Source: Pyxidicoccus parkwaysis
GTDB taxonomy: Bacteria; Myxococcota; Myxococcia; Myxococcales; Myxococcaceae
Length of the DNA stretch: 64,000 nt
Direction of reading: 5' to 3'
Assembly: GCF_017301735.1 (NCBI RefSeq)
Contig: NZ_CP071090.1
Coordinates: forward strand, 744,001-808,000
Of this stretch, positions 1-64,000 are shown in pieces; position 1 is the stretch's first letter; every line of letters begins with the position of its first letter. The position numbers and the translations under genes are program-made. The notes beneath the pieces are model-generated. The model was not told where the DNA came from. It ran no database searches and saw only the letters and a program-made list of their open reading frames with translations.

Positions 1-2
1 AG

Positions 3-1730
3 GCGGATCCGCTGGCGGACCTGCCCCGCTGGGCGCAGCAGCTGGCCCGGAAGTACTACACGAAGACGGTCAGCACGTTCCTGCTCTACGGGGCCGTGCG
101 CGACTTGCAGCCCCTGCAGATGGAGGACGGTGGCCGCGGGTTCGGCACGCTGAAGACGTTCCTCTCCGAGGAGCTCTTCGGCGGAAGAGACCACGTCCTC
201 TTCTATGACCGCTCGTCCGGCGTCCGCTCCGCCACCCCGGAGACGCAGAAGGATTTGATGCGGACGCTGTCCGGCTACGACGCGATGTACGGCACGGACT
301 ACGCCAAGGTCATGCCGAGAGACCCGGGCCGGGCACTCCAGATTCTGGAGAACTTCCTGCGCATGCGCGTGAGCGAGGGCAAGTCCCTGGCGCTCATCAT
401 CGACTTCGCGGAGACGCTGGTGCCGGGCGGGGAGATTTCCCACCTGTCCACCGAGGACCGCTTCGTGCTGGCCACGCTGGACAAGTGGGCGCACGACCCG
501 CAGTTCCTCGCGGGCGACGTGTCGATTGTCCTGCTCGCGGAGAACCTCGCGGACATCTCGCCGCGCATCAGCCGCAACCCCTACGCGGCGCCGATTGAGC
601 TGCCCCTCCCCAACGAGGAGGAGCGGCTGGAGTACGTGCGCTACAAGCTGGAGGGCAAGCGGCTCCAGTCGCTGTCGGACGTGCCGCTGGCGGGCCTGGC
701 GAAGATGACGGCGGGCCTGTCCCGCATCAACCTGGACCGCGTGCTCACCGAGGCCCTGGAGCGCGAGGTGCGAATCACGCCCGAGCTCCTCAAGGAGAAG
801 AAGAAGGAAATCATCCAGGCGGAGTGCCATGGCCTGCTGGAGTTCATCGAGCCGGCGCACACGCTGGACGCGGTGGCCGGGCACGGCAAGGCCAAGGAGA
901 TGCTGCGGCAGGCCGCCAGCGCCCTGAAGAAGGGACGGCTGGAGGTGATGCCCATGGGCTACCTGCTCACGGGTCCCGTGGGCACGGGCAAGACGTTCAT
1001 GGTGAGCTGCTTCGCCGGGGAGATTGGCATCCCCGTGGTGAAGTTCCTCAACTTCCGCAGCCAGTGGCAGGGCGTCACCGAGTCCAACCTCGAAAAGATT
1101 TTCAACCTGCTCAAGGCCCTGTGGCCGGTGGCGGTGATGATTGACGAGGCGGACACGTTCCTCGGCAACCGCGACTCCGGTGGTGACTCGGGGACGAGCA
1201 GCCGCGTGTTCGGCTCCATTGCGTCCTTCATGGGCAACACGCAGTACCGCGGCAAGATTGTCTGGTTCCTGATGACGGCGCGCCCGGACCTGCTGCCCAT
1301 CGACTTGAAGCGCCAGGGCCGCGCGGAGGAGCACATCGCGCTCTTCTATCCGCAGTCGGACGCGGAGCGGGACGAGCTCTTCAAGGTCATGTCCAAGAAG
1401 ACGGGCGTGGCGGTGGAGGGCGTGGAGTCGTTCGCCACGCTGATTCCGGAGGGTGTGCGCGCCTTCAGTGGCGCGGACATCGAGGCCGTCATGGTGCGCT
1501 CGAAGTTCCGCGCGCTGGCGGCGGGCCGCGAGTCGGTGGGCAAGGAGGACGTGGCGGCGGTGCTGGCGGACTTCGTGCCTCCCAGCTACCCGCTCGAAAT
1601 CGAGCTGCAGAACCTGGTGGCGGTGCAGGAGTGCACCAGCCGCGAGCTGCTGCCCGAGGGCTTCCGCAAGCTGGACCGCGACTTCATCACCCGCCGCGTG
1701 CGTGAGCTGAAGGCGCTGCTGGAGTCGTAG
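3..1730 (+). CDS. AAA-family ATPase, 5' end cut by window
   Basis: The frame is open from the first bases of the window, so the true start lies upstream; the GTG at 96 is internal. About 575 codons are present. The second half holds an intact AAA module: Walker A GPVGTGKT near base 970, Walker B VMIDEADTF near 1135, and a sensor-like stretch MTARPDLLPIDLKRQGR near 1275. The first half looks like a degenerate ATPase domain with a Walker B-like LALIIDFAETL near 390, so the protein may carry two tandem modules with only the second catalytic. The residue after Walker B, SGGDSGTSSR, is a low-complexity loop. No signal peptide or membrane segment is seen in the visible part, so it is probably cytoplasmic. 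The substrate cannot be told from sequence. The next gene is convergent and starts three bases after the stop. Confidence 0.85.
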   Translation, partial: ADPLADLPRWAQQLARKYYTKTVSTFLLYGAVRDLQPLQMEDGGRGFGTLKTFLSEELFGGRDHVLFYDRSSGVRSATPETQKDLMRTLSGYDAMYGTDYAKVMPRDPGRALQILENFLRMRVSEGKSLALIIDFAETLVPGGEISHLSTEDRFVLATLDKWAHDPQFLAGDVSIVLLAENLADISPRISRNPYAAPIELPLPNEEERLEYVRYKLEGKRLQSLSDVPLAGLAKMTAGLSRINLDRVLTEALEREVRITPELLKEKKKEIIQAECHGLLEFIEPAHTLDAVAGHGKAKEMLRQAASALKKGRLEVMPMGYLLTGPVGTGKTFMVSCFAGEIGIPVVKFLNFRSQWQGVTESNLEKIFNLLKALWPVAVMIDEADTFLGNRDSGGDSGTSSRVFGSIASFMGNTQYRGKIVWFLMTARPDLLPIDLKRQGRAEEHIALFYPQSDAERDELFKVMSKKTGVAVEGVESFATLIPEGVRAFSGADIEAVMVRSKFRALAAGRESVGKEDVAAVLADFVPPSYPLEIELQNLVAVQECTSRELLPEGFRKLDRDFITRRVRELKALLES

Positions 1731-1733
1731 GTG

Positions 1734-2996
1734 TCAGGACACCTGCACCGCGACACCGAGGTGCGGGTCGTCCACGTGCTCCACGATGGCCACGCGGTCT
1801 CCCGCGGAGAGCGCGTCGTGGAGCACGAGAATGGCCTCGTTCGAGTGACGGATGCAGCCGTGGGACACGTCCGCGCCGAGCATCGCGGGGGCGTTGGTTC
1901 CGTGCAGCTCCTCGCCTGAGTGGCGACCATCCGCCCAGGACAGGTCGAGGATGCGCACGCCGAAGACGTATGCGTCGTTCCAGAGGCGTGCGCCCGCGGC
2001 CTCGGCGGCGGCCTGGTCCAGCTTCGCGCGGATGACCTTCAAGCCTGTGCGCGTGGGCGTGGTGGCGGTGCCGGTGGCGTTGGGGAAGATGTCCACGAGG
2101 CGTCCTTCCGGGTCGAAGAGGAAGGTGCGGTGCTCGCGCAGGGCCACGACGACGCGGACGGGCTGGCCGTTGAAGAAGGAGGAGGGCAGTCCCCGGGACT
2201 GGCCGCGAGCCCCTGGAGCGGGAGCCAGGGCGTCCAGCGCGCGCAGGGTGGCCGCGTCCAGCGTGCCCGTGGGGCGCACGGCGGGGAAGTTACGTGAGGC
2301 GTGCATCTGGAAGTTGCGAAGCGCCCGCGCGGTCTGCTGGCCGTAGCGGCCGTCCGCGCCGCCGTGAATGGCGAAGCCCATGTCGAGGAGCGCGGTCTGC
2401 ACGGCGCGCAGGCCATCGCCCTTCGTGCCCGGTCCGAGGACCTGTTGCCCGGCCGCGACGTCCGCGAGCTGCGGGAGGCCGGTGAAGCGTGTGTTGGACG
2501 GGGGCTCTGGCAGGCGGAGTCGTGCGGAGGACGCGGCCTGGGAGGATGGCTCTGGCAGGCGGGGCAGGGCAGCTGGCGCGGCCTGGGACGATGGCTCCGG
2601 CACGAGGCGTGGTGCGGAGGGCGTAGGCTGGGAAGATGGCTCTGGCAGTCGGGATACCTCTGCGGCCGAGGCCCGATGCGGTGTGGAGCCGGCGGGGGCT
2701 CGCGCGGCAACGCGGTCAGGGCCGGATGCTTGCGGAAGGTTGTTGGGCTCCGAGGTGCCAGCCGCGCTCGGTGGCGCCGCCATCGACACCCTCGTCGACG
2801 CATCCTCGCGCGCGTCGTCGGCCGTCCCGTAGAGCGGACGGCCATCCATCCGCTGGCTGGCGTTCAACTGCACCCGCAGAGACTTCGGTGCGGCGGGCCG
2901 GGCTCCAGTCGTGGCGCCTTCCGTCGGCGACACGTCCTGGGAAGCAGGATGGGGAATCAACGCGCGTGAATCCGTGGGCAGCAGGGAATCGGTCAT
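1734..2996 (-). CDS. L,D-transpeptidase (YkuD) with peptidoglycan-binding domain
   Basis: 420 residues, predicted to cross-link peptidoglycan through 3-3 bonds or attach proteins to it. From the N-terminus: a disordered stretch; a Pro/Ser-rich linker (about residues 100-170) in which LPEPSSQ-type units recur three to four times; a PG_binding_1 domain (GDGLRAVQTALLDMGF, GRYGQQTARALRNFQ, about 195-230); and a C-terminal YkuD domain ending in the catalytic SHGCIRHSNEA near residue 378, where Cys is the nucleophile. A GGGGG ribosome site precedes ATG 2996. Oddly, the N-terminus (MTDSLLPTDSRALIPHP) has no obvious signal peptide or lipobox, though the enzyme must act outside the cytoplasm. It lies downstream of the repeat array and, on the same strand, of the MltD-like gene. 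Family call is firm; export route is unknown. Confidence 0.88.
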   Translation of the reverse strand: MTDSLLPTDSRALIPHPASQDVSPTEGATTGARPAAPKSLRVQLNASQRMDGRPLYGTADDAREDASTRVSMAAPPSAAGTSEPNNLPQASGPDRVAARAPAGSTPHRASAAEVSRLPEPSSQPTPSAPRLVPEPSSQAAPAALPRLPEPSSQAASSARLRLPEPPSNTRFTGLPQLADVAAGQQVLGPGTKGDGLRAVQTALLDMGFAIHGGADGRYGQQTARALRNFQMHASRNFPAVRPTGTLDAATLRALDALAPAPGARGQSRGLPSSFFNGQPVRVVVALREHRTFLFDPEGRLVDIFPNATGTATTPTRTGLKVIRAKLDQAAAEAAGARLWNDAYVFGVRILDLSWADGRHSGEELHGTNAPAMLGADVSHGCIRHSNEAILVLHDALSAGDRVAIVEHVDDPHLGVAVQVS

Positions 2997-3034
2997 CCCC
3001 CGCTGCAGTGCAATTCACCCGCCCACGCACACAG

Positions 3035-3300
3035 CGCGCTCAGATTGAGCAGCCTGCATGAGGGGAGGGGCTTGCCCCAATCACTCGTCCACGCTCACGG
3101 CGCGCTCAGGTTGAACAGCCTGCGGGAAGGGGCCTTGCCCCAATCAGCCGCCCACGCTCACGGCGCGCTCCGGTTGAACAGCCTGCGGGAAGGGGCCTTG
3201 CCCCAATCAGCCGCCCACGCTCACGGCGCGCTCAGGTTGAACAGCCTGCGGGAAGGGGCCTTGCCCCAATCCCGCCTACCGTTCACGGCGCGCTCAGGTT
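3035..3300. repeat. Tandem repeat made from the 3' end and terminator of the MltD gene
   Basis: Five copies of the core CGCGCTCAGGTTGAACAG start at 3035, 3101, 3164, 3227 and 3289, giving periods of 66, 63, 63 and 62 bases. On the minus strand each unit encodes the last residues of the upstream transglycosylase (LFNLSAP or LLNLSAP, then stop) followed by a GGGGC-AAG-GCCCC hairpin. The copy at 3289 is the real gene end; the others are downstream duplicates. The outermost copy is the most diverged (AGATTGAGCAG, shortened hairpin), which suggests stepwise amplification with decay. No protein is claimed from it. Confidence 0.9.
3248..3275 (-). terminator. Hairpin terminator after the MltD-like gene
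   Basis: Read on the minus strand, GCGGGA, two mismatched bases, GGGGC, loop AAG, GCCCC, TT and CCCGC form a stable hairpin starting 8 bases after the stop codon. No long U-tract follows, as is usual in high-GC genomes. The same hairpin core recurs in the downstream repeat units. Confidence 0.6.
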
Positions 3301-5241
3301 GAGCAGCTTGCCCGTGGGGATGGTGCGGTAGTCCTTGATGTTGTTCCACCGCATGATGTCCTCGACGGACACGCCGTAGCGCTGTGCCACGGACCAGAGC
3401 GTCTCGCCCTCGGCCAGCGCGTGCGTGCGGGCCGCCGGCTTGGAGCCCAGCGTCTTCGCCACCACCGTGCCCGCGCGCTCCTGCACCTGCGCCGTCGTGG
3501 TGGCCGTGTTCCCCTCCGGCCACACGTACAGCAGCGAGCCCACCTGCAGCGTCGGGTTGCGGCGGGTGAGGCCGTTCCACTTCTTCAGGTCCTCCACCGT
3601 CACGTTGAACTTCGTCGCCACCACCCACAGGCTGTCGCCCGACAGCACGCCGTACGTCACGCGCGTCTTGCCGTTCACCTTCTCCGTCTTCACCGGCCCC
3701 GCGGCCACCGGCCCCTTGGACGCGCCTGCTGGCACCTCGTCCTCGGGCCGCACCACCACGCCGCTGCGCCGCGCCTGCGCCACCTTGTTCGCCAGCGCGC
3801 CACCCGTCGTCCCGCTGCCGCCCTTGCCCGTGGGCACCGGAATCACCAGCTCCGCGCCCAGCTTCAGCGTCCGCGCCGACTTGAGCTGGTTCATCTGCAG
3901 AATCGCCTCTGAGGCCGTGCCGTACTTCTCGGCAATCTGCGACAGCGTGTCTCCGCGCTTCACCTTGTGAATCTTGAAGGCCAGCCGCTCGGCGGGGGCC
4001 ATCTTCTTGTAGTTCTCCGCGAACTTCGCGCCCGCGCCCCGAGGCACCCGCAGCTCGTACGGGTTCTTCCCCGTCGCGGGAGGCGTGCACCAGCGGCGCA
4101 GCTCCGGGTTCAGGTCCTGGATGTCCTTGACGCTCACCCCCGCCGCCCGAGCCACCACGTCCAGGTCCGCCGCGTCCGTCAGCTCCACCTCGTCGTACTC
4201 GAGCACCGGCTCGGGCTCGATTTCTTCTTCAGCGAAGCCGAAGGCCGCCGGATTCTTCGCCACCAGCGCCGCGGCGATGAGCTTGGGCACGTAGTGCTTC
4301 GTCTCCTTCGCCAGTCCGCGCTCCTCGGAGAGCAGCCAGAAGTCGCTGGTGCCGTGCTTCTCCATCATGCGCTTCACGCGCCCGGAGCCCGTGTTGTACC
4401 CGGCCCACGCCAGGTACCAGTGCCCTAGCTCGTTCTTCAGGTCCTTCAGGTACGACGCCGCCGCGCGCGTGGCCTTGATGGGGTCTCTGCGCTCGTCCAC
4501 CCAGAAGTCCTGCTTCAGCCCGTACTGCTTGCCCGTGCTGGAGATGAACTGCCACGGCCCCGCCGCATGCGCCCACGAGTACGCATTGGCCGAGAAGCCG
4601 CTCTCAATCATCGCCAGGTACACCGTGTCCTTCGGCAGCCCGTACTGCTCCAGAATCGGCTGCATCACCGGCATGTACCGCGCGCCGCGCGACATCCACT
4701 TGCGGAACCAGCGCCGGCCCGGGCCCTGGAAGAACTGGATGTACTGCGCCACCAGCGGCTGCATCTCCACCGGGATGTCGTAGCGGTCCTGAATCTGCCC
4801 GACGTCGAAGTTGGCCAGGTCCGTGATGAGCGGAATCGCCTCGGGCGAGTCGTCCTCGCGGAAGGTGGGCTCGTCGAGCGCGTCCAGCATCCGCATCCGC
4901 AGCGGGTTGGCGAGCCCCAGCCGGCGCAGCGACTGCATCACCTCCGCGTTGGGACGCGCCTGCGGGTCCAACGCAGCGCCTTCCAGCGCGCGCAGCTCCT
5001 CCAGCTCCGCGGACTCGGCTTCCACCTCCTCGCTGGTGGCCTCCTCCTCTTCCTCCGAGGGCTCCTCGGCGGCGGTGGCCTCGGCGGCAGGCGTGGTGGC
5101 AGGCGCCTCGCCCGTCAGCAACCGCTTCTCGTCGGTGGCCAGCACCCGCATGCCGGGAGGTGGCGGGGGCATGGGTGGAGGGGCGCCCTCCGAGGCGGGA
5201 ACCGAGGCCAGGGCGAGCAACAGGAGGGGAAGATGCGGCAT
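3283..5241 (-). CDS. mltD: Membrane-bound lytic transglycosylase D-like protein with three LysM domains
   Basis: 652 residues; cleaves peptidoglycan glycan strands in the periplasm. ATG 5241 gives a clean signal peptide (MPHLPLLLLALASVPASEGA). An in-frame start at 5316 is rejected because a good promoter (5285-5312) lies between the two. After a Glu/Ala-rich linker, an SLT domain carries the catalytic Glu in YLAMIESGFS and the family signatures AAGPWQF and YNTGSGRV. Three LysM domains follow: VKRGDTLSQIAEKYG, VLSGDSLWVVATKFN and LAEGETLWSVAQRYG. The last LysM is clipped at the very end (LLNLSAP), exactly where the tandem repeat begins. It lies upstream of the L,D-transpeptidase on the same strand, separated by the repeat array. 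Confidence 0.92.
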   Translation of the reverse strand: MPHLPLLLLALASVPASEGAPPPMPPPPPGMRVLATDEKRLLTGEAPATTPAAEATAAEEPSEEEEEATSEEVEAESAELEELRALEGAALDPQARPNAEVMQSLRRLGLANPLRMRMLDALDEPTFREDDSPEAIPLITDLANFDVGQIQDRYDIPVEMQPLVAQYIQFFQGPGRRWFRKWMSRGARYMPVMQPILEQYGLPKDTVYLAMIESGFSANAYSWAHAAGPWQFISSTGKQYGLKQDFWVDERRDPIKATRAAASYLKDLKNELGHWYLAWAGYNTGSGRVKRMMEKHGTSDFWLLSEERGLAKETKHYVPKLIAAALVAKNPAAFGFAEEEIEPEPVLEYDEVELTDAADLDVVARAAGVSVKDIQDLNPELRRWCTPPATGKNPYELRVPRGAGAKFAENYKKMAPAERLAFKIHKVKRGDTLSQIAEKYGTASEAILQMNQLKSARTLKLGAELVIPVPTGKGGSGTTGGALANKVAQARRSGVVVRPEDEVPAGASKGPVAAGPVKTEKVNGKTRVTYGVLSGDSLWVVATKFNVTVEDLKKWNGLTRRNPTLQVGSLLYVWPEGNTATTTAQVQERAGTVVAKTLGSKPAARTHALAEGETLWSVAQRYGVSVEDIMRWNNIKDYRTIPTGKLLNLSAP

Positions 5242-5284
5242 GGAGTCGCGAACCTGAGGGCGCCCAGAAGCAGGCGGAGACCGA

Positions 5285-5312
5285 AGTATTCGCGCTTTTT
5301 CTTGACAGTCAA
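5285..5312 (-). promoter_or_regulatory. Sigma70-type promoter for the MltD-like gene, with palindromic -35
   Basis: On the minus strand TTGACT (5312-5307), a 16-base spacer and AATACT (5290-5285) match the -35/-10 consensus well. They lie about 45 bases before ATG 5241. The -35 sits in an 11-bp palindrome, TTGACAGTCAA (5302-5312), a possible operator. Confidence 0.6.
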
Positions 5313-5397
5313 ACAACGAGTCGCGCCGTGAGGGCTCTTTGAGGACGCCGTGTGGGAGGAAGCGCCCGGGCGAGCCCTGGAATTACGGCGTGGACTT

Positions 5398-6951
5398 CTA
5401 GCGAGCGGGCGGCTTGCCGTGTCCCGGCCCGAGGATTCGCGGCAGGTAGGTCGCGAAGTCGAAGTGGGGCGAGTTCTCCGGGTTGTGGCAGGTGATGCAC
5501 ACCGACTCACCCGGCGAGGCGACGATGTTGTCGGTGGAAGGCGCATCCACGTGCAGCGAGCCCGGGCCGTGGCAGCTCTCGCAGCCCACGCCGTCGCGGC
5601 CGGCCACCTTGTCCAACCGGCACACGCCGCCGGGCTGCTGATAGCCCGTCACGTGGCAGCTCACGCAGTTGAGGTGGAACTGCTTGCCCTGGGCCTCCAG
5701 CGTCTCCCAGCCGTGGGGGTGCTTCGTCTTCGCGTAGACGGGGAACGCGTCCTCGTGACACGTGCGGCACTCGGCGTTGCCCACGAAGGCCGCCTCGCCC
5801 TTCTTCGGCTTGGGGCAGTCCTGGCCGTGCTCCTTCGCCCACGCGAGGTTCATCTTCCCCACGTCCGCGTCGTACGCCGTCACCAGCGCCTGGGCGTCGG
5901 GGTTGGAGGGGAGGCTCGACTCCAGCGCGATGAAGCGCAGCGTGAAGCCGTTGGTGTCACCCGGGGGCTCGGCGGGCGCCGTCAGCAGGGCCTGCTTGCG
6001 CGCCACCAATTCGTCCCGCTTGCCCTGCTTCAGCGCCTTCAGCTTCGGGTCCACGCCGGGCAGGGTGATTTCCTTGTCCAGCAGGGCCACGCGCTGCTCC
6101 AACGCCGCCACCTCGCGCTCGGTGTCGCCCTGGCCCTTCTGCAGCGAGAAGGGGCCCGGCTTCGGCGCGTAGCCCAGGTCCACGCGCAACAGCGAGCGCC
6201 CCTTGCTCTGCAGCGCCACCACCGGCACCGCGGCGCGCACCAGCTTGTTCTGCTCGCCGCTGAACTCCGTGGCGGTGCGCGTGGCCACCACCACGTCCGC
6301 CTTCAGGCCCGGCTGGTCCGCCGCCACCTGCGCCGCGTCCAGCGTGGTGTCCAGCAGGGCCAGCACGAAGTCCGCTCCCTCCTCGCGGGCGCGGGCGCTG
6401 GTCTGCACCAGCTGCTCCGGCGTCTGGGCCGCCACCACGCCCACCTTGCGCGCGCCCGCGGGCAGCACCTTCACCGCGCCCGGGGGCAATTCCGGCAGTC
6501 CCAGCCCCTGGCGGAAGGCCGCGCCTTGAGTGTCGTCCAGCGGGCCGGTGGCGCGCACGGACAGGCCCATCAGCTTCATGGCGTCCGACAGGGCCTTGGC
6601 CTTGCGCTCCTCCTGAGGCACCTGGTCGGGCTTCAGCCCGGGCTCGCCGAAGAGGCTGTTGCCGCCGTCGATGTAGAGGACGGGCAGGGAGCCCTTGCGC
6701 GCCTCCAGCACCTGCGAGGCCGCGCGGGCGATGCCGCCGCGCATGTTCTCACTGCAGCCGCACGGGCCCAGGTAGCCGCGCGTGTCCGCGGAGACGAAGA
6801 GGATGGCGCCGGGCGCGTTGCTGGCGGGCGCCGTGGCCGTGGGGGTGGACGGGGTGCTGCCGGCTTCAGGGGGAGTGGGCTGCGCCGACTCCTTGCGCAT
6901 GCACCCGGCGAGCGACGCGCTCAGCAGCGCGGCGACGAGGACGCGGCGCAT
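5398..6951 (-). CDS. Metallophosphatase-like lipoprotein with C-terminal tetraheme cytochrome
   Basis: 517 residues from ATG 6951; a GTG at 6960 adds only three residues and overlaps the upstream stop. The N-terminus is a lipoprotein signal (LLSASLAGC), so the protein is probably anchored in a membrane and faces the periplasm. The first ~260 residues resemble the metallophosphatase/5'-nucleotidase fold (GAILFVSADTRGYLGPCGCS, LPVLYIDGGNSLF), with an unusual CGC pair near residue 65. A helical middle (280-330) leads to four haem motifs, CRTCH, CVSCH, CESCH and CITCH, near residues 395, 429, 457 and 485. This layout matches the cytochrome c554-type multihaem proteins. Redox partner and substrate are unknown. 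The receiver gene ends 5 bases upstream, so the two are co-transcribed. Confidence 0.85.
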   Translation of the reverse strand: MRRVLVAALLSASLAGCMRKESAQPTPPEAGSTPSTPTATAPASNAPGAILFVSADTRGYLGPCGCSENMRGGIARAASQVLEARKGSLPVLYIDGGNSLFGEPGLKPDQVPQEERKAKALSDAMKLMGLSVRATGPLDDTQGAAFRQGLGLPELPPGAVKVLPAGARKVGVVAAQTPEQLVQTSARAREEGADFVLALLDTTLDAAQVAADQPGLKADVVVATRTATEFSGEQNKLVRAAVPVVALQSKGRSLLRVDLGYAPKPGPFSLQKGQGDTEREVAALEQRVALLDKEITLPGVDPKLKALKQGKRDELVARKQALLTAPAEPPGDTNGFTLRFIALESSLPSNPDAQALVTAYDADVGKMNLAWAKEHGQDCPKPKKGEAAFVGNAECRTCHEDAFPVYAKTKHPHGWETLEAQGKQFHLNCVSCHVTGYQQPGGVCRLDKVAGRDGVGCESCHGPGSLHVDAPSTDNIVASPGESVCITCHNPENSPHFDFATYLPRILGPGHGKPPAR

Positions 6952-6956
6952 GGGGG

Positions 6957-7340
6957 TCACCAGAGGATGCTCTGCACCAGCTCGTCAATCTTCTCGCCCA
7001 TCGCCTCCAGGCCATTCACCTTGGAGAGCGAGCCGTCCGCGCCGACCTGCTCGGCCAGCTTGGACAGCTCGTCATCCGGGAGGCTGGAGAACAGGACGAT
7101 GGGGATGTCCTGCGTGCCGTACTCGTTCTTGAGCGTGCGGCAGATGTCCGTGCCCTTGGCCTCGGGCATGTGGATGTCGGTCAGGATGAGGTCCGGCCGC
7201 CAGCTCTGGAGCGTCTTCTCGAACTCCATCAGGGTCGAGGTGGCGACGACCTCGTAGCCCCGTGCCTCGAGCACCGCCTTCTCCATGGCGAGCGTGATTT
7301 CGCTGTCGTCAATCAGGAGGATTCTTCGCTTCTCGGACAC
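6957..7340 (-). CDS. Stand-alone response-regulator receiver domain
   Basis: 127 residues consisting of one CheY-type receiver. The acidic pair is in ILLIDDSE, the phospho-acceptor Asp in LILTDIHMPE, the conserved Ser/Thr in VLFSSLPDD, and the Lys in SLSKVNG. No output domain. GTG 7340 is chosen because AAGGAAGG lies just before it and the receiver begins at once; the open frame upstream has no domain content. It shares a transcript with the tetraheme lipoprotein. The cognate kinase is not in the window. Confidence 0.88.
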   Translation of the reverse strand: MSEKRRILLIDDSEITLAMEKAVLEARGYEVVATSTLMEFEKTLQSWRPDLILTDIHMPEAKGTDICRTLKNEYGTQDIPIVLFSSLPDDELSKLAEQVGADGSLSKVNGLEAMGEKIDELVQSILW

Positions 7341-7524
7341 GGCGACCTTCCTTGGGGCCGTTTCTATCCTACCCACATCCGGCGCACCAACGCTTTCCCA
7401 TGTCCTGAGATGCGGCTGGATGCTCCCAGGTCCGGCTGTCCACCGCCGCACGCTCGCCCGCCCGAGGGGCAGCTCCCGCTTCTTCCGGCGTGACGCCCGA
7501 AAAGGAGTATGGAAGGACCTCATC

Positions 7525-9168
7525 ATGATGCACCGTGACAGCTGGCGCCTGAGTGCCTTCGTCCTCGTCTGGAGCGTCTTGTGGGGCCTGCCCGCCGCCG
7601 CGCTCAACAACGGCCTGGGGCAGCCTCCACCCAACGTGGACCGGCAGACGCCTCATGCCACCGTCCAGGGCTTCCTGTCCGCCGCCCACCGGGGTGAGTA
7701 TGCGCTGGCCGCCCACTACCTCGACTTGGACTTCATCCCCCGCGCCGAGCAGGCAGAGCGCGGCTACCAGCTCGCCCGCCGGCTGAAGTTCGTGTTGGAC
7801 CGGAAGCTGGCGGTGGACCTGTCCTCGCTCAGCAAGGAGCCGGCGGGAGACCCGGCGGATGCGCGCACGGACCTGTTGGGCACCATTCCCCTGGAGGGGG
7901 CCAACGTGCCCATCCGCGTCCAGCGGGTGACGGCGGACGGGTCACTGGTATGGGTGTTCAGCGAGTCCACCGTGCGCCAGGTGGACCCGCTCTTCGCGGA
8001 GTACGGCCCACGCGTGGCCGAGTTCCTGCCGCCCATCTTCTTCTCCAACCCGGTGCTGGGGCTGGAATTGTGGCAGTGGCTGGGGCTGCTGGTGACGCTG
8101 CTGGGCGCATTCGTGCTGGCGGTGGTGGTGGAGCGGGTGCTCCTGGCGTTCGCCCTGCGGTTGGCGCACTGGACGCGCATCACCTGGGACGACGACATGG
8201 TGTCCGCGGGCAAGGGGCCCCTGAAGCTGGTCATCTTCGCGGCGCTGCTCGTCGCGGGCACCTCGTTCCTCCGCCTGCCGGCGCCGGTGCAGACGTTCTT
8301 CAACCGGGTGGGCTACTCGCTGAGCGTCGTCTCGCTGGCGTGGTTCATCCTGCGCTTCCTGCGCGTGTCCGCCGCCTTCGTGCAGAACCGCGTGTCCGCG
8401 GAGATGAAGGACGCCTCGCGCGCGCGCAGCGTCAGCACGCAGCTGGTGGTGCTGCGCTCCATCTTCGAGGTGGCCACCTACGTCATCGCCGCCGCGCTGC
8501 TGCTCATCCAGTTCGACGTGGTGCGCAGCGTGGGTGTCTCGCTGCTGGCCTCCGCCGGCATCGCCGGCCTGGTGCTCGGCCTCGCGGCGCAGAAGTCCAT
8601 CTCCACGCTGCTGGCCGGCATCCAGCTGTCCATCACCCAGCCCATCCGCATTGGTGACCAGGTGGTGGTGGAGACCGAGTTCGGCACCATCGAGGAAATC
8701 ACCCTCACCTACGTGGTGCTGCGCGTGTGGGACCAGCGCCGCCTGGTCGTCCCCATCACCCAGTTCCTGGACAAGCCCTTCCAGAACTGGAGCAAGGGAC
8801 GGAGCGCGGAGATGCTCGGCGCCGTCACCCTCCAGGTGGACTACTTCACCGACATCAACGCCCTGCGCGCGGAGCTGACGCGCATCCTGCAGACCGAGGG
8901 GCGGAGCATGTGGGATGGGCGGGTGGGCAACGTGGTGGTGCTGGACGTGTTGGACCGGACGCTCACCATCCGGGCCCTGGTGAGCGTGGCCAACTCGGAC
9001 GTGCTCTTCGATTTGCGCGCCCTGGTGCGCGAGCGGCTGGTGGAGTTCCTCCGCGTCAACCCGCAGTGGCTGCCGATTACCCGCACCGAGGCCCGCCAGG
9101 TGCCGCCGCCGGAGCCCCCGTCCGACGGGAGGCAGGCCCCTCCCCCCTCGACTCCTCCCCGGGCCTGA
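7525..9168 (+). CDS. MscS-family mechanosensitive ion channel
   Basis: 547 residues; inner-membrane channel that opens on membrane tension. The start is one of two adjacent ATGs (7525, 7528), preceded by GGAAGG; the longer frame has no domain content. An N-terminal signal-like helix (SAFVLVWSVLWGLPAAAL) and a periplasmic domain of ~160 residues precede four hydrophobic segments. The last is the Gly/Ala-rich pore helix (ASAGIAGLVLGLAAQKSIS) followed by the beta domain (IRIGDQVVVETEFGTIEEI), the MscS signature. The C-terminus ends in a Pro-rich tail. It is transcribed divergently from the receiver gene. The periplasmic extension is larger than in E. coli MscS and resembles the bigger paralogues. 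Confidence 0.9.
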   Translation: MMHRDSWRLSAFVLVWSVLWGLPAAALNNGLGQPPPNVDRQTPHATVQGFLSAAHRGEYALAAHYLDLDFIPRAEQAERGYQLARRLKFVLDRKLAVDLSSLSKEPAGDPADARTDLLGTIPLEGANVPIRVQRVTADGSLVWVFSESTVRQVDPLFAEYGPRVAEFLPPIFFSNPVLGLELWQWLGLLVTLLGAFVLAVVVERVLLAFALRLAHWTRITWDDDMVSAGKGPLKLVIFAALLVAGTSFLRLPAPVQTFFNRVGYSLSVVSLAWFILRFLRVSAAFVQNRVSAEMKDASRARSVSTQLVVLRSIFEVATYVIAAALLLIQFDVVRSVGVSLLASAGIAGLVLGLAAQKSISTLLAGIQLSITQPIRIGDQVVVETEFGTIEEITLTYVVLRVWDQRRLVVPITQFLDKPFQNWSKGRSAEMLGAVTLQVDYFTDINALRAELTRILQTEGRSMWDGRVGNVVVLDVLDRTLTIRALVSVANSDVLFDLRALVRERLVEFLRVNPQWLPITRTEARQVPPPEPPSDGRQAPPPSTPPRA

Positions 9169-9307
9169 AATCCCGGAACTCAGGCGCCTCCGGAGGGCCG
9201 GTGCCAGGGAGTCCTTGCGTTCTCGGGCGAGGGCCCTTGAATATTCGTCACACCGTGCCGTCAGAGCGCACGAATTCATGCACCTACTGCTCGGGGGAGT
9301 CTTCGAG

Positions 9308-9874
9308 ATGAAGCGTCATGCCAGGTTGTGCGGGGCCCTTGCGTTGTTGGCCGCCGCCGCGCCGCTCGCCGCGGGCGCGCAGGAGCGCGGCCGCACGGAT
9401 GGGCCCGAGGAGTCGGAGTACGGCAAGGGCGGTTACGACAGCCCGAGTGGCAGTGGCATCTCCCTCCAGCTCGACTGGGGTGCCGCCGTCAACGCCGAGA
9501 AGCCGCCCCGGGGCGCTCCGGAAGGGCCGCCGCTGTACGTGGGCGCCACCCTGTCGCTGTGGGGCGCGAACTGGTACCAGCTCGACATGAGCACCGCCTA
9601 CGTCTTCGACGGCGGCCGCTTCATCGGCATGGTGGGTCCGCGCTTCCGCACCTGGGGCTGGCCCCTCGTGTTCACCGCGGGCCTCAAGGCCGGCGCCATC
9701 GTGATTCCGGAGGGCGAGGGGCTGCGCTTCGGAATCGAGCCGAACGTGGGCGCCGAGTTCGTCATGGGCCACCGCGACCGCATCATCATGGGCATCAACT
9801 ACATGCCCGACATTCCCATCGGTGATGGCGGCATCACCCACCGGGTGGGCATGTCCGTCGGCTACAAGTTCTAG
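9308..9874 (+). CDS. Predicted secreted beta-rich outer-membrane protein
   Basis: 188 residues from ATG 9308, the point where a signal peptide begins (LCGALALLAAAAPLAAGAQ). The rest alternates short hydrophobic and polar stretches rich in Gly, Tyr and Trp (YVGATLSLWGANWYQLD, IIMGINYMPDIPI) and ends in an aromatic (VGYKF), all typical of a small beta-barrel. I do not recognise a named family. It starts an operon: the next three genes follow at spacings of 12, 13 and 37 bases and include LpoB-like and COG3014-like lipoproteins, which suggests an envelope role. Confidence 0.7.
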   Translation: MKRHARLCGALALLAAAAPLAAGAQERGRTDGPEESEYGKGGYDSPSGSGISLQLDWGAAVNAEKPPRGAPEGPPLYVGATLSLWGANWYQLDMSTAYVFDGGRFIGMVGPRFRTWGWPLVFTAGLKAGAIVIPEGEGLRFGIEPNVGAEFVMGHRDRIIMGINYMPDIPIGDGGITHRVGMSVGYKF

Positions 9875-9886
9875 AGGGGGCCCACC

Positions 9887-10717
9887 ATGATTGCCCAGAT
9901 TCTCGCAGCCACCCTCGCGGTGGCCGCCAGCCAGGCGCCTGTCTCGGTGTCCACCGGCCGCGGAAGTCCGCAGGTCAACCTGCCGTTCCCCTCGGGCAAC
10001 GTGCAGACCTACAACATCATCCAGTGGGACCCCAACCAGCTCCCGCGCATCTACGAGCGCTCGGACCAGCTCCCGCTGACGGACGAGGAGCTGACCAAGC
10101 TGTCCCAGGCCGGCTTCGAGCCCGCGCAGCTGGTGAAGATGATTGAGGAGCGCCGCTGCGCCTGCGACGCGAGCGCCGACGGCCTCATCCGCCTGAAGAA
10201 GGCGGGCGTGGACAAGAACGTGCTGGCGGCGGTGTCCCGGCACGGGCTCGCTCCCAACCGCGCGCTGGACTTGCTGGTGACGCTCGACTTCACGGGCGAG
10301 AGCCGCACCGCGCGCGAGGCCTTCCTGTACTTCTTCGTGGACGACGGCGACATCACCCGCGTCTTCACCGCCAACATCCCGGAGCTGCTGCAGCGCCGCA
10401 ACAGCCACGAGACCATGGTGGACCGCAGCGACATCCTCATCGCCCGCACGGTGCGGCGCGTGGAGCTCGCGGGCAAGGTGACGCTGAAGACGTACGGCCC
10501 GCACAAGGTGCTGGTGGCCGCGAGCGCCAGCCCCACGCTGACCCACCCCTCGCAGCTCACCGAGCAGGAGCGGGCGAAGTCGCAGACCTACACCTTCGAC
10601 TACCCGCGTGCCTCGCTGCAGAGCCTCTGCCGCCTGACGGCCGGCTACCGCCGCGACGCCGTGCTCACCTACAAGTGGAATTTCGAAGGCAGCCGCTTCG
10701 AATGCGAATGGAACTAG
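9887..10717 (+). CDS. Secreted protein of unknown function in LpoB operon
   Basis: 276 residues. A short signal-like N-terminus (MIAQILAATLAVAASQAP) suggests export. A helical middle (LPLTDEELTKLSQAGFEPAQ, then a CACDASADG pair of Cys) is followed by a more beta-rich C-terminal half with further Cys (SLCRLTAGYR and FECEWN at the end). I recognise no family. ATG 9887 follows GGGGG at a fair distance. It lies second in the four-gene envelope operon, just before the LpoB-like gene, so it may be a structural partner of the peptidoglycan-synthase activator; this is inferred from position only. Confidence 0.7.
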   Translation: MIAQILAATLAVAASQAPVSVSTGRGSPQVNLPFPSGNVQTYNIIQWDPNQLPRIYERSDQLPLTDEELTKLSQAGFEPAQLVKMIEERRCACDASADGLIRLKKAGVDKNVLAAVSRHGLAPNRALDLLVTLDFTGESRTAREAFLYFFVDDGDITRVFTANIPELLQRRNSHETMVDRSDILIARTVRRVELAGKVTLKTYGPHKVLVAASASPTLTHPSQLTEQERAKSQTYTFDYPRASLQSLCRLTAGYRRDAVLTYKWNFEGSRFECEWN

Positions 10718-10730
10718 GAGTCACCGCACC

Positions 10731-11339
10731 ATGAACACCCGCAGCCTGATTCTGTCCGCCTGCCTCGCCGCCTCGCTGTCCGCGTGCTACGGCCCGCGCG
10801 CCTATACGCGTGGCACGTACGAGGACCCCAACACCATCGAGATGCTGTCGGACCGCTTCAACGAGAACGACCTGCAGCTCATCGCCAAGAAGATGGCGGC
10901 GTCGCTGGCCGAGTCTCCGCGCTTCCAGCAGCCCCGGCAGGACGGCTCGCTGCCCATCGTCCTCGTGGGCAAGCTGAAGAACAGCACCTCCGAGCACATC
11001 GACATGCGCTCGCTGGGTGACAAGATTCAGACGGCGCTGGCGCAGACGGGCCGCTTCGCGCTGGTGGACCAGCAGGCGCGCCAGGACATCGCCGAGGAGT
11101 ACGAGTACCAGCAGTCCGGCTACGTGGACCCGAACGCCGCCAAGGGCCCGGGCAACCAGGCCTCGGTGGACTTCCTGATGACGGGCGACCTCGCCTCCAT
11201 CATCCAGGAGGTCGGCGCCGACAAGCTCGTGTACTACAAGATGACGGCGAAGCTGAGCAACGTGCGCACCGGCCTCATCGAGTGGACGGACGAGAAGCAG
11301 ATTCGCAAGAAGTTCGAGAAGCAGGGCGTGAGCTGGTAG
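10731..11339 (+). CDS. lpoB: LpoB-like penicillin-binding-protein activator lipoprotein
   Basis: 202 residues; LpoB is an outer-membrane lipoprotein that reaches through the wall to stimulate the bifunctional synthase PBP1b. Evidence: a GGAG ribosome site, a lipobox LSAC at residues 16-19, and the family pattern of an N-terminal DRFNENDLQLIAKKMAASL helix, an LPIVLVGKLKNSTSEHID strand, and RFALVDQQARQDIAEEY, then FLMTGDLASIIQ. The tether after the lipid Cys is short. It is followed by a COG3014-like lipoprotein, a pairing I recall from gammaproteobacteria. The E. coli symbol is used only for the family; function here is inferred. Confidence 0.75.
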   Translation: MNTRSLILSACLAASLSACYGPRAYTRGTYEDPNTIEMLSDRFNENDLQLIAKKMAASLAESPRFQQPRQDGSLPIVLVGKLKNSTSEHIDMRSLGDKIQTALAQTGRFALVDQQARQDIAEEYEYQQSGYVDPNAAKGPGNQASVDFLMTGDLASIIQEVGADKLVYYKMTAKLSNVRTGLIEWTDEKQIRKKFEKQGVSW

Positions 11340-11376
11340 CCGGCTGACGGTGTCCACTCCGCGAAGGTCCGCTTTC

Positions 11377-12633
11377 ATGAGCTTCCACACTCCTGGCCCG
11401 GTCCACCCCTTCCGGTGGGCCGGGCTGGCCCTGTTGAGCCTGTCGCTGTTGTCCAGCTGCGTGGCGGGTGACTACGTCGCCCGCACGCGAGACGTCCGCG
11501 CGGCGTACCAGTCCGAGGACTACAAGCGCGCGCTGGACACGCTGGAGGCCACGGCGCGCACGGCCGTGGAGAAGGACCGGCTGCTGGTGCTGTTCGACAA
11601 GGGCATGGTGCTGCACGCCGCCGGGCAATGGGCGGAGAGCAACAGCGTGCTGGAGGAGGCGGAGCGGCTCAGCGGGCAGCTCGACGCCATCTCCATCAGC
11701 GAGGAGGCCGGGGCGCTGCTGTCCAACGAGCGCCAGCGCGCGTACCGCGGGGAGGACTTCGAGAAGCTGATGATTTCCGTCCTCCAGGCGCTCAACTACA
11801 CCGAGCTGGGCGACGACGAGGCGGCCATGGTGGAGGTCCGCCAGGTCAACGAGCGCCTGGAGAAGATGGTCTCCGACGAGAAGAAGCCGTACGAGCAGCT
11901 CGCGATAGCGCGCTACCTCGGCGGCATCATCCGCGAGGACCAGCGCGACTGGGACGGGGCCTACATCGACTACGCGAAGGCGTATGAATTGGAGCCCCGG
12001 CTGGGTGCGCTGGTGGAGCCGCTGTTGCGCCTGGCGAAGCTGGCGGGCCGGGACGAGGCGTACGCGGAGCTGGTGCAGAAGTACCCGGACGTGCCGCACG
12101 CGCCGCTCGCCCCGGGCGAGTCGCAAGTCGTGGTGGTGGTGGAGGCGGGCCTCGCACCGGAGAAGGAGCGCGCCTCGCGGGACGGCGGCAGCGGCGGCGC
12201 CCTGATTGAGATTCCCGAGTACCGGGACCGCGGCCGCGCGCCGGTGGTGGATGTGTCGCTGGACGGCGAGTCGCGGGATGCAGTCACGGTGACGTCGATT
12301 GCGGACGTGGCGCGTGTGCACCTCAACGACCGCGTCGGGCGCATGTTGGCGAAGCAGCTCGCGGGCGTGGCGGTGAAGGCCGGCGTCGCGGCGGGCATCG
12401 GCGCCCTGACGAAGAGCGACGAGGCGGGCGCGCTCACCTTCCTCCTGCTCAACGCGCTCAACGCGCCAGACCTGCGTTCCTGGTTGTCCCTGCCGGCGGA
12501 GTTCCAGGTGGCGCGCTTCCGGGTGAAGTCGGGCAGCCACACGGTGCGGGTGCGGGCCCATGGCCGGACGACGGAGCGCACGGTGGACGTGAAGCCCGGC
12601 CGGGTGGGGCTCATCGTCGTGCGGCGCTACTGA
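11377..12633 (+). CDS. COG3014-like TPR lipoprotein downstream of lpoB
   Basis: 418 residues from ATG 11377, which follows GAAGG at nine bases; a GTG at 11350 is possible but lacks a ribosome site. The lipobox is SLLSSC near residue 27. The first half is helical with TPR-like pairs (ALDTLEATARTAVEKDRLLV, RYLGGIIREDQRDWDGAYID). The second half is beta-rich (LIEIPEYRDRGRAPVVDVSL) with an Ala/Gly stretch (VAVKAGVAAGIGAL) and a C-terminal strand set (HTVRVRAHGRTTERTVDV). Known as an uncharacterised lipoprotein family next to LpoB. Likely outer-membrane anchored and part of the same complex. Confidence 0.72.
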   Translation: MSFHTPGPVHPFRWAGLALLSLSLLSSCVAGDYVARTRDVRAAYQSEDYKRALDTLEATARTAVEKDRLLVLFDKGMVLHAAGQWAESNSVLEEAERLSGQLDAISISEEAGALLSNERQRAYRGEDFEKLMISVLQALNYTELGDDEAAMVEVRQVNERLEKMVSDEKKPYEQLAIARYLGGIIREDQRDWDGAYIDYAKAYELEPRLGALVEPLLRLAKLAGRDEAYAELVQKYPDVPHAPLAPGESQVVVVVEAGLAPEKERASRDGGSGGALIEIPEYRDRGRAPVVDVSLDGESRDAVTVTSIADVARVHLNDRVGRMLAKQLAGVAVKAGVAAGIGALTKSDEAGALTFLLLNALNAPDLRSWLSLPAEFQVARFRVKSGSHTVRVRAHGRTTERTVDVKPGRVGLIVVRRY

Positions 12634-12669
12634 GAGCGGCGGCGGTTCGCGAAACGGCGGCGGGCGCGG

Positions 12670-12700
12670 TCAGAACACAGATTGGATATCTGATTTCTGA
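12670..12700. promoter_or_regulatory. 31-bp dyad upstream of the ZIP transporter
   Basis: TCAGAA-CA-CAGAT-TGGAT-ATCTG-AT-TTCTGA is symmetric about base 12685; 11 of 13 arm positions match. It is an AT-rich island in GC-rich DNA, 22 bases before the ATG, where a metalloregulator such as Zur or a MerR/DtxR-type protein could bind. The regulator is not identified. A hairpin in the leader is the alternative. Confidence 0.5.
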
Positions 12701-12722
12701 TTTGAGGTAGGGTGCGCGCCCC

Positions 12723-13502
12723 ATGTCGTCCGTCGCGGCCACGGTGGCCCTCTATTCGCTCATCATCGTCCTCGGCGCGCTGCTGGGGGCGGTGGCGGTG
12801 GTGTTTACCGAGCGGCCCACGCACCTGGTGCGCTTCCTCGCCTTCGCGGCGGGAGTGATGCTGGGCGCGGCCTTCTTCCACATGCTGCCGGAGGCGTACA
12901 CGGGCGGCGGGTGGTGGGCGTTCGCGCTGGTGCCGGCGGGCTTCGCCTTCCTCCTCGTGCTGGAGCGCTACCTCGTGGCGCACGCGGGCGAGGATTTGCC
13001 CGGCGACCACATGTCCGGCACCGGCGAGCCGGCGGCGCCCGGACAGGTGCTGGGCTTCACGGCGTTCCTCGGGCTGTCCACGCACACGCTGTTCGACGGA
13101 ATCGCGCTGGGCTCGGCGGTGGAGGAGGGCGTGGGGCTGATGGCGCTCTTGGCCATCGTCGCGCACAAGGTGCCCTCGGCGCTGTCGCTGGCGACCATCC
13201 TCAAGACGGAGGGCCGCTCGCGCGGCTCCATCCTGCTCTTGTCCACGCTGTACGGGATGATGGTGCCGGCGGGCGCGCTGCTCTACTTCCTCTTCGACGC
13301 GGCGCTGCACTTCGAGAGCCTCGCCGCCAAGGCGCTGGCCTTCTCCGCGGGCACGTTCCTCTACATCGCGGTGAGTGACTTGCTGCCGCACGTGCACCGG
13401 CACGGCAAGGACCAGCCCGGGCGCAACATCCTGGCGCTCTTCGTGGGACTGCTCGTGATGTTCGTCCTCGCGCGGTTGATGGGGCACCCGGCCGGACACT
13501 GA
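12723..13502 (+). CDS. ZIP-family divalent metal transporter
   Basis: 259 residues with about eight membrane segments and a His/Asp-bearing loop (GEDLPGDHMSGTGE) in the middle. Transports zinc or a related divalent cation into the cytoplasm (family knowledge). Metal-site residues expected in helices IV and V appear as LGLSTHTLFDGIALG and IVAHKVPSALS; the second replaces the usual HxxPEG by HKVPSA, so the site is partly altered. FFHMLPEAY in an early helix is also family-typical. The C-terminus has VSDLLPHVHRHGK. Single-gene unit, preceded by a 31-bp dyad and convergent with a receiver gene. Confidence 0.87.
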   Translation: MSSVAATVALYSLIIVLGALLGAVAVVFTERPTHLVRFLAFAAGVMLGAAFFHMLPEAYTGGGWWAFALVPAGFAFLLVLERYLVAHAGEDLPGDHMSGTGEPAAPGQVLGFTAFLGLSTHTLFDGIALGSAVEEGVGLMALLAIVAHKVPSALSLATILKTEGRSRGSILLLSTLYGMMVPAGALLYFLFDAALHFESLAAKALAFSAGTFLYIAVSDLLPHVHRHGKDQPGRNILALFVGLLVMFVLARLMGHPAGH

Positions 13503-13560
13503 GCCGGGGCCCGTCCTTCGTGTCGGGACTGTCTGTCCGGGACGAATGAATGCGCCGGAA

Positions 13561-13611
13561 CCGGTGGGCCACTCCCACCTGCGAGGAGGGGCCTGGGGAG
13601 CAGCCCACCGG
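13561..13611. terminator. Possible bidirectional terminator between convergent genes
   Basis: CCGGTGGGC (13561-13569) and GCCCACCGG (13603-13611) are perfect 9-bp inverted arms around a 33-base loop, between the ZIP gene and the convergent receiver gene. The long loop makes this weaker than the other terminators in the window. Confidence 0.35.
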
Positions 13612-13612
13612 C

Positions 13613-13993
13613 TCAGGCGGCTGGGGTGAGGCGTCGCGCGAGCCGCGCCTCGGAGAGGCTGCGGATGACCTGGGTGCCGAACTCCTTCAGGTCGCCTGAC
13701 TTGCGCAGGAAGGCCACGCCCGGGGGCGTCACCACCGCGTCCAGGGCGCTGTGGACGATGACGGGGATGCCGCGCAGCGCCGCGTCCTCGCGCAGGGCCC
13801 GGCACAGCTCGAGCCCGTCCATCTTCGGCATCGTCACGTCGGTGATGATGAGGTCGGGGCACAGGACGGGCGCCATCGTCAGCGCCTCCCGTCCATCCGG
13901 GGCCGTGGCGACGGTACAGCCCAGGTTCTCCAGAACCCGGGTGTAGAGCCGGAGCAGGGAAGGGTCGTCGTCAACCAGCAGGACGGTGTGCAT
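13613..13993 (-). CDS. Stand-alone response-regulator receiver domain
   Basis: 126 residues, a single receiver. VLLVDDDPS holds the acidic cluster, LIITDVTMPKMDGLEL the phospho-acceptor Asp, VIVHSALD the Ser, and FLRKSGDLKEFG the Lys. ATG 13993 coincides with the domain start; the longer open frame upstream is non-coding in composition. Monocistronic and divergent from a CBS-domain gene. The partner kinase is not visible here. Confidence 0.88.
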   Translation of the reverse strand: MHTVLLVDDDPSLLRLYTRVLENLGCTVATAPDGREALTMAPVLCPDLIITDVTMPKMDGLELCRALREDAALRGIPVIVHSALDAVVTPPGVAFLRKSGDLKEFGTQVIRSLSEARLARRLTPAA

Positions 13994-14248
13994 GTCGCTC
14001 CTCGAAGCGGGTGGGGGCGGCAACGCCGCCGTGCTGGGAGGTGGGGTGCCATCGCTGTGGATGTGAATGGCGCCGGTGCGCGGACAGCGCCCGCCACGTG
14101 CCCGAGGAGACTTGAGGGCGCCCGTGGGCCCGCCTGCTCCATGCTGCACGGCGTGGGGGAGGGACGCACCCTCCCGGAGAACGCCACAACTTCCGGCCCG
14201 CGCCGGCTCCGACGCGTCCCGCGGGCCATCAGCCGAGGAGGCCGCGCC

Positions 14249-14683
14249 ATGCTCACCGTGGGCGATTTGATGACCCGTGACGTCGTCACGCTGAAGGAGA
14301 CGGACGGCCTGCTCTCCGTCGATGACCTGCTGAAGCGCCAGCACATCCGGCACCTGCCCGTGGTGCGGGACGGAAGGCTGGTGGGGCTGGTGAGCCACAG
14401 GGACTTGCTCCGCGCGCTGGGCCGGCACGCGCCGTCCTCGCCCCAGCCGGTGGCCATCGCGGACGTGATGACGCGCGGGCTGGAGACGGTGACGCCGGAC
14501 CTGCCGGCGCGCGACGCCATCCACAAGTTGCTCGACGGACGCTTCGACTGCCTTCCCGTGGTGGACGGTGATGCCCGGCTGGTGGGCATCGTCACCGCGT
14601 CCGACTTCCTGCGGCTGGCCTCGCGGCTGCTCGACGCGGCGGAAGGGCGGCGGGGCGAGGCGCCCGGCGTTCCCGCGTCCTGA
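14249..14683 (+). CDS. CBS-domain pair protein
   Basis: 144 residues made of two CBS domains in tandem: VGDLMTRDVVTLKETDGLL to GLVSHRDLLRALG, and IADVMTRGLETVTPDLPARD to GIVTASDFLRLAS. Such free-standing CBS pairs bind adenine nucleotides and act as energy or redox sensors. GAGGAGG precedes ATG 14249; the longer frame is a shadow. The C-terminus is a short polar tail. Divergent from a receiver gene; the methyltransferase follows 55 bases downstream on the same strand. Confidence 0.87.
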   Translation: MLTVGDLMTRDVVTLKETDGLLSVDDLLKRQHIRHLPVVRDGRLVGLVSHRDLLRALGRHAPSSPQPVAIADVMTRGLETVTPDLPARDAIHKLLDGRFDCLPVVDGDARLVGIVTASDFLRLASRLLDAAEGRRGEAPGVPAS

Positions 14684-14738
14684 GCCCCGCGCTTCTTCTT
14701 GCTTTCTCCGTCGGGGACCGGAGGATGCGCGCGCCCTC

Positions 14739-15521
14739 ATGGAAAAGCGCACCGACTGGTACGAGCACCCCGAGTACTACGAGGCCATCTTCGGCACCGA
14801 CACGGTGCGCGAGGTGGACTTCCTCCAGGCGCTCAGCAAGCGCCACGGCTCCGGCGGCAAGCAATGGCTGGAGCCCGCCTGCGGCGCCGGACGGCTGGTG
14901 GCCGAGGCCTCGAAGCGGGGCCTCCAGGTGGAGGGCTATGACATCTCCGAGGCGATGCTCGCGCATGCGCGCCGCCGCCTCACGCCCGCGCAGCGCCGCC
15001 GCGTGCGGCTGTCTCAGTCGCGCATGGAGGCCTTCTTCGAGCCGTCACTGGAGGGCCGCGTGGACCTGGCGCACTGCCTCGTCTCCACCTTCCGCTACCT
15101 GGACAGCGAGGCCGCCGCGCGCGAGCACCTCATCGGTACTCGGAGACTGTTGAAACCCGATGGCATCTACGTGCTGGGCTTCCACCTCACGGACTACGCG
15201 CGCACCACGCCGGAGCACGAGCGCTGGGTGGGCCACGTGGGGAAGGACAAGGTCGTCTGCAACACGCACGAGGGCCTGCCCGAGCGCCGCGCGCGCCGCT
15301 CCCCCATGCGCAACCGGCTGCGCGTCACGGGGCCGGGGAAGGACTGGCTCATCGAGACGACGTGGTTCTTCCGCACGTACAGCGGGCCCCAGGCCAGCAA
15401 GCTCTTCCGCGATGCGGGCCTGCGCGTGGCGGCCACGTACGACTTCGACTACGACCTGGAGTCGCCGGTGCTTCGCGGCAGCCGCCGCCTGGACCGTGTC
15501 TTCGTCCTCCAGCCGGCCTGA
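14739..15521 (+). CDS. Class I SAM-dependent methyltransferase
   Basis: 260 residues. Motif I is WLEPACGAGRLVAEA, followed by the acidic EGYDISEAML (SAM ribose) and VDLAHCLVSTFRYL (motif IV region), then a C-terminal beta sheet. The N-terminus DWYEHPEYYEAIFG is common in small-molecule and protein methyltransferases of this type. Substrate unknown. Start ATG 14739 is chosen where homology-like sequence begins; a ribosome site is not obvious (GGAGG lies 12-16 bases upstream). It converges with the TfuA gene, leaving only four bases between stops. Confidence 0.85.
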   Translation: MEKRTDWYEHPEYYEAIFGTDTVREVDFLQALSKRHGSGGKQWLEPACGAGRLVAEASKRGLQVEGYDISEAMLAHARRRLTPAQRRRVRLSQSRMEAFFEPSLEGRVDLAHCLVSTFRYLDSEAAAREHLIGTRRLLKPDGIYVLGFHLTDYARTTPEHERWVGHVGKDKVVCNTHEGLPERRARRSPMRNRLRVTGPGKDWLIETTWFFRTYSGPQASKLFRDAGLRVAATYDFDYDLESPVLRGSRRLDRVFVLQPA

Positions 15522-15525
15522 CGCT

Positions 15526-16881
15526 TCAGTCGCGCGCGTCGGCCTTGGCCAGCACGTAGCAGAGCTCGCGCAGCGCGGCCCTGCGCATGGAGTCCACGTC
15601 CGGAAAGCCGCCGTCGCTCGCGGCCCGGGCGAGGGACTCCGGCTTCTGCCGGCCCTGGCGCTCCTCGAAGTACCAGCGCCACAGGCTGTCCTCGGTGATG
15701 CCCACGTCCTCCAGCCGGGGCGTGGACATGCCCGCCGCCGACAGCACCCGCTCCTTGTCGCGGGCGCGCTCCAGCAAGTCCGAGTACTCGCCCGTCAGCC
15801 GCAGGTGGTCCGCGAGGTGCCGCAGCACGTCCGGCTCGAAGAGCGTCTCCACCCAGCGCACGTGGGACTCGTCGCGCAGCAGCCGGCCCAGGTCCTCCAC
15901 CTGCTGCTCCGCCTGCCAGCGCTCGAAGGCGTCCGGTGCCAGGCCCCGCTCCTGGAGCAGCGCCTCGGCGGTGGAGCGCAACTCTTCCTCGCCGGGCTCG
16001 CGCCGCAGCCGGCGGGCCTCCTCCACCGCCAGGGCCCGGGCCATGCTCGCGCGCCGGGCCGTTCCCAGCGCGCCGCGCAGGCGCAGCTCGTCCAGCAGTG
16101 ACTCGGGGGCCACGCCCTCCAGGGGCTTCGCGTTCCGGTGCAGCGGCAGCCGGCCCGCGCGGCGCCGCGCTTCCTCCCAGGCATCCGTGTGCTGGAAGGG
16201 GAAGCTCACCGTCTTCGGGAAGATGCCGACGGCCAGCCGCTCGCGCAGGGTGCGCAGCAGGGCCAGCGCGTCCGTCTTCTTCTGGTCCACACGGCCCGTC
16301 GGCAGCCAGGCCTCGAGCGCCTTGAGCTGCGAGGGCAGCACGCCCTCGCGCGCGCCTCGCGCCAGAATCACCGGCCACGCGCGCTCCACGTAGAAGAGCG
16401 ACTTGGCCACCCGCTCCAGCGTCGAGCGGGTGTCCTCGGTCACCACCTGCGAGAGCCACGCCGAGGACAGGGTGGCGCTGATGTTCACCATCGCCTCGGA
16501 CAGCGGGCGCCAGTCGTCCTCCGCGCCCGCGTGTGCCACCGCGACGTCGTCGTCGTCCTGGAACTCGCCGCGCAGGTAGGCCGAGAAGATTTCGCCCACG
16601 CCCTCCATGCCGAAGGGCTCCAATTCCGCCGCGCGGAGCGCGCCCATGCTGGAGGCGCCGAAGACGTGGATGCCCTCGGCCATGGCCCAGAGGATTTCCT
16701 TGTGCCACACCGCGGGCACGTGCTCGAAGAAGCCGTCGATGATGCCGATGGCCACCGGGTTCTCCCGCGCGGCCCGGTACACGTCGCCCTGCTGCACGGG
16801 CGGGAGGTAGACGGCGTCCAGCTCCGCGCGCGCTTCCTCCGGCCGCAGCGTGGGGCCGGTGAAGACGAACACCTTCCTCAT
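15526..16881 (-). CDS. TfuA-like protein, YcaO partner
   Basis: 451 residues. The first ~150 are a TfuA domain (VFVFTGPTLRPEEA, AIGIIDGFFEHVPAVWHKEI, GIHVFGASSMGALRAAEL, GVGEIFSAY). In characterised systems TfuA works with YcaO in thioamide formation on peptides or on methyl-coenzyme M reductase. The remaining ~300 residues are mostly alpha-helical, rich in Arg/Leu, and not recognised. ATG 16881 overlaps the YcaO stop by 4 bases (ATGA), so the pair is translationally coupled. Third gene of the 232-aa/YcaO/TfuA set. Confidence 0.85.
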   Translation of the reverse strand: MRKVFVFTGPTLRPEEARAELDAVYLPPVQQGDVYRAARENPVAIGIIDGFFEHVPAVWHKEILWAMAEGIHVFGASSMGALRAAELEPFGMEGVGEIFSAYLRGEFQDDDDVAVAHAGAEDDWRPLSEAMVNISATLSSAWLSQVVTEDTRSTLERVAKSLFYVERAWPVILARGAREGVLPSQLKALEAWLPTGRVDQKKTDALALLRTLRERLAVGIFPKTVSFPFQHTDAWEEARRRAGRLPLHRNAKPLEGVAPESLLDELRLRGALGTARRASMARALAVEEARRLRREPGEEELRSTAEALLQERGLAPDAFERWQAEQQVEDLGRLLRDESHVRWVETLFEPDVLRHLADHLRLTGEYSDLLERARDKERVLSAAGMSTPRLEDVGITEDSLWRWYFEERQGRQKPESLARAASDGGFPDVDSMRRAALRELCYVLAKADARD

Positions 16882-18149
16882 TCGTCGCGCCCCCGCATCA
16901 CCCGCTGCGCCCGCACGCCGGGCACGTAGCCCGGGGCCTCATGCGTGGGCTCCAGCCCCGGCACCACCACCCGCACCACGGGCACTCCCAGCTCCGGCTT
17001 CGTCAGGTCCACCGCCACCACCTGGGACAGCCCCGCCTCGCCCAGCTTCCCCAGCACCCACGCCAGGTCGTCCTCCAGCGTCTCGCCGTCGTACGTGGGC
17101 ACGTCCTGGAAGCGGCGCACGGGGGATTCCTCGCGCAGCCGCGCCCGCAGCCGCTCCGCCGCGACGCCGTCCTTCGCGGACTCGTAGGCCTTGCGGTGCA
17201 GGTCATCCCGCGCCCCGCTGATGCGCGTGAGCCGGCTCTGCGCCGCCTCCGTCAGCGCGCGCAGCAGCGCCACCTCGCGCGACGGGTGGCAGCCCATGCC
17301 GCTGGCCACCGCGACGGGGCGGAAGGCCTCCGGCTCGCGGTCGACGATGGAGCACGTGAAGGCGGGGACGCCCACGTCGCTCGTCGTCTCCCACGCGCCT
17401 ACCGCCACGCCCGCGCGCGCGTACTTCTCCAGCACCTCGCGGCAGGACTCGTCGTCCACCGAGCCCAAGTCCAGCCGCGTCTTCGCCTGGGCGCGAGGGC
17501 CGCGCGCATGCCACAGCGTGGTGGAGTCGCGCTCCACCACCTCGCACAGGCCGTGGAGCGTGGCCTCCACCACGTGGTTGCCGGAGGCCAGCCCGTTGCT
17601 GCTCATCAGGAACGCGCCGCTGCCGGTGGGCAGGGGCAGCGTGTAGTCCGTGTGCACGAGGTCGAAGGGCAGCCACAGCGTGGTGCCCTGCATCAGATTC
17701 ACGCCCTCCACCCACAGCATGCGCCAGTTGTCGTGGAACAGGCTCACCGACAGCCGGGGCAGGCCGGCCACGTCCACCACGGCCTCGCGGAAGCGCAGCT
17801 CGTTGTACGTGCCCAGCTTCAGCGGCAGGGAGATGTGCTCGGCGTGGTAGCCCTCCACCGACTCCATGAGTCCTGACGCCTTCGCCGCGTCCAGCGTCAG
17901 CCCCTTGCCCTGCGACACCGCGAGCGAGCGTGCGTTGGGCCGCGCCACCATGACGACGGGGATGCCGATGGTGTCCAGGCCGGTGACGTTGGCGATGCGG
18001 GTGATGCCCAGCGCCGGCATGAGCCGGCGCACGCGCTCCAGCGTCTGTTGTGGGGAGACCACCCGGTGCGTGCCGAGGCGGAAGCGCTTGGATGTACCGG
18101 CGGAGGAAGGGGCCGCTTCCGGTTCGCGGAGGGTGTTGCGAAGGGGCAT
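16878..18149 (-). CDS. YcaO-family ATP-dependent cyclodehydratase/thioamidase
   Basis: 423 residues; YcaO enzymes use ATP to activate amide bonds, making azolines or, with TfuA, thioamides. The ATP/Mg-binding signatures are visible as KASGLMESVEGYHAEH and LCEVVERDSTTLWH (ExxER). Other family stretches are SNGLASGNHVVEAT, GMGCHPSREVALLRAL and AQSRLTRISGARDD. The C-terminus (YVPGVRAQRVMRGRDE) lacks the PxPxP tail of azoline-forming members, which fits a TfuA-linked type. No E1-like or ocin-ThiF gene is nearby. Start ATG 18149 overlaps the upstream stop by one base (TGATG). Confidence 0.9.
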   Translation of the reverse strand: MPLRNTLREPEAAPSSAGTSKRFRLGTHRVVSPQQTLERVRRLMPALGITRIANVTGLDTIGIPVVMVARPNARSLAVSQGKGLTLDAAKASGLMESVEGYHAEHISLPLKLGTYNELRFREAVVDVAGLPRLSVSLFHDNWRMLWVEGVNLMQGTTLWLPFDLVHTDYTLPLPTGSGAFLMSSNGLASGNHVVEATLHGLCEVVERDSTTLWHARGPRAQAKTRLDLGSVDDESCREVLEKYARAGVAVGAWETTSDVGVPAFTCSIVDREPEAFRPVAVASGMGCHPSREVALLRALTEAAQSRLTRISGARDDLHRKAYESAKDGVAAERLRARLREESPVRRFQDVPTYDGETLEDDLAWVLGKLGEAGLSQVVAVDLTKPELGVPVVRVVVPGLEPTHEAPGYVPGVRAQRVMRGRDE

Positions 18150-18847
18150 CAGGACTTCCGAGACACGAAGGGTGAAGCGTCCTGCTCCTTCGCATCCAGT
18201 TTCTGATCAGGTGTATAGCTCAACAGGATGCTGTTGAGGTTGAGCAGGAAGCAGGTGACGGGCTCCGCGGGCGCTGAAGGCGCGAGGGAGGTCTGTCGCG
18301 GGGGCGCCTCAGAGCCGTCAAACCCGACTTCGCGGGGGATGTTGGCGACCACGGCCTCGTTCTTGATGAGCGGCAGGAGCGCCTTGGCGAGGTGCTTCAT
18401 GTCGTGGGGATGTTTGGGGTCGAAGGACTGCGCCTTCGTCCACATCTCGGTGGGCAGCCAGTAGACGCGGCCATCCGGCGCGTAGAGCAGCACGTCCGAC
18501 TCGTCCACATAGGCCTGGGCCACGGCCTTCAGCTCCCGGGGATGGTGGGCACCCTCGTGCAGCGAGGCGACCACCTCGGCGGCGTAGGCGCCAGGCTTGA
18601 TTCCCTTCACGTGGGCGACCTTCGCCGCGCGGTCGACCACGATTTCCACGTAAGCCTGGGGATGCTCCTTCACGGGGTTCCCGGCATGCGTCGGGAGGTG
18701 CACGAGGTCCGTCACGTTCTCCGGCACGTTCGGCGGGTCCTTCGGCACGCCCATCACTCGCAGCTCGACGTTGAAGCCTTCGAGGATGTTGACCTCTTGG
18801 GTCTGGAAGAAGAGATACACGTACTCCTTCGGGTGCTTCGAAGCCAT
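18149..18847 (-). CDS. Unrecognised 232-residue protein leading the YcaO-TfuA operon
   Basis: 232 residues from ATG 18847 to a stop sharing one base with the YcaO start. No known domain recognised. The body is soluble, with His/Pro-rich stretches (HLPTHAGNPVKEHPQ, SFDPKHPHDMKHLAKALL) and WLPTEMWTKA. The last ~45 residues look different: a Ser/Ala/Pro linker (TSLAPSAPAEP), then VTCFLLNLNSILLSYTPD with the only Cys of the protein, then a charged end. Given coupling to YcaO, it could be the modified substrate, a recognition partner or a protein whose C-terminal segment is modified. That is inference from context only. A longer frame to 19042 is rejected because it runs into the kinase gene. Confidence 0.75.
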   Translation of the reverse strand: MASKHPKEYVYLFFQTQEVNILEGFNVELRVMGVPKDPPNVPENVTDLVHLPTHAGNPVKEHPQAYVEIVVDRAAKVAHVKGIKPGAYAAEVVASLHEGAHHPRELKAVAQAYVDESDVLLYAPDGRVYWLPTEMWTKAQSFDPKHPHDMKHLAKALLPLIKNEAVVANIPREVGFDGSEAPPRQTSLAPSAPAEPVTCFLLNLNSILLSYTPDQKLDAKEQDASPFVSRKS

Positions 18848-18887
18848 GCGAACCTCGATGGTAGGGTGAACGTCGGATGCGACCGCG

Positions 18888-21800
18888 TCACAGGTAGCCG
18901 AGCCGCCGAGCGGCTTCACATGCCACCGTGAGGTGCTCGCGCGCGGAGGCGGTGTCCGCCTCGGCCGCCAGCGCCAGGGACAGCGGGGCGCAGAGCGCCT
19001 CCGGCAGTCGCTGCTGGCTCGGCGCCAGCATGGCGCGCGCATGCTCCAGCGCTCCGGGCACGCGCTCGTCCGTCAGCTCCACGGCGAGCAGCGGCCAGTG
19101 CGCCAGCCACTGGAAGGGATAGACGAGGGACAGCGGGCGCCACAGCCGCAGCGCCTCCGAGCCGGCCTCGCGAGCGGCCGGGCCGTCTCCCGAGCGCAGG
19201 GCGCCCCACGCCCGGTTGGCGTGCGCCGCGCCCACGTAGTCCACCATGCGCGCGGTGGTGGCCACCTCCAGGCTGCGCCCGGCGGCTTCGCGCGCGGCGT
19301 CCACCTGCCCGCGCAGCCGGAGGATGACGGTGAGGTACGTGAGGCAGCGCGTCTGCAGCGTCACGTCGCCCAGCCGCTCCGCCTCGCGCAGCGACAGCTC
19401 CATGCCGGCCTGCGCCTCCTCCAGCGCGCCGTGGAAGAGCAGCACCGAGGCCAGCACGCACCGCGCGCCCGCGCGCTCCAGCTCGCCCCCTGCCTCCAGC
19501 GCCGCGTCCGTGTAGGCCCTCGCGTGCGCCACCGTGTCCGCGGAGGCCTGGTAGCGCTCGCTACGCAGTTGCATCTGCACCAGGGAGTTGAAGAAGCGGG
19601 CGCGCTGCAGGGGCGTGCCGTGGGCCTGCACCACGGGCCGCACGCCGTCCACCAGCGCTCGCATCTCGTCGAGCTGCGCCAGCCAGTAGTGCACGGTGAT
19701 TCGCTCGCCCTGGAGCTGCACCCACTCGTGCCACCAGGCCTCGGCGGCGGACGAGGCGGCCGCGGTCGGCGCGGGGCCCAGCTCGGCCTCCGCGCGCGCG
19801 TAGACGCGCAGCGCTTCCTCGTTCTGATGGTGCGTCTGCAAGGCCTTGCCCACCTTCCGCAGGACGTTGGCGCGACGGACGCGCTCACTTTGCGGAATGC
19901 GTGCCAGGGCCTCCATGAAGGCCGTGCGCGCCTCGGTCTGCCGTCCGGTGAGGGCCAGCACCTCGCCCAGCCCTTCCCAGGTTCGCTCCAGCGCCGCCGC
20001 GTCCACGGCCGGCGCGTTCGTCCCGGACGCGTCCGCGTCCCGCTCGGACGCCGCCGCCTCGCGCAGCGCGGCCTCGTAGAAGGCGATGGCTTCTCCGTTG
20101 GCGTACGCGGACCGGGCCCTGTCGCCCGCGCGTGCGTACCAGCCGCACGCACGGCCGGGCCTGCCCGCGCGGGACCAGTGGTGGCCCAGCGCCGCGGCGT
20201 GTGCTTCCAGCTCCGGCGTGCCGTGGTGGCGCTGCTCCAGCCACTCCGCGGAGCGCCGGTGCAGCGTCTGGCGGGCGTCGGCGGGGATGCTCGCGTAGGC
20301 CACCTCGCGGAGCTTGTCGTGCACGAAGCGCAGGCGCCCGCCGCCGGACTCCTCCAGCACCTGCCGGCGGCGCAGCTCCGCCACCGCCTCCAGCCCCTCG
20401 GGCTCCGCCAGCGCGGCGATGGTCAGCAGCAGCTCCGCGTCCTGCTCGCGGCCCAGCACCGACGCCGCCTCCGCCAGCGCGCGTCCGTCCGCGCCCAGGT
20501 CGGCCAGCCGCCGCTCGATGAGCTCGACGATGCTGCCCGGCAGCGGGAGGGGCCGGTGCGCGGTGCTGCCTCCCGCCTCGAAGAGCCACTCGCCGGACGG
20601 GGCTCGGAAGAGCAGGCCCGCGTCGATGGCGGCGCGCAGGTACTCGGCGATGAAGAAGGGGTTGCCGCTCGTCTCGCGCACCAGCATGTCCACGAAGGGC
20701 GCGGGCACCTCGCGCAAGGCCAGCATGCCGCGCACCATCTCCCCCGTGCTCGCCGCGTCCAGCCGCCCCACCTCCACCCGCACCGCGTCCGGCGCGCCCA
20801 CGAGCGTGCGCAGCGCCGCGCCCATCTCGTCCATGCGGTACGTACCCACCAGCAGCACCGGCTGTGTCGCGAGGTGCTCCGCGCCCAGCTCCTGGAGGAA
20901 GCTCAGCGTCAGGTCATCCGCCCACTGCAAATCATCCAGTACCAGCAGCAGCGGCTGGGCCCGCGCGAAGGCCCGCAGCGTGTCGCGCAGCGCCGCCAGT
21001 ACCCGGGCGCGTGCCTCGGGGGCAGGCAGGGGAGGGGGCTCGGGCTGCGCGTGTTGGCCGGGGAGCTGCGCCAGGGACGGCTCGTACGCGGCGAGCACGC
21101 GCCCGCGCGGCCCCAGCAGCCGTTCCGCTTCCTCCGCGCCGCGCTCGTTGCAGCGGTCCGCCACCGCGAGCAGCAGCGGGCGCAGCGGCTGCAGCGGCGC
21201 CGCGTGGACGTCCGCGCCTCCGGAGCCCAGCGGCACGCACTCGCCCGTCACCACCGCCATGCGCCGCCACGTCGCCTCGGACGCCAGCTCCAGCGCCAGC
21301 CGCGTCTTGCCCGCGCCGCTCTCTCCGCCGAGGAACACACGCCCGCCCCGGCGTTGCGCCGCCGCGTCCACCGCGTCCATGAGGCGGCCCAGTTCGCCGT
21401 CGCGTCCGGCCAAATCAGGCCGGTAGAGGTAGGCCGGCGTCCGGGGCGTGGCGCCGTCCCCGCCGCCCTCCGCGCCGAGCGCGTCCAGCGCCGCCGCCAC
21501 GTCCTCCGCGTAGCCGGGGCGCTCCTGGGGCTTCTTCGCCAACAGCCGCAGCGCCAGCGCGTCCACGCCGTCCGGCAGGCCCTCCACGCGCCGCGACGGA
21601 GGCACCGGCGCCACGTGGAAGTGCTGGTGCGGCACCGGCCCCTCGCGGCCGGGGAGGAAGGGCGGCCGGCCGGTGAGCAATTCGTAGAAGATGCAGCCCA
21701 GCGCATAGAGGTCCGCGCGCGCGTCCACGAAGCCGCCGCGCAATTGCTCCGGCGCCATGTACGCGTCGCTGCCCACCACCGTGCCGCCCACGTCCAGCGT

Positions 21801-22346
21801 CTCGCGTCCACGAGAGCCGCCGAAGCGCGCGGCGATGCCGAAGTCCACCAGCACCGGCGTGCCGTCCGGACGGAGGAAGACGTTCTCCGGCTTGAGGTCC
21901 CGGTGGACGACGCCGTTGGCGTGCAGGAAGGCCAGCGGCGCGCACAGCCGCCGCGCCAGGGTGAGCACGGCGCGAAGGCGCTCCGGCGTCACCGGCTCCG
22001 CTTCCCGTTCCGGACAGGCGCCGCGCAGCGTCTGCCCGCGCAGCAGCTCCATGGCGTACCAGGGCAGCCCGTCCGTCACGCCCTCGGCGACGATGCGCAC
22101 CACGCCCGGGTGCACCAGCCGACGCAGCGCGTGAATCTCCCGGCGGATGCTGGCCAGGGGGACTTCGGAGGCGGCGCGGACCGTCTTCACGGCCACCGCC
22201 TCGCCCGTCTCCGGGTGTTCTCCCCGGTACACGACTCCCATGCCCCCCAGCCCCAGGACCTCTTGGAGCTGATAGGGACCGATGGTCGCCCCCACCCTGG
22301 GTAGGGAGTCGGGCCACGCTGGAGCCGTCATAGAGGGTCCAAGCAT
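18888..22346 (-). CDS. Ser/Thr protein kinase fused to AAA-type ATPase and TPR region
   Basis: 1152 residues, cytoplasmic. Kinase domain at about 20-280: glycine loop LGLGGMGVVYRG, AVKTV lysine, catalytic HRDLKPENVFL and VDFGIAARFGG. An AAA/STAND ATPase follows (DLAGRDGELGRLM; Walker A GGESGAGKTRLALE; Walker B LLLVLDDLQWADD), then a long helical TPR-like region to the end. This is the PknK/MalT-like sensor architecture common in myxobacteria. ATG 22346 has AGAGGGGGG upstream; ATG 22331 is an alternative. No transmembrane segment. The 232-aa/YcaO/TfuA genes begin 40 bases downstream on the same strand and may share its transcript. Divergent from a sigma54 activator. Confidence 0.9.
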   Translation of the reverse strand: MLGPSMTAPAWPDSLPRVGATIGPYQLQEVLGLGGMGVVYRGEHPETGEAVAVKTVRAASEVPLASIRREIHALRRLVHPGVVRIVAEGVTDGLPWYAMELLRGQTLRGACPEREAEPVTPERLRAVLTLARRLCAPLAFLHANGVVHRDLKPENVFLRPDGTPVLVDFGIAARFGGSRGRETLDVGGTVVGSDAYMAPEQLRGGFVDARADLYALGCIFYELLTGRPPFLPGREGPVPHQHFHVAPVPPSRRVEGLPDGVDALALRLLAKKPQERPGYAEDVAAALDALGAEGGGDGATPRTPAYLYRPDLAGRDGELGRLMDAVDAAAQRRGGRVFLGGESGAGKTRLALELASEATWRRMAVVTGECVPLGSGGADVHAAPLQPLRPLLLAVADRCNERGAEEAERLLGPRGRVLAAYEPSLAQLPGQHAQPEPPPLPAPEARARVLAALRDTLRAFARAQPLLLVLDDLQWADDLTLSFLQELGAEHLATQPVLLVGTYRMDEMGAALRTLVGAPDAVRVEVGRLDAASTGEMVRGMLALREVPAPFVDMLVRETSGNPFFIAEYLRAAIDAGLLFRAPSGEWLFEAGGSTAHRPLPLPGSIVELIERRLADLGADGRALAEAASVLGREQDAELLLTIAALAEPEGLEAVAELRRRQVLEESGGGRLRFVHDKLREVAYASIPADARQTLHRRSAEWLEQRHHGTPELEAHAAALGHHWSRAGRPGRACGWYARAGDRARSAYANGEAIAFYEAALREAAASERDADASGTNAPAVDAAALERTWEGLGEVLALTGRQTEARTAFMEALARIPQSERVRRANVLRKVGKALQTHHQNEEALRVYARAEAELGPAPTAAASSAAEAWWHEWVQLQGERITVHYWLAQLDEMRALVDGVRPVVQAHGTPLQRARFFNSLVQMQLRSERYQASADTVAHARAYTDAALEAGGELERAGARCVLASVLLFHGALEEAQAGMELSLREAERLGDVTLQTRCLTYLTVILRLRGQVDAAREAAGRSLEVATTARMVDYVGAAHANRAWGALRSGDGPAAREAGSEALRLWRPLSLVYPFQWLAHWPLLAVELTDERVPGALEHARAMLAPSQQRLPEALCAPLSLALAAEADTASAREHLTVACEAARRLGYL

Positions 22347-22373
22347 ACCGGCCGCCCCCCTCTGCGTGCGCCT

Positions 22374-22425
22374 GGAACGCGCCTGCGTCCTGGTTGGACG
22401 CGCGTGCGTACCAATAGGACGCGCC
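22374..22425. repeat. 21-bp-spaced direct repeats upstream of the kinase gene
   Basis: GGAACGCGCCTGCGTCC, GGACGCGCGTGCGTACC and GGACGCGCC begin at 22374, 22396 and 22417. The spacing of 21-22 bp is two helical turns, placing the copies on one face of the DNA. Likely a protein-binding array 30-70 bases before the kinase ATG. Confidence 0.5.
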
Positions 22426-22562
22426 AGGGCGCCCCCTCAGGGGCCCTCTCGAGCCATCTCCCCGAAAAGACAGGAAACGGGGTGTTTGGCACGAAGTCCG
22501 CATGGTGTTCGGGCGTGGCGCCACGGGAAACCGAGCGCCCCGCCGTCATGGAGGTCCGAGAG

Positions 22563-22590
22563 CGCGGAAGGAGGGGCCGCTCCTTCCGCG
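22563..22590 (+). terminator. Perfect 11-bp hairpin in the leader of the sigma54-activator gene
   Basis: CGCGGAAGGAG, loop GGGCCG, CTCCTTCCGCG, followed by TTCTTCATCT. It could be a terminator/attenuator in the leader or the end of a short transcript. It lies 92 bases before the chosen ATG 22683. Confidence 0.45.
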
Positions 22591-22682
22591 TTCTTCATCT
22601 CCATCTCCGCTACACTTCGTCTCTCTTCCGACGCGGCCCTGGGGGGTTGCTTCGGATGCTGGTCCCGGACGGAGGCGTGTGG

Positions 22683-24407
22683 ATGCATGACGAGATGGCG
22701 CAGTTGCTGACCGCATTGCGGGCGGCAAAGGACTTCGAGACCGCCGCGGCGGCCACCCTGCGCCGGATGTTGGCCATGGCCCAGGAAGCGGTTGCGTCCA
22801 GTCGGTACGCAGCCCGGGCCCGTGTCCTCCGCGGAATCGTCCACCTTCGCCCCGGCGAGGCCTACCGCCGCCTGGCCGCGCTGGATGTGGGCGCCTCGGA
22901 GATTACGGACGCAAGTGTGGGCACGCCCTTCTTCACCTCCGCCACGGCATGGCGTGCGGTGGTGGAGCACCGGTGCGCGGTGTCCATCGACGTCAACGTA
23001 GGCACGGTGCAGCCGCACGCGCCCAACGCCCCGGTGACGGGCGACCCGGGGCTGGCGGGCTTCCACAGCAACGAGAGCCGGCAGCGCTTCCTCGGGCGCC
23101 ACGCCACGCACGTGTGCGTGCTGCCGCTGCGCACGCCGGGCGGCAGCATCGAGGGGATGATTTCCCTGGAGGCGGACTGCCTCGCCGCCATGGGCCAGGA
23201 GTTCGTCTGGCTGTCGGTGGGGGACAAGCTGCAGCTGCTCGCGGACGTCGCCGCGCCGTACCTGGCCGGACTGCCGCAGCGCCCGGTGGCCACGCCGGAG
23301 GTGGACGAGTTCCTCCCGGTGGTGGGCCGCTCCATGGCGGAGTTGCTGCCCATCCTCCGCGTCTTCGCGCTGCAGGATGAGACCATCCTCATCAGCGGCG
23401 CCACCGGCGCGGGCAAGTCGCGGCTGGCGCGCTGGTGCCACGAGCGCTCCAACCGCCGGGGCAAGCCCTTCGAGACGTTGGACCTGGTGACGGTGCCCGA
23501 GGACCTCCAGATGGCGGAGCTCTTCGGCTGGAAGAAGGGCGCCTTCACGGGCGCGGTGCGCGACGCGCCGGGCAGTGTGGCGCGCGCGGACGGCGGCACG
23601 CTGTTCATCGACGAAATCGACAAGCTGTCGCTGAAGGCGCAGGCGGGCCTGCTGCACCTGCTGGAGTCGCGCAGCTACCGGCCGCTGGGCGAGGGCACCG
23701 GTGAGCGTCAGGCGGACGTGCGCTTCATCATCGGCACCAACGCGGACCTGCACGCGGAGGTGCGCGCGGGCCGCTTCCGCGAGGACCTCTACTACCGCGT
23801 CAACGTGCTGCCGGTGCGCATGCCCGCGCTGCAGGAGCGCACGGACGAAATCCCGATGTGGGCGCGGTACATGGTGAGCCGCCGCCACCGCGAGCGCTCG
23901 CCCGAGGGCACCGCGCGGCTGACGCCCGAAGCGGAGCGGCTGCTCGTGGGCGGGAGCTGGCCGGGCAACCTGCGGCAGCTCGACAACATCGTCCGCCGCG
24001 CCTACACGCTGGCCATGGTGGAGCAGACCACGCCCTCCGGGGAGCTGGTGCTGCAGGACAAGCACGTGGCGCGGGCGCTCGACTACGAGCAGGTGCCGGG
24101 TAACAAGCCGCTGCCCGAGGCGCTGCGCGCGGCCGCGCAGGCCTTCGTCGCCGAGGCGCGCAAGCGCAATGCGCCGCTGGATTTGGACCTCGCGGATGCG
24201 TTCCGAGGATTGGTGCTGGGCATGGCCATCCGCCAGGTGGGCCGCGACGAGGGCTTCCGTCTGCTGGGCCGCGAGAGCCTGGTGAAGAACCGCAACCACC
24301 ACAAGGCGCTCAAGCGCGAGTTGGAGAAGGTGGAGGCGCTCTACAAGGCGCTGGGCGAGGACGCGTCGCCCTTCGCCGACCTGCTGTCGGAGGACGAGGC
24401 GGCCTGA
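22683..24407 (+). CDS. Sigma54-dependent transcriptional activator
   Basis: 574 residues. ATG 22683 has GGAGG at the right spacing; ATG 22656 is possible. N-terminal ~200 residues look GAF-like (WRAVVEHRCAVSIDVN, GGSIEGMISLEADC). The AAA+ core has Walker A ISGATGAGKSRLAR, the sigma54-contact loop KKGAFTGAVRDAPG, and Walker B GGTLFIDEIDKL, then FREDLYYRVNVLPVRMP and SWPGNLRQLDN. The C-terminus carries an unusual, degenerate Fis-type helix-turn-helix (GFRLLGRESLVKNRNHHKAL). This is a GAF-type activator rather than a two-component regulator. Target promoters unknown. Convergent with the haem-oxygenase-like gene. Confidence 0.9.
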   Translation: MHDEMAQLLTALRAAKDFETAAAATLRRMLAMAQEAVASSRYAARARVLRGIVHLRPGEAYRRLAALDVGASEITDASVGTPFFTSATAWRAVVEHRCAVSIDVNVGTVQPHAPNAPVTGDPGLAGFHSNESRQRFLGRHATHVCVLPLRTPGGSIEGMISLEADCLAAMGQEFVWLSVGDKLQLLADVAAPYLAGLPQRPVATPEVDEFLPVVGRSMAELLPILRVFALQDETILISGATGAGKSRLARWCHERSNRRGKPFETLDLVTVPEDLQMAELFGWKKGAFTGAVRDAPGSVARADGGTLFIDEIDKLSLKAQAGLLHLLESRSYRPLGEGTGERQADVRFIIGTNADLHAEVRAGRFREDLYYRVNVLPVRMPALQERTDEIPMWARYMVSRRHRERSPEGTARLTPEAERLLVGGSWPGNLRQLDNIVRRAYTLAMVEQTTPSGELVLQDKHVARALDYEQVPGNKPLPEALRAAAQAFVAEARKRNAPLDLDLADAFRGLVLGMAIRQVGRDEGFRLLGRESLVKNRNHHKALKRELEKVEALYKALGEDASPFADLLSEDEAA

Positions 24408-24411
24408 GTCA

Positions 24412-24437
24412 GTGGTGCCCGTTGCTCCGGGCACCAC
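24412..24437. terminator. Bidirectional terminator
   Basis: GTGGTGCCCG, loop TTGCTC, CGGGCACCAC: a perfect 10-bp stem four bases after the sigma54-activator stop and 15 bases beyond the stop of the convergent haem-oxygenase-like gene. It serves both strands. Confidence 0.8.
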
Positions 24438-24451
24438 CCGCCTGACTGCTT

Positions 24452-25258
24452 TCAGCGAGGAGGGCAGGGCGCCGCGCCGGTGCTCCGCGCGGTGATGCCC
24501 GGTGCGCCCCGGGCCAGCTCATCACAGACGAGCGCATGGAGCCGGAAGGCCATGCGCGCCTCCTGGATGACCTCCCGCATCTCGTCCGCGTCCAGCTCCA
24601 GCCCGTCGATGCGGGAGTGGAGGCGGACGCGGAAGGCCGCCAGCTCGGACGCCGTGAGCGCGTCGTAGAAGCGCGTGCCCCGCGCGTCGTCCAACTCGAA
24701 GGCCGCGGTGATGCACGGCACCCGCGCCGGGCCGGTGAAGAGGTCCAGCATGCACCGCGCATACGCATGCGCCACCAGCAGGTGCGGCGCCTCCTCCGCC
24801 ACCTCGCGAAGGCGCTGCGCATGCACCCGCGCCTCCAGGCACGCGAAGGACTCCGTGCGCGTCTCACCGCAGAAGTAGAGGAGGTCCGCCTCCAGCGCGG
24901 AGGCGCGGCGCAGCTCCGGCAGCAGCAACACCGGCGTTAGCGGCGAGTCCACCACGCGCGGCAGCACGCTCTCGAAGGCGGCGTACAGGTAGTGCAGCTG
25001 GCGCAGGTAGCTGACGTAGTGCTGGGCTCGGACGAACTGGCCGTACACGCCCCCGTCCCAGGTGTCCGCGAACAGCGTCTCCAGGAAGAGGGAGCGCTCC
25101 GCCTGCTGGCGCGTCTTCGCCGTGCCTTCCTCCAGCAGCACGGAGAACGGCGCGGACGCGGGCTCGCGCACGGGCGCGGAGGCCTCCACGCTGGACTGGC
25201 GCCGGACGCGCGCGGACACGTCCGTCCTCGGCACGCGCAGGGAGCCGGTGGCGCTCAC
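24452..25258 (-). CDS. Haem-oxygenase-fold protein
   Basis: 268 residues from GTG 25258, which overlaps the upstream stop by 4 bases (GTGA). After a disordered N-terminus of ~45 residues, SVLLEEGTAKTRQQAERSLF and YVSYLRQLHYLYAAFE match the first helices of bacterial biliverdin-forming haem oxygenase. However, in the helix-1 pattern T-x3-H-x2-AE the haem-ligand His is Arg here (TAKTRQQAE), judged by eye. The rest is helical (LLPELRRASALEADLLYF, LLVAHAYARCMLDLFTG). It may be a haem oxygenase with a different ligand, or a haem-oxygenase-like protein of other function. Second gene of an operon with a Cys-rich protein behind a Fur-like dyad. Confidence 0.75.
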   Translation of the reverse strand: MSATGSLRVPRTDVSARVRRQSSVEASAPVREPASAPFSVLLEEGTAKTRQQAERSLFLETLFADTWDGGVYGQFVRAQHYVSYLRQLHYLYAAFESVLPRVVDSPLTPVLLLPELRRASALEADLLYFCGETRTESFACLEARVHAQRLREVAEEAPHLLVAHAYARCMLDLFTGPARVPCITAAFELDDARGTRFYDALTASELAAFRVRLHSRIDGLELDADEMREVIQEARMAFRLHALVCDELARGAPGITARSTGAAPCPPR

Positions 25259-25494
25259 TGCTTCCACCCTCCGGACGAGAGCGCCGGCTCCGCCGTGGCC
25301 ATGGCAGCGCCTTCCTGCTCGCCCAGCTGCTGGAGCGCCTCGGCCAGCGTCATGCCGATGGCCCGCAGCACCTCCTCCTCCACGCGAATCGTCACCGGCC
25401 CCATCGCGAGGTGGATGTGCCCACAGGAACACCGCGTCACCTCCGCGCACGGGCCTCGCGCCAGCACCGTCTTGCCGCATCCCTGTTCGAGCAT
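25255..25494 (-). CDS. Small Cys-rich protein, partner of the haem-oxygenase-like protein
   Basis: 79 residues from ATG 25494, preceded by CAGGAG. The N-terminal half has five Cys and two His in a compact set (MLEQGCGK, GPCAEVTRCSCGHIHLAMGP), suggesting a zinc or iron-sulfur site. It continues as a short beta hairpin and a helix (EEVLRAIGMTLAEALQQLGE). I know no family for it. The 4-base overlap with the next gene argues that the two products are made in fixed ratio and act together. Confidence 0.75.
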   Translation of the reverse strand: MLEQGCGKTVLARGPCAEVTRCSCGHIHLAMGPVTIRVEEEVLRAIGMTLAEALQQLGEQEGAAMATAEPALSSGGWKQ

Positions 25495-25503
25495 CGTGTC
25501 TCC

Positions 25504-25531
25504 TGATTTTGATTTTGATTATCGAAATCAA
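25504..25531 (-). promoter_or_regulatory. Fur-like AT-rich operator upstream of the haem-oxygenase-like operon
   Basis: TTGATT-ATCGA-AATCAA (25515-25531) is a perfect 6-bp dyad with a 5-bp spacer, preceded by GATTTT (25505-25510) that adds further half-sites. It lies 10-37 bases before ATG 25494 in otherwise GC-rich DNA. Fur boxes have similar GAT(A/T)AT-type half-sites, and haem oxygenases are often iron-repressed. Assignment to Fur is inference. Confidence 0.5.
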
Positions 25532-25608
25532 CAAAATGATGCACCAAGTGAACGCCGAGGGCAAGTGCCCTCGTGTCACGAGTCGGGAAGTGGGCCCGCG
25601 AAAGGGGC

Positions 25609-26124
25609 CTACGGAGTGGGCTGCGGAGTCTCGCGCCCCATGGGCTGGTGCTGCTCGTCGCGCAGCCCCACGAGCACGCTGGTGCCGCTGTCCGCCACGC
25701 GCAATTCGCCGTAGCGCGCCCGCGCGTACCGGTCCGCGTGGCCTTCCTGGAAGAAGAAGGACTCCGCGCCCAGGCGCACGCGATGGTCTCGGACGCGATA
25801 GCGCAGCTTGAGCTCTCCGGGGGCCAGCGGAAGGTCCGGCGTGTCGAAGCGCACGAAGCGGCCCACGCCCTGCTCATCCAGGTGCAGCACCAGGTTGCCG
25901 TCGCTCGGGCTCGCCCCCAGCTCCAGCTTGCCCTGGCTCTCGCGGCTGACGGCGTAGTCCAGCACCATGTAGTCGCCCTGCATCAGCGAGCGCGGGTCTC
26001 TAGGCGCCAACTCCAGCAGCACCGTCTGTCCCCGGGCCAGCACGTATTCCTTCTGCACGACGAGCCCCGCGGGCGCGCCGAGGGCGAGCACCAGCCCGCC
26101 AAAGATGACCGCCGCGCGCATCAC
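25609..26124 (-). CDS. GDYXXLXY-motif protein
   Basis: 171 residues with an N-terminal signal anchor (AAVIFGGLVLALGAPAGLVV) and the naming motif as MQGDYMVLDYAVSRE near residue 62. The rest is a beta-rich extracytoplasmic domain (LKLRYRVRDHRVRLGAESFF). Third gene of the DUF2157/DUF4401/GDYXXLXY cassette, overlapping DUF4401 by 4 bases. The cassette is widespread but has no known function. Confidence 0.85.
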   Translation of the reverse strand: MMRAAVIFGGLVLALGAPAGLVVQKEYVLARGQTVLLELAPRDPRSLMQGDYMVLDYAVSRESQGKLELGASPSDGNLVLHLDEQGVGRFVRFDTPDLPLAPGELKLRYRVRDHRVRLGAESFFFQEGHADRYARARYGELRVADSGTSVLVGLRDEQHQPMGRETPQPTP

Positions 26125-27218
26125 CGCACCTCCGCAGGCGCGTCGGGGAAGCGCCGCAACAAGAAGGCCCGCAGGCCCAGGAACACCAACCCGCTGCCCG
26201 TCAGCGCGAGCGCCTTGGCCAGCAGCGTGAGCCCCAGGTCGTAGTAGTACCAGCCACCCGCCGCGAGCAGGAACGCCGCCGCCAGCCCGAGCAGCACCGT
26301 CGAGCGCCGGTGGAAGCCGAGCACCATCATCCCCACGGCGGTGATGATGGCCGGCGTGTGCAGCGTCATCAACGCCAGCACGGCCAGCGCGACGAATACC
26401 GCCACGCCCGCCACTCCCGACGCCTCCAGCCCCAGCTCCTTCATCACCCGCGACGCGGTGTACAGCGTCAGCGCCGTCAGCCCCAGCGTGAGCAATGCAT
26501 CCGGGACAGGCACGCCGTGCATGCGCAGCTCGCCAAGCATCGCGCCAGCGAAGTTGAGCGTGAGCAGCGCGCCCATGAGGCCGCAGGCCAGCGCGAAGGC
26601 GCAGGGGCCCACCAGCTCTCCCCAGCGTCCGCGCCGCAGCCGGGCCTGCTCCAGCAGGAGCCAGTGCACGAGCACCGCGCAGCCGAGCAGCCCGAGCTGC
26701 ATGCCCAGCTCACCCAGCGCCTTCCACAGCAGGAACTCCGCCGCCGCCGCCATGCCCAGGGCCATGAGGAAGCGGAGGATGGCATCCGGGAAGAGGACGA
26801 GCAGCGCCGCGCCCAGCACGAGCTGGAGGACGGCCGGCGTCACCTCGCTCTCCGTCACCATGGCGGCGCCGGTCTCCACCATGGCCACGCCGGCGAGGCA
26901 CAGCGCCAGCGCGAGCTGCTCCATGAAGGCGCCTCGCGTGGCCCGCCGCAGCAGCGTGGCGCCGCCACCGATGATGAGCCCGAGGAGGGCCAGCATCACC
27001 TCCTCCTTCCAGAGGCCGACGCAGCCGAAGAAGCTGAGCAGGAACGAGGCGGCCACCCACGCGCCGAAGCCGGCGAGCGCCTTCACGAACCACGGCGTCG
27101 TCACGTCGTTGCGCTGATGCACCTCCAGCGCGGTGCGGGCCCGGGCCTCGGAGTCGGCAGGCACATGGCCTTCCGCCTGGAGGCCCTTCAACACGTCTTG
27201 AATCGAGGGGCGCGCCAT
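26121..27218 (-). CDS. DUF4401 integral membrane protein
   Basis: 365 residues. A short cytoplasmic N-terminus (IQDVLKGLQAEGHVPADSEA) is followed by about ten hydrophobic segments, for instance ALAGFGAWVAASFLLSFFGC and GVAVFVALAVLALMTL. This is a DUF4401 protein by size, layout and neighbours. Inner membrane. It lies between DUF2157 (one base gap) and GDYXXLXY (4-base overlap), so the three are surely co-translated. No transport motif is visible. Confidence 0.82.
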   Translation of the reverse strand: MARPSIQDVLKGLQAEGHVPADSEARARTALEVHQRNDVTTPWFVKALAGFGAWVAASFLLSFFGCVGLWKEEVMLALLGLIIGGGATLLRRATRGAFMEQLALALCLAGVAMVETGAAMVTESEVTPAVLQLVLGAALLVLFPDAILRFLMALGMAAAAEFLLWKALGELGMQLGLLGCAVLVHWLLLEQARLRRGRWGELVGPCAFALACGLMGALLTLNFAGAMLGELRMHGVPVPDALLTLGLTALTLYTASRVMKELGLEASGVAGVAVFVALAVLALMTLHTPAIITAVGMMVLGFHRRSTVLLGLAAAFLLAAGGWYYYDLGLTLLAKALALTGSGLVFLGLRAFLLRRFPDAPAEVR

Positions 27219-27219
27219 C

Positions 27220-28230
27220 TCAGGCCTCCTCCTGGGCGCCCGTCGCGCGGGCCTCGTTGCGCAGCCACCACACTGCGAGCCCCACCTCGCCGATGATGAC
27301 GAATGGCATGATGAAGAGGCTCAGTTCCCCCGCGTTGGCGTCGTCGAAGAGCAGGCGGCCCACCCACGTGGTGGCGAGCGTCATCGCTGACAGCACGCCC
27401 ACGGTGAGCAGGAACAGCTCACCGTGCAGGTGGCGGTGCAGCGCGTAGTCCGCCCCCAGCGAGGCCAGCACGAGCAGCATCGCCACGCCGGCCCCGGGGC
27501 CCACCTCGGACGGCGCGATGATGAACGCCACCGCCGCCGCCAGCAGCGGGGCCACCGTCATCACCGCCAGCGTGCGGGGCACCCACCGCCGCTGGAGCCA
27601 CGACACGCCCGCGTTCGCGAAGTGCTCGTACGTGGCCCATCCGAAGCCGTTGAGCAGGCCCAGTCCCACCGCGAGCCACGCCGCCGTGTCGTCGTCGCCG
27701 CCGAGCACCTGCCCCCAGAAGAGGACGACGCCCGTGTTCAGCAGCAGCAGCAGGAACAGCCACAGCGGCGCGAAGCGGGCCAGGGCCACCCACGGGAGGA
27801 TGAGCACCGCCCAGCCGACGAACAGCTCATACGGGTCCGCGCCCGTCTGGTACGCCTGCCCGTACACCGCGAGCAGCGCACCCACGAGCACCGCCGAGGC
27901 CAGCAGCGAGAGCTGACTGGCGAGCCCCTCACCGAGCCGCCAGGCGGCCACCGAGGTGCCGACCACCGCCGCGGCGATGAGGCCCAGCTTCCCGAAGCGG
28001 TGCAGGGCCGCCCAGTTGTACGCGAAGAAGTAGATGACGCCCGAGAGCACCAGCAGCGTGCCCAGGCCCATCAGCGTGGTGGACAGGAAGCGCCGCCACT
28101 CGGCGCGGGGCGGCGTGGCCACGGACAGGTGGAGCGCGCGCTCCAGCGCGGCGGGCGGAAGCACTCCGGCATCCGCGAGCGCTCGCAGGCGCTCAGGTGT
28201 GGCATTCAGGTCGAGCAAATCTTTCGGCAC
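27220..28230 (-). CDS. DUF2157 integral membrane protein
   Basis: 336 residues from GTG 28230; ATG 28308 would add 26 residues without homology-like content, and neither start has a clear ribosome site. The N-terminal cytoplasmic domain is the DUF2157 type (ATPERLRALADAGVLPPAAL), followed by about ten membrane helices beginning with LMGLGTLLVLSGVIYFFAYN. First gene of the three-gene cassette. Function unknown; it shares its overall plan with DUF4401, suggesting the two form a heteromeric membrane assembly. Confidence 0.8.
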   Translation of the reverse strand: MPKDLLDLNATPERLRALADAGVLPPAALERALHLSVATPPRAEWRRFLSTTLMGLGTLLVLSGVIYFFAYNWAALHRFGKLGLIAAAVVGTSVAAWRLGEGLASQLSLLASAVLVGALLAVYGQAYQTGADPYELFVGWAVLILPWVALARFAPLWLFLLLLLNTGVVLFWGQVLGGDDDTAAWLAVGLGLLNGFGWATYEHFANAGVSWLQRRWVPRTLAVMTVAPLLAAAVAFIIAPSEVGPGAGVAMLLVLASLGADYALHRHLHGELFLLTVGVLSAMTLATTWVGRLLFDDANAGELSLFIMPFVIIGEVGLAVWWLRNEARATGAQEEA

Positions 28231-28406
28231 GCTGGACAGTGTAGCTGTTGCACGGGCCGTACGGTCCAGGCCCAGGTCCGGGGCCACCCACGCCGTGCTC
28301 GCCCGCATGCCATGGGCCAGAATCTTGGCGGCCTGCCCGAGCGCCCGGGTAACGTGGCCGCGCCCGGCGCGGATGTCGCGCCGCGACCCAAGGGGGAGCT
28401 CACCAG

Positions 28407-29105
28407 ATGGCGACCATGAAGTGTCCGAAGTGCGGCCGTGTGCTCGACGTGACGGGGCTCGCGCCGGGCTCCGGAATCACCTGCGCGTGCGGCAACGTGA
28501 CGATCGTCTCCAGAGGCTCGAGCCGGAAGACGCTCTACATCATCCTCGGCGCGGTCGCGGTGTTCATGGTCTGCCCGTGCGTGGGGGGCATCATGTCCGC
28601 CATCGCCATTCCCAACTTCATCAAGTTCAAGGCGCGCTCGAAGCAGGCCGAGTGCAAGATGAACCTGAAGGCCTGGTACACGGCGCAGAAGGCGCACTTC
28701 AACTCCGCCAGCGCCTATGACCCGGACCTGTCGGTGGTGGGCTTCGCGCCCGAGCGGGCAAACCGCTACGCGTACTTCGCGGGTGAAGGGCCCATGGAGT
28801 CCCGTGCGCAGGCGGCGGCGGAGCCGGTGGCGAATGCGGTGGCCGTGGACGTGGACACCTTCAAATACCCCACGCTGCGCTCCCTCTCCGCCGCGGACCT
28901 GCCTCGGGACGTGGTGGACCGGCTGGGCCTGTCGGGGCAGTGCCCCAAGTGCAACATCACTCTGGCGTGCGCGGGCAACGTCGACAGCGACGACACGCTG
29001 GACGTGTGGGTCATCTCCACCGGGGACCTCGACCTGCAGGACGAGGACGGGAAGCCCGTGCGGGCCGGCGTCCCGGCGAACATCGTGAACGACATCAGGA
29101 ACTGA
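28407..29105 (+). CDS. Zinc-ribbon membrane protein with type IV pilin-like segment
   Basis: 232 residues. N-terminus: a two-CxxC-like ribbon (MKCPKCGRVLD, ITCACGNVT). Then one membrane helix (LYIILGAVAVFMVCPCVGGI) leads straight into AIAIPNFIKFKARSKQAECK, followed by NLKAWYTAQKAHFN. From memory this is almost the same as the helix of M. xanthus PilA (IAIPNFIKFQARSKQSE, then NLKALYTAQKSFF). The prepilin-peptidase site (G, then FTLIE) is absent, replaced by the ribbon and Cys residues. The C-terminal part has two Cys pairs (GQCPKCNITLACAGN). So it is probably a membrane-tethered pilin-fold protein that is not a fibre subunit. Single gene. Confidence 0.8.
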   Translation: MATMKCPKCGRVLDVTGLAPGSGITCACGNVTIVSRGSSRKTLYIILGAVAVFMVCPCVGGIMSAIAIPNFIKFKARSKQAECKMNLKAWYTAQKAHFNSASAYDPDLSVVGFAPERANRYAYFAGEGPMESRAQAAAEPVANAVAVDVDTFKYPTLRSLSAADLPRDVVDRLGLSGQCPKCNITLACAGNVDSDDTLDVWVISTGDLDLQDEDGKPVRAGVPANIVNDIRN

Positions 29106-29130
29106 CGCCGGGCCTTCCGGGTCGTGGCGG

Positions 29131-29159
29131 CGCGCCCGGGCCCATGTGGCCAGGGCGCG
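29131..29159. terminator. Terminator hairpin between convergent genes
   Basis: CGCGCCC, one mismatch, GGCC, loop CATGT, GGCC, one mismatch, GGGCGCG. It lies 26 bases after the stop of the pilin-like gene and just beyond the stop of the convergent phospholipase-family gene, so it can serve both. Confidence 0.65.
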
Positions 29160-29182
29160 ATGTCCGCTGGCGTGGGCCCGCC

Positions 29183-30712
29183 TCAGCGATGCACCGCCGC
29201 GAGGAGCCGCTGGGCTTCCGCGGTGTCTCCACGTTGCGTGGCCTCGAGCGCCGCGTGCACGTGCTGGCCCTGGCGGTTGGCGAGCCAGGCCGCCGCGTCT
29301 CCGCGCGTCTTGATTTGCTGCCTCAATCGGGCGACCTCCGCATGCCCGATGTACGCGCCTCTACGGCGGGACTCGGCGCCCACGAGGAGGCTCATCTGCA
29401 GGTCATTGATGGGCGCCTGGGTCATGCTGACACGGCGCACCTGCCTGGGTGGGCTGATGCTGGGCCAGGACTGCGGCGTCGTCTCCGTCAGCACTCCGGC
29501 CAGGGTGGGCGCGGCGGTGATGCGCGGGCTGGGCAGCGTGGCGGTAAACGTGCTCGGGTCGATTCCCAACCAGTCGCGCAGCGTGGCCAGGATGGTGGTG
29601 TGGTCATACGGCACGCTCCCCGGTGCGCGGAACACCGTGCCGGGCGTGACGTACGAGGAGATGACCAGGGCGGGCACCCGCACGCCGAAGCGGTTGAAGG
29701 TGAAGTCCTCCGTCCGGGACACGCTGCCGGGAATGGGGGCCACGGAGCCGGTGGGCGGAGGCACGTGGTCATAGCAGCCGCCATGCTCGTCGAAGGTGAC
29801 GATGAAGAGGATGTCGTCGCGATACGCGCAGCCCTGGAGCGCGGCGTAGACCTTCTGGAGGAACTCCTCGGCGGGGCCAATGTCGTCCGGCGGGTGGTAG
29901 CTCTCGTCCGCGCCGACGTAGCCGAAGTTGGGCTCCAAGAACGTGTACGTCGGCAGCTTCTGCGACGCGTCCGCGTCGGCGGAGGCCTGGCAGGCCGTGT
30001 AGAAGTCCTCCATCCCGAGGAAGTGGGTGGAGTCGAGCCAGAGCTTCGGGAACATCACGCGGACGAGCGAGGGCAGGAAGGTGTCGTTGTAGACGGCCCA
30101 GGAGATGCCCTGGTTTTCGAGCAGGTTGAAGATGGTCTCGATGTCGTAGGGCTCGTAGTCGTCGTTGTTGATGTGCCCGTCCGATGAGCCCGTGTGCACG
30201 AAGCCCCGGTTGGGCCACGTCTGGCACGGCGCGGACGCGAACCACGCATCACTGACGGCGAAGCTCCGCGCGAGGGCGCTGATGATGGGCACCTGGTCCG
30301 TGCTGTACTGCTGCATCACCTGCCCCGCGGTGGCACCGGCAATCGACTCGTAGTTGGCGAGGAAGCCGGACATGTCCGCGGTGCCGGAGGCGTTGATGAT
30401 CTGCGCCGTCATCTGGTCGAAGCTCTCGCCCGGGTCCGGGTTGGGGACGGCCGTTGGCGGCACATCCGGCTGCCAGGCCGACGTTCCGTTCTGCGCGTAG
30501 AGGGTTCCCAGGTCGCTCGTGGTGTTGCTGTATGTGTTCGCGACGAGCCCGGCATACGTCGTGGGGCTCTGGGCGGGGATGTTGTTGGGCGGCTGGTTGC
30601 CGCTGCCCGAGTAGAGCCATCCCAGCAGGTTGTCGAACGAGCGGTTCTCCATCATCAAAACGACGACGTGCTGGATGTTCGGCAGGGGATTGGTCGCGGT
30701 GTTCGGTGCCAT
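29183..30712 (-). CDS. Phospholipase C-family phosphoesterase
   Basis: 509 residues. The N-terminus has the signature HVVVLMMENRSFDNLLGWL of the acid phosphatase/phospholipase C superfamily (PF04185), where Glu/Asn bind the metal. SDAWFASAPCQTWPNRGFVH, TGSSDGHINNDDYE and DILFIVTFDEHGGCYDH give the other metal ligands, and RFGVRVPALVISSYV the C-terminal part. No classical Sec or Tat signal is seen at the start (MAPNTATNPLPNIQ), unlike secreted Pseudomonas enzymes. The last ~60 residues (helical, Arg/Gln-rich) are extra. The small gene upstream ends 3 bases before the start and is co-transcribed. Confidence 0.88.
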   Translation of the reverse strand: MAPNTATNPLPNIQHVVVLMMENRSFDNLLGWLYSGSGNQPPNNIPAQSPTTYAGLVANTYSNTTSDLGTLYAQNGTSAWQPDVPPTAVPNPDPGESFDQMTAQIINASGTADMSGFLANYESIAGATAGQVMQQYSTDQVPIISALARSFAVSDAWFASAPCQTWPNRGFVHTGSSDGHINNDDYEPYDIETIFNLLENQGISWAVYNDTFLPSLVRVMFPKLWLDSTHFLGMEDFYTACQASADADASQKLPTYTFLEPNFGYVGADESYHPPDDIGPAEEFLQKVYAALQGCAYRDDILFIVTFDEHGGCYDHVPPPTGSVAPIPGSVSRTEDFTFNRFGVRVPALVISSYVTPGTVFRAPGSVPYDHTTILATLRDWLGIDPSTFTATLPSPRITAAPTLAGVLTETTPQSWPSISPPRQVRRVSMTQAPINDLQMSLLVGAESRRRGAYIGHAEVARLRQQIKTRGDAAAWLANRQGQHVHAALEATQRGDTAEAQRLLAAVHR

Positions 30713-30715
30713 GGG

Positions 30716-31135
30716 TCAGACCTCCTTCAACGTGTAGATGACATCGTCGTAGATGCCGCCGGAAACGAACTGCCCTTCAACCAGGTACTTCGTGCCTTGC
30801 GTGCCGGTGAACCGCAGCGACGTGTTCCCGGACTGCCAGCCGGTGCTCTGGGGGCCGGCGGCAATCTGGATGAGCAGGTCGCTCGACAGGTCCGTCCCCG
30901 TGAGGGATTCCTGCAGCGAGACGGAGACTCCCTGCACGGTGAGCGAAGTGGTGAACACCCACGTCTTGTGGTCGGTGATGCCCTCGTCGCGGTCCATCCA
31001 CAGCAGCTTCGTGGTGGTCCCGCCGGGCGCGGTACTCGCGTTCTCGCCCCAGTACAGGGGACTGAGGTACGGCACGACGCCACTGGGGGCTGAGAGCGTC
31101 GCGAGCAGGTTGTTCAATGAGACGCTGGAGGGCAT
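30716..31135 (-). CDS. Unrecognised small beta-rich protein next to the phospholipase gene
   Basis: 139 residues from ATG 31135 with AGGAG upstream. Sequence alternates polar and hydrophobic residues (KTWVFTTSLTVQGVSVSLQE, TSLRFTGTQGTKYLVEGQFV), consistent with a beta sandwich. No signal peptide, no Cys. Stop lies 3 bases before the phospholipase-family start, so the two form an operon; it may be a partner or a lectin-like targeting subunit. No family recognised. Confidence 0.7.
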   Translation of the reverse strand: MPSSVSLNNLLATLSAPSGVVPYLSPLYWGENASTAPGGTTTKLLWMDRDEGITDHKTWVFTTSLTVQGVSVSLQESLTGTDLSSDLLIQIAAGPQSTGWQSGNTSLRFTGTQGTKYLVEGQFVSGGIYDDVIYTLKEV

Positions 31136-31276
31136 GGGGGCTCCTGGTTCGGAGGGAGGGGTGGTGAGGAGCCGCTGAGCAACGTGCGTGCCGGTGCGCG
31201 CCGGAAGCGCATCCTCGCTGAATCACTGGGACCTCGGGCGCGCGGGGCTTCTCGCTGCGTTTCTCCAGGACGCCCG

Positions 31277-31305
31277 ACATGTCGGCGTCCGCCGCCGACA
31301 TGTCC
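31277..31305. promoter_or_regulatory. Perfect 12-bp inverted repeat upstream of the S51 peptidase gene
   Basis: GACATGTCGGCG, spacer TCCGC, CGCCGACATGTC. Each arm itself starts or ends with the palindrome GACATGTC, and the two palindromes are 21 bp apart, on one DNA face. It lies 50 bases before ATG 31355 in a 219-base divergent gap. Operator or leader hairpin. Confidence 0.5.
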
Positions 31306-31354
31306 CTCGACGTGCTTCCCGGAGACACGGGGATGGGCTCTCATCGGCCCACGC

Positions 31355-32035
31355 ATGATGGCCACACCCAAGCCGCTCTTCCTGCTCGCGGACAGCTCGC
31401 TCCTGTTCTGGCGTGATGGGGACAGGCCGTTCCTGGCCCGTCTCCACACGCTGCTCGGGGACGTGCCGTTGCGGGCCGCATACCTCGGCGCGTCCAATGG
31501 CGACGTGCCCGACTTCTACGAGCTCTTCACCGGGGCCATGGAAGGGGTGGGCATCTCTCGCTGCCGGATGATTCCCTCACGGCCTTCCGATGAGGACCGC
31601 GCGTGGCTCGCGAGCGCGCACGTCATCCTGCTGGCGGGAGGCGACCCGTTCCTCGGCTGGGAGACGTTCCAGAAGAACGGTGTGGAACCGCTGCTCCGCG
31701 AGCGCTACCGCGAGGGTGCCGTGCTCATGGGCATCTCCGCGGGCGCGATGCAGCTCGGCACGCGGGCGTGGCCGGAGCATCCTCCGCCCGGTGAGCTGTC
31801 GCTGTTCCCGGTCCTCGGCCTCTCGCCCTTCCTCGTCGGCGTGCACGAGGCGCCGGAGTGGCGGGAACTGAAGCGCGCCATGCAGGCGGCGGAGCCGGGG
31901 GCTCGGGGAATCGGCATTCCGTTGGGCGGCGGTGCGCTCGTCCATCCGGATGGGACGCTGGAGCCCGTGCGCCATCCGGTGGCGTTGTTCCATAGGGAAG
32001 GCAACGCGCTCCGTCAGTCGCTGGTGACGAGGTAG
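31355..32035 (+). CDS. Peptidase S51-family (cyanophycinase/dipeptidase E-like) protein
   Basis: 226 residues, cytoplasmic. The nucleophile elbow is LMGISAGAMQLG and the fold is the class I glutamine-amidotransferase-like type (PLRAAYLGASNGDVPDFYE, AHVILLAGGDPFLGWE). GVHEAPEW could supply the His. Family members are Asp/cyanophycin-specific peptidases. Two adjacent ATGs (31355, 31358) are candidate starts; upstream frame is shadow. Its last codons (RQSLVTR) are encoded by a 27-bp sequence repeated 81 bases further on, in the 3' end of the convergent gene. Confidence 0.83.
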   Translation: MMATPKPLFLLADSSLLFWRDGDRPFLARLHTLLGDVPLRAAYLGASNGDVPDFYELFTGAMEGVGISRCRMIPSRPSDEDRAWLASAHVILLAGGDPFLGWETFQKNGVEPLLRERYREGAVLMGISAGAMQLGTRAWPEHPPPGELSLFPVLGLSPFLVGVHEAPEWRELKRAMQAAEPGARGIGIPLGGGALVHPDGTLEPVRHPVALFHREGNALRQSLVTR

Positions 32036-32119
32036 GGCGCATTCCCCGTCAGCCGTTCGTGGTGAGGAATGCCTCGGGACAAGGACGTGCTGCGTCAGTC
32101 GCTGGTGACGAGGTAGGGC
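32012..32119. repeat. 27-bp direct repeat joining two convergent gene ends
   Basis: CGTCAGTCGCTGGTGACGAG plus GTAGGGC occurs at 32012-32038 and at 32093-32119, identical over 27 bases. The first copy encodes the S51 C-terminus (RQSLVTR, stop) on the plus strand; the second encodes the ureidoglycolate lyase C-terminus (YLVTSD, stop) on the minus strand. Confidence 0.9.
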
Positions 32120-32610
32120 TCGGGGAGGGGACGCTCCTCGCAGTCGAGCGCGGTACCGTCCTCCCACGCGAGCATCAGCAGGTCCGCCGGCCCGTCGAGC
32201 GCGATGATGGGGTGGTGCCAGAGCCCGGGGCGGTAATTCACCCCCTGACCCGGCCCACACACGAAGGCGCGAAGCTGGGACAGGTCCGGCTCGCCGCGTG
32301 CGTCGTCCGGGCACACGACGACGAGGAAGCGCTGGCACGACAGCGCCACGAACATCTGCGACGAGCACGGGTGGCGCTCCAGCAGCTTCACCTCGAAGGG
32401 CAGCGTCTTCGCCACCGAGCGGAACACCGCGAGGTTGGGCTGTGCCTCGGGCCGGCTGCCTCCGAGCCGGGCCACCCTGTCATACCGGGTGGCGGTGCCC
32501 TGGTTGGCGCTGGAGCCTCCCGAGAGTCCCAGGCCGATGACGTCTCCGAAGGGGGCGAAGGCCTCGCGGGTGAGGGGTTGTGCTCGAAGTGGCACTCGCA
32601 TGTCTCGCAT
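32095..32610 (-). CDS. allA: Ureidoglycolate lyase
   Basis: 171 residues (168 if ATG 32601 is used). Splits ureidoglycolate to glyoxylate and urea in purine catabolism (family knowledge). Family features: N-terminal LTREAFAPFGDVIGL, the metal-cupin stretch LLERHPCSSQMFVAL, and GQGVNYRPGLWHHPIIALD near the C-terminus. The usual allantoin genes are not in the window, so it is either isolated or serves another pathway. Divergent from the M14 peptidase gene. Confidence 0.82.
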   Translation of the reverse strand: MRDMRVPLRAQPLTREAFAPFGDVIGLGLSGGSSANQGTATRYDRVARLGGSRPEAQPNLAVFRSVAKTLPFEVKLLERHPCSSQMFVALSCQRFLVVVCPDDARGEPDLSQLRAFVCGPGQGVNYRPGLWHHPIIALDGPADLLMLAWEDGTALDCEERPLPEPYLVTSD

Positions 32611-32658
32611 CTTGCCTCAACTGAGGGAGGCGGCTGTTAGCATCCGGGGCGCGAGGAC

Positions 32659-34059
32659 ATGGCGATGGGCTCCGTCAGACAGACCCCCCTGCTGTACTGC
32701 TCCCTGCTCCTGCTGTCCTCCCTCCTGCTGCTGGGCGCCGCTCCTCCCCAGAAACCCATGAGCTCAACTCCTCCTGTCCCGTCCCAGGCGGTTCCTCCCC
32801 CGAAGGTGCTCGCCGAGCGGTGGTCGGAAGTCCACTCGAAGGCCCTCCCCGTGGCGCCGCTGGTGCGGCACGGCGACGTGGAGAAGTACCTGAAGGACCT
32901 GCGTGAGCGAGCCCCGGACCTCTTCGGCCTGGAGGTGGTGGGGCACTCGGTGGAGGGGCGCGCGCTGTACCACGTGTCGCTGGGCACGGGCGCGCGGCAT
33001 GTCCTGCTCTGGTCGCAGATGCACGGCGACGAGCCCACCGCCACCACGGCGCTGCTCGACTTCTTCGAGTACGTCCGCACGCACCGGCAGGAGCCGTGGG
33101 TCGCCCGGATGCTCGGCGAGCTCACGCTCCACGCCGTGCCCCTGCTCAACCCCGACGGGGCGGAGCGCTTCCAGCGCCGCAACGCGCAGGGCATCGACAT
33201 CAATCGCGATGCACTCGCGCTCCAGACACCGGAGGCTCGGGCCCTCAAGGGACTGCGGGACAGGCTGAAGCCCTTCATCGGCTTCAACCTCCACAACCAG
33301 AGCTGGCGGCACGCGGTGGGGCGGACGGGGCGCCCGGCGTCCATCTCGGTGCTCGCGGCGGCGTTCGACGAGAAGCGCAGCGACAACCCGGGACGCCTGC
33401 TGGCGAAGAAGGTGTGCGGGGTGATTCGCGACGCGGTGGAGACGCTCGCGCCGGGGCAGGTGGGGCGCTACGACGATTCTTTCGAGACGCGTGCCTTCGG
33501 CGACAACATGACGCGCTGGGGGACGGCGACCGTGCTCATCGAGACGGGCGCGTGGACGTCGATGCCGCCGGACGAGCCGCTGGTGCAGCTCAACTTCGTC
33601 GCGCTGGCCACGGCATTGGACGCACTCGCTACGGGTAGGGCGGCCGAGGCGGACCTCGCGCGCTACGACTCCATTCCGGAGAACCTGAGCTCGGGGCTCG
33701 TGCAGGTGTTGTTGAAGGACGTGGGCCTGTTCGGCGCGGATGGGAAGCCATTCACCGCCGACGTGGGCATTGCCGTCACGCGCGAGGTGCACCGGAAGGA
33801 CGGCCAGCTCACCCTCGTCCATGTCGGCAAGGTGGAGGAGCTGGGCGACCTGCGCGTCCTCGGTGCCGTCGAGACAGTGGAAGGAAAGGGATTGTTCGCC
33901 GTGCCGCTGACGGGACACGCGGCGAAGGAGGGCGACACCCTTCGATTGGAGAAGCCCGGCAGGGATGTGATTGAGCTCAGGCAGTCCGGTGAGCTGATGC
34001 TCCTGAAGCCGCAGGGCGCGGCGTCCACATATCGCGTCGAGCGCATCCTCCGCTTCTGA
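32659..34059 (+). CDS. Secreted M14-family zinc carboxypeptidase
   Basis: 466 residues; signal peptide at the start (YCSLLLLSSLLLLGAAPP). The zinc site is LLWSQMHGDEPTAT (HxxE) with the third ligand in GFNLHNQSW; the catalytic Glu is in VLIETGAW. GIDINRDAL is the Arg-containing substrate-binding stretch. Members trim C-terminal residues from peptides or murein peptides. The last ~110 residues (VGIAVTREVHRKDGQLTL) form a separate beta-rich domain. ATG 32659 or 32665. A -35/-10 pair TTGCCT-N17-TGTTAG lies at 32612-32640. Confidence 0.88.
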   Translation: MAMGSVRQTPLLYCSLLLLSSLLLLGAAPPQKPMSSTPPVPSQAVPPPKVLAERWSEVHSKALPVAPLVRHGDVEKYLKDLRERAPDLFGLEVVGHSVEGRALYHVSLGTGARHVLLWSQMHGDEPTATTALLDFFEYVRTHRQEPWVARMLGELTLHAVPLLNPDGAERFQRRNAQGIDINRDALALQTPEARALKGLRDRLKPFIGFNLHNQSWRHAVGRTGRPASISVLAAAFDEKRSDNPGRLLAKKVCGVIRDAVETLAPGQVGRYDDSFETRAFGDNMTRWGTATVLIETGAWTSMPPDEPLVQLNFVALATALDALATGRAAEADLARYDSIPENLSSGLVQVLLKDVGLFGADGKPFTADVGIAVTREVHRKDGQLTLVHVGKVEELGDLRVLGAVETVEGKGLFAVPLTGHAAKEGDTLRLEKPGRDVIELRQSGELMLLKPQGAASTYRVERILRF

Positions 34060-34113
34060 CGAGCAGGTCCTCCACGGACCAAAGCCGTCACACTGGAAGA
34101 TGCACAAATGGCG

Positions 34114-34135
34114 GGTGGTCACTCCGGTGACCACC
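34114..34135 (+). terminator. Terminator after the M14 peptidase gene
   Basis: GGTGGTCAC, loop TCCG, GTGACCACC: a perfect 9-bp stem with a stable tetraloop, 55 bases after the M14 stop. The remaining ~215 bases up to the S1 protease start show no gene; they presumably hold its promoter. Confidence 0.7.
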
Positions 34136-34350
34136 TGGTCTCTCCAGTTGCCACCCGTGGACTGCGTGAGGCCATGGCGTTGCGGCCTCGCTTCCCTCTG
34201 AGCGCCATGCTTCACACGGCCCGCTTGGGGACTGGCACGTCCCCTGCTCAGGGAATTCAGGGAACGCCAGGACACACCCTCGATGCCCACGAGCAGGGGC
34301 CCCCCTCACCCTGGCGTCTGCCTTTGCTCTGGGCGCATCCCCCCATACTC

Positions 34351-35880
34351 ATGACCCGAAAGTTCGATTGGCTCTCCTCCGTCACGGCGATGTTCGCCGG
34401 ACTGGCCGCGGTGGCTGGCATCCCGGCGTCCGCCGAGGCCGCGCAGGACGTGTCGCCGGAAATCGTCTCCGCGATGCAGCGTGATTTAGGCCTCACCGAG
34501 GCGCAGGTTCACCGCCGGCTCGCCTTCGAGGCGAAAGCTCCGCAGCTCGAGAAGGGCCTGCGCCAACAACTCGGCGCGAAGTTCGGCGGCGCGTGGCTCG
34601 ACAAGGATGGTGGCCAGCTCATCGTCGGTGTCACCGATGAGGCCAGCGCCGCGAAGGTACGTCAGGCCGGTGCGCTGCCTCAGCGCGTGGCGCGCAGTCA
34701 GGCGCAGCTGGAGCGCGTGAAGGCGGACCTGGACGCCAACGTGAAGGCGCTCTCTCCGGCCATCCACTCCTGGTACGTCGACCTGCCCACCAACACCGTC
34801 GTCGTCTTCGCGGACCCGTCCAGCCAGACGAAGCTGCGCGCGGATGCCTTCATCGCGAGCAGCAGCGGCGCGACGGACGGCTCCATCCGCGTGGTGCCCT
34901 CCACACAGGCGCCGCAGCTCGCCTATGACGTTCGCGGTGGAGACCCGTACTACTTCAGCAACTACCGCTGCTCGATTGGCTTCTCGGTGAATGGCGGCTT
35001 CGTCACCGCGGGCCACTGTGGCGGCGCGGGCACGCCCACCACGGGCTACAACGGCGTGGCGCTGGGCACCATCCAGGCGTCCGTCTTCCCGGGCAATGAC
35101 TTCGGCTGGGTGGCGACCAATGGCTCGTGGACGACGCAGCCGTGGGTCTACAACTACAACGGCGGCAACGTGATTGTGTCGGGCTCGCAGGAGGCGCCGC
35201 TGGGCGCGTCCATCTGCCGCTCCGGCTACACCACCGGCTGGCGCTGCGGCACGCTCGACGCGAAGAACGTCACGGTGAACTACTCCAACGGCCCCGTGTA
35301 CGGCCTGAGCCGCAGCAGCGCGTGCGCGGACGGCGGTGACTCGGGTGGCTCGTTCATCTCCGGCAACCAGGCGCAGGGCGTGACGTCCGGCGTGGCGGGG
35401 ACGTGCTCCAACGGCAACCCTCCGCAGACCTTCTTCCAGCCCATCAACCCCATCCTCAGCACCTACGGCCTCACGCTGCGCACCAACGGCGGCGGCGGCA
35501 GCGGCGCGTCCTTCGTCTCGCGCTGGAATGGCAAGTGCATCGACGTGCCCAACTCCAACTTCTCCGACGGTGTGCCGCTCCAGATGTGGGACTGCAATGG
35601 CACCAACGCGCAGAAGTGGACCTGGGTGAACGGCACGCTCCAGGCGGGCGGCAAGTGCATGGACGTGGCGTGGGCCTCGACGGCGAGCGGCACGGCCATC
35701 CAGCTGGCCAACTGCAACGGCAACGCGGCCCAGCAGTTCGTGCTGAGCGGCGCGGGTGACCTCGTCAGCGTGCTCGCCAACAAGTGCGTGGACATCAAGG
35801 ACTGGAACTCGGCGAGCGGCGCGCGGCTGATTATCTGGGACTGCGCTGGCACCGCGAACCAGAAGTGGGACTACCGCTGA
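34351..35880 (+). CDS. Secreted S1 (alpha-lytic-type) serine protease with ricin-type lectin domain
   Basis: 509 residues from ATG 34351. Order: signal peptide (MFAGLAAVAGIPASAEA); pro-region of ~150 residues (DLGLTEAQVHRRLAFEAKAP) as in alpha-lytic protease; catalytic domain with His in GGFVTAGHCGGAG, Asp in GNDFGWVA and Ser in CADGGDSGGSF; short Gly linker; and a C-terminal RICIN beta-trefoil with repeated QxW-type units (NAQKWTWVNG, AAQQFVLSG, ANQKWDYR). Predicted to be exported, self-processed and bound to carbohydrate, fitting lysis of prey. Upstream frame to 34108 is shadow. Confidence 0.92.
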   Translation: MTRKFDWLSSVTAMFAGLAAVAGIPASAEAAQDVSPEIVSAMQRDLGLTEAQVHRRLAFEAKAPQLEKGLRQQLGAKFGGAWLDKDGGQLIVGVTDEASAAKVRQAGALPQRVARSQAQLERVKADLDANVKALSPAIHSWYVDLPTNTVVVFADPSSQTKLRADAFIASSSGATDGSIRVVPSTQAPQLAYDVRGGDPYYFSNYRCSIGFSVNGGFVTAGHCGGAGTPTTGYNGVALGTIQASVFPGNDFGWVATNGSWTTQPWVYNYNGGNVIVSGSQEAPLGASICRSGYTTGWRCGTLDAKNVTVNYSNGPVYGLSRSSACADGGDSGGSFISGNQAQGVTSGVAGTCSNGNPPQTFFQPINPILSTYGLTLRTNGGGGSGASFVSRWNGKCIDVPNSNFSDGVPLQMWDCNGTNAQKWTWVNGTLQAGGKCMDVAWASTASGTAIQLANCNGNAAQQFVLSGAGDLVSVLANKCVDIKDWNSASGARLIIWDCAGTANQKWDYR

Positions 35881-35928
35881 GCTGAGCACGTGAGCCACGT
35901 CCGGAAGGCGCGGGTGTGGCTCACCGCT

Positions 35929-36717
35929 TCAGAACACGCTGCGCACGAGGCCGCCGTCGATGCGCAGCGCGGAGCCGTTGATGGCGGAGGCGAGCGGGCT
36001 GCTCACGTACGTGACGAAGTCCGCCACCTCCTTCGGGTCGATGAGGCGCTCAATCAGCGAGGTGGGGCGGTTCTCCCGCATGAACCGCCGCTCCGCGTCC
36101 GCGAGCGGCACGCCGGGGAAGATGTCCTGCACGAGCTTCGCGACGCCCTCGGTGCGAGTCGAGCCCGGCATGATGGTGTTGACGGTGACGGCAGTGCCCT
36201 TCGTCAGCTCGGCGAGGCTGCGCGAGACGGAGAGCTGCATCGTCTTCGTCGCGCTGTAGTGGGCCATCTCCGGCGAGGGGCTGATGGCCGCCTCGCTGGC
36301 GATGAACAGCACGCGGCCCGTCTTCTTCGCCAGCATGCCCTTGAGGTAGTGCCGCGCGAGCCGCACCCCGCTCAGGATGTTGACCTCGAACAGGCGCTGC
36401 CACGCCTCGTCCGTCTCGTCGAAGAACGTCACCGCCTCGTAGATGCCGAGGTTGTTGACGAGGATGTCCACCTCGGGGAACTGGCGAATCGTCTCCGCGG
36501 TGCCCTCGGCGGTGCCGTTGTCGGAGGCGAGCTTCTCCAGCTTCGCTCCAGGCACGCGGGCGCGCACGTCCGCGATGGCCGCGTCCACGCTGGCCGGAGT
36601 GCGTCCGTTGAGGATGACCCGGGCACCCTCGCGGGCGAGTGAGGTGGCGATTTCCCGACCGATGCCACCCGTGGAGGCGGTGACGAGGGCGAGCTTGTTG
36701 GTGAGCTGGAGGTCCAT
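35929..36717 (-). CDS. SDR-family oxidoreductase
   Basis: 262 residues from ATG 36717 (GGGG upstream; a longer start adds 12 residues). Rossmann start LALVTASTGGIGREIA (first Gly of the TGxxxGIG replaced by Ala-Ser), VDILVNNLGIYE (NNxG), active site Ser in FIASEAA and YSATK. The C-terminus INGSALRIDGGLV is typical of the 3-oxoacyl-ACP-reductase-like group. NAD(P)-dependent; substrate unknown. It lies downstream of the HxlR regulator on the same strand (80-base gap). Confidence 0.88.
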   Translation of the reverse strand: MDLQLTNKLALVTASTGGIGREIATSLAREGARVILNGRTPASVDAAIADVRARVPGAKLEKLASDNGTAEGTAETIRQFPEVDILVNNLGIYEAVTFFDETDEAWQRLFEVNILSGVRLARHYLKGMLAKKTGRVLFIASEAAISPSPEMAHYSATKTMQLSVSRSLAELTKGTAVTVNTIMPGSTRTEGVAKLVQDIFPGVPLADAERRFMRENRPTSLIERLIDPKEVADFVTYVSSPLASAINGSALRIDGGLVRSVF

Positions 36718-36797
36718 GCCCCCATACGTGTCGCGGACGGAGCCCCGTGGCAACCCGGTCCGGGGAACAGCACCTGTGCCTTCGATTCAAAACTGAA

Positions 36798-37172
36798 TCA
36801 GCGTTTGTTTCGCTTGTCGTAGGCCTTCCGGGCGGCCTCTACCTGCTCGCGCCGGGACAGGGCCCAGTTCGCCATGGCGTTGAGGGGGACCATCACGTCG
36901 CGCCCCAGGTCCGTCAATTCGTAGTCCACGCGGGGAGGGATGGTGGGCGTGACGGTGCGCTTCACGTAGCCGTCGCGCTCCAGCCCGCGCAGGGTGGCCG
37001 TGAGCATCTTCTGCGACACGGTGCCGATTTCGCGCCGCAGCTCGCTGAACCGTTTGCTGCCGTCCTTGAGCAGCACGATGACGAGCACCGACCACTTGTC
37101 GCCGATGCGCGCGAGCACGTCGCCGACCGAGCGGCACACGTCGGAGGGGAGGTCCAGGTTACCGAGTTTCAT
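36798..37172 (-). CDS. HxlR-family transcriptional regulator
   Basis: 124 residues from ATG 37172. Winged-helix HxlR pattern: CRSVGDVLARIGDKWSVLVI, then FSELRREIGTVSQKMLTATL and RDGYVKRTVTPTIPPRVDYE. The single N-terminal Cys (SDVCRSV) is where many HxlR proteins sense electrophiles or oxidants. Divergent from an NAD-dependent epimerase-type gene, with a palindromic site in the shared promoter; that gene is its likely target, and the downstream SDR may be too. Confidence 0.9.
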   Translation of the reverse strand: MKLGNLDLPSDVCRSVGDVLARIGDKWSVLVIVLLKDGSKRFSELRREIGTVSQKMLTATLRGLERDGYVKRTVTPTIPPRVDYELTDLGRDVMVPLNAMANWALSRREQVEAARKAYDKRNKR

Positions 37173-37224
37173 CCAGGTGCCTTCTTGCGGAGAGAAGAGG
37201 TCGCCGATAGTCACCCACTCTCTT

Positions 37225-37235
37225 TTGGATACCAA
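37225..37235. promoter_or_regulatory. Candidate HxlR operator
   Basis: TTGG-ATA-CCAA is a perfect palindrome in the 85-base gap between the divergent HxlR and reductase genes, in the context CTCTCTTTTGGATACCAAGC. It lies 23 bases before ATG 37258. HxlR sites with similar GGTATCC cores are known; specific assignment is inference. Confidence 0.45.
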
Positions 37236-37257
37236 GCCCCGACAGGGCAGGTGAGCG

Positions 37258-38292
37258 ATGAACTCGACTGCGAATGGCAACGTGGTGCTGGTGACGGGTG
37301 GCTCCGGGTACGTGAGTGGCTGGGCCCTCGTGGCCCTGCTGAAGCAGGGCTACCGGGTCCGCACGACGGTGCGGAGCCTGGCCCGCGAGGCGGAGGTCCG
37401 CGCCGCCGTCGCGAGGCAGGTGGACCCCGGGGACCGGTTGTCCTTCTTCGCGGCAGACCTCCTGAAGGACGAGGGCTGGCAGCCGGCGGCGGATGGCGCG
37501 GACTTCATCGTGCACGTGGCCTCGCCCATGGGGGCGGGCGACTCGAAGGGCCAGGACCTCATCCGTCCGGCCCGCGAGGGCACGCTGCGGGTGCTGAGGG
37601 CCGGCGCGAAGGCGGGTGTGAAGCGCGTGGTGATGACGTCGTCGCTCGTCACCGCGCTGCCGCCCGCGAGCCAGGGACATGTGGCTCCGACGGATGAGAC
37701 GGTCTGGACGGACCTGACGGCGAAGGGCGTGAATCACTACACGCACTCGAAGACGCTGGCCGAGCAGGCCGCGTGGGATTTCGTGCGTCAGTCGGGCGGA
37801 GGCATGACGCTCGCGACGGTGTTGCCCGGCATCATCCTGGGGCCCGTCCTGGGAAGGGACATCTCCGCGTCGCTGGAGTTGGTGGCGCGGTTGCTGCGCG
37901 GAGAGGTGGCCCGCTTGCCGCGGCTCGGCTTCAGCGTGGTGGACGTGAGGGACCTCGTGGACCTGCACCTGCGCGCGATGGTGGCGCCGGAGGCCGCGGG
38001 CCAGCGCTTCGCCGGGACGAGCAACTCGCTGTGGATGGCCGACATGGCCCGCGTGCTGCGCGACCGGCTGGGGACCCGCGCGGCGAAGGTGCCGACGCGT
38101 CCGGCGCCGGACTTCCTGGTGCGCGTGGCGGCGCTGTTCAACCGGGAGTTGCGCCAGTTGACGGGGAGCCTCGGCCAGCGGCGCGAGTTCACCACCGCGA
38201 AGGCCGAGCGCCTCCTGGGCTGGCGCGCGCGTCCGGCGGAGGAGTCGCTCGTCGACTGCGCGGAGAGCCTGCTGCGCGAAGGGCTGGCGTGA
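37258..38292 (+). CDS. NAD(P)-dependent epimerase/dihydroflavonol-reductase-like protein
   Basis: 344 residues. N-terminal VVLVTGGSGYVSGWALVAL is the extended-SDR nucleotide motif, and NHYTHSKTLAE gives YxxxK with the Ser/Thr in VVMTSSLVT. RTTVRSLARE and IVHVASPMG are typical of the dihydroflavonol-4-reductase/aldehyde-reductase subgroup. Reduces a carbonyl using NADPH; substrate unknown. Divergent from HxlR, so it is probably induced by a reactive carbonyl or redox signal. Confidence 0.88.
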   Translation: MNSTANGNVVLVTGGSGYVSGWALVALLKQGYRVRTTVRSLAREAEVRAAVARQVDPGDRLSFFAADLLKDEGWQPAADGADFIVHVASPMGAGDSKGQDLIRPAREGTLRVLRAGAKAGVKRVVMTSSLVTALPPASQGHVAPTDETVWTDLTAKGVNHYTHSKTLAEQAAWDFVRQSGGGMTLATVLPGIILGPVLGRDISASLELVARLLRGEVARLPRLGFSVVDVRDLVDLHLRAMVAPEAAGQRFAGTSNSLWMADMARVLRDRLGTRAAKVPTRPAPDFLVRVAALFNRELRQLTGSLGQRREFTTAKAERLLGWRARPAEESLVDCAESLLREGLA

Positions 38293-38357
38293 AGCGGGCT
38301 GCCACGGTGCTTCCGTTCCATGACGGACACGGGCGTCTCCGTGGACTCCTGCGTCTG

Positions 38358-39308
38358 CTACCTGTGGCTCCGCTTCTGTCCATTACGCGTGGGCGCGGCA
38401 GCCTCGGCTTCCAGCGTCGGCGGTGGCTTGGAGCCCTGGGCGGTGTAGTTGCTCGCTTCGACGAGCAGCCACTCGCGGAACGCAGCGAGCCCCGCGTGGT
38501 CATCCGAGCGCTGCGGATACACGAGGTAGTGCGCGCGGTCCGTCTTGAGGCACTCGCTGAAGAGCGGCACCAGCAGGCCCGCCTGCACCAGCGGGCGAAT
38601 CAGCGTCAGCCGTCCCAGGGCGATACCGAGTCCCTCCACCGCGGCGCGGTTGAGCGTCTCCGTGTCATCGAAGTTGGCCACGAAGCGACGGGGTGGGGTG
38701 CCGCCATAGCGCTCGAACCAGGCGCCCCAGGAGATGGAGCCCAGCAGCGGGAAGCGCTCCAGCGTCTTCAGCGTGGGCCGTCCCATCCGCTGGATGAGCG
38801 CCGGGCTCGCCGTCGGGGTGACCCAGTCATCGAACAGGTGCACGGAGCGCAGTCCCGGCCACGGCCCCTGGCCGAAGCGCAGCCCCGCGTCGATGTCCAT
38901 CTCCTTCTCGAAGTCCACCACCTCCACGCTCGACTGGAGGTTGATTTCGAGCCGTGGATTCAAGGCGACGAAGCGCGGCAGGCGCGGCACCAGCCAGCTC
39001 GTCGCGAGCGAGGGCAGCACCGTGAGCGTCAGCACGTCATCGCGCCGCGCGCAGTACGGCTGCATCGCCCGCTCAATCGCGTCGAGGTTCTCAGCCACGC
39101 GCTCGAACAGGCGCCGGCCATCCGCTGTCAGTTCGACGCCGCGCGCGTTGCGCACGAAGAGGCGCTGGTCGAGCTGCTCCTCCAGGCCGCGAATCTGGTG
39201 GCTCAGCGCGCTGACCGTCAGGTGCAGCGCCTTCGCCGCGCGCGACAGGTTGCCGTGGCGCGCGGCCGTCACGAAGCCCTGGAGGGCGTACAGGGAAGGG
39301 CGGGGCAT
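38358..39308 (-). CDS. LysR-family transcriptional regulator
   Basis: 316 residues. N-terminal winged helix YALQGFVTAARHGNLSRAAK and LSHQIRGLEEQLDQRLFVRN; effector-binding half follows (LTVLPSLATSWLVPRLPRFV). GcvA-like subgroup by the LFDDWVTPTASPALI stretch. Divergent from a 66-codon gene, with a GCAAAA-N7-TTTTGC site 39-57 bases upstream of its own start. Confidence 0.9.
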   Translation of the reverse strand: MPRPSLYALQGFVTAARHGNLSRAAKALHLTVSALSHQIRGLEEQLDQRLFVRNARGVELTADGRRLFERVAENLDAIERAMQPYCARRDDVLTLTVLPSLATSWLVPRLPRFVALNPRLEINLQSSVEVVDFEKEMDIDAGLRFGQGPWPGLRSVHLFDDWVTPTASPALIQRMGRPTLKTLERFPLLGSISWGAWFERYGGTPPRRFVANFDDTETLNRAAVEGLGIALGRLTLIRPLVQAGLLVPLFSECLKTDRAHYLVYPQRSDDHAGLAAFREWLLVEASNYTAQGSKPPPTLEAEAAAPTRNGQKRSHR

Positions 39309-39346
39309 GTCGGGTCAGAACCTTGAAGGAAGTTCAACGTAGGGTT

Positions 39347-39365
39347 GCAAAATCATCGCTTTTGC
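39347..39365. promoter_or_regulatory. Candidate LysR operator
   Basis: GCAAAA-TCATCGC-TTTTGC is a perfect 6-bp dyad around a 7-bp spacer and contains the T-N11-A core of LysR sites. It lies in the 116-base gap between the divergent LysR gene and the 66-aa gene. Confidence 0.55.
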
Positions 39366-39424
39366 CCAGGGGAGCAAGTCCCTACCTTGAGCCACGTTCA
39401 ACAAAACAGGTGGGGAGACGCGAC

Positions 39425-39625
39425 ATGAGCATCTACAAGGGGCTGTTGATGTTGGAGGGTTACCTGACCCATGTCGAGCGCGTCGAGGACGCGCCGTGCA
39501 GCCGTGACGGCGGGGCGACGGAGTCCCGTCCGGTGGCGAGCAGGCGGCCGTCGCCGCTGCGCGCCGTGCCCGCACCGGAGCCCGTCGTCGAGGAGCCGGG
39601 CTGCGCGGCGGGTGGGTGCTGCTGA
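39425..39625 (+). CDS. 66-residue small protein with Cys/Gly-rich C-terminus, divergent from LysR
   Basis: Start ATG 39425, with GGGGAGA 6-12 bases upstream. MSIYKGLLMLEGYLTHVE is a short amphipathic start that I associate with small uncharacterised proteobacterial proteins. The middle is Arg/Pro-rich, and the end is EEPGCAAGGCC, with three of the four Cys. No known domain. It may be a metal-binding or redox peptide, or a modified peptide precursor. Reality is supported by the ribosome site, the shared LysR-type operator and its place in a divergent pair. Confidence 0.6.
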   Translation: MSIYKGLLMLEGYLTHVERVEDAPCSRDGGATESRPVASRRPSPLRAVPAPEPVVEEPGCAAGGCC

Positions 39626-39648
39626 GACGTGGATTCAACGCAGTGCCG

Positions 39649-40590
39649 TCAGGTGACGGCGAGGGATTCCCCGAGCTGCCGCAGCCGCCTCTGGTCTCTC
39701 CCGGGAGGTGCACCGAAGAGGCGGCTGTACTCGCGGCCGAACTGTGACGGGCTCTCGTAGCCCACGCGGAAGCCCGCCGTCGCCACGTCCACGTCACCGC
39801 TGAGGAGCAACCTGCGGGCCTCCTGGAGTCGGAGCCGCTTCTGGTACTGCAACGGGCTCATGGCGGTCACGGCCTTGAAGTGGTGGTGCAGTGAGGAGGT
39901 ACTCATGTGCACCTCGCGCGCGACGTCTTCGATTCGCAAGGGCTCCGCGAAGTGCTCCTTGAGCCAGCCGATGGCGCGGGCGATGCGCTGTGCCTGACTG
40001 TTGGCCGAGGCAATCTGCTTCAGCCGCCAGCCCTGCTCGCTCTTGAGAAGGCGGTAGACGATTTCGCGCGTGGCCAGCGTGGCCAGCGCGGGGATGTCCT
40101 CGGGCGCATCCAGCAGACTCACGAGGCGGAGCACCGCGTCCAGCAGCGACGCGGACGTGTCCCCGATGAACAGGCCTCGGGAGGGATTGCGCCGGGGCTC
40201 CTCGGGCAGCTTCGCGTGCAGCATCAGGTCGGCGATTTCGACGGGGTCCAGGTCCAGGCGGAAGCAGAGGTAGGGCGCCGCGGGCGTGGCGTGCGTCACC
40301 TGTCCCGTGACGGGCAGGTCCACGGACGCCACGAGGTGCTGCGGTGGCGCATACCGGTAGACCTCGTCGCCCAGAATCACCTTCTTGGCCCCCTGCGCGA
40401 CGACGCACAGCGCGGGCTGGTGCAAAGCAACCAGCGGCTCCCCGGGGCGCGAGGTCCGGATGAGCGCGACGCGGGGAATCGCAGTCTCGTGGATGCCGTC
40501 GCCCGGGGTGAGCCGCGCCATCGCTGACGCCAGCTCGCCCAGTCGCTCGGGGACTTCCAGGTGCTGTCTGGCTCTCACGCTCGTTCCCAT
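39649..40590 (-). CDS. AraC-family transcriptional regulator
   Basis: 313 residues. The N-terminal cupin-like AraC_N domain (LHQPALCVVAQGAKKVILGD, HLVASVDLPVTGQV) is followed by a C-terminal double helix-turn-helix (EPLRIEDVAREVHMSTSSLH, PLQYQKRLRLQEARRLLL, VGYESPSQFGREYSRLFG). Divergent from a short-chain dehydrogenase gene with tandem AraC-type sites between them, so that gene is the likely target. Confidence 0.92.
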   Translation of the reverse strand: MGTSVRARQHLEVPERLGELASAMARLTPGDGIHETAIPRVALIRTSRPGEPLVALHQPALCVVAQGAKKVILGDEVYRYAPPQHLVASVDLPVTGQVTHATPAAPYLCFRLDLDPVEIADLMLHAKLPEEPRRNPSRGLFIGDTSASLLDAVLRLVSLLDAPEDIPALATLATREIVYRLLKSEQGWRLKQIASANSQAQRIARAIGWLKEHFAEPLRIEDVAREVHMSTSSLHHHFKAVTAMSPLQYQKRLRLQEARRLLLSGDVDVATAGFRVGYESPSQFGREYSRLFGAPPGRDQRRLRQLGESLAVT

Positions 40591-40645
40591 GGAGTATCAG
40601 ACTACTGCCTCCCCATGGGCGATGTCCGGGTTCTGCACGGCCTTG

Positions 40646-40679
40646 CAGGAATAGGCTAGAGCCCGCCAGGAATGGTCTA
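40646..40679. promoter_or_regulatory. Tandem AraC-type operator, 21-bp spacing
   Basis: CAGGAATAGGCTA (40646-40658) and CAGGAATGGTCTA (40667-40679) match at 11 of 13 positions in direct orientation, 21 bp apart. Two direct half-sites on one DNA face are the usual binding mode of AraC proteins. They lie in the 169-base divergent promoter, about 80 bases before the SDR ATG. Confidence 0.7.
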
Positions 40680-40759
40680 CCGGGGGAGGCACCCCAATCT
40701 CTACATCTGCTCCCGTCACGGGGCGCTCACGCCCCGCTGCACTCGAGACGGGAGCACGC

Positions 40760-41497
40760 ATGTCTGGCATTGAGGGAAAGGTCATCGCCATCACCGGGGC
40801 GAGCAGTGGAATCGGGGAGTCGGCGGCTCGGCTGCTGGCCCGGCGTGGAGCGCGCGTGGTGCTGGGCGCCCGGCGCACGGACCGGCTGGAGGCACTCGCG
40901 CGGGCCATCAACGCGGAAGGAGGCTCGGCCCGCTTCAGGAAGCTGGACGTGACGAGCCTGGAGGACATGGAGGCGTTCATCGGCTACGCACGCACGGAGT
41001 TCGGCCGCGTGGACGTCATCATCAACAACGCTGGCGTCATGCCGCTGTCGAAGCTGGAGGTGCGCAAGGTCGACGAGTGGAACCGGATGATTGATGTGAA
41101 TATCCGCGGCGTCCTGCACGGCATCGCGGCGGGCCTGCCGGTGATGAAGCAGCAGGGGCGCGGGCAGTTCATCAACCTCTCGTCGATTGGCGGCCACGCA
41201 GTGTCGCCGACGGCGGCCGTGTACTGCGCCACCAAGTTCGCCGTCATGGCCATCTCCGAGGGGCTTCGCCAGGAGGTGGGCGGCGACATCCGGGTGACGG
41301 TGATTTCGCCGGGCGTCACCGAGTCGGAGCTCGCTGAGAGCATCACCGACCCGCTGGCGGCGCAGGGGATGAAGGACTTCCGGCGGATCTCGATTCCCGC
41401 CGACGCCATCGCCCGGTCCATCGCCTACGCCGTCGAGCAGCCCGACGACGTGGACGTGAGCGAAATCATCGTCCGGCCGACGGCCAGTCCCTACTGA
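40760..41497 (+). CDS. SDR-family oxidoreductase under AraC control
   Basis: 245 residues. Classical SDR: IAITGASSGIGESAARLL, VDVIINNAGVMPLS, Ser in INLSSIGGH and active site YCATK. RVTVISPGVTESEL is usual for the group. NADP preference is suggested by the Arg pair in GARRTDRLEAL. Substrate unknown. Divergent from AraC with a direct-repeat operator, and convergent with the caspase-like gene (20-base gap). Confidence 0.9.
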   Translation: MSGIEGKVIAITGASSGIGESAARLLARRGARVVLGARRTDRLEALARAINAEGGSARFRKLDVTSLEDMEAFIGYARTEFGRVDVIINNAGVMPLSKLEVRKVDEWNRMIDVNIRGVLHGIAAGLPVMKQQGRGQFINLSSIGGHAVSPTAAVYCATKFAVMAISEGLRQEVGGDIRVTVISPGVTESELAESITDPLAAQGMKDFRRISIPADAIARSIAYAVEQPDDVDVSEIIVRPTASPY

Positions 41498-41517
41498 GGG
41501 GGGAGGCGGCGCGGGCC

Positions 41518-43416
41518 TCAGAAGCTCCCACTCAGCGCGAGCATCGCGCCGCCGCGCGCCGGCACCACGGACACGCGCGGCAGGCGCCGCAGGTCGGCGT
41601 CGGTGTTCCACAACCGCACGAGGTGCTCGGTGGCGCCCTCCGTGTAACTGGAGCGCAGCAGGTACGCGGTGCCGCCCGCCGCGGCGAACAGCGCCGACAG
41701 CTCTCCGTTCAGCACCTCCTCGCGGTCGCCGCCTCGGCTTCGCTGCCGCTCGGCGAGGAACAGCGTCACCGCGCCCGAGCCCAGGTAGAGCAACCCCAGC
41801 GTCTTCAACTGGCGGCGAATCCTCCGCTCCTGCGCGAGGAAGCGGTTGAGCCGGTAGTCCACGCGGGCGATGGTGCGGCCCGGGTCCGCAGCCGGGTTCG
41901 CCTCCGAGGCGTTGAACTCCGCGAGAAGGACCTCCGGGTCCTCCTTGCGGAGCTGCTGCGCGAAGTCCGCGCCGCTGAAGAACAGGCCCAGGCCCAGGGT
42001 GCCGTAGCCCTGGATTCGCGAGGCGCTGCCTCCATTCGCCAACAGGAGCACGCTGGAGCCCAGTGACGTCGCCAAGCTTGCGCCGAAGAGGATGTTCTGC
42101 GTCCGGCGCCGGTCCCTCTCCACGGCGGTGAAGGTCTCCACCATCTGCCGCATCCGCTCCCAGTCCGCCAGGGAGACGCCATACACGGGCGGTGGCTCCA
42201 GGCGCCGGGCCTGTTCGAACGCGGCCATCGAGTGAGGGCCGAAGGGCGTCGCGAAGAGCTGCCGGAGCTGGTCCTGCACGCCGCGCGCGGCCGGAGGCGT
42301 GGGCGCCGGAGTGAAGCCGGCCAGCTCCACCGACGTGTCGGGCGCGGCGTCCTCGAGCACCCACGCCGACGCGGCGCCGGGAGCGTCCGGCCTCTCCACC
42401 TCCATGCCTCGCGCCACGCTTGGGGGCAGCCGCAGCGCCAGCGGGACACCCGCTTCCTTGTTCACGTCCGCCCAGCGCAGGCCCCGCGCGTCGCGAAGCG
42501 TGAGGCGCACCTGGGGTGACGCATCCACCTTCAGCGTCACCGCGGAGCGGATGGCTCGCAGGTCCACCAGCGTCGCCTGCGCGCTGCGCCCCGGACCGAG
42601 CGCGAAGAGGCGTGGCCGGAACAGCGGGTTGGGAATCTCCTGCGCGGCGATGCTCGCGAAGGCCTCCAGCTCCGCGTAGGTGATGCGCCCGTCGCCGTCC
42701 GCGTCCGCCGCGCCCATCAGCCCCGCGCGCACCACGTGGCTGAAGACGCCGGACTGGAGCTCGGACCACTCGTACACCTCGGCCTCGGCGCTGGTGGACA
42801 GCAGCACGCCCACCGAGGGGAGCCGCTCCGCCAGTTGCTGCGTCATGTCCGTCGGCGTGGCGTAGCGCCGCCCGCCGGCCTTGCGTGGGCTCACCACGAA
42901 GAATGAGTTGCAGCTGTCGAGGATGACGTGCGCGCGCGTGGCATCCACCTGGCGCAGCAGCGCCTGCAGGTCCTCCGAGTCGAAGGCCCTGTCGCTCAGC
43001 TCCAGGTAGCCGCGCCCCTTGTCCACGTCACCGTGGCCGGCGAAGACGAAGTAGAAGTCCGCCTCGCGCCCGGCGCGCTTCACCTCGGCGATGCGCGCGG
43101 CCAGCGTGTGCGCGGCCTCCGTCACGTTCTCGAAGGTGGGCGCGCGCGCCACCGGCACCAGCGACGGGAAGAGCCGGCGGGAGTCCGAGTCCAGCTCCGT
43201 GAGCAGCACCGCGCCCCCGGGCTCGGCCAGCATGGAGAAGACCTCGTGGTACTTCGCCCCGTCGTCGTCCGCGTACTGCAACGCCGCCCGCCCGGGCGCG
43301 AAGCTGCGGTTGTTGGACACCACGAGCGCGAACACCGCCGGAGGAGGGGACGGAGCCTCCTCCGCGGCGGTGGCGGACAGCGTGAGCGCGAGGCAAAGCG
43401 ACAGCAGGGACGTCAA
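41518..43416 (-). CDS. Caspase-family (peptidase C14) exported protease
   Basis: 632 residues. The start appears to be TTG 43416, overlapping the anti-sigma stop (TTGA). A signal peptide opens the protein (LLSLCLALTLSATAAEE). Caspase dyad: His in YFVFAGHGDVDKG and Cys in HVILDSCNSFFVV. An EF-hand-like loop follows (DADGDGRITYAELEAF), as in calcium-dependent caspase homologues. The C-terminal half is a beta region, then two hydrophobic helices (GASLATSLGSSVLLLANGG, GLLYLGSGAVTLFLAE). Exported or membrane-bound, with the protease outside the cytoplasm. Third in an ECF sigma/anti-sigma/caspase operon. Substrates unknown. Confidence 0.87.
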   Translation of the reverse strand: MTSLLSLCLALTLSATAAEEAPSPPPAVFALVVSNNRSFAPGRAALQYADDDGAKYHEVFSMLAEPGGAVLLTELDSDSRRLFPSLVPVARAPTFENVTEAAHTLAARIAEVKRAGREADFYFVFAGHGDVDKGRGYLELSDRAFDSEDLQALLRQVDATRAHVILDSCNSFFVVSPRKAGGRRYATPTDMTQQLAERLPSVGVLLSTSAEAEVYEWSELQSGVFSHVVRAGLMGAADADGDGRITYAELEAFASIAAQEIPNPLFRPRLFALGPGRSAQATLVDLRAIRSAVTLKVDASPQVRLTLRDARGLRWADVNKEAGVPLALRLPPSVARGMEVERPDAPGAASAWVLEDAAPDTSVELAGFTPAPTPPAARGVQDQLRQLFATPFGPHSMAAFEQARRLEPPPVYGVSLADWERMRQMVETFTAVERDRRRTQNILFGASLATSLGSSVLLLANGGSASRIQGYGTLGLGLFFSGADFAQQLRKEDPEVLLAEFNASEANPAADPGRTIARVDYRLNRFLAQERRIRRQLKTLGLLYLGSGAVTLFLAERQRSRGGDREEVLNGELSALFAAAGGTAYLLRSSYTEGATEHLVRLWNTDADLRRLPRVSVVPARGGAMLALSGSF

Positions 43417-44258
43417 GGATGCGCCCCCGGGCCCGCCAGGACGACGGACACCGATTCCACCGAGGACTCCGGCCAGCGTTTCCGCAGTGCCTCGGGCGCG
43501 CGCTCCTCCGGTGCGAGCGACTCGATGTCCCTGACGCCCAGCGGTTCCCGGGTGACGACGGACACGAGCCGCAGCGGCCCCTGCGCGGGCTCGTCCAGCA
43601 CCACCACTTCATTCAGTGCCCGTGGCTCCGCCGACGGCTCCAGCCGCACCGAGGGCTCGTTCGCGTCGTCGCGCAGGTGGGCGGGGTAGAGCCAGTGCAC
43701 CTCGCCCCTCGCGTCCTGGGCGAAGGCGAGCAGGTACACCGGCTCGCGCGTGTCCAGGTTGCGGTAGCGGACTCCGAAGCCCGAGTCCGCCGGCACCACT
43801 CCACCGGCGGCCAGGGGCGCGGTGCCCGTGGCCGGCGTGTGGAAGGTGATGCCCACGTCGCGGCCCGGTGATGGCGCCGTGGAGCCGCCGCGCGAGGTGA
43901 ACGTCTCCGCTCCGGGATGTGAGCCGGGCACGGGCCGCAGGATGAACACCGCGAGTCCCGCGGCGAGCGCGGCGGCGATGGCACCCGCCGCCCAGGGCTG
44001 GCTCCAGCGCGTGCGCGCGCGTGGCCGTTCCGGGACTTCGCGCACCCGGCGCATTATCCGGGCCACCGCTTCGTCCGTGGGCGTGGCCGGCTCCAGGGGC
44101 GCGGCGATTCGCGCGAGCAGGGCCTCCGTTTCACGCAGCTCGTGCTGACACCGCGCGCAGCTCCGGGCATGGGCTCGCAGGGACTGTGCCTGTTCCTCGG
44201 AGAGCTGCCGGTCTGCGAGCTGCGACCAGACTGACGACTCGGGACATGCCGACGTCAC
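43413..44258 (-). CDS. Zinc-finger anti-sigma factor with extracytoplasmic DUF4384-like domain
   Basis: 281 residues from GTG 44258, overlapping the sigma stop (GTGA). The N-terminal zinc-binding motif is LRAHARSCARCQHEL (HxxxCxxC). One membrane helix follows (WAAGAIAAALAAGLAVFILR), then a periplasmic domain (GFGVRYRNLDTREPVYLLAF, HWLYPAHLRDDANEP) resembling DUF4384, a domain I also associate with caspase and kinase neighbours. Binds and holds the sigma factor at the membrane. Stop overlaps the caspase start. Confidence 0.85.
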   Translation of the reverse strand: MTSACPESSVWSQLADRQLSEEQAQSLRAHARSCARCQHELRETEALLARIAAPLEPATPTDEAVARIMRRVREVPERPRARTRWSQPWAAGAIAAALAAGLAVFILRPVPGSHPGAETFTSRGGSTAPSPGRDVGITFHTPATGTAPLAAGGVVPADSGFGVRYRNLDTREPVYLLAFAQDARGEVHWLYPAHLRDDANEPSVRLEPSAEPRALNEVVVLDEPAQGPLRLVSVVTREPLGVRDIESLAPEERAPEALRKRWPESSVESVSVVLAGPGAHP

Positions 44259-44881
44259 GGACGACCTCCAGTCACCTTGGCGCGGAGCTTCTTCACGCCA
44301 CGGAACACGCGCGTGCGCACCGTGGCCTCGTTGTCCCCGACGATGCGGGCAATCGCCGCGTAGTCGAGCTCCTGGTCGAACCTCAGCAACAGCACCTCGC
44401 GGAATGTGTCGGGCAGCTCCATCAGGGCCTCGCGTACGCGGCGTTGCTGCTCGCGCTCCAGCATCTGCTCCACCACATCCGGCGAGCTCTGCGAGGGCAC
44501 TGCCGCCAGTCGGCCCTCGGCCGCCTCCGTCTGCCAGCGGCTGCGGCGGCCCGTGTCCCGCGCGCGATTGCGACACAGGTTCCGGGCGATGGTGAGCATG
44601 AAGACGGCGAAGGGTGCGCGAGGCTGGTAGTCGCGGCGCGCTTGCCACACCCGCACCAGCGCTTCCTGCGCCAGCTCGTCGCCCTCTGACGCGCTGCCCA
44701 CGGACTTGCCGCAGTAGCGCGCCAGCCGCGAGTGGTGACGGCGCACCAATTGCTCGAAGGCCTCTTCGGAGCCCGCGGCGGACAGGAGCATCAGCTCCTC
44801 GTCGGTGCGTGCGTCGAGCCGTCGCCGGGAGTCCCCGGGGAAGGGGACCACCTTGGAGGCATCACTGATGGAATCCGTCAT
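44255..44881 (-). CDS. ECF-type RNA polymerase sigma factor
   Basis: 208 residues. Region 2: AFEQLVRRHHSRLARYCGKS, ELAQEALVRVWQARRDYQ, FAVFMLTIARNLCRNRARD. Region 4: LMELPDTFREVLLLRFDQEL, DYAAIARIVGDNEATVRTRV. No region 3, so ECF type. Downstream genes (anti-sigma and caspase) overlap end to end. The OM-like gene ends 30 bases upstream on the same strand and may be part of the same transcript. Confidence 0.92.
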   Translation of the reverse strand: MTDSISDASKVVPFPGDSRRRLDARTDEELMLLSAAGSEEAFEQLVRRHHSRLARYCGKSVGSASEGDELAQEALVRVWQARRDYQPRAPFAVFMLTIARNLCRNRARDTGRRSRWQTEAAEGRLAAVPSQSSPDVVEQMLEREQQRRVREALMELPDTFREVLLLRFDQELDYAAIARIVGDNEATVRTRVFRGVKKLRAKVTGGRP

Positions 44882-44911
44882 GGAGAAGCCCGAGCAGCCT
44901 ACTGAAACCGG

Positions 44912-45535
44912 CTAGAGAACGGAAAAGCCTCCGGAGATGCCCAGCACCAAGCCCCCCGGCCGGGCGAAGCGCAGCTCCTCCTTCTCGGACTGGGTGAACT
45001 CGTGTGAGCCAGTGGGACGGTACCGGGCGGCATTCAGGCGGAAGGCCCATCCCGCCTCGAAGGTCAGCCACCCGCGTGAGCCGAGGTCCTTCCGGTAGCC
45101 CAGCGAGGCATTGGCGGTGGTGACGTCGGAGCGGATGACGTGCTCGTTCACATCCACCATCTCATCGAGCCAGCTCCGGGTCCCGACGTTGTACGCCAGT
45201 GCGCCCTGCAGGAAGACGGCGCGTGAAATGCCCAGCGGATACACGCGAGCGTGCGAGGTGAGGCGCGGGCCCCACATTCCTCCACCGACGCCAGCGCCCA
45301 CGGAGAGGAAGTCCACGAGGCGCAGGTCCGCCACCAGGCCGAAGCCGGTGAAGTAGCCCATGCCCCCTGCGTTGTTGAGGCCGACGCTGCCCCCCAAGTC
45401 CAGCCGGTGTCCATACGCTGGCGTATCGAGGACGGAGCCGGGTGAGCCCGAGGGCCTGTTCTCTCCGGCATGGGCCAGCGTGGACAGGGTGAGCAAGGCG
45501 AACAGCAGGGCGGAGGTGACTCGAGCGGTCTTCAT
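44912..45535 (-). CDS. Predicted outer-membrane beta-barrel protein
   Basis: 207 residues with a clear signal peptide (VTSALLFALLTLSTLAHA). The rest is Gly/aromatic-rich, alternating strands (LDLGGSVGLNNAGGMGYFTG, LSVGAGVGGGMWGPRL, WLTFEAGWAFRLNAARY). The end GISGGFSVL is a plausible last strand. No named family recognised. A 16-bp palindrome sits 13 bases before the ATG. It is followed by the ECF sigma gene; its product might be the envelope partner whose state the sigma system reads, but this is only positional. Confidence 0.72.
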   Translation of the reverse strand: MKTARVTSALLFALLTLSTLAHAGENRPSGSPGSVLDTPAYGHRLDLGGSVGLNNAGGMGYFTGFGLVADLRLVDFLSVGAGVGGGMWGPRLTSHARVYPLGISRAVFLQGALAYNVGTRSWLDEMVDVNEHVIRSDVTTANASLGYRKDLGSRGWLTFEAGWAFRLNAARYRPTGSHEFTQSEKEELRFARPGGLVLGISGGFSVL

Positions 45536-45547
45536 GAGAAGTTCCGA

Positions 45548-45563
45548 GGCCCGGTACCGGGCC
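45548..45563. promoter_or_regulatory. 16-bp perfect palindrome in the leader of the OM protein gene
   Basis: GGCCCGGTACCGGGCC lies 13 bases before ATG 45535 (minus strand), next to the expected ribosome-binding region. It could be an operator or fold into an RNA stem affecting translation. Confidence 0.4.
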
Positions 45564-45674
45564 CGTGAGGCGTGAATGCCTGGGGAACCCCCTCGACCCG
45601 CGCGCGTTTAAAAAATCATTCCGGGCCCTTTTTTCCTCTCACGGACCGAGAGTGAGGTCCGCGCTCACCCGAAG

Positions 45675-45704
45675 TTGACTGCGCGCGCTGAACCCCTGTC
45701 TTAT
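45675..45704 (+). promoter_or_regulatory. Sigma70-type promoter for the transglutaminase-DUF6310 gene
   Basis: TTGACT (45675-45680), an 18-base spacer, TCTTAT (45699-45704); 41 bases before ATG 45746. Good -35, fair -10. Confidence 0.5.
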
Positions 45705-45745
45705 GCGCCCCTGTCGCATTCCGGACACCAGCAGGGGGACTGGAC

Positions 45746-48700
45746 ATGTTCAAGCGCAAGTGGAGACACGAGGTATTCGAGGGGCCCATCCGCCTGACAG
45801 GGCGTTCGATGCAGGTCCTCTCGGTGCTGCTCACGGGGGCCATGCTCTGCATGTCGCTGCGGCCCCTCTCGGCGGCGGCCCAGACGCAGCAATCGCAGAC
45901 GTTGCGGATGCAGGCCAGCCGCCCCGCGCCGCCGAGGCCACTGCACAGCGAGGAGAAGCTGGCCCTGACGCTGGCCGCGCTCGACGCCTCGCTGGCCCAT
46001 CCCTCGGTGAAGTCGGGTGCGGACGCGACGGAGCTGGCGACGCTGCGCGAGAAGCTGACGACGTTGGACCGCGAAGCAATGACCGACTTCGCCCGCGCCG
46101 AGCAGACCGTGAAGTCGTTGGGCCTGGGGCCCGAGTTCCTCAAGCGTCACCAGGGCACTGTGGCGCAGTACCGCGCCCGCATGACGGACCTTCAGTCCCG
46201 CCTCGACATCGTGGCGCGCGGCGGTGACGAAGCGAAGCGCGGGCTCGCGCGCGACGAGGCGCGGAAGCTGATTGCGAAGACGCGGGAGCGGCCCGAGCCC
46301 CTGCCGATGGACCCGCGCCGGCTGCCCTTCCACGCTCCCGAGGGCAAGACGCGTGAGCCGCTGGCCACCACCAAGGACCTCCAGGCCCGCCTGTTCTCGA
46401 AGTCCGCGCCCGATGCGTCTCTTCGCTCCACCGGTGAGTCCGCCGCTCCTGAGGCCCTGGCCGCGCCTACGCCCGGAGACTTGTCGGCGACGGACGACGT
46501 GCAGCTCACGCAGGCCATCCGGGACCTGGCGGACTCGCTGGAGCACCATCCGGTCCGCATCTACAACTGGGTCCGCAACAACATCCGCTTCCTGCCGACG
46601 TACGGCTCGGTGCAGGGCTCCGCGATGACGCTGGCGTCGCGGCAGGGCAACGCGTTCGACACGGCGAGCCTGCTCATCGCCCTGCTGCGCGCGTCCAACA
46701 TCCCCGCGCGCTACGTGTACGGCACCGTGCGGGTGCCGGCGGCACAGGCGATGAACTGGGTGGGCGGCGTGTCTTCCCCTCAGGCCGTGCAGGACCTCAT
46801 GGGGCAGGGCGGCATCCCCAACGTCGCCATCATCCAGGGCAACCGCATCACGCACCTCCAGGTGGAGCACATCTGGGTGGAGGCGTGGGTGGACTTCACG
46901 CCCTCGCGCGGCGCCATCCACAAGCAGGGTGATACCTGGGTGCCGTTGGATGCTTCGTTCAAGCAGCACACGTTCACCGCGCCCATGGACCTCGCGAAGG
47001 AGACGTCCATCGACTACGGCCGGCTCACGCGCGCCATGGCTGATGCCGCGCAGACGTCGCCCCAGGGCGGCATGACGGGCCTGTATCCGGACTACGTGCG
47101 CAAGACGTTGGAGGACGCGCTGGCGGAGACGCAGGACAAGCTGGGCGACCGGATGGCGCAGCTCACCCCGGAGGACGTGCTCGGCTCCGCGAAGGTGGTG
47201 GCGGAGGACTCGACGCTCCTCGCTGGCGCCCTGCCGTACCAGGTCGTCGCGCGCGGTGCTTCGCCCAGCGCCCTGCCGCCGGGCCTGCGAGCCTCCGTCA
47301 GCCTCACGCTCTACGCGTCGCAGTTGGACCGCGCGTACGAGTCTCCGGAGCTGACGTACTCGGTCAGTCTGCCGGTGCTGAACAGCCGGCGGCTGGGAGT
47401 GCACTACCGGCCCGCGACGCCCGGGGACGCGCAGCTCATCCAGAGCTACGTCAACCAGGGCGCGAGGTCGCTGCCCGTCTACCTCATCCGCGTCGTCCCC
47501 GAGGTGCAGCTCGACGGAGTGGTGGTGGCGCAGGGCAGCGCGGTGACGATGGGCACGCAGCAGGTCTGGGACCTATCGCTCCAGGAGCCGGGCCGCGCAT
47601 CACCGCCCGACGCGTACGAGGTCATCGCGGGCAGCGAGGTGGTGTTCGGCGTCAACGGCAACGGCGTAACGCGCAAGGTGCTGGAGGACCGCTTCGCGTC
47701 CCATCCGTCCGATTCCGCGGCGGAGAACCTGCACGAGGTGTCCCTCACGTACTGGTACCAGCATGACCTGTTCGACGGCATCGCGGCGTCGACGCACCGG
47801 GTGCACACGCAGCGCCTGCCGTCGGCCGGCCTGTTCTCCACGCCCATGGAGGTCCGCTACTGGTTCGGGCTTCCGCGCAGCGGCACCTTCGCGTCGTACG
47901 TGATGGACGTGCAGCGCGTCACCGTCGCCGTCACCGCGGACTCCGCGAAGCAGCAGGTGGACTTCATGTCGCAGGCGGGGCTCCAGGGCTCATACCTGGA
48001 GGGCTCCGTGTTCGAGCAGCTCTTCCGCCGCTTCCAGGGCACGGGCCAGTCCACGGCGCAGGTGCTGGTGGATGCCGCAGCGGACAACATCCCCATCTAC
48101 CGCATCGACGCGAGCAACGTGGATACGGTGCTGCCGCAGTTGAGCATCTCCGAGGACGTTCGTTCGGACATCGTGAATGGCGTGGCCGCGGGCAAGCGCG
48201 TCACCATTCCGCAGCGGGCTCCGCGCGGCGTCACCGGCTACATCGTCCAGGACCCGGCGACGGGCGCCGCCGCGTATCTCATCGAGGGCGGGCTCAACGG
48301 CGGCCGGCAGAGCAACTGTCAGGAGGAGCCCGAGCCGGTGCGGGTGCCGAGCTGGCTCGCGGACCTGTTCCTCGCGCTGCTACTCCTCGCCGTGCTGGCG
48401 GCCGTCATCTACATCGCGGTCCAGTCGGGCGGTGTGCTCGCGCCACAGGCGGCCTCGGTCTTCCTGGCCGTCGCGGGAGGCTCGCTGCTGTTCTCCGGCA
48501 ATGCCTACGCGGCGCAGCGCACTCCGTGCTGCACCGTGAAGCCCGTGCCCCACCTGGGCGGAGATCCGTTCCACAACCTGTGCGCGGACTTGATTGGCCC
48601 CAATGACAACCCGGGCATGGACGCCAACGTGGACGGGCGCAACTTCGACGCGGTGACGGACAACGCGGTGCTGTGGGAGGTGAAGACGTACAACCTCGCC

Positions 48701-48907
48701 AACTGCACCACGAGCTTCTGCCTGACGGTGCTCCTGCCCCGCTGGGTCGCCGAGACGAATGCCCAGCTCCAGGCGGACAAGGTGCTGGCCAACGAATGCG
48801 GCTACATGATGGCCTTCGGCGCGGGTGACGGCGTCTTCGCGGCGATGATCAGCCCCACTGCGTACGACGTCATCGCTGTGAATCCCAGCATCTGCCTCCA
48901 CCCGTGA
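45746..48907 (+). CDS. Transglutaminase-like protein with C-terminal DUF6310 toxin-type domain
   Basis: 1053 residues. N-terminal hydrophobic export segment (SVLLTGAMLCMSLRPLSAAA), a helical region, then a transglutaminase-like core (IYNWVRNNIRFLPTYGS, GNAFDTASLLIALLRAS, HIWVEAWVDF, VPLDASF): His and Asp are in place but the usual Cys position reads Ala. A long beta region follows. Near 870-925 are two membrane-type helices (LADLFLALLLLAVLAAVIYI, AASVFLAVAGGSLLFSG), then ~120 residues of DUF6310 type: PHLGGDPFHNLCADLIG, DAVTDNAVLWEVKTYN. The D...EVK spacing resembles PD-(D/E)xK nucleases. Reads as an exported polymorphic-toxin-type protein; the next gene, 4 bases on, would be its immunity factor. 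Confidence 0.82.
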   Translation: MFKRKWRHEVFEGPIRLTGRSMQVLSVLLTGAMLCMSLRPLSAAAQTQQSQTLRMQASRPAPPRPLHSEEKLALTLAALDASLAHPSVKSGADATELATLREKLTTLDREAMTDFARAEQTVKSLGLGPEFLKRHQGTVAQYRARMTDLQSRLDIVARGGDEAKRGLARDEARKLIAKTRERPEPLPMDPRRLPFHAPEGKTREPLATTKDLQARLFSKSAPDASLRSTGESAAPEALAAPTPGDLSATDDVQLTQAIRDLADSLEHHPVRIYNWVRNNIRFLPTYGSVQGSAMTLASRQGNAFDTASLLIALLRASNIPARYVYGTVRVPAAQAMNWVGGVSSPQAVQDLMGQGGIPNVAIIQGNRITHLQVEHIWVEAWVDFTPSRGAIHKQGDTWVPLDASFKQHTFTAPMDLAKETSIDYGRLTRAMADAAQTSPQGGMTGLYPDYVRKTLEDALAETQDKLGDRMAQLTPEDVLGSAKVVAEDSTLLAGALPYQVVARGASPSALPPGLRASVSLTLYASQLDRAYESPELTYSVSLPVLNSRRLGVHYRPATPGDAQLIQSYVNQGARSLPVYLIRVVPEVQLDGVVVAQGSAVTMGTQQVWDLSLQEPGRASPPDAYEVIAGSEVVFGVNGNGVTRKVLEDRFASHPSDSAAENLHEVSLTYWYQHDLFDGIAASTHRVHTQRLPSAGLFSTPMEVRYWFGLPRSGTFASYVMDVQRVTVAVTADSAKQQVDFMSQAGLQGSYLEGSVFEQLFRRFQGTGQSTAQVLVDAAADNIPIYRIDASNVDTVLPQLSISEDVRSDIVNGVAAGKRVTIPQRAPRGVTGYIVQDPATGAAAYLIEGGLNGGRQSNCQEEPEPVRVPSWLADLFLALLLLAVLAAVIYIAVQSGGVLAPQAASVFLAVAGGSLLFSGNAYAAQRTPCCTVKPVPHLGGDPFHNLCADLIGPNDNPGMDANVDGRNFDAVTDNAVLWEVKTYNLANCTTSFCLTVLLPRWVAETNAQLQADKVLANECGYMMAFGAGDGVFAAMISPTAYDVIAVNPSICLHP

Positions 48908-48911
48908 TGCG

Positions 48912-49748
48912 GTGACAAAGCCCATGCCTCCGAGCCCCGTGGTGCTGAGCTTCACAGTGCCGCCGCTGTCCCCGGATGACGGACGCATGTCCGGGGTGCT
49001 GCGGACGCTGGAGGAGCTCTTCCCCGGGGTGGAGCTGGGCTGGCGCATCGAGGAAGAGCAGGGCGGGCCGGCCGCATCCCGGCCCGTCCACGACGAGAGT
49101 CGGTACCGGCAGGTGCGCGTGACGGACAGGGACGCGTGGCTGGCGGAGTGCTTCCGGAGTGGAGCGCTCTTCCAGGTGTACAGCGGCCCGGGGCAGTACC
49201 CCGTCAACGTCTTCACGAGCCCCGGGTTGCGCGTGAGGACTCGCGACGGCGCGGAGCTGGAGACGGTGACGGTGTGGCTGCCGCAAGACGACGTGCTCAC
49301 GGACGGGCGCGTGGAGCAGGTGGTGGCGCGGTGTGGAGACGCGCTGCGTGCCTGGCACCTGGCTTTCATGCCGCTGGGGACGCACGGCAAGCTGCTGCCG
49401 GTGTTGTTCTCCGCGAACGTGCGCCTGCCCGCGTCCATGGACCCGAGGGCGAGGTTGCCGGCGTTGAAGGCTCTGCCCCGGCTGAGCAACCGCACGGAGT
49501 TGCTGCCGGGCCCGGAGACGCCGGTGCAGCTCGGGTGGCTCAACTACTGGTCACCCGAGACGGCGCAGCGGCTCGGGTTTCCCGATGCGTCGCGGGATGG
49601 TGAGTGGCTGGCGCGGAGCACTCGCACGGGCTCGGGGGCGTGGGTGGTGAAGCTCACGGACGCGCCGCTGGATGCGGAGCGTCCCGAGGATGTCGAGGCG
49701 TTGGTGCGGGCTTACGAGCGCTTCGATGGAGTGGGCGTTCGCGTGTGA
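48912..49748 (+). CDS. DUF5953-type protein, probable immunity partner
   Basis: 278 residues from GTG 48912 (ATG 48924 possible), only 4 bases after the toxin gene. Opening VVLSFTVPPLSPDDGRMSGV, RVTDRDAWLAECF and GWLNYWSPETAQRLGFPDA match my recollection of DUF5953, which sits beside DUF6310 genes in myxobacteria. Soluble; no signal peptide or membrane segment, consistent with a cytoplasmic inhibitor. Immunity function is inference from linkage, not shown. Confidence 0.72.
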   Translation: MTKPMPPSPVVLSFTVPPLSPDDGRMSGVLRTLEELFPGVELGWRIEEEQGGPAASRPVHDESRYRQVRVTDRDAWLAECFRSGALFQVYSGPGQYPVNVFTSPGLRVRTRDGAELETVTVWLPQDDVLTDGRVEQVVARCGDALRAWHLAFMPLGTHGKLLPVLFSANVRLPASMDPRARLPALKALPRLSNRTELLPGPETPVQLGWLNYWSPETAQRLGFPDASRDGEWLARSTRTGSGAWVVKLTDAPLDAERPEDVEALVRAYERFDGVGVRV

Positions 49749-49842
49749 AGCGCTGCGTCCGCTCCACGACGCCGCCCCGGAAAATCGTCACGCAACGGGT
49801 TTGCACTTGCCAGGGCCGGGGCGGGCTCTACCGTGCTCACGC

Positions 49843-50946
49843 ATGACGGAACGCCAGTACGAGCTCACCAAACTCATCCACAAGATCAACGACCTGCACT
49901 TCATCGAGACCTACGACCGGGTGAGGATGGAGGGGGCCGCGTATCTCGAGGTGCTGCACAAGGCCCAGGCGCAGAATGCCGCGCTCGTTGAAAGCATCCG
50001 TCAGATTCTCGCGGAGGGCGTGAGCCTCGACTTCAAGACCATCAACAACCACACGCCCCTGGCCGTCGCGGTGACGCACAACAACGTCGAGCTGATCCAA
50101 CTCCTCATGGACCATGGCGCGGACATCCGCGAGACGAGCGACTATGGCACGCCGCTGCATCGCGCGGCGGAGTTCGGAGCGGACAAGGTGGTGCGGTTCC
50201 TCATCGAGAGGGGCCTGGACCCGCGCGGCAAGACTCCGGGTGGGATGACAGTCCTGACCGCCGCGCGAAGCTCGAGGCACAGCAAGAATGTCGTCCCTCT
50301 GCTGGTCGAGCTGCTCAAGCCGACGAAGTCGCAGCGGCCACCGCCTCCGAAGAAGCTGAAGGAGCTCTCCGAGGAGAACATCCTGCGCTACCTGGCGGGC
50401 CCTGTGCCTGCCAACGTCGAGGCCCGTGACTGGGAATCGCTCAAGGCCTTCATGGACAGCCTCTTCGTCGAGGAGTACTCGGTCACCATCGACCGGCTCT
50501 ATGAGGAGATCGAGGCGCAGGGGGCCATGCGGCCTCATCTGGTCTTCGCCTGCATCGACCTCATCAAGCAGGTCTCGACGAAGGCGCCCGCGAGCAAGAC
50601 GCTGAAGAAGGTCTCCAAGGCGTTCCACGCGCATCACGGCGACCTGGTCGTCGACGGAGCTCTGGCTGTGCGCTCGCTGATGGTGACGGGGAACCTGACG
50701 GTGAAGGGGAAGGCCTCGAATCCGCAGGGACGCCAGCTGTTCGTCGGTGGCGATTTCGAGTGCGACGTCCTCTACACGGAAGGGCCCGTGCTCATCGGAG
50801 GCGACCTGCGCGCCCGCACCGTCGACGCCTACTACAACGACTACGCCCTGGAGGTGCGTGGCGTGCTGAAGGCCGACACCCTGACGGTGGAAAAGCACCA
50901 GGTGAAGGCGGGCCGCTTCGAGGTGAAGGAGCGCATCGACAAGTAG
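49843..50946 (+). CDS. Ankyrin-repeat protein with C-terminal bactofilin-like beta-helix domain
   Basis: 367 residues from ATG 49843. N-terminal helices, then ankyrin repeats (NHTPLAVAVTHNNVELIQLL, YGTPLHRAAEFGADKVVRFL, GGMTVLTAARSSRHSKNVVP) around 75-170. A charged helical middle (220-270) and a C-terminal stretch of short beta repeats (DLVVDGALAVRSLMVTGNLT, QLFVGGDFECDVLYTEGPVL, YALEVRGVLKADTLTV) in bactofilin style. Such domains polymerise; the ankyrins could recruit a partner. No membrane segment. Follows the DUF5953 gene with a 94-base gap. Possible -35 TTGCAC at 49801. Confidence 0.8.
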   Translation: MTERQYELTKLIHKINDLHFIETYDRVRMEGAAYLEVLHKAQAQNAALVESIRQILAEGVSLDFKTINNHTPLAVAVTHNNVELIQLLMDHGADIRETSDYGTPLHRAAEFGADKVVRFLIERGLDPRGKTPGGMTVLTAARSSRHSKNVVPLLVELLKPTKSQRPPPPKKLKELSEENILRYLAGPVPANVEARDWESLKAFMDSLFVEEYSVTIDRLYEEIEAQGAMRPHLVFACIDLIKQVSTKAPASKTLKKVSKAFHAHHGDLVVDGALAVRSLMVTGNLTVKGKASNPQGRQLFVGGDFECDVLYTEGPVLIGGDLRARTVDAYYNDYALEVRGVLKADTLTVEKHQVKAGRFEVKERIDK

Positions 50947-51020
50947 CGCCACGGTGACCCGCTCACACGGCTTGAAGTCGATGGGGTCCGCTCGTTCCAC
51001 GTCAGGACGACTGAAGGCCG

Positions 51021-51932
51021 TCACCTCTCGCGAGCCGGCAATCCCTCATCCAGGAACGCCTTCAGCTCCGGAAGCACGCGCTCGGGATGCTCCTGATGCG
51101 GACTGTGCCCCGCGTCCACGCGCAACAGCCGCGCCCGAGGAAACCTCCGGGCCGCCTCCTCCGCGAGCGACACGGGCAACACGTCCTCCTGCTCGCCCCA
51201 CACGAGCAGCACGGGCACCTGGACCTCACCCAGCCGCTCGCGGCGATGGAACAGGGGGCCCACCACCGGCACCAGCGTGTTGAACGCCCGCGCTCCCGCG
51301 TCCCGTCCTTCCGGCACCGCGAGCAGCTCGTACCCCAGCGCCCCCAGTCGCTCGCCCAGCGGCGTGGGAGGCGGAGGCATCAGCCGTGACCACGCCCACG
51401 GCCCCAGCGAGCGCGCCAGCCGCTCCGGCCCCGCGCGGAAGAACAGGCGCGCCTTGCGCTCCATCTCCGGCCCCAGCCCCATCGCATCCACCAGCGCCAG
51501 CCGCTCCACCGGCACCCGGCCGCGCAGCGCCAGCTCCAGCGCCACCAGCCCGCCCAGCGAGTGACCCACCACCGCCACCGGCCCGGTTGCCAGCTGGAGC
51601 AGCAACTCCTCTACCGGCTCGGTGAAGAAGCGCACCCCGTCCTCCGCCGTGGCCGGCACCGCCTCGGGCGCGGACGACATCCCGAAGCCGGGCAGGTCCA
51701 CCGCCAGCACCCGGTGCCCCCGGGCCAGCGCCGTCAGGAAGACGAACCACGTGGACGCTGCGCCTCCCCGGCCGTGGAGCAGCACCACCGTGGGGCCCTG
51801 ACCGCCCTCCAGCACCCGCAGGGCCCCGCCGCCCGGCAGCCAGTGCACCGTCGCAGTCACGGCTGGGGCAAGTTGCCCCAACAGCCCCGCCTCCACGCCC
51901 CCCACCGCCGGAGCCTTCGCCGGGGCCTTCAT
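51021..51932 (-). CDS. Alpha/beta hydrolase
   Basis: 303 residues from ATG 51932 (GGGGG upstream; a long frame to 53222 antisense to moxR is a shadow). Oxyanion loop VVLLHGRGGAASTW, nucleophile VAVVGHSLGGLVAL, acid probably in VLLVWGEQEDVLP, His in VDAGHSPHQEHPE. N-terminus has an Ala/Pro-rich stretch but no signal. Esterase, lyase or haloalkane-type activity cannot be distinguished. Divergent from the moxR-bat operon. Confidence 0.88.
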   Translation of the reverse strand: MKAPAKAPAVGGVEAGLLGQLAPAVTATVHWLPGGGALRVLEGGQGPTVVLLHGRGGAASTWFVFLTALARGHRVLAVDLPGFGMSSAPEAVPATAEDGVRFFTEPVEELLLQLATGPVAVVGHSLGGLVALELALRGRVPVERLALVDAMGLGPEMERKARLFFRAGPERLARSLGPWAWSRLMPPPPTPLGERLGALGYELLAVPEGRDAGARAFNTLVPVVGPLFHRRERLGEVQVPVLLVWGEQEDVLPVSLAEEAARRFPRARLLRVDAGHSPHQEHPERVLPELKAFLDEGLPARER

Positions 51933-52082
51933 GGCCGGCCCCCTGGACGCACGGGCCGGGCCGGCTTCCACCAGGAGTGGACTGTCCGACGGTGGGACGG
52001 GGTGGGGTGGGTCATGGCAAAGGGCCCTCCAGGAGGGGCGGACGGACACGCAACTTACTGGAATGCCCGGGCTTCTGCGGTG

Positions 52083-52112
52083 TTGAGCCCGATACCCGGT
52101 AACCCCTAGGCT
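52083..52112 (+). promoter_or_regulatory. Candidate promoter of the moxR-bat operon
   Basis: TTGAGC (52083-52088), an 18-base spacer, TAGGCT (52107-52112), 28 bases before ATG 52140. Moderate match only. Confidence 0.35.
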
Positions 52113-52139
52113 GCCGCCGCCAGTCCGACACGAGGCGAC

Positions 52140-53129
<990 letters not shown>

Positions 53130-53151
53130 TGCAAGAGGCGCAGGCACCCCC

Positions 53152-54033
53152 GTGCTCCCCAAGGACCTCATCCGCCGAATCCGCAAGCTGGAGATTCGCA
53201 CCCGCAAGGTGGTCTCCGACATGCTCGCGGGTCAGTACCACTCGGTCTTCAAGGGCCGTGGCATGGCCTTCTCCGAGGTGCGCCAGTACCAGCCCGGTGA
53301 TGAAATCCGCATCATCGACTGGAACGTCACCGCGCGCATGAACGAGGCCTACGTCAAGGTCTTCACCGAGGAGCGCGAGCTGACGGTGATGCTCCTGGTG
53401 GACGTGTCCGCGTCCAAGGAGTTCGGCTCGAAGGAGCGCACCAAGGCGGAGATTGCCGCCGAAGTGGCCGCGCAGATTGCCTTCAGCGCCATCGCCAACA
53501 ACGACCGCGTGGGGCTCATCCTCTTCTCGGACCGGGTGGAGAAGGTGGTGCCGCCGCGCAAGGGCCGCACGCATGTGCTGCGCCTCGTGAGCGACATCCT
53601 CACCTTCAAGCCGCAGGGGAAGGGCACGGACCTGGCCGCGGGGCTCACGTACCTGACGCAGGTGGCGAAGCGGAAGGCGGTGACGTTCCTCATCTCCGAC
53701 TTCCAGGCGCGCGACTTCGAGAAGCCGCTGCGGCTCGTGGGGCGCAAGCACGACCTGGTGCCGGTGGTGGTGGAGGACCCGCTGGAGGAGGCCTTCCCGC
53801 GCCTGGGGTTGGTGGACATGGAGGACCCGGAGACGGGCGAGCGCTTCATCGTCGACACCAGCGACCCACGCGTGCGCGGCCGCTTCGCGCGCTTCATGCA
53901 GGCCGCGCGTGACGAGCGCCGCAAGCTGTTCAAGAAGCTGGAGCTGGACCACGTGGAGCTGCGGGCCGGCGATGACCACGGCAAGGCGCTCGCGCAGTTC
54001 TTCCGCGCGCGGGCCCGGAGGATGGCGGCGTGA
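53152..54033 (+). CDS. DUF58 protein (VWA-like, MoxR partner)
   Basis: 293 residues from GTG 53152. DUF58 core GRGMAFSEVRQYQPGDEIRI and IDWNVTARMNEAYVKVF, then a von Willebrand A fold with the metal-site motif LLVDVSASKEFGS (DxSxS). No membrane segment, unlike the BatA and BatB proteins downstream. Couples with MoxR in the family model. Its stop overlaps the next start (TGATG). Confidence 0.92.
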   Translation: MLPKDLIRRIRKLEIRTRKVVSDMLAGQYHSVFKGRGMAFSEVRQYQPGDEIRIIDWNVTARMNEAYVKVFTEERELTVMLLVDVSASKEFGSKERTKAEIAAEVAAQIAFSAIANNDRVGLILFSDRVEKVVPPRKGRTHVLRLVSDILTFKPQGKGTDLAAGLTYLTQVAKRKAVTFLISDFQARDFEKPLRLVGRKHDLVPVVVEDPLEEAFPRLGLVDMEDPETGERFIVDTSDPRVRGRFARFMQAARDERRKLFKKLELDHVELRAGDDHGKALAQFFRARARRMAA

Positions 54034-55016
54034 TGCGGCTTCTTCCCGTGCTGGCCCTCCTGCTGGTGGGCGTCCCCGCGCTGGCGCAGCAGCAGCCTCC
54101 CGGCGCTCCCGCGAACGAGACGGTGCAGCCGCAGGACGTCTCCGCGCGCGTGGACCCGAAGCAGGTGCGCATCGGCGACCCGTTCCTCTACGAAGTCGTC
54201 ATCACCCACCCGAAGGACCACCGCTACGAACTGGTGCTGCCCAAGGAGACGGGCGACATCGAGGTGCTGGACCAGACGCGCCAGCGCAAGGACGGCACGG
54301 ACACGGCCACCACCACGTTCGGCGTGCGCATGTCCGCCTTCGCGCTGGGCATGGTGCAACTGCCGGCGCTGAGCTTCGACGTGGCGACGCCGGAGGGCCC
54401 GAAGAAGTTCTCCCTCCCGGGCCGCGAGGTGGAGGTGACGTCCACGCTGCCGCCGGACGCGGACGGGAAGGGCGCGGACCTCTTCGACTACCAGCCGCCG
54501 CAGGAGGTGCCCATCCGCTCGTGGCGGCTGGTGCTGGCGCTGCTCGTCGTCCTGGGCCTGTCCCTGCTGTCGTTTCTGCTGTACCGCTGGTGGTCCAACC
54601 GGCCCAAGCGCGAGGTGGTGGTGCCGGTGCTGCCCCTGGACGTGCGCACGCGCAAGGCGCTGGACACGCTCAAGGCGGAGGACCTGCCCTCGCGCGGCCA
54701 CGTGAAGGACTTCTACTTCCGGCTGTCTGAAATCATCCGTGGCTACCTCGGCGAGCGCTACGGCTTCGAGGCGCTGGAGTGCACCAGCTCCGAGCTGATG
54801 GCGTCGCTGCGCCGCCTGCATGCGCCCGGTCTCCCCGAGGACGCGCTGATGCGCTTCGTGTCCGAGTCGGACATGGTGAAGTACGCGCGCGCGGACTCGA
54901 CACCGGAGTCGTGCCGCGACGCGCTGGCCTTCGGCTACACGCTCATCGAGAAGACATACATCCCGCCCCCGCCGCCCCAGGCTTCCGCCAATGCCGCCGC
55001 TCCCCACGTTCAATAA
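54033..55016 (+). CDS. Membrane protein with BatD-like extracytoplasmic domain
   Basis: 327 residues from ATG 54033, sharing its A with the previous stop; GTG 54030 is an alternative. Signal peptide (LPVLALLLVGVPALAQ), extracytoplasmic beta domain (VRIGDPFLYEVVITHPKDHR, LGMVQLPALSFDVATPEGPK), one membrane helix (LVLALLVVLGLSLLSFLLY), then a cytoplasmic helical tail (KDFYFRLSEIIRGYLGERYG) that the C-terminus of the later BatD also resembles. I assign it as a small BatD paralogue, fused here to the front of batA (26-base overlap). Confidence 0.75.
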   Translation: MRLLPVLALLLVGVPALAQQQPPGAPANETVQPQDVSARVDPKQVRIGDPFLYEVVITHPKDHRYELVLPKETGDIEVLDQTRQRKDGTDTATTTFGVRMSAFALGMVQLPALSFDVATPEGPKKFSLPGREVEVTSTLPPDADGKGADLFDYQPPQEVPIRSWRLVLALLVVLGLSLLSFLLYRWWSNRPKREVVVPVLPLDVRTRKALDTLKAEDLPSRGHVKDFYFRLSEIIRGYLGERYGFEALECTSSELMASLRRLHAPGLPEDALMRFVSESDMVKYARADSTPESCRDALAFGYTLIEKTYIPPPPPQASANAAAPHVQ

Positions 55017-56001
55017 CCCGGAGGCGCTCTGGGGGCTGCTGCTCGTGCCGCTGCTGCTGGTGCAGGCATGGCGGGAGCGGCGCGCCCGCGCCACGCTGCG
55101 CTTCTCCGCCGCGCACGTCTTCGCCCGCAACGGCAAGGGCCTGCGCACGTACCTCCTGCCGCTGCTGCCGCTGATTCGCGCGGTGGCGGTGGCCGCGGCC
55201 GTGCTCGCCATCGCCCGGCCCCAGGCGCGCGACTCGCGCGTGCGCGACTTGTCGGTGGAGGGCATCGACATCGTGGTGGCGCTGGACTTGTCCACCTCCA
55301 TGGAGGCCGGCGACTTCCGTCCGCAGAACCGCCTGCACGTGGCGAAGGAAGTGCTCAGCGAGTTCATCGCCAACCGCGTGAATGACCGCATCGGCCTGGT
55401 GGTGTTCGCGGGCGCGGCCTACACGCAGGCGCCGCTGACGCTGGACTACGGCGTGCTGAAGGAGGTCATCAAGCAGCTGCGCACGCGCGTGCTGGAGGAC
55501 GGCACGGCCATTGGTGACGCGTTGGCCACGTCGCTCAACCGCCTGCGCGACTCGGAGGCGAAGAGCCGCGTGGTGGTGCTGATTACGGATGGCGACAACA
55601 ACGCCGGGAAGATTTCGCCCATGGACGCGGCCAACATGGCCCAGGCGCTGAAGGTGCCCATCTACACGATTCTGGTGGGCAAGGGCGGCAAGGTGCCCTT
55701 CCCGCAGGGCACCGACTTGTTCGGCAACACCGTGTGGCGCGAGACGGAAATTCCCATCAACCCGGAGCTGATGCAGGACATCGCGGACCGCACCGGCGGC
55801 GAGTACTACCGCGCCACGGACCCCGAGGGCCTGCGCGCGGGCCTGCAGAAGGTGCTCGACTCGCTGGAGCGCTCGAAACTGATGGAGGGCGGCGCCTCCG
55901 CCACCTACCGCGAGGAGTTCCATCCGTTCCTGCTGGCCGCCTTCGGCCTCGCCGCGCTGGAGCTGCTCCTGCGCGCATCCTTCCTGAGGGTCTTCCCGTG
56001 A
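54991..56001 (+). CDS. batA: BatA: VWA-domain membrane protein
   Basis: 336 residues. N-terminal membrane helix (LWGLLLVPLLLVQAW), a second near 60, VWA domain with MIDAS VALDLSTSMEAGDF (DxSxS), RIGLVVFAGAAYTQAPLT and VVVLITDGDNNAGK, and a C-terminal helix (LLAAFGLAALELLLRA). Thought to assemble with BatB in the inner membrane and to be acted on by MoxR. The previous gene overlaps by 26 bases; the next start overlaps by 4 (GTGA). Confidence 0.92.
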   Translation: MPPLPTFNNPEALWGLLLVPLLLVQAWRERRARATLRFSAAHVFARNGKGLRTYLLPLLPLIRAVAVAAAVLAIARPQARDSRVRDLSVEGIDIVVALDLSTSMEAGDFRPQNRLHVAKEVLSEFIANRVNDRIGLVVFAGAAYTQAPLTLDYGVLKEVIKQLRTRVLEDGTAIGDALATSLNRLRDSEAKSRVVVLITDGDNNAGKISPMDAANMAQALKVPIYTILVGKGGKVPFPQGTDLFGNTVWRETEIPINPELMQDIADRTGGEYYRATDPEGLRAGLQKVLDSLERSKLMEGGASATYREEFHPFLLAAFGLAALELLLRASFLRVFP

Positions 56002-57062
56002 CGCCGCCCGTGGAACCCTGGCGCTTCACCGTGCTCGGCTACCAGGCGGGGCTCGCCCAGCCGCTCTACCTGTTGCTGGTGCTGGTGGGCGTGCTGCTGG
56101 GCTCGCTCGCGTTGGTGGGGGCGCTGCGCCGCCGCTCGCGCGTGCGCGCGTTCCTGAATGAGCGCCACGCGGAGCGCTTCACGCCGGGCGTCTCGGTGTG
56201 GAGGCCGGCGGTGCAGGGCGGCATGTACGGTCTGGGGCTGGCGCTGTTCGGCTTCGCGCTGGCGCAGCCGCAGTGTGGCACCAAGAGCGAGCTGACCAAG
56301 CGCCGCGGCATCGACGTGGTGGTGGCGCTGGACGCGTCCAAGTCCATGCTCGCGCGCGACATCCAGCCCAGCCGTCTGGAGCGCGCGAAGCTGGAGCTCA
56401 CCACGCTGCTGGACGAGTTGAAGGGCGACCGCGTGGGCCTGGTGGTGTTCGCGGGCGACGCGTTCATCCAGTCGCCGCTGACGTCGGACTACTCGGCGGT
56501 GAAGCTGTTCCTGCGCGCGGTGGACCCGGAAATCATGCCCCAGGGTGGCACCAACGTGGGCGCGGCGCTGAAGCTGGCCAAGCAGGTGCTGGACAACGCG
56601 GACCGCGGCTCGAAGGAGCGCGTGGTGGTGCTGCTGTCCGACGGCGAGGACCTCTTCGGCGAGGTGTCCGAGGCCACCGAGGCGCTGAAGGAGGCCAACG
56701 TCCAGGTGCTGACGGTGGGCGTGGGCTCGGAGTCCGGCGAGCCGATTCCCGTCTATGACAGGCGCGGCGAGTTCGTGGACTACAAGAAGGACGCGAACGG
56801 GGAGACGGTGATTACGCGCCTGGACCGCGCGGGCCTGACGGCCATCGCCGAGGGCTCCGGCGGCGCCTTCTTCTACCAGCCGCGCGGCGTGGCCATGGCG
56901 CAGGTGGTGGAGCGCATCGACCAGATGCAGAAGAGTGAGCTGGAGAGCCGGGTGACGGTCCGCTACGACGAGCGCTTCCAGTCCTTCGCCATTCCGGGGC
57001 TGGCGCTGCTCGCGCTGGGCATGTTGCTCCTGCCGTCCTCGCGCCGGAGGTCGTCGACGTGA
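55998..57062 (+). CDS. batB: BatB: VWA-domain membrane protein
   Basis: 354 residues from GTG 55998 (GTGA overlap with batA). N-terminal helices (LYLLLVLVGVLLGSLALVGA, GGMYGLGLALFGFALAQ), VWA with MIDAS VVALDASKSMLARDI, RVGLVVFAGDAFIQSPLT and VVVLLSDGEDLFGE, and a final helix (IPGLALLALGMLLLP). Sister of BatA by duplication. Next gene starts in the overlap (GTGA). Confidence 0.92.
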   Translation: MTPPVEPWRFTVLGYQAGLAQPLYLLLVLVGVLLGSLALVGALRRRSRVRAFLNERHAERFTPGVSVWRPAVQGGMYGLGLALFGFALAQPQCGTKSELTKRRGIDVVVALDASKSMLARDIQPSRLERAKLELTTLLDELKGDRVGLVVFAGDAFIQSPLTSDYSAVKLFLRAVDPEIMPQGGTNVGAALKLAKQVLDNADRGSKERVVVLLSDGEDLFGEVSEATEALKEANVQVLTVGVGSESGEPIPVYDRRGEFVDYKKDANGETVITRLDRAGLTAIAEGSGGAFFYQPRGVAMAQVVERIDQMQKSELESRVTVRYDERFQSFAIPGLALLALGMLLLPSSRRRSST

Positions 57063-58063
57063 GCGCGCGCATGGAGCCCCGAAGCCGTGCCGCGCGCCTG
57101 CTGGCGTGGGCGCTGGTGATGTCGCTGGCGGCGCCTTCGCCGGTGTGGGCCGCGGGCCCGCTGGAGAAGGACCACCCGCTGATTGAGGAGGGCCGCGAGG
57201 CCTACGCCGCGGGCCGCTACGAGGACGCGCTGAAGGCCTTCGAGGCGGCGAAGAAGGAGCGGCCCAATGACCCGGTCGTGGACTTCAACCGCGCGGACGC
57301 GCTGGCCAAGCTGGGCCGCATCCCCGAGGCGCAGGAGGCCTTCAAGGGCGTGACGGAGTCCAGCCGGCCCGACCTGCGGCAGAAGGCCTGGTACAACCTG
57401 GGCAACCTGCACGCGACGACGGGAGACCGGCAGGAGGCGCTGAAGTCCTACCGCCGCGCGCTGACGTTGGACCCGCAGGACGTGCAGGCCCGGCACAACT
57501 ACGAGGTGGTGCTGCGCAACCTGCCGCCCCCGCAGCAGAACCAGCCCGACGGTGGCGCGGATGGTGGCGCCGACGGCGGCAGCGACGGCGGGCGTCCGGA
57601 TGCGGGCCAGGATGGCGGCACGAAGGGCGACGGCGGCACGCCGCAGGACGGCGGCATGGATGGCGGGGCCGACGGTGGCGCGGACGGTGGCAGCGAGGAT
57701 GGTGGCTCGGACGGCGGCGCGGATGGTGGCCAGGGCGACGGCGGCAGCGACGGCGGCGCGGATGGTGGCGCGGACGGCGGGCAGCAGGGGCCGCAGGAGA
57801 AGGGCGACGGCGGCGCGGACGGTGGCGCGGATGGTGGCCAGGACGACGGTGAGGGGAACCCGCAGGACGGTGGCAGTGACGGCGGCAGCGCGGGAGAACA
57901 GGACGCGGAGGAGTCTCGTGATGGCGGGGCGAGCCCGGCGGACCTCGACAAGCAGGATGCGGAGCGCCTGCTGGATGCGATGAAGCAGAACGAGAAGAAT
58001 CTCCAGCTCTGGCGTTTCCAGCAGAAGAAGAAGCAGAGGAAGCCCAATGAGAAGGACTGGTAG
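57059..58063 (+). CDS. batC: BatC-type TPR protein with long DGG-repeat tail
   Basis: 334 residues from GTG 57059. Signal peptide, then TPRs (GREAYAAGRYEDALKAFEAA, AWYNLGNLHATTGDRQEALK). Residues ~163-285 are almost entirely Asp and Gly in DGG-type units (PDGGADGGADGGSDGG). The end is family-like (KQDAERLLDAMKQNEKNLQL, WRFQQKKKQRK). The insert is much longer than in typical BatC and may bind calcium or act as a flexible spacer. Overlaps batD by 17 bases. Confidence 0.85.
   Translation: MSARMEPRSRAARLLAWALVMSLAAPSPVWAAGPLEKDHPLIEEGREAYAAGRYEDALKAFEAAKKERPNDPVVDFNRADALAKLGRIPEAQEAFKGVTESSRPDLRQKAWYNLGNLHATTGDRQEALKSYRRALTLDPQDVQARHNYEVVLRNLPPPQQNQPDGGADGGADGGSDGGRPDAGQDGGTKGDGGTPQDGGMDGGADGGADGGSEDGGSDGGADGGQGDGGSDGGADGGADGGQQGPQEKGDGGADGGADGGQDDGEGNPQDGGSDGGSAGEQDAEESRDGGASPADLDKQDAERLLDAMKQNEKNLQLWRFQQKKKQRKPNEKDW
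57546..57900 (+). repeat. Asp-Gly-Gly coding repeat in batC
   Basis: Direct runs of GACGGTGGCGCGGATGGTGG-type units encode the DGG tract. Codons vary (GGT/GGC, GAC/GAT, GCG), so the protein pattern is kept while the DNA repeats are imperfect. Such tracts expand and contract by slippage. Confidence 0.8.
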
Positions 58064-59909
58064 CGCCCGTGGCGCTCTGCTGGCCGTGCTCGCCCTGCTG
58101 GCCACCGCGCCGGCGTGGGCGAACGACGACCTGGATTTCTACCAGACGGTGGACCGTGAAGAGGTGGGCAGCCAGGACACCTTCCGCCTCACCGTGGTGG
58201 TGGTGGACGCGCCGCCCAACGCGCAGGTGCAGCTGCCCGAGTCGGAGGACTTCGAGGTCCTCTCCAGCTCGCGCAGCAGCCAGCGCTCCATCTCCCTGTC
58301 CGGCGGTGGCCCCGCCGTCATCCAGGACGTCACGCGGTACGTGCTGGTGATGCGGGCCAATCGCGCCGGGCGGCTGAAGATTCCGCCCTCGCAAATCACG
58401 GTGCGTGGGAAGACGTACCGCACGCAGCCGGTGGACTTGAACGTGCGGACGGGCCGGCTGGGGCCGTCGCCGCAGAGCCAGTCCGGTTCCTCGCTGCCGG
58501 ACCCCTTCGCCAACCTGCCCCGGCAGCAGATGCCGGACCCGTTCGGCGACGAGCCGGAGGACGAGCCCACCATTCCGCGCGGCGACTCGGACCTGTTCCT
58601 GCGCGCGAGCCTGGACCGGGACGACGTGTACGTCGGCGAGCAGGTGACGCTGTCGCTCTACATCTACTCGCGCGTGGACCTGTCCAGCGTGGACTCCGTC
58701 ACCATGCCCAAGCTGGAGGGCTTCTGGACGGAGGAGGTGGAGAGCCCCACGCAGCTGTCCGGCGAGCAGAAGATTGTCGATGGCATTCCCTACCGCGCGT
58801 ATCTCTTGCGCCGCCGCGCGCTCTTCCCGGTGAAGCCCGGGACGCTGTCGATTACGCCCGCGGAGGCGGACATCACCACCGGCTTCCTCTTCGCCGGGCA
58901 CCGCGTGCACCGCGTGTCCAACGCGCTCAAGGTGAAGGTGAGGCAGTTGCCTCCGGGCGCTCCGCCGGGCATGGCCAACGCGCAGGTGGGCTCGTGGCGG
59001 CTGTCCATGGACGTGTCGCAGACGCGCGTGGAGTTGGGCCAGCCCGTCACGGTGAAGGTCATCCTGGAGGGCGTGGGCAACGTGAAGAACGTCACCCCGC
59101 CGAAGCTGACCGGCCCGGCCGCGCTCAAGATTTATGACCCCACCACGACGGACAAGGTGGCGCCGCAGCGCAACCGCGTGCAGGGCCGCCGCGTGGTGGA
59201 GTACCTGGTGATGCCGCAGCGCACGGGCACCTTCACGCTGCCCGCGCTGGAGTTCCCCTACTTCGACCCGAAGCAGGAGTCCTACGAGGTGGCCCGCACC
59301 GAGCCGGTGACGATTACGGTGGAGGCGGGCGCGGGGGGCGTGGCGACGCTGCCCTCGTCTCCGTCGCACGTGGCGGACGCGGCCAGCGAGCAGAAGAACG
59401 TGCTGACGGCGGGCGGCCTGCGGCCGGTGCGCTACCAGGCGAAGTTCGTGGCCCCGTCCGAGCCGCCGTGGAAGCGCGGCTTCTTCCTGCCGGCGGTGCT
59501 GGCGCCGCTGGGGCTGCTGCTGGGCGTGGGGCTCCTCGGCGGGGTGCGCGGGAAGCTCGCCACCCGCACGGAGGCGGACCGCGGCCGGCAGCAGGCGAAG
59601 GCCGCGCGCAAGCGGCTGGCGGAGGCGGAGAAGCTGCAGGGCGGCGCCAACGTCGGGGCCTTCTACGCGGAGGTGGAGAAGGCGGTGCACGGCTTCCTGG
59701 AGGCGCGGCTGGGCGTGCCGGTGGGCGGCCTCACGCGCGACGTGCTCGCGGAGAAGCTGGCGGCGGCGGGGGCGAACGAGGAGCGGCGCTCGCGGGTGCT
59801 CTTCGTGCTGGAGGCGTGTGATTTGGGCCGCTACGGCGGCGGTGGCAACCCGGCCGAGCGGCAGAAGGTGATGGACGCCGCGGCGGCGGCCATGGAGGGC
59901 TGGGCGTGA
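58047..59909 (+). CDS. batD: BatD: oxygen-tolerance-type membrane protein
   Basis: 620 residues. Signal peptide (LLAVLALLATAPAWA), three to four extracytoplasmic beta domains (REEVGSQDTFRLTVVVVDAP, DDVYVGEQVTLSLYIYSRVD, RVELGQPVTVKVILEGVG), one membrane helix (AVLAPLGLLLGVGLLGGV) and a cytoplasmic helical tail (AFYAEVEKAVHGFLEARLG). Matches BatD in length and layout. Overlaps batC by 17 bases and batE by 4. Confidence 0.9.
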   Translation: MRRTGSARGALLAVLALLATAPAWANDDLDFYQTVDREEVGSQDTFRLTVVVVDAPPNAQVQLPESEDFEVLSSSRSSQRSISLSGGGPAVIQDVTRYVLVMRANRAGRLKIPPSQITVRGKTYRTQPVDLNVRTGRLGPSPQSQSGSSLPDPFANLPRQQMPDPFGDEPEDEPTIPRGDSDLFLRASLDRDDVYVGEQVTLSLYIYSRVDLSSVDSVTMPKLEGFWTEEVESPTQLSGEQKIVDGIPYRAYLLRRRALFPVKPGTLSITPAEADITTGFLFAGHRVHRVSNALKVKVRQLPPGAPPGMANAQVGSWRLSMDVSQTRVELGQPVTVKVILEGVGNVKNVTPPKLTGPAALKIYDPTTTDKVAPQRNRVQGRRVVEYLVMPQRTGTFTLPALEFPYFDPKQESYEVARTEPVTITVEAGAGGVATLPSSPSHVADAASEQKNVLTAGGLRPVRYQAKFVAPSEPPWKRGFFLPAVLAPLGLLLGVGLLGGVRGKLATRTEADRGRQQAKAARKRLAEAEKLQGGANVGAFYAEVEKAVHGFLEARLGVPVGGLTRDVLAEKLAAAGANEERRSRVLFVLEACDLGRYGGGGNPAERQKVMDAAAAAMEGWA

Positions 59910-60616
59910 GCGGCTACTACACGCCGGAAGAGGCGCAGGACGTCTTCCTCAAGGCCAACGAGGCGTACGCGCGCGAGGACTACGCGGCGGCGCAGCAGGG
60001 CTACGAGAAGCTCCTGTCCCACGGCCACGGCGGGCCGGACGTGCTCTACAACCTGGGCACCGCGCACCTGGCGCGTGGGGATTTGGGCCGGGCGGTGCTG
60101 GCGCTGGAGCAGGCGAAGAAAGAGGGCGGCCGCGCGCCGGACCTGGAGGCCAACCTGGCCGTGGCCCGCGCGCGACAGGTGGACAAGGTGGTGGGCGCCA
60201 CGGCGGACGAGGAGTTCCTCCCGCGCGTGACGGCGGCCACGAACGGCGTGGCGGTGGCGTGGACCTTCCTGGCCGCCTGGGTGGCCGCCTTCGCCCTGGT
60301 GCTGCTGTGGCGCGCGCTGCGCCCGGGCCGGCGCACGGTGGTGGGCATCCTCGCGGCGCTGAGCTTCGTGGTGGCCATTCCCTCCGGCGTGCTGCTGGCC
60401 GCGCACGTGTGGGTGGACGAGACGGTGCACGAGGCCGTGGTGCTGGCCCCCACGCTGGTGGCGCGCGAGCTGCCCCAGCCCGGTGCCCGCTCCATCTTCG
60501 AGGTGCACGCCGGCCTCAAGGTGCGGCTCCTGGAGGAGACGGGCCGCTTCGTCCGCATCCGCCTTCCCAACGGCCTGGAGGGCTGGGCCGAGCGCGAGGG
60601 CGTGGCGGAAATCTGA
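59906..60616 (+). CDS. batE: BatE-type TPR/SH3 membrane protein
   Basis: 236 residues from GTG 59906 (GTGA overlap with batD). N-terminal TPRs (AYAREDYAAAQQGYEKLLSH, LGTAHLARGDLGRAVLALEQ), two membrane helices (VAWTFLAAWVAAFALVLLW, VVGILAALSFVVAIPSGVLL), and a C-terminal SH3-like domain (GARSIFEVHAGLKVRLLEET, VRIRLPNGLEGWAEREG). Last gene of the operon; a hairpin follows. Confidence 0.85.
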   Translation: MSGYYTPEEAQDVFLKANEAYAREDYAAAQQGYEKLLSHGHGGPDVLYNLGTAHLARGDLGRAVLALEQAKKEGGRAPDLEANLAVARARQVDKVVGATADEEFLPRVTAATNGVAVAWTFLAAWVAAFALVLLWRALRPGRRTVVGILAALSFVVAIPSGVLLAAHVWVDETVHEAVVLAPTLVARELPQPGARSIFEVHAGLKVRLLEETGRFVRIRLPNGLEGWAEREGVAEI

Positions 60617-60635
60617 AGTCCGGGCGGACCCCCTG

Positions 60636-60667
60636 CCTTCCATGCGAGCGTGACGAGGCGTGGAAGG
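60636..60667 (+). terminator. Possible terminator of the bat operon
   Basis: CCTTCCA (60636-60642) and TGGAAGG (60661-60667) form a 7-bp stem with an 18-base loop that can extend by partial pairing, 20 bases after the batE stop. Modest. Confidence 0.35.
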
Positions 60668-60726
60668 GGGCGCTGTCCCGCAGCTAGACTCGCGAGGACG
60701 GAAGGCTTCCTGGAGGGCGTGGCTCC

Positions 60727-61101
60727 GTGTTCGAAGTCCAGGCGCTCGTTGGCAAGAACCGGCTGGTGATGCGCCTCTGGGGAAATGTCGACGACGCGGA
60801 GGCCCGCCAGATTGGCGACGCCGCCGTGGCTGGCATGGAGCGGCTGCGGCCAGGGTTCGACATGGTGTCGGACCTGCGCGGCCTGACGACGGTGGTGTCT
60901 CCGGAGGGGATGATTCAGCTCCGGCGCATCGTCGAGGCGGCGCGGGTGAAGGGCTTCCGCCGGGGTGTGCGGGTGGTGGGGCGCTCGGCGGAGGCCGCGC
61001 TCCAATTCGAGCGCGTCAGCCGCGCCATCGGCCACGAGGTGTATCTGGCCTTCTCGCTGGAAGAGGCCGAGCGGCTGCTGGACGGCGGCTGGATGCCCTG
61101 A
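60727..61101 (+). CDS. Small STAS-like protein
   Basis: 124 residues from GTG 60727. Fold pattern LVGKNRLVMRLWGNVDDAEA, FDMVSDLRGLTTVVSPEG and FRRGVRVVGRSAEAALQFER is beta-alpha alternating as in STAS/SpoIIAA-like proteins, but the usual phosphorylated Ser (D-S-x-G) is not evident. Soluble. Follows the bat operon, convergent with the next gene (5-base gap). Modest confidence in the family. Confidence 0.65.
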   Translation: MFEVQALVGKNRLVMRLWGNVDDAEARQIGDAAVAGMERLRPGFDMVSDLRGLTTVVSPEGMIQLRRIVEAARVKGFRRGVRVVGRSAEAALQFERVSRAIGHEVYLAFSLEEAERLLDGGWMP

Positions 61102-61106
61102 GGCGT

Positions 61107-62135
61107 TCAGCCCCGCCGGCCGGTGAGGCGCGAGAAGAGGCCGCGCTTCTCCTGCGTGCGCTCGCTCGCGGCGGCGGCCACGAGGCCCGTCACCTTGAGC
61201 AGGTTCTGCTCGAAGACGGGGTTGCCCGGCTCCAGGGCCACGGCGCGCTCCAGGAGAGCCGCGGCGCTCGCGTGGTCCTTGCGCTGGTGGACCAGGATGA
61301 GGGCCAGCTTGCTGTAGAGCGCGGCGGCCTCGGGCACGCGGTCGATGGCGTGGGTGAGCACCTCGATGGCGCGCTCCACCTGGCCCTCGCGCTCCAGCCG
61401 CACCGCGCGCTGGAGGAAGTCCTCCGCCGTGGCCGGGGCGTTGCGCTCGGCGCGGGACGGAGCGGGACGGACGGGTGAGGAAATCGGACGCTCTGGCGCC
61501 GCGGCGCGCGGAGGCGGGGCAGGCGGCGGAGGACGGACGGACGCGGGAGGCGGGCCCGGCATCCGGGCCCTGGGAGGCGGAGCGGGCTCCTCGTCGCCGA
61601 GCGCCATGGGCTCCGGCACGAGGAAGTCGTTGCCGTCCAGCACCGGCACCTCGTCCGTGAGCGTGCGCAGGGCCGGAGCGCCGGGCGCCCGGTGCAGCTC
61701 CACCACGCCGCGCTCCAGCAGGGCCTTGAGGACGACCTTCACCTCGATTTCCGGCAGCCGCGCCGCGCGCGCCAGCTCCGGCACCGGCTGCACGCCGTCG
61801 ATGAAGGACGCGATGTGCGCCTCGAAGGGGTGGAGCGGCTGCAGGGCGATGTCCAGCCCGGCGCGCAGGTGCGGCACGGTGTGCGCGTCCATGGGCACGG
61901 TGAAGCGCGCCGTGGCCAGGTCATGCGGCGTGGGCTTCAGGGGAAGCGGCAGCGGCACCTCCAGCGTCCGCGTGCGCTGGGGCGGCGACAGCATGGCCCG
62001 GACGATGGTGGGCTCGGTGATGACGTACTCGCCGCTGGCCTGCTCCGGGTCCAGCAGCAGCCCACAGTTCGCGCACTGGAAGTCGGCCCTGCCCACTGGG
62101 GCGTCGCACGCGGGACATTCAAGATTTGCGGCCAT
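61107..62135 (-). CDS. Zinc-ribbon/TPR protein with winged-helix-like middle
   Basis: 342 residues. N-terminal zinc ribbon (LECPACDAPVGRADFQCANC, CxxC twice); a middle domain (FEAHIASFIDGVQPVPELAR, LLERGVVELHRAPG) like a DUF4388-associated winged helix; a disordered Pro/Arg/Ala linker (~190-240); and C-terminal TPRs (AVRLEREGQVERAIEVLTHA, ALILVHQRKDHASAAALLER). No signal or membrane segment. I cannot assign a function; layouts like this occur in myxobacterial regulators. Divergent from a receiver gene. Confidence 0.75.
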   Translation of the reverse strand: MAANLECPACDAPVGRADFQCANCGLLLDPEQASGEYVITEPTIVRAMLSPPQRTRTLEVPLPLPLKPTPHDLATARFTVPMDAHTVPHLRAGLDIALQPLHPFEAHIASFIDGVQPVPELARAARLPEIEVKVVLKALLERGVVELHRAPGAPALRTLTDEVPVLDGNDFLVPEPMALGDEEPAPPPRARMPGPPPASVRPPPPAPPPRAAAPERPISSPVRPAPSRAERNAPATAEDFLQRAVRLEREGQVERAIEVLTHAIDRVPEAAALYSKLALILVHQRKDHASAAALLERAVALEPGNPVFEQNLLKVTGLVAAAASERTQEKRGLFSRLTGRRG

Positions 62136-62452
62136 TTCCGGCTCATCATAACGCCGGGCGTCGAAGGGTGCCGGGGCGCGTGGGCGCCGAATACCGGCTT
62201 CACCCGTCTGTCAGCCCGTCTAATCAACAAGCGAGCGGGGCCGGACGATGATGGGGCGTGGGAAGTGGGCGCCGCGCGTGGGTAGGGCTTACGTATGGTC
62301 GGTGCGGGGCACACCCGACAATTGATGTCACCGCGCTGTTGCGCGGGGGCTCGCGGGGCTATACCGCGCGCCGCGGGTGGTACCGGCATCGGGGGTGATG
62401 CACGGGCCTTCCGCGCCGTCCCGCAGTGGTCTCGCGTCGCTTCCGGAGAACC
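62136..62452. other. Divergent intergenic region (317 bases)
   Basis: Between the zinc-ribbon/TPR gene and the receiver gene. It holds promoter material for both directions, including TATACC near 62360 with a weak upstream TGTTGC. No open frame with a ribosome site and no strong hairpin was found. Confidence 0.5.
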
Positions 62453-62860
62453 ATGGCTGGCAATTCGCAGGCACCCTTCCACATCCTCCTCGTCGAGGAT
62501 GAACCGGTCATCCGGGAGCTGGTGCGCTCGATGTTGAGCGACGGCACGGTGGACGTGGTGTGCGCGGCCAACGGGCTGGAGGGACTGAAGCTGGCGCGCA
62601 GCCAGACGTTCCACCTCATCCTGATGGACGTGGTGCTGCCGCAGCTCGACGGCATCTCCGTGTGCCGCATCCTCAAGAGCGACCCGGCGACGTCGGCGGT
62701 GCCGCTCTACATGCTCACCGCGAAGGCGAAGAAGTCCGACATGGAGAGCGCCACGCTGGCCGGCGCGGATGGCTACATCCACAAGCCGTTCCGGGGCGCG
62801 GAACTGATGGCGCTGGTGGAGCGGCTGCGCGCGGGCCCGCTGAAGACCGAGCCCGCCTGA
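62453..62860 (+). CDS. Stand-alone response-regulator receiver domain
   Basis: 135 residues. HILLVEDEPVIREL acidic cluster, LILMDVVLPQLDG phospho-acceptor, LYMLTAKAKK Thr, YIHKPFRGAEL Lys. ATG 62453 has GGAG upstream. CheY-like, no output domain. Convergent with a PilZ gene (15-base gap), suggesting a link to motility or c-di-GMP signalling, as is common in myxobacteria. Confidence 0.88.
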   Translation: MAGNSQAPFHILLVEDEPVIRELVRSMLSDGTVDVVCAANGLEGLKLARSQTFHLILMDVVLPQLDGISVCRILKSDPATSAVPLYMLTAKAKKSDMESATLAGADGYIHKPFRGAELMALVERLRAGPLKTEPA

Positions 62861-62875
62861 GGCCTTCGTTCCGCT

Positions 62876-63199
62876 TCAGGGCAGGCGCGGGTGGAGGAAG
62901 CGCGCCAGCGCGAGGAAGTCGTCCCAGTCCAGCTCGCCGAACTCCAGCGCCACGCCGTCCACCTCGCGGCGGCGGATGGCGCAGGTGGTGACGATTTCGC
63001 GGTCGCCGGGCAGGGGAATGGCGAGCGTGAGCTCCTGGAGCGAGTCCGCGGCATGGGCCTGGAGGAACAGGCCGGCCATGGACACGTCGCGCGCCTGCAC
63101 CGCAACCGTTCGGCCCGCGAGAAGGACCTTCACGGGGAGCTGGGCCTCGACGCGTGGATGGAAACGCTCGACCGCCTTGGGATTGCCAGTGGGAGTCAT
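62876..63199 (-). CDS. PilZ-domain c-di-GMP receptor
   Basis: 107 residues from ATG 63199. Both c-di-GMP motifs are intact: RxxxR in VERFHPRVEAQ and (D/N)xSxxG in ARDVSMAGLFLQ. The rest is the PilZ barrel (ELTLAIPLPGDREIVTTCAI, VALEFGELDWDDFLAL). Single-domain PilZ proteins act as diffusible effectors. Longer frame upstream is shadow. Target unknown. Confidence 0.88.
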   Translation of the reverse strand: MTPTGNPKAVERFHPRVEAQLPVKVLLAGRTVAVQARDVSMAGLFLQAHAADSLQELTLAIPLPGDREIVTTCAIRRREVDGVALEFGELDWDDFLALARFLHPRLP

Positions 63200-63427
63200 C
63201 ACCGGTGCTGCTCCTCTCCGTGCGACAGGGTGCGACAACTCTGAGGCACGGCGCCGGAAGGGCAAGTTTCCGTCCGCCGCCATCCGTCCCGCCGGACGGA
63301 CCCGCCTCCCGATTCGCGGAGGCCCGCTGCCGTCCGCCGCGCGTCCATGTGCGCGGGATTGCTGGGGTTGTGCCCTGGCATGCCGGCTGAAGAAGGCCCC
63401 CGCGCAACCCACCGCAGGAGACGGCCC

Positions 63428-63931
63428 ATGGACCACGACAACCGGATTCCCTCGCTGACGATTACCCAGACGGTGCCCCGGCAGACGCCGAAGAACGAAT
63501 TCGGCTCGGTGCTGGCGCGCGCGGCCCAGGAGGTGGTGCGCTCGGGCGCGGGCCTCGTGGGAGGAATGGTTCCCGCGGGCCCCATCCTCAGCGCGGCTGT
63601 CTCCAGCACGAAGACGGCGGTGTCGATGGTGGCCACCTCCACCGGCGCGTCCGGCACCACGGTGCCCGTGGCGGCAGTGGGAGGCAGCGCTGGGAGCACG
63701 GCGGGCGGCACGGGCGCGGCGATGGGCACGGGCGCGGCGACGGGCAACGGCGACGCGTGGGATTTGCTCGAGGCGCAGCGGGCGCTCAGCGCGGACGGCC
63801 AGAAGTTCAACATGGCCTACCTGGCGCTCCAGAACGAGATGCAGAAGGAGAGCCGCGAGCACAACGCCATCTCCAACATCATGAAGGTCCGCCACGACTC
63901 CGCGAAAGCGGCCATCAACAACATCCGCTGA
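63428..63931 (+). CDS. Small helical protein, possibly a secretion-apparatus component
   Basis: 167 residues from ATG 63428 with GGAG upstream. N-terminal amphipathic part, a Gly/Ala/Thr-rich middle (GGSAGSTAGGTGAAMGTG), and a helical end (FNMAYLALQNEMQKESREH, NAISNIMKVRHDSAKAAINN). The C-terminal helix resembles those of type III-type inner-rod or needle proteins, but I cannot confirm it. The next gene starts 15 bases on, so an operon begins here and continues out of the window. Confidence 0.55.
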   Translation: MDHDNRIPSLTITQTVPRQTPKNEFGSVLARAAQEVVRSGAGLVGGMVPAGPILSAAVSSTKTAVSMVATSTGASGTTVPVAAVGGSAGSTAGGTGAAMGTGAATGNGDAWDLLEAQRALSADGQKFNMAYLALQNEMQKESREHNAISNIMKVRHDSAKAAINNIR

Positions 63932-63946
63932 GGAGCCAGGCGAGCC

Positions 63947-64000
63947 ATGGCCATGGACAAGCTGGGCCCGGTGGGCGGAGCGGGCGTGTCGCCCGCGGTG
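63947..64000 (+). CDS. 3'-truncated CDS at window edge
   Basis: ATG 63947 (or 63953) after AGGAG at 63931; only 18 codons are inside the window (MAMDKLGPVGGAGVSPAV). The frame is open to the last base. Same operon as the preceding gene. No function can be given. Confidence 0.5.
   Translation, partial: MAMDKLGPVGGAGVSPAV

Follow-up and report, generated by a model that had tools for sequence, protein, structure and literature searches.

Which molecule is modified by a YcaO-TfuA pair that follows, in its operon, a protein of no recognised family? Such enzyme pairs are of a known kind for putting sulfur into a protein backbone, and one of them is encoded in the 64,000-nucleotide stretch of Pyxidicoccus parkwaysis DNA analysed here (the window), behind what we call the lead gene (Table). 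The original prediction regarded the lead protein as either a large substrate or a recognition subunit. The substrate half of this proposal is now favoured by a conserved and portable tail module, the subunit half less so, and sequence comparison indicates that the lead is most likely a substrate modified near Cys199.

Table. Genes and protein segments of the cassette and its flanks, with positions in the window.
Feature	Position	Strand	Remarks
Ser/Thr kinase - AAA_16 ATPase - TPR protein, 1152 aa	18888-22346	(-)	first gene of the cassette; domains from Pfam
Lead gene, 232 aa	18149-18847	(-)	putative Ig-like part, hairpin and tail
YcaO, 423 aa	16878-18149	(-)	PF02624, 3.8e-87
TfuA, 451 aa	15526-16881	(-)	PF07812, 1.4e-45
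Sigma-54 activator, divergent	22656-24407	(+)	start codon assumed; flanking gene
Methyltransferase	14739-15521	(+)	flanking gene, outside the cassette
Hairpin DVLLYAPDGRVYWL, lead residues 118-131	18455-18496	(-)	candidate recognition element; common to the module family
16-residue tail motif TCFLLNLNSILLSYTP, lead residues 198-213	18209-18256	(-)	candidate substrate site

The predicted tight packing of the genes agrees with the coordinates, the lead and YcaO genes having one base (18149) in common and the YcaO and TfuA genes overlapping by four bases (16878-16881). The three-gene operon expected from these overlaps is incomplete, since the unit has a fourth gene encoding the kinase. The cassette consists of the kinase-AAA-TPR gene followed by lead, YcaO and TfuA, and it is limited to these four genes because of the comparison with genomic sites that lack it. 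Such a cassette is carried by some soil myxobacteria. A separate short precursor gene, which had not been seen before either, finds little room on the operon strand, where the gaps measure only 4 bases (15522-15525) and 40 bases (18848-18887); this argument concerns the gaps and leaves aside overlapping or antisense reading frames and about 300 bases upstream of the kinase. The promoter and terminator scan gave no match.

The lead was absent from eight of the 12 sister genomes tested. In seven of these eight the flanking genes adjoin each other and all four cassette genes are gone, while remains of the kinase are left in the eighth; the kinase was absent or broken wherever lead, YcaO and TfuA were absent from the sister genomes tested. 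Across 27 genomes of the genus, presence of the lead went with the identity of the best TfuA: 15 of 15 genomes at 68-100% had it, and 0 of 12 at 37-43%. The sigma-54 activator gene is retained in genomes without the cassette, and its product is a possible candidate for the regulator of the cassette. Retention of the methyltransferase gene in 8/8 lead-less genomes searched speaks against its membership in the cassette, and the methyltransferase scored below the daptide cut-off. A role in anti-phage defence was set aside, as the defence-model search gave nothing for lead, YcaO or TfuA; the matches of the kinase and sigma-54 genes were to generic kinase and RtcR-like AAA models (among the best 25 of 31 kinase matches). 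Within the four-gene unit that comes and goes, no gene for a protease, a transporter or another tailoring enzyme was found.

Among other loci, 23 have a YcaO of 54% identity or more, and the kinase was encountered at 19 of them. This count, drawn from 40 fetched regions, omits L051, whose contig breaks off within YcaO, as well as six orthologues from the window genus (L063-L068), and includes L073 and L074, orthologues from other genera. A lead carrying one or more Cys tails is present at every one of the 19 kinase-bearing loci and at none of the other four. The kinase always lies on the YcaO strand (19/19), ahead of YcaO in 16 loci (gap of 0.7-1.4 kb in ten and 1.9-3.2 kb in six) and after YcaO in three (L081-L083), where the lead likewise follows the kinase, several kb downstream, and does not precede YcaO (genes called with a crude ORF filter). 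The dedicated kinase, the joint gain and loss of all four genes and the family of leads described below had not been foreseen.

The lead itself is unrecognised, as had been stated, giving no Pfam or NCBIfam match up to E=1 and none to the Pfam Ig-like models. Its architecture comprises a putative Ig-like domain (residues ~9-115), a DG-hairpin (~118-131), a short helical part, a linker and the tail. In the predicted structure, residues 11-120 are mostly beta strands with pLDDT averages of 62-90 per ten-residue block, and residues 163-232, beginning with NEAVVANIP (163-171) and leading through a low-confidence linker into the conserved tail, stay below 50, in line with the different character ascribed earlier to the C-terminal part. 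The best Foldseek match of the model was LigA (8gyr, E 1.1e-5, TM 0.34/0.42), with many antibody-like chains matched too and LigB (2mog) at TM 0.33/0.70. We regard the tail following the Ig-like domain and hairpin as tentatively disordered, because both structure models use 16-row alignments and that of the module is weak (mean pLDDT 65, low confidence).

Whether the C-terminal segment is conserved or variable was answered clearly: the pattern TCFLLNLNSIxxSYxP is kept in 17/17 orthologues, and the single Cys of the lead lies within it as C199, where it had been expected. Among 16 aligned orthologues, 13 of the 16 motif positions are invariant against 19 of the 216 elsewhere (Fisher p 2e-10, for a stretch picked after viewing), and the linker ahead of the tail has no invariant position and, by eye, no conserved cut site. 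The lead diverges much faster than its YcaO, the orthologous leads being 31-62% and the YcaOs 66-90% identical to those of the window. The tail codons are unusually constant among orthologues but not in paralogues, which argues against a DNA-level element behind the motif. No second copy of the motif was found elsewhere in the 27 genus genomes, 15 of which gave one strong match each, all further matches having E >1. Three weak matches (G000, G022 and G026) lie beside TfuA paralogues and pointed to a wider module family. A contig scan with patterns specific to the window lead matched 57 stretches, of which four were confirmed, all from Myxococcus or Pyxidicoccus.

At other YcaO-TfuA loci, leads that differ in their N-termini have this hairpin in common, together with a tail of the form Cys-x-[LV]-x-[ND]-[LM], and some carry this module in tandem, with the first motif then internal. 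The question whether the lead is always beside YcaO-TfuA can be answered largely in the affirmative, as a TfuA was found no more than 5 kb from 39 of 40 module copies in 195 Myxococcota genomes, the remaining copy sitting next to the kinase where its contig ends; distant orphans may be missed, since the profile was built from leads beside YcaO-TfuA and at most the best 28 candidates per genome were scored. A module profile run on the individual loci was compiled by hand out of 21 slices, most of them taken from those same loci; matched loci outside its build include L053, L072, L081, L082, L083 and L086, with weak matches (E about 0.001) for L053 and L086. The L077 lead, which adjoins a transposase-like ORF, was missed by this profile and found by reading through the frame. 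Short leads of ~65-90 aa, which look like ordinary precursors, stand ahead of some related YcaOs with a similar hairpin, including a DG-x-x-Y match. The hairpin pattern also matches unrelated reading frames and occurs in only two of six alphaproteobacterial loci.

The explanation that we favour, and hold to be somewhat probable, is that the lead is a dedicated YcaO-TfuA substrate whose hairpin docks the enzymes and whose tail is thioamidated, with the kinase as signalling partner. A substrate is favoured because the C-terminal motif is near-constant within a fast-diverging protein, because the module is portable and sometimes duplicated, and because a similar hairpin occurs in the short precursor-like peptides. 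The DG-hairpin would dock the enzymes in a leader-like manner and the flexible tail would enter the YcaO active site, where ATP would activate a backbone amide in or beside Cys-Phe-Leu-Leu-Asn-Leu for thioamidation, assisted by TfuA. The N-terminal Ig-like domain may serve as an interchangeable binding part, and the kinase-AAA-TPR protein may control the system or phosphorylate one of its components. More speculatively, and with appreciable doubt on our side, thioamidation might be signal-controlled: the kinase-ATPase would sense a cue and YcaO-TfuA would thioamidate an Ig-like protein at its tail, the protein then remaining uncut and functioning in its modified form. The tail module would be a portable tag fused to many different Myxococcaceae proteins, some of which bear two such tags in tandem. 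Several points count against a substrate: a conserved peptide may also be a docking motif, the Cys is not always kept in the wider module family, the hairpin pattern has the unrelated matches and the few alphaproteobacterial ones given above, and the lead of L081-L083 is not ahead of YcaO.

The type of modification is suggested by the enzyme family, which points to thioamidation and leaves a thiazoline possible. The closest PDB relative of YcaO is MJ1094 of M. jannaschii (6pe3, 3.8e-43); TfuA, a TfuA domain with a C-terminal extension of ~240 residues, matches 6xp8 best (1.2e-34 over residues 4-214). A C-terminal PxPxP is the criterion for azoline-forming YcaO cyclodehydratases, and inspection of the C-terminus (...VPGVRAQRVMRGRDE) bore out the absence of this tail noted earlier. 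The YcaO domain is next to a TfuA domain, as in thioamidation pairs. TfuA-associated YcaOs prefer Met, His and Ala in three ATP motifs (Malit 2021, PMC8120280), and by eye, with our own position mapping, these residues are present in SGLMESVE, EATLHGLCE and ALTEAAQSR. Formation of a thiazoline at Cys199 by water loss, which would be compatible with a substrate role of the lead, agrees with the Cys being the sole invariant column of the 17-row module alignment and with CxC in seven of the 20 rows that contain a Cys in the 21-slice alignment. The TfuA partner, the missing PxPxP and the kinship with MJ1094 speak against it, and we consider it rather improbable also because the Cys is missing in two modules (the first of L078, with Tyr in its place, and the second of L081) and shifted by one in two more (the second of L082 and L083), the other copy in each locus keeping it.

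At 232 aa with a folded domain, the lead is not the short peptide of leader and core that defines a RiPP precursor; it nonetheless has a leader-like hairpin and a core-like tail. It might thus be a very large precursor whose modified tail is released by a protease encoded elsewhere, and the hairpin-bearing short leads and a linker long enough to be cut would fit such a role. With neither protease nor transporter in the unit, no conserved cut site by eye and internal first motifs in tandem leads, we judge it unlikely. If the lead were instead a recognition or activating subunit, its tail docking YcaO-TfuA for the modification of another protein, close co-occurrence with the enzymes would be expected, and docking motifs do look like conserved peptides; the much faster divergence of the lead than of its would-be partners, the varying N-termini and the duplication of the module within one chain make this improbable. 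Ordinary neighbours brought together by chance would be a very improbable account. Proteins like the AAA-TPR part are not rare, with 14 matches at E 1e-10 or better in the same genome, but only two of these cover most of the length and both are at such operons (one other protein matches most of the C-terminal 853 residues of the kinase and also adjoins such an operon); block absence, the kinase remains and the modules beside TfuA likewise oppose chance.

Among known systems, TOMM kinase/cyclase fusions (TIGR03903) combine a kinase and an ATPase-like region beside a YcaO system. The window protein has the same combination, but lacks a cyclase domain (Pfam) and scores below the cut-off (253.3 vs 705.75 bits). 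Thioglycine formation on methyl-coenzyme M reductase (McrA) likewise involves a YcaO-TfuA pair and a protein-sized substrate, and the window enzymes are nearest in the PDB to 6pe3 (MJ1094) and 6xp8. The window system differs in being bacterial, in having its candidate substrate in the same operon with the motif in a C-terminal tail, and in the attached kinase; its enzymes stay below the cut-offs for McrA-glycine thioamidation (TIGR03266, 254 vs 365; NF033432, 215.3 vs 235.2) and exceed that of the general YcaO-type kinase domain (TIGR00702, 214.9 vs 75.65). Thioamidated RiPPs and TfuA clusters (PMC8120280), with Corallococcus among the dominant cluster families (Malit 2021), also place a precursor near adjacent ycaO-tfuA, whereas the window lead is 232 residues long (that of L086 455 aa) and includes a folded domain, and genes for transport or proteolysis are missing from its unit; neither 'kinase' nor 'large precursor' appears in the main text of that study. 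In E. coli, YcaO acts on a protein too, thioamidating ribosomal uL16, and the abstract of that report names YcaO and no TfuA (PMC13063428). Searches of the open-access literature returned no description of a kinase-linked YcaO-TfuA system, and McrA and uL16 are the only proteins with an enzymatic backbone thioamide in the literature examined. A family of large, modular substrates, encoded in the operon and sharing a portable C-terminal site, would add a dedicated kinase-linked protein system to the peptides and the two housekeeping proteins among thioamidation targets. Its members, as natural substrates that have a single short motif, would lend themselves to the study of site choice by YcaO-TfuA.

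The original prediction of a three-gene operon for a 232-residue lead protein, a YcaO and a TfuA was confirmed by the gene coordinates, all on the minus strand, together with the overlaps of one base between lead and YcaO and of four bases between YcaO and TfuA, and with Cys199 as the sole cysteine of the lead. Even at an E-value limit of 1, neither Pfam nor NCBIfam contained a match to the window lead. The gene directly upstream of the lead, in this genome of 13.2 Mb, encodes a protein of 1152 residues with Ser/Thr kinase, AAA_16 and TPR parts.

Features of the lead/YcaO/TfuA cassette and its flanks (window positions)
Feature	Position	Strand	Remarks
Methyltransferase	14739-15521	+	flank
TfuA	15526-16881	-	451 aa; Pfam match 1.4e-45
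YcaO	16878-18149	-	423 aa; Pfam match 3.8e-87
Lead	18149-18847	-	232 aa
Tail codons of lead	18209-18256
Kinase	18888-22346	-	1152 aa
Inverted repeat GCGGAAGGAGGGGCCGCTCCTTCCGC	22564-22589		perfect
Sigma-54 activator	22656-24407	+	flank

Among 23 further loci whose YcaO shares at least 54% identity with that of the window, this kinase was present in 19 (47-61% identical, on the strand of the YcaO). Each of the 19 had a lead bearing one or more Cys tails, recognised by profile in 18 and by reading in L077; none of the four kinase-less loci did (L052, L079, L084, L085). The kinase lies ahead of the YcaO in 16 of the 19, with 1.9-3.2 kb between them in six of these 16, and in L081-L083 the order is TfuA, kinase, lead; L084 and L085 encode a different large protein that loose clustering grouped with the kinases. 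In the genome of the window, 14 places matched the C-terminal 853 residues of the kinase at 1e-10 or better, and besides the kinase itself only one match extended over most of these residues (51%, 747 bits; the next reached 125). This relative belongs to another operon of the kind, located at about 7.28 Mb, where it precedes a 351-aa lead whose C-terminal end is ITCYLLNLPGTTTTGST.

Of 100 genomes searched, 15 encode an ortholog of the window lead, each of them among the 27 of its genus, where the best TfuA was 68-100% identical to that of the window in the 15 lead-bearing genomes and 37-43% in the other 12. Loci L073 and L074 supply two more orthologs, from two other genera of the family, and four confirmed relatives come from named genomes of Myxococcus and Pyxidicoccus, which makes the host a myxobacterium. 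The lead diverges quickly: aligned leads are 31-62% identical to it, and in eight compared loci the identity is 66-90% for YcaO, 64-85% for TfuA and 67-92% for the kinase domain. The tail motif TCFLLNLNSIxxSYxP is nevertheless present in all 17 orthologs, and across 16 aligned orthologs it is invariant at 13 of 16 positions, versus 19 of 216 elsewhere, for a stretch picked after it had been seen; the linker preceding it (residues 172-197) has no invariant position in this alignment. An AlphaFold2 model from the 16-row alignment predicts a mostly confident beta sandwich to about residue 115 and a less certain hairpin up to 131, with pLDDT below 50 from 163 onward. Foldseek placed LigA bacterial Ig-like domains first (8gyr, 1.1e-5) and LigB (2mog) lower down, with many antibody-like chains ranked in between and modest TM-scores. 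As a separate observation, the tail codons are unusually constant across orthologs, not in paralogous modules: Thr198 ACC, Leu204 CTC, and AGC for Ser206 and Ser210 occur in 16 of 16 orthologs and are minority codons in neighbouring genes. Outside the tail, Leu120 and Ala168 are nearly or fully as constant.

We retrieved 40 TfuA neighbourhoods from the phylum and read the genes upstream of YcaO for most of them. Many leads differ in their N-terminal parts and share a module in which a short helix stands between D-L-[LV]-[IV]-[FY]-x-x-D-G-x-x-Y-x-[VL], or a close variant of it, and V-V-A-[DN]-I-P, followed by a tail of the type C-[FY]-[LV]-[LV]-[ND]-L. Several contain two modules per chain (L075, L076, L078, L081, L082, L083, L087, L088). 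The Cys is the sole invariant column of a 17-row module alignment but is not constant across the whole family: Tyr replaces it in the first module of L078, the second module of L081 is without it, and in the second modules of L082 and L083 it is offset by one. Each deviant module adjoins another copy with Cys. Separately, an F14-family protein (NmrA-like NAD(P)-binding in L076) was seen near five paired-module cassettes (L076, L080, L081, L082, L087). Built from the 17 modules, profile A4 was run on 195 Myxococcota genomes with at most 28 candidates per genome scored and found at least 40 module copies in 26 genomes, all of one family; it missed weak leads seen otherwise, e.g., L053, L077 and L086. 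Lead homologs usually standing apart from YcaO and TfuA, which would have spoken against the original prediction, were not what this search returned: 39 of the 40 copies have a TfuA on their own contig no more than 5 kb away, and the fortieth (G025) extends to the end of its contig and has the kinase on the opposite side. Since A4 was built from leads adjacent to YcaO-TfuA and scored up to 28 candidates per genome, this result bears on close orphans, not on distant ones.

Some related YcaOs are preceded by short leads that resemble ordinary precursors with a leader and carry a similar hairpin, which argues that the large leads may be substrates too. These are a 91-aa protein in L079 (MKELQIVGDDGQVYRM...), proteins in L084 and L085 of about 80 aa when counted from an internal start (MKELQVVGEDGRLYRV...Pro-rich...) and a 65-aa protein in Azospirillum lipoferum (...RGADGRLYNV...), which a peptide of Azospirillum brasilense resembles in its second half; in Indioceanicola a frame with IRAADGRLYTL precedes the related YcaO. 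The strict hairpin pattern was present in two of six alphaproteobacterial loci, and a looser one also matches unrelated frames. Upstream in the L079 locus (L079:4264-8433), an AAA_16-TPR protein carries a guanylate/adenylate cyclase domain where the window protein has its kinase domain.

The best solved relatives of the two enzymes are M. jannaschii MJ1094 for YcaO (6pe3, 3.8e-43) and 6xp8 for TfuA (1.2e-34, residues 4-214). NCBIfam models for McrA thioamidation gave YcaO its best match (254 bits, cut-off 365) and TfuA its sole match (215.3 bits, cut-off 235.2); both scores fall below the cut-offs, thus the proteins are relatives of that group and not members. Malit and colleagues (PMC8120280) report a preference for Met, His and Ala in the ATP motifs of YcaOs associated with TfuA, and by eye the window YcaO carries them. 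Together with the relationships above and the absence of a PxPxP tail from this YcaO, they point, at family level only, to thioamidation over azoline formation. The C-terminal half of the window TfuA is an extension of about 240 residues past the TfuA domain, missing from the TfuAs of about 250-280 aa in other cassettes (L050, L070, L071, L072, L089). The same genome encodes a distant TfuA (L059, G000:C1:6782819-6783742; 39% identity), accompanied by a YcaO that shares 33.5% identity with that of the window. TfuAs about as distant occur in many of the Myxococcaceae searched; neither L058 nor L059 showed a hairpin lead.

Eight of the 12 same-genus genomes without the lead were compared at the cassette site. 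In seven, about 320-430 bases separate the matches to the flanking methyltransferase and sigma-54 genes, and none of the four genes has a match. The eighth (G016, contig C50, about 54326-56514; L127, L136) has a gap of about 2.2 kb in which kinase fragments are all that remains, the lead, YcaO and TfuA genes being absent, which is evidence for loss and not for gain alone. Gene content at these sites thus indicates that kinase, lead, YcaO and TfuA are gained or lost jointly. The sigma-54 activator may be a regulator of the cassette, since a related activator adjoins the cassettes at L073, L074, L077 and L086, although it is retained at cassette-less sites. The core of the inverted repeat upstream of its gene was present in six of six cassette-bearing ortholog loci and eight of eight genomes without an intact cassette that were checked, and absent at L073, L074, L077 and L086.

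Most likely, the hairpin of the lead would dock the enzymes, its flexible tail would be modified at or adjoining Cys-Phe-Leu-Leu-Asn-Leu to a thioamide or thiazoline, its variable N-terminal domain would bind some partner and the kinase would couple the system to a signal, while the product may stay whole or be cut; what is established in this scheme are the sequence facts. Protein thioamidation has been reported for McrA (PMC5589413) and E. coli uL16 (PMC13063428). A global survey of TfuA clusters counts Corallococcus among the dominant cluster families, and its main text contains neither "kinase" nor "large precursor" (PMC8120280); no description of a kinase-linked lead/YcaO/TfuA arrangement was found in the open-access literature searched. 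We rate the enzymes as known, and the substrate architecture and the signalling partner as new.
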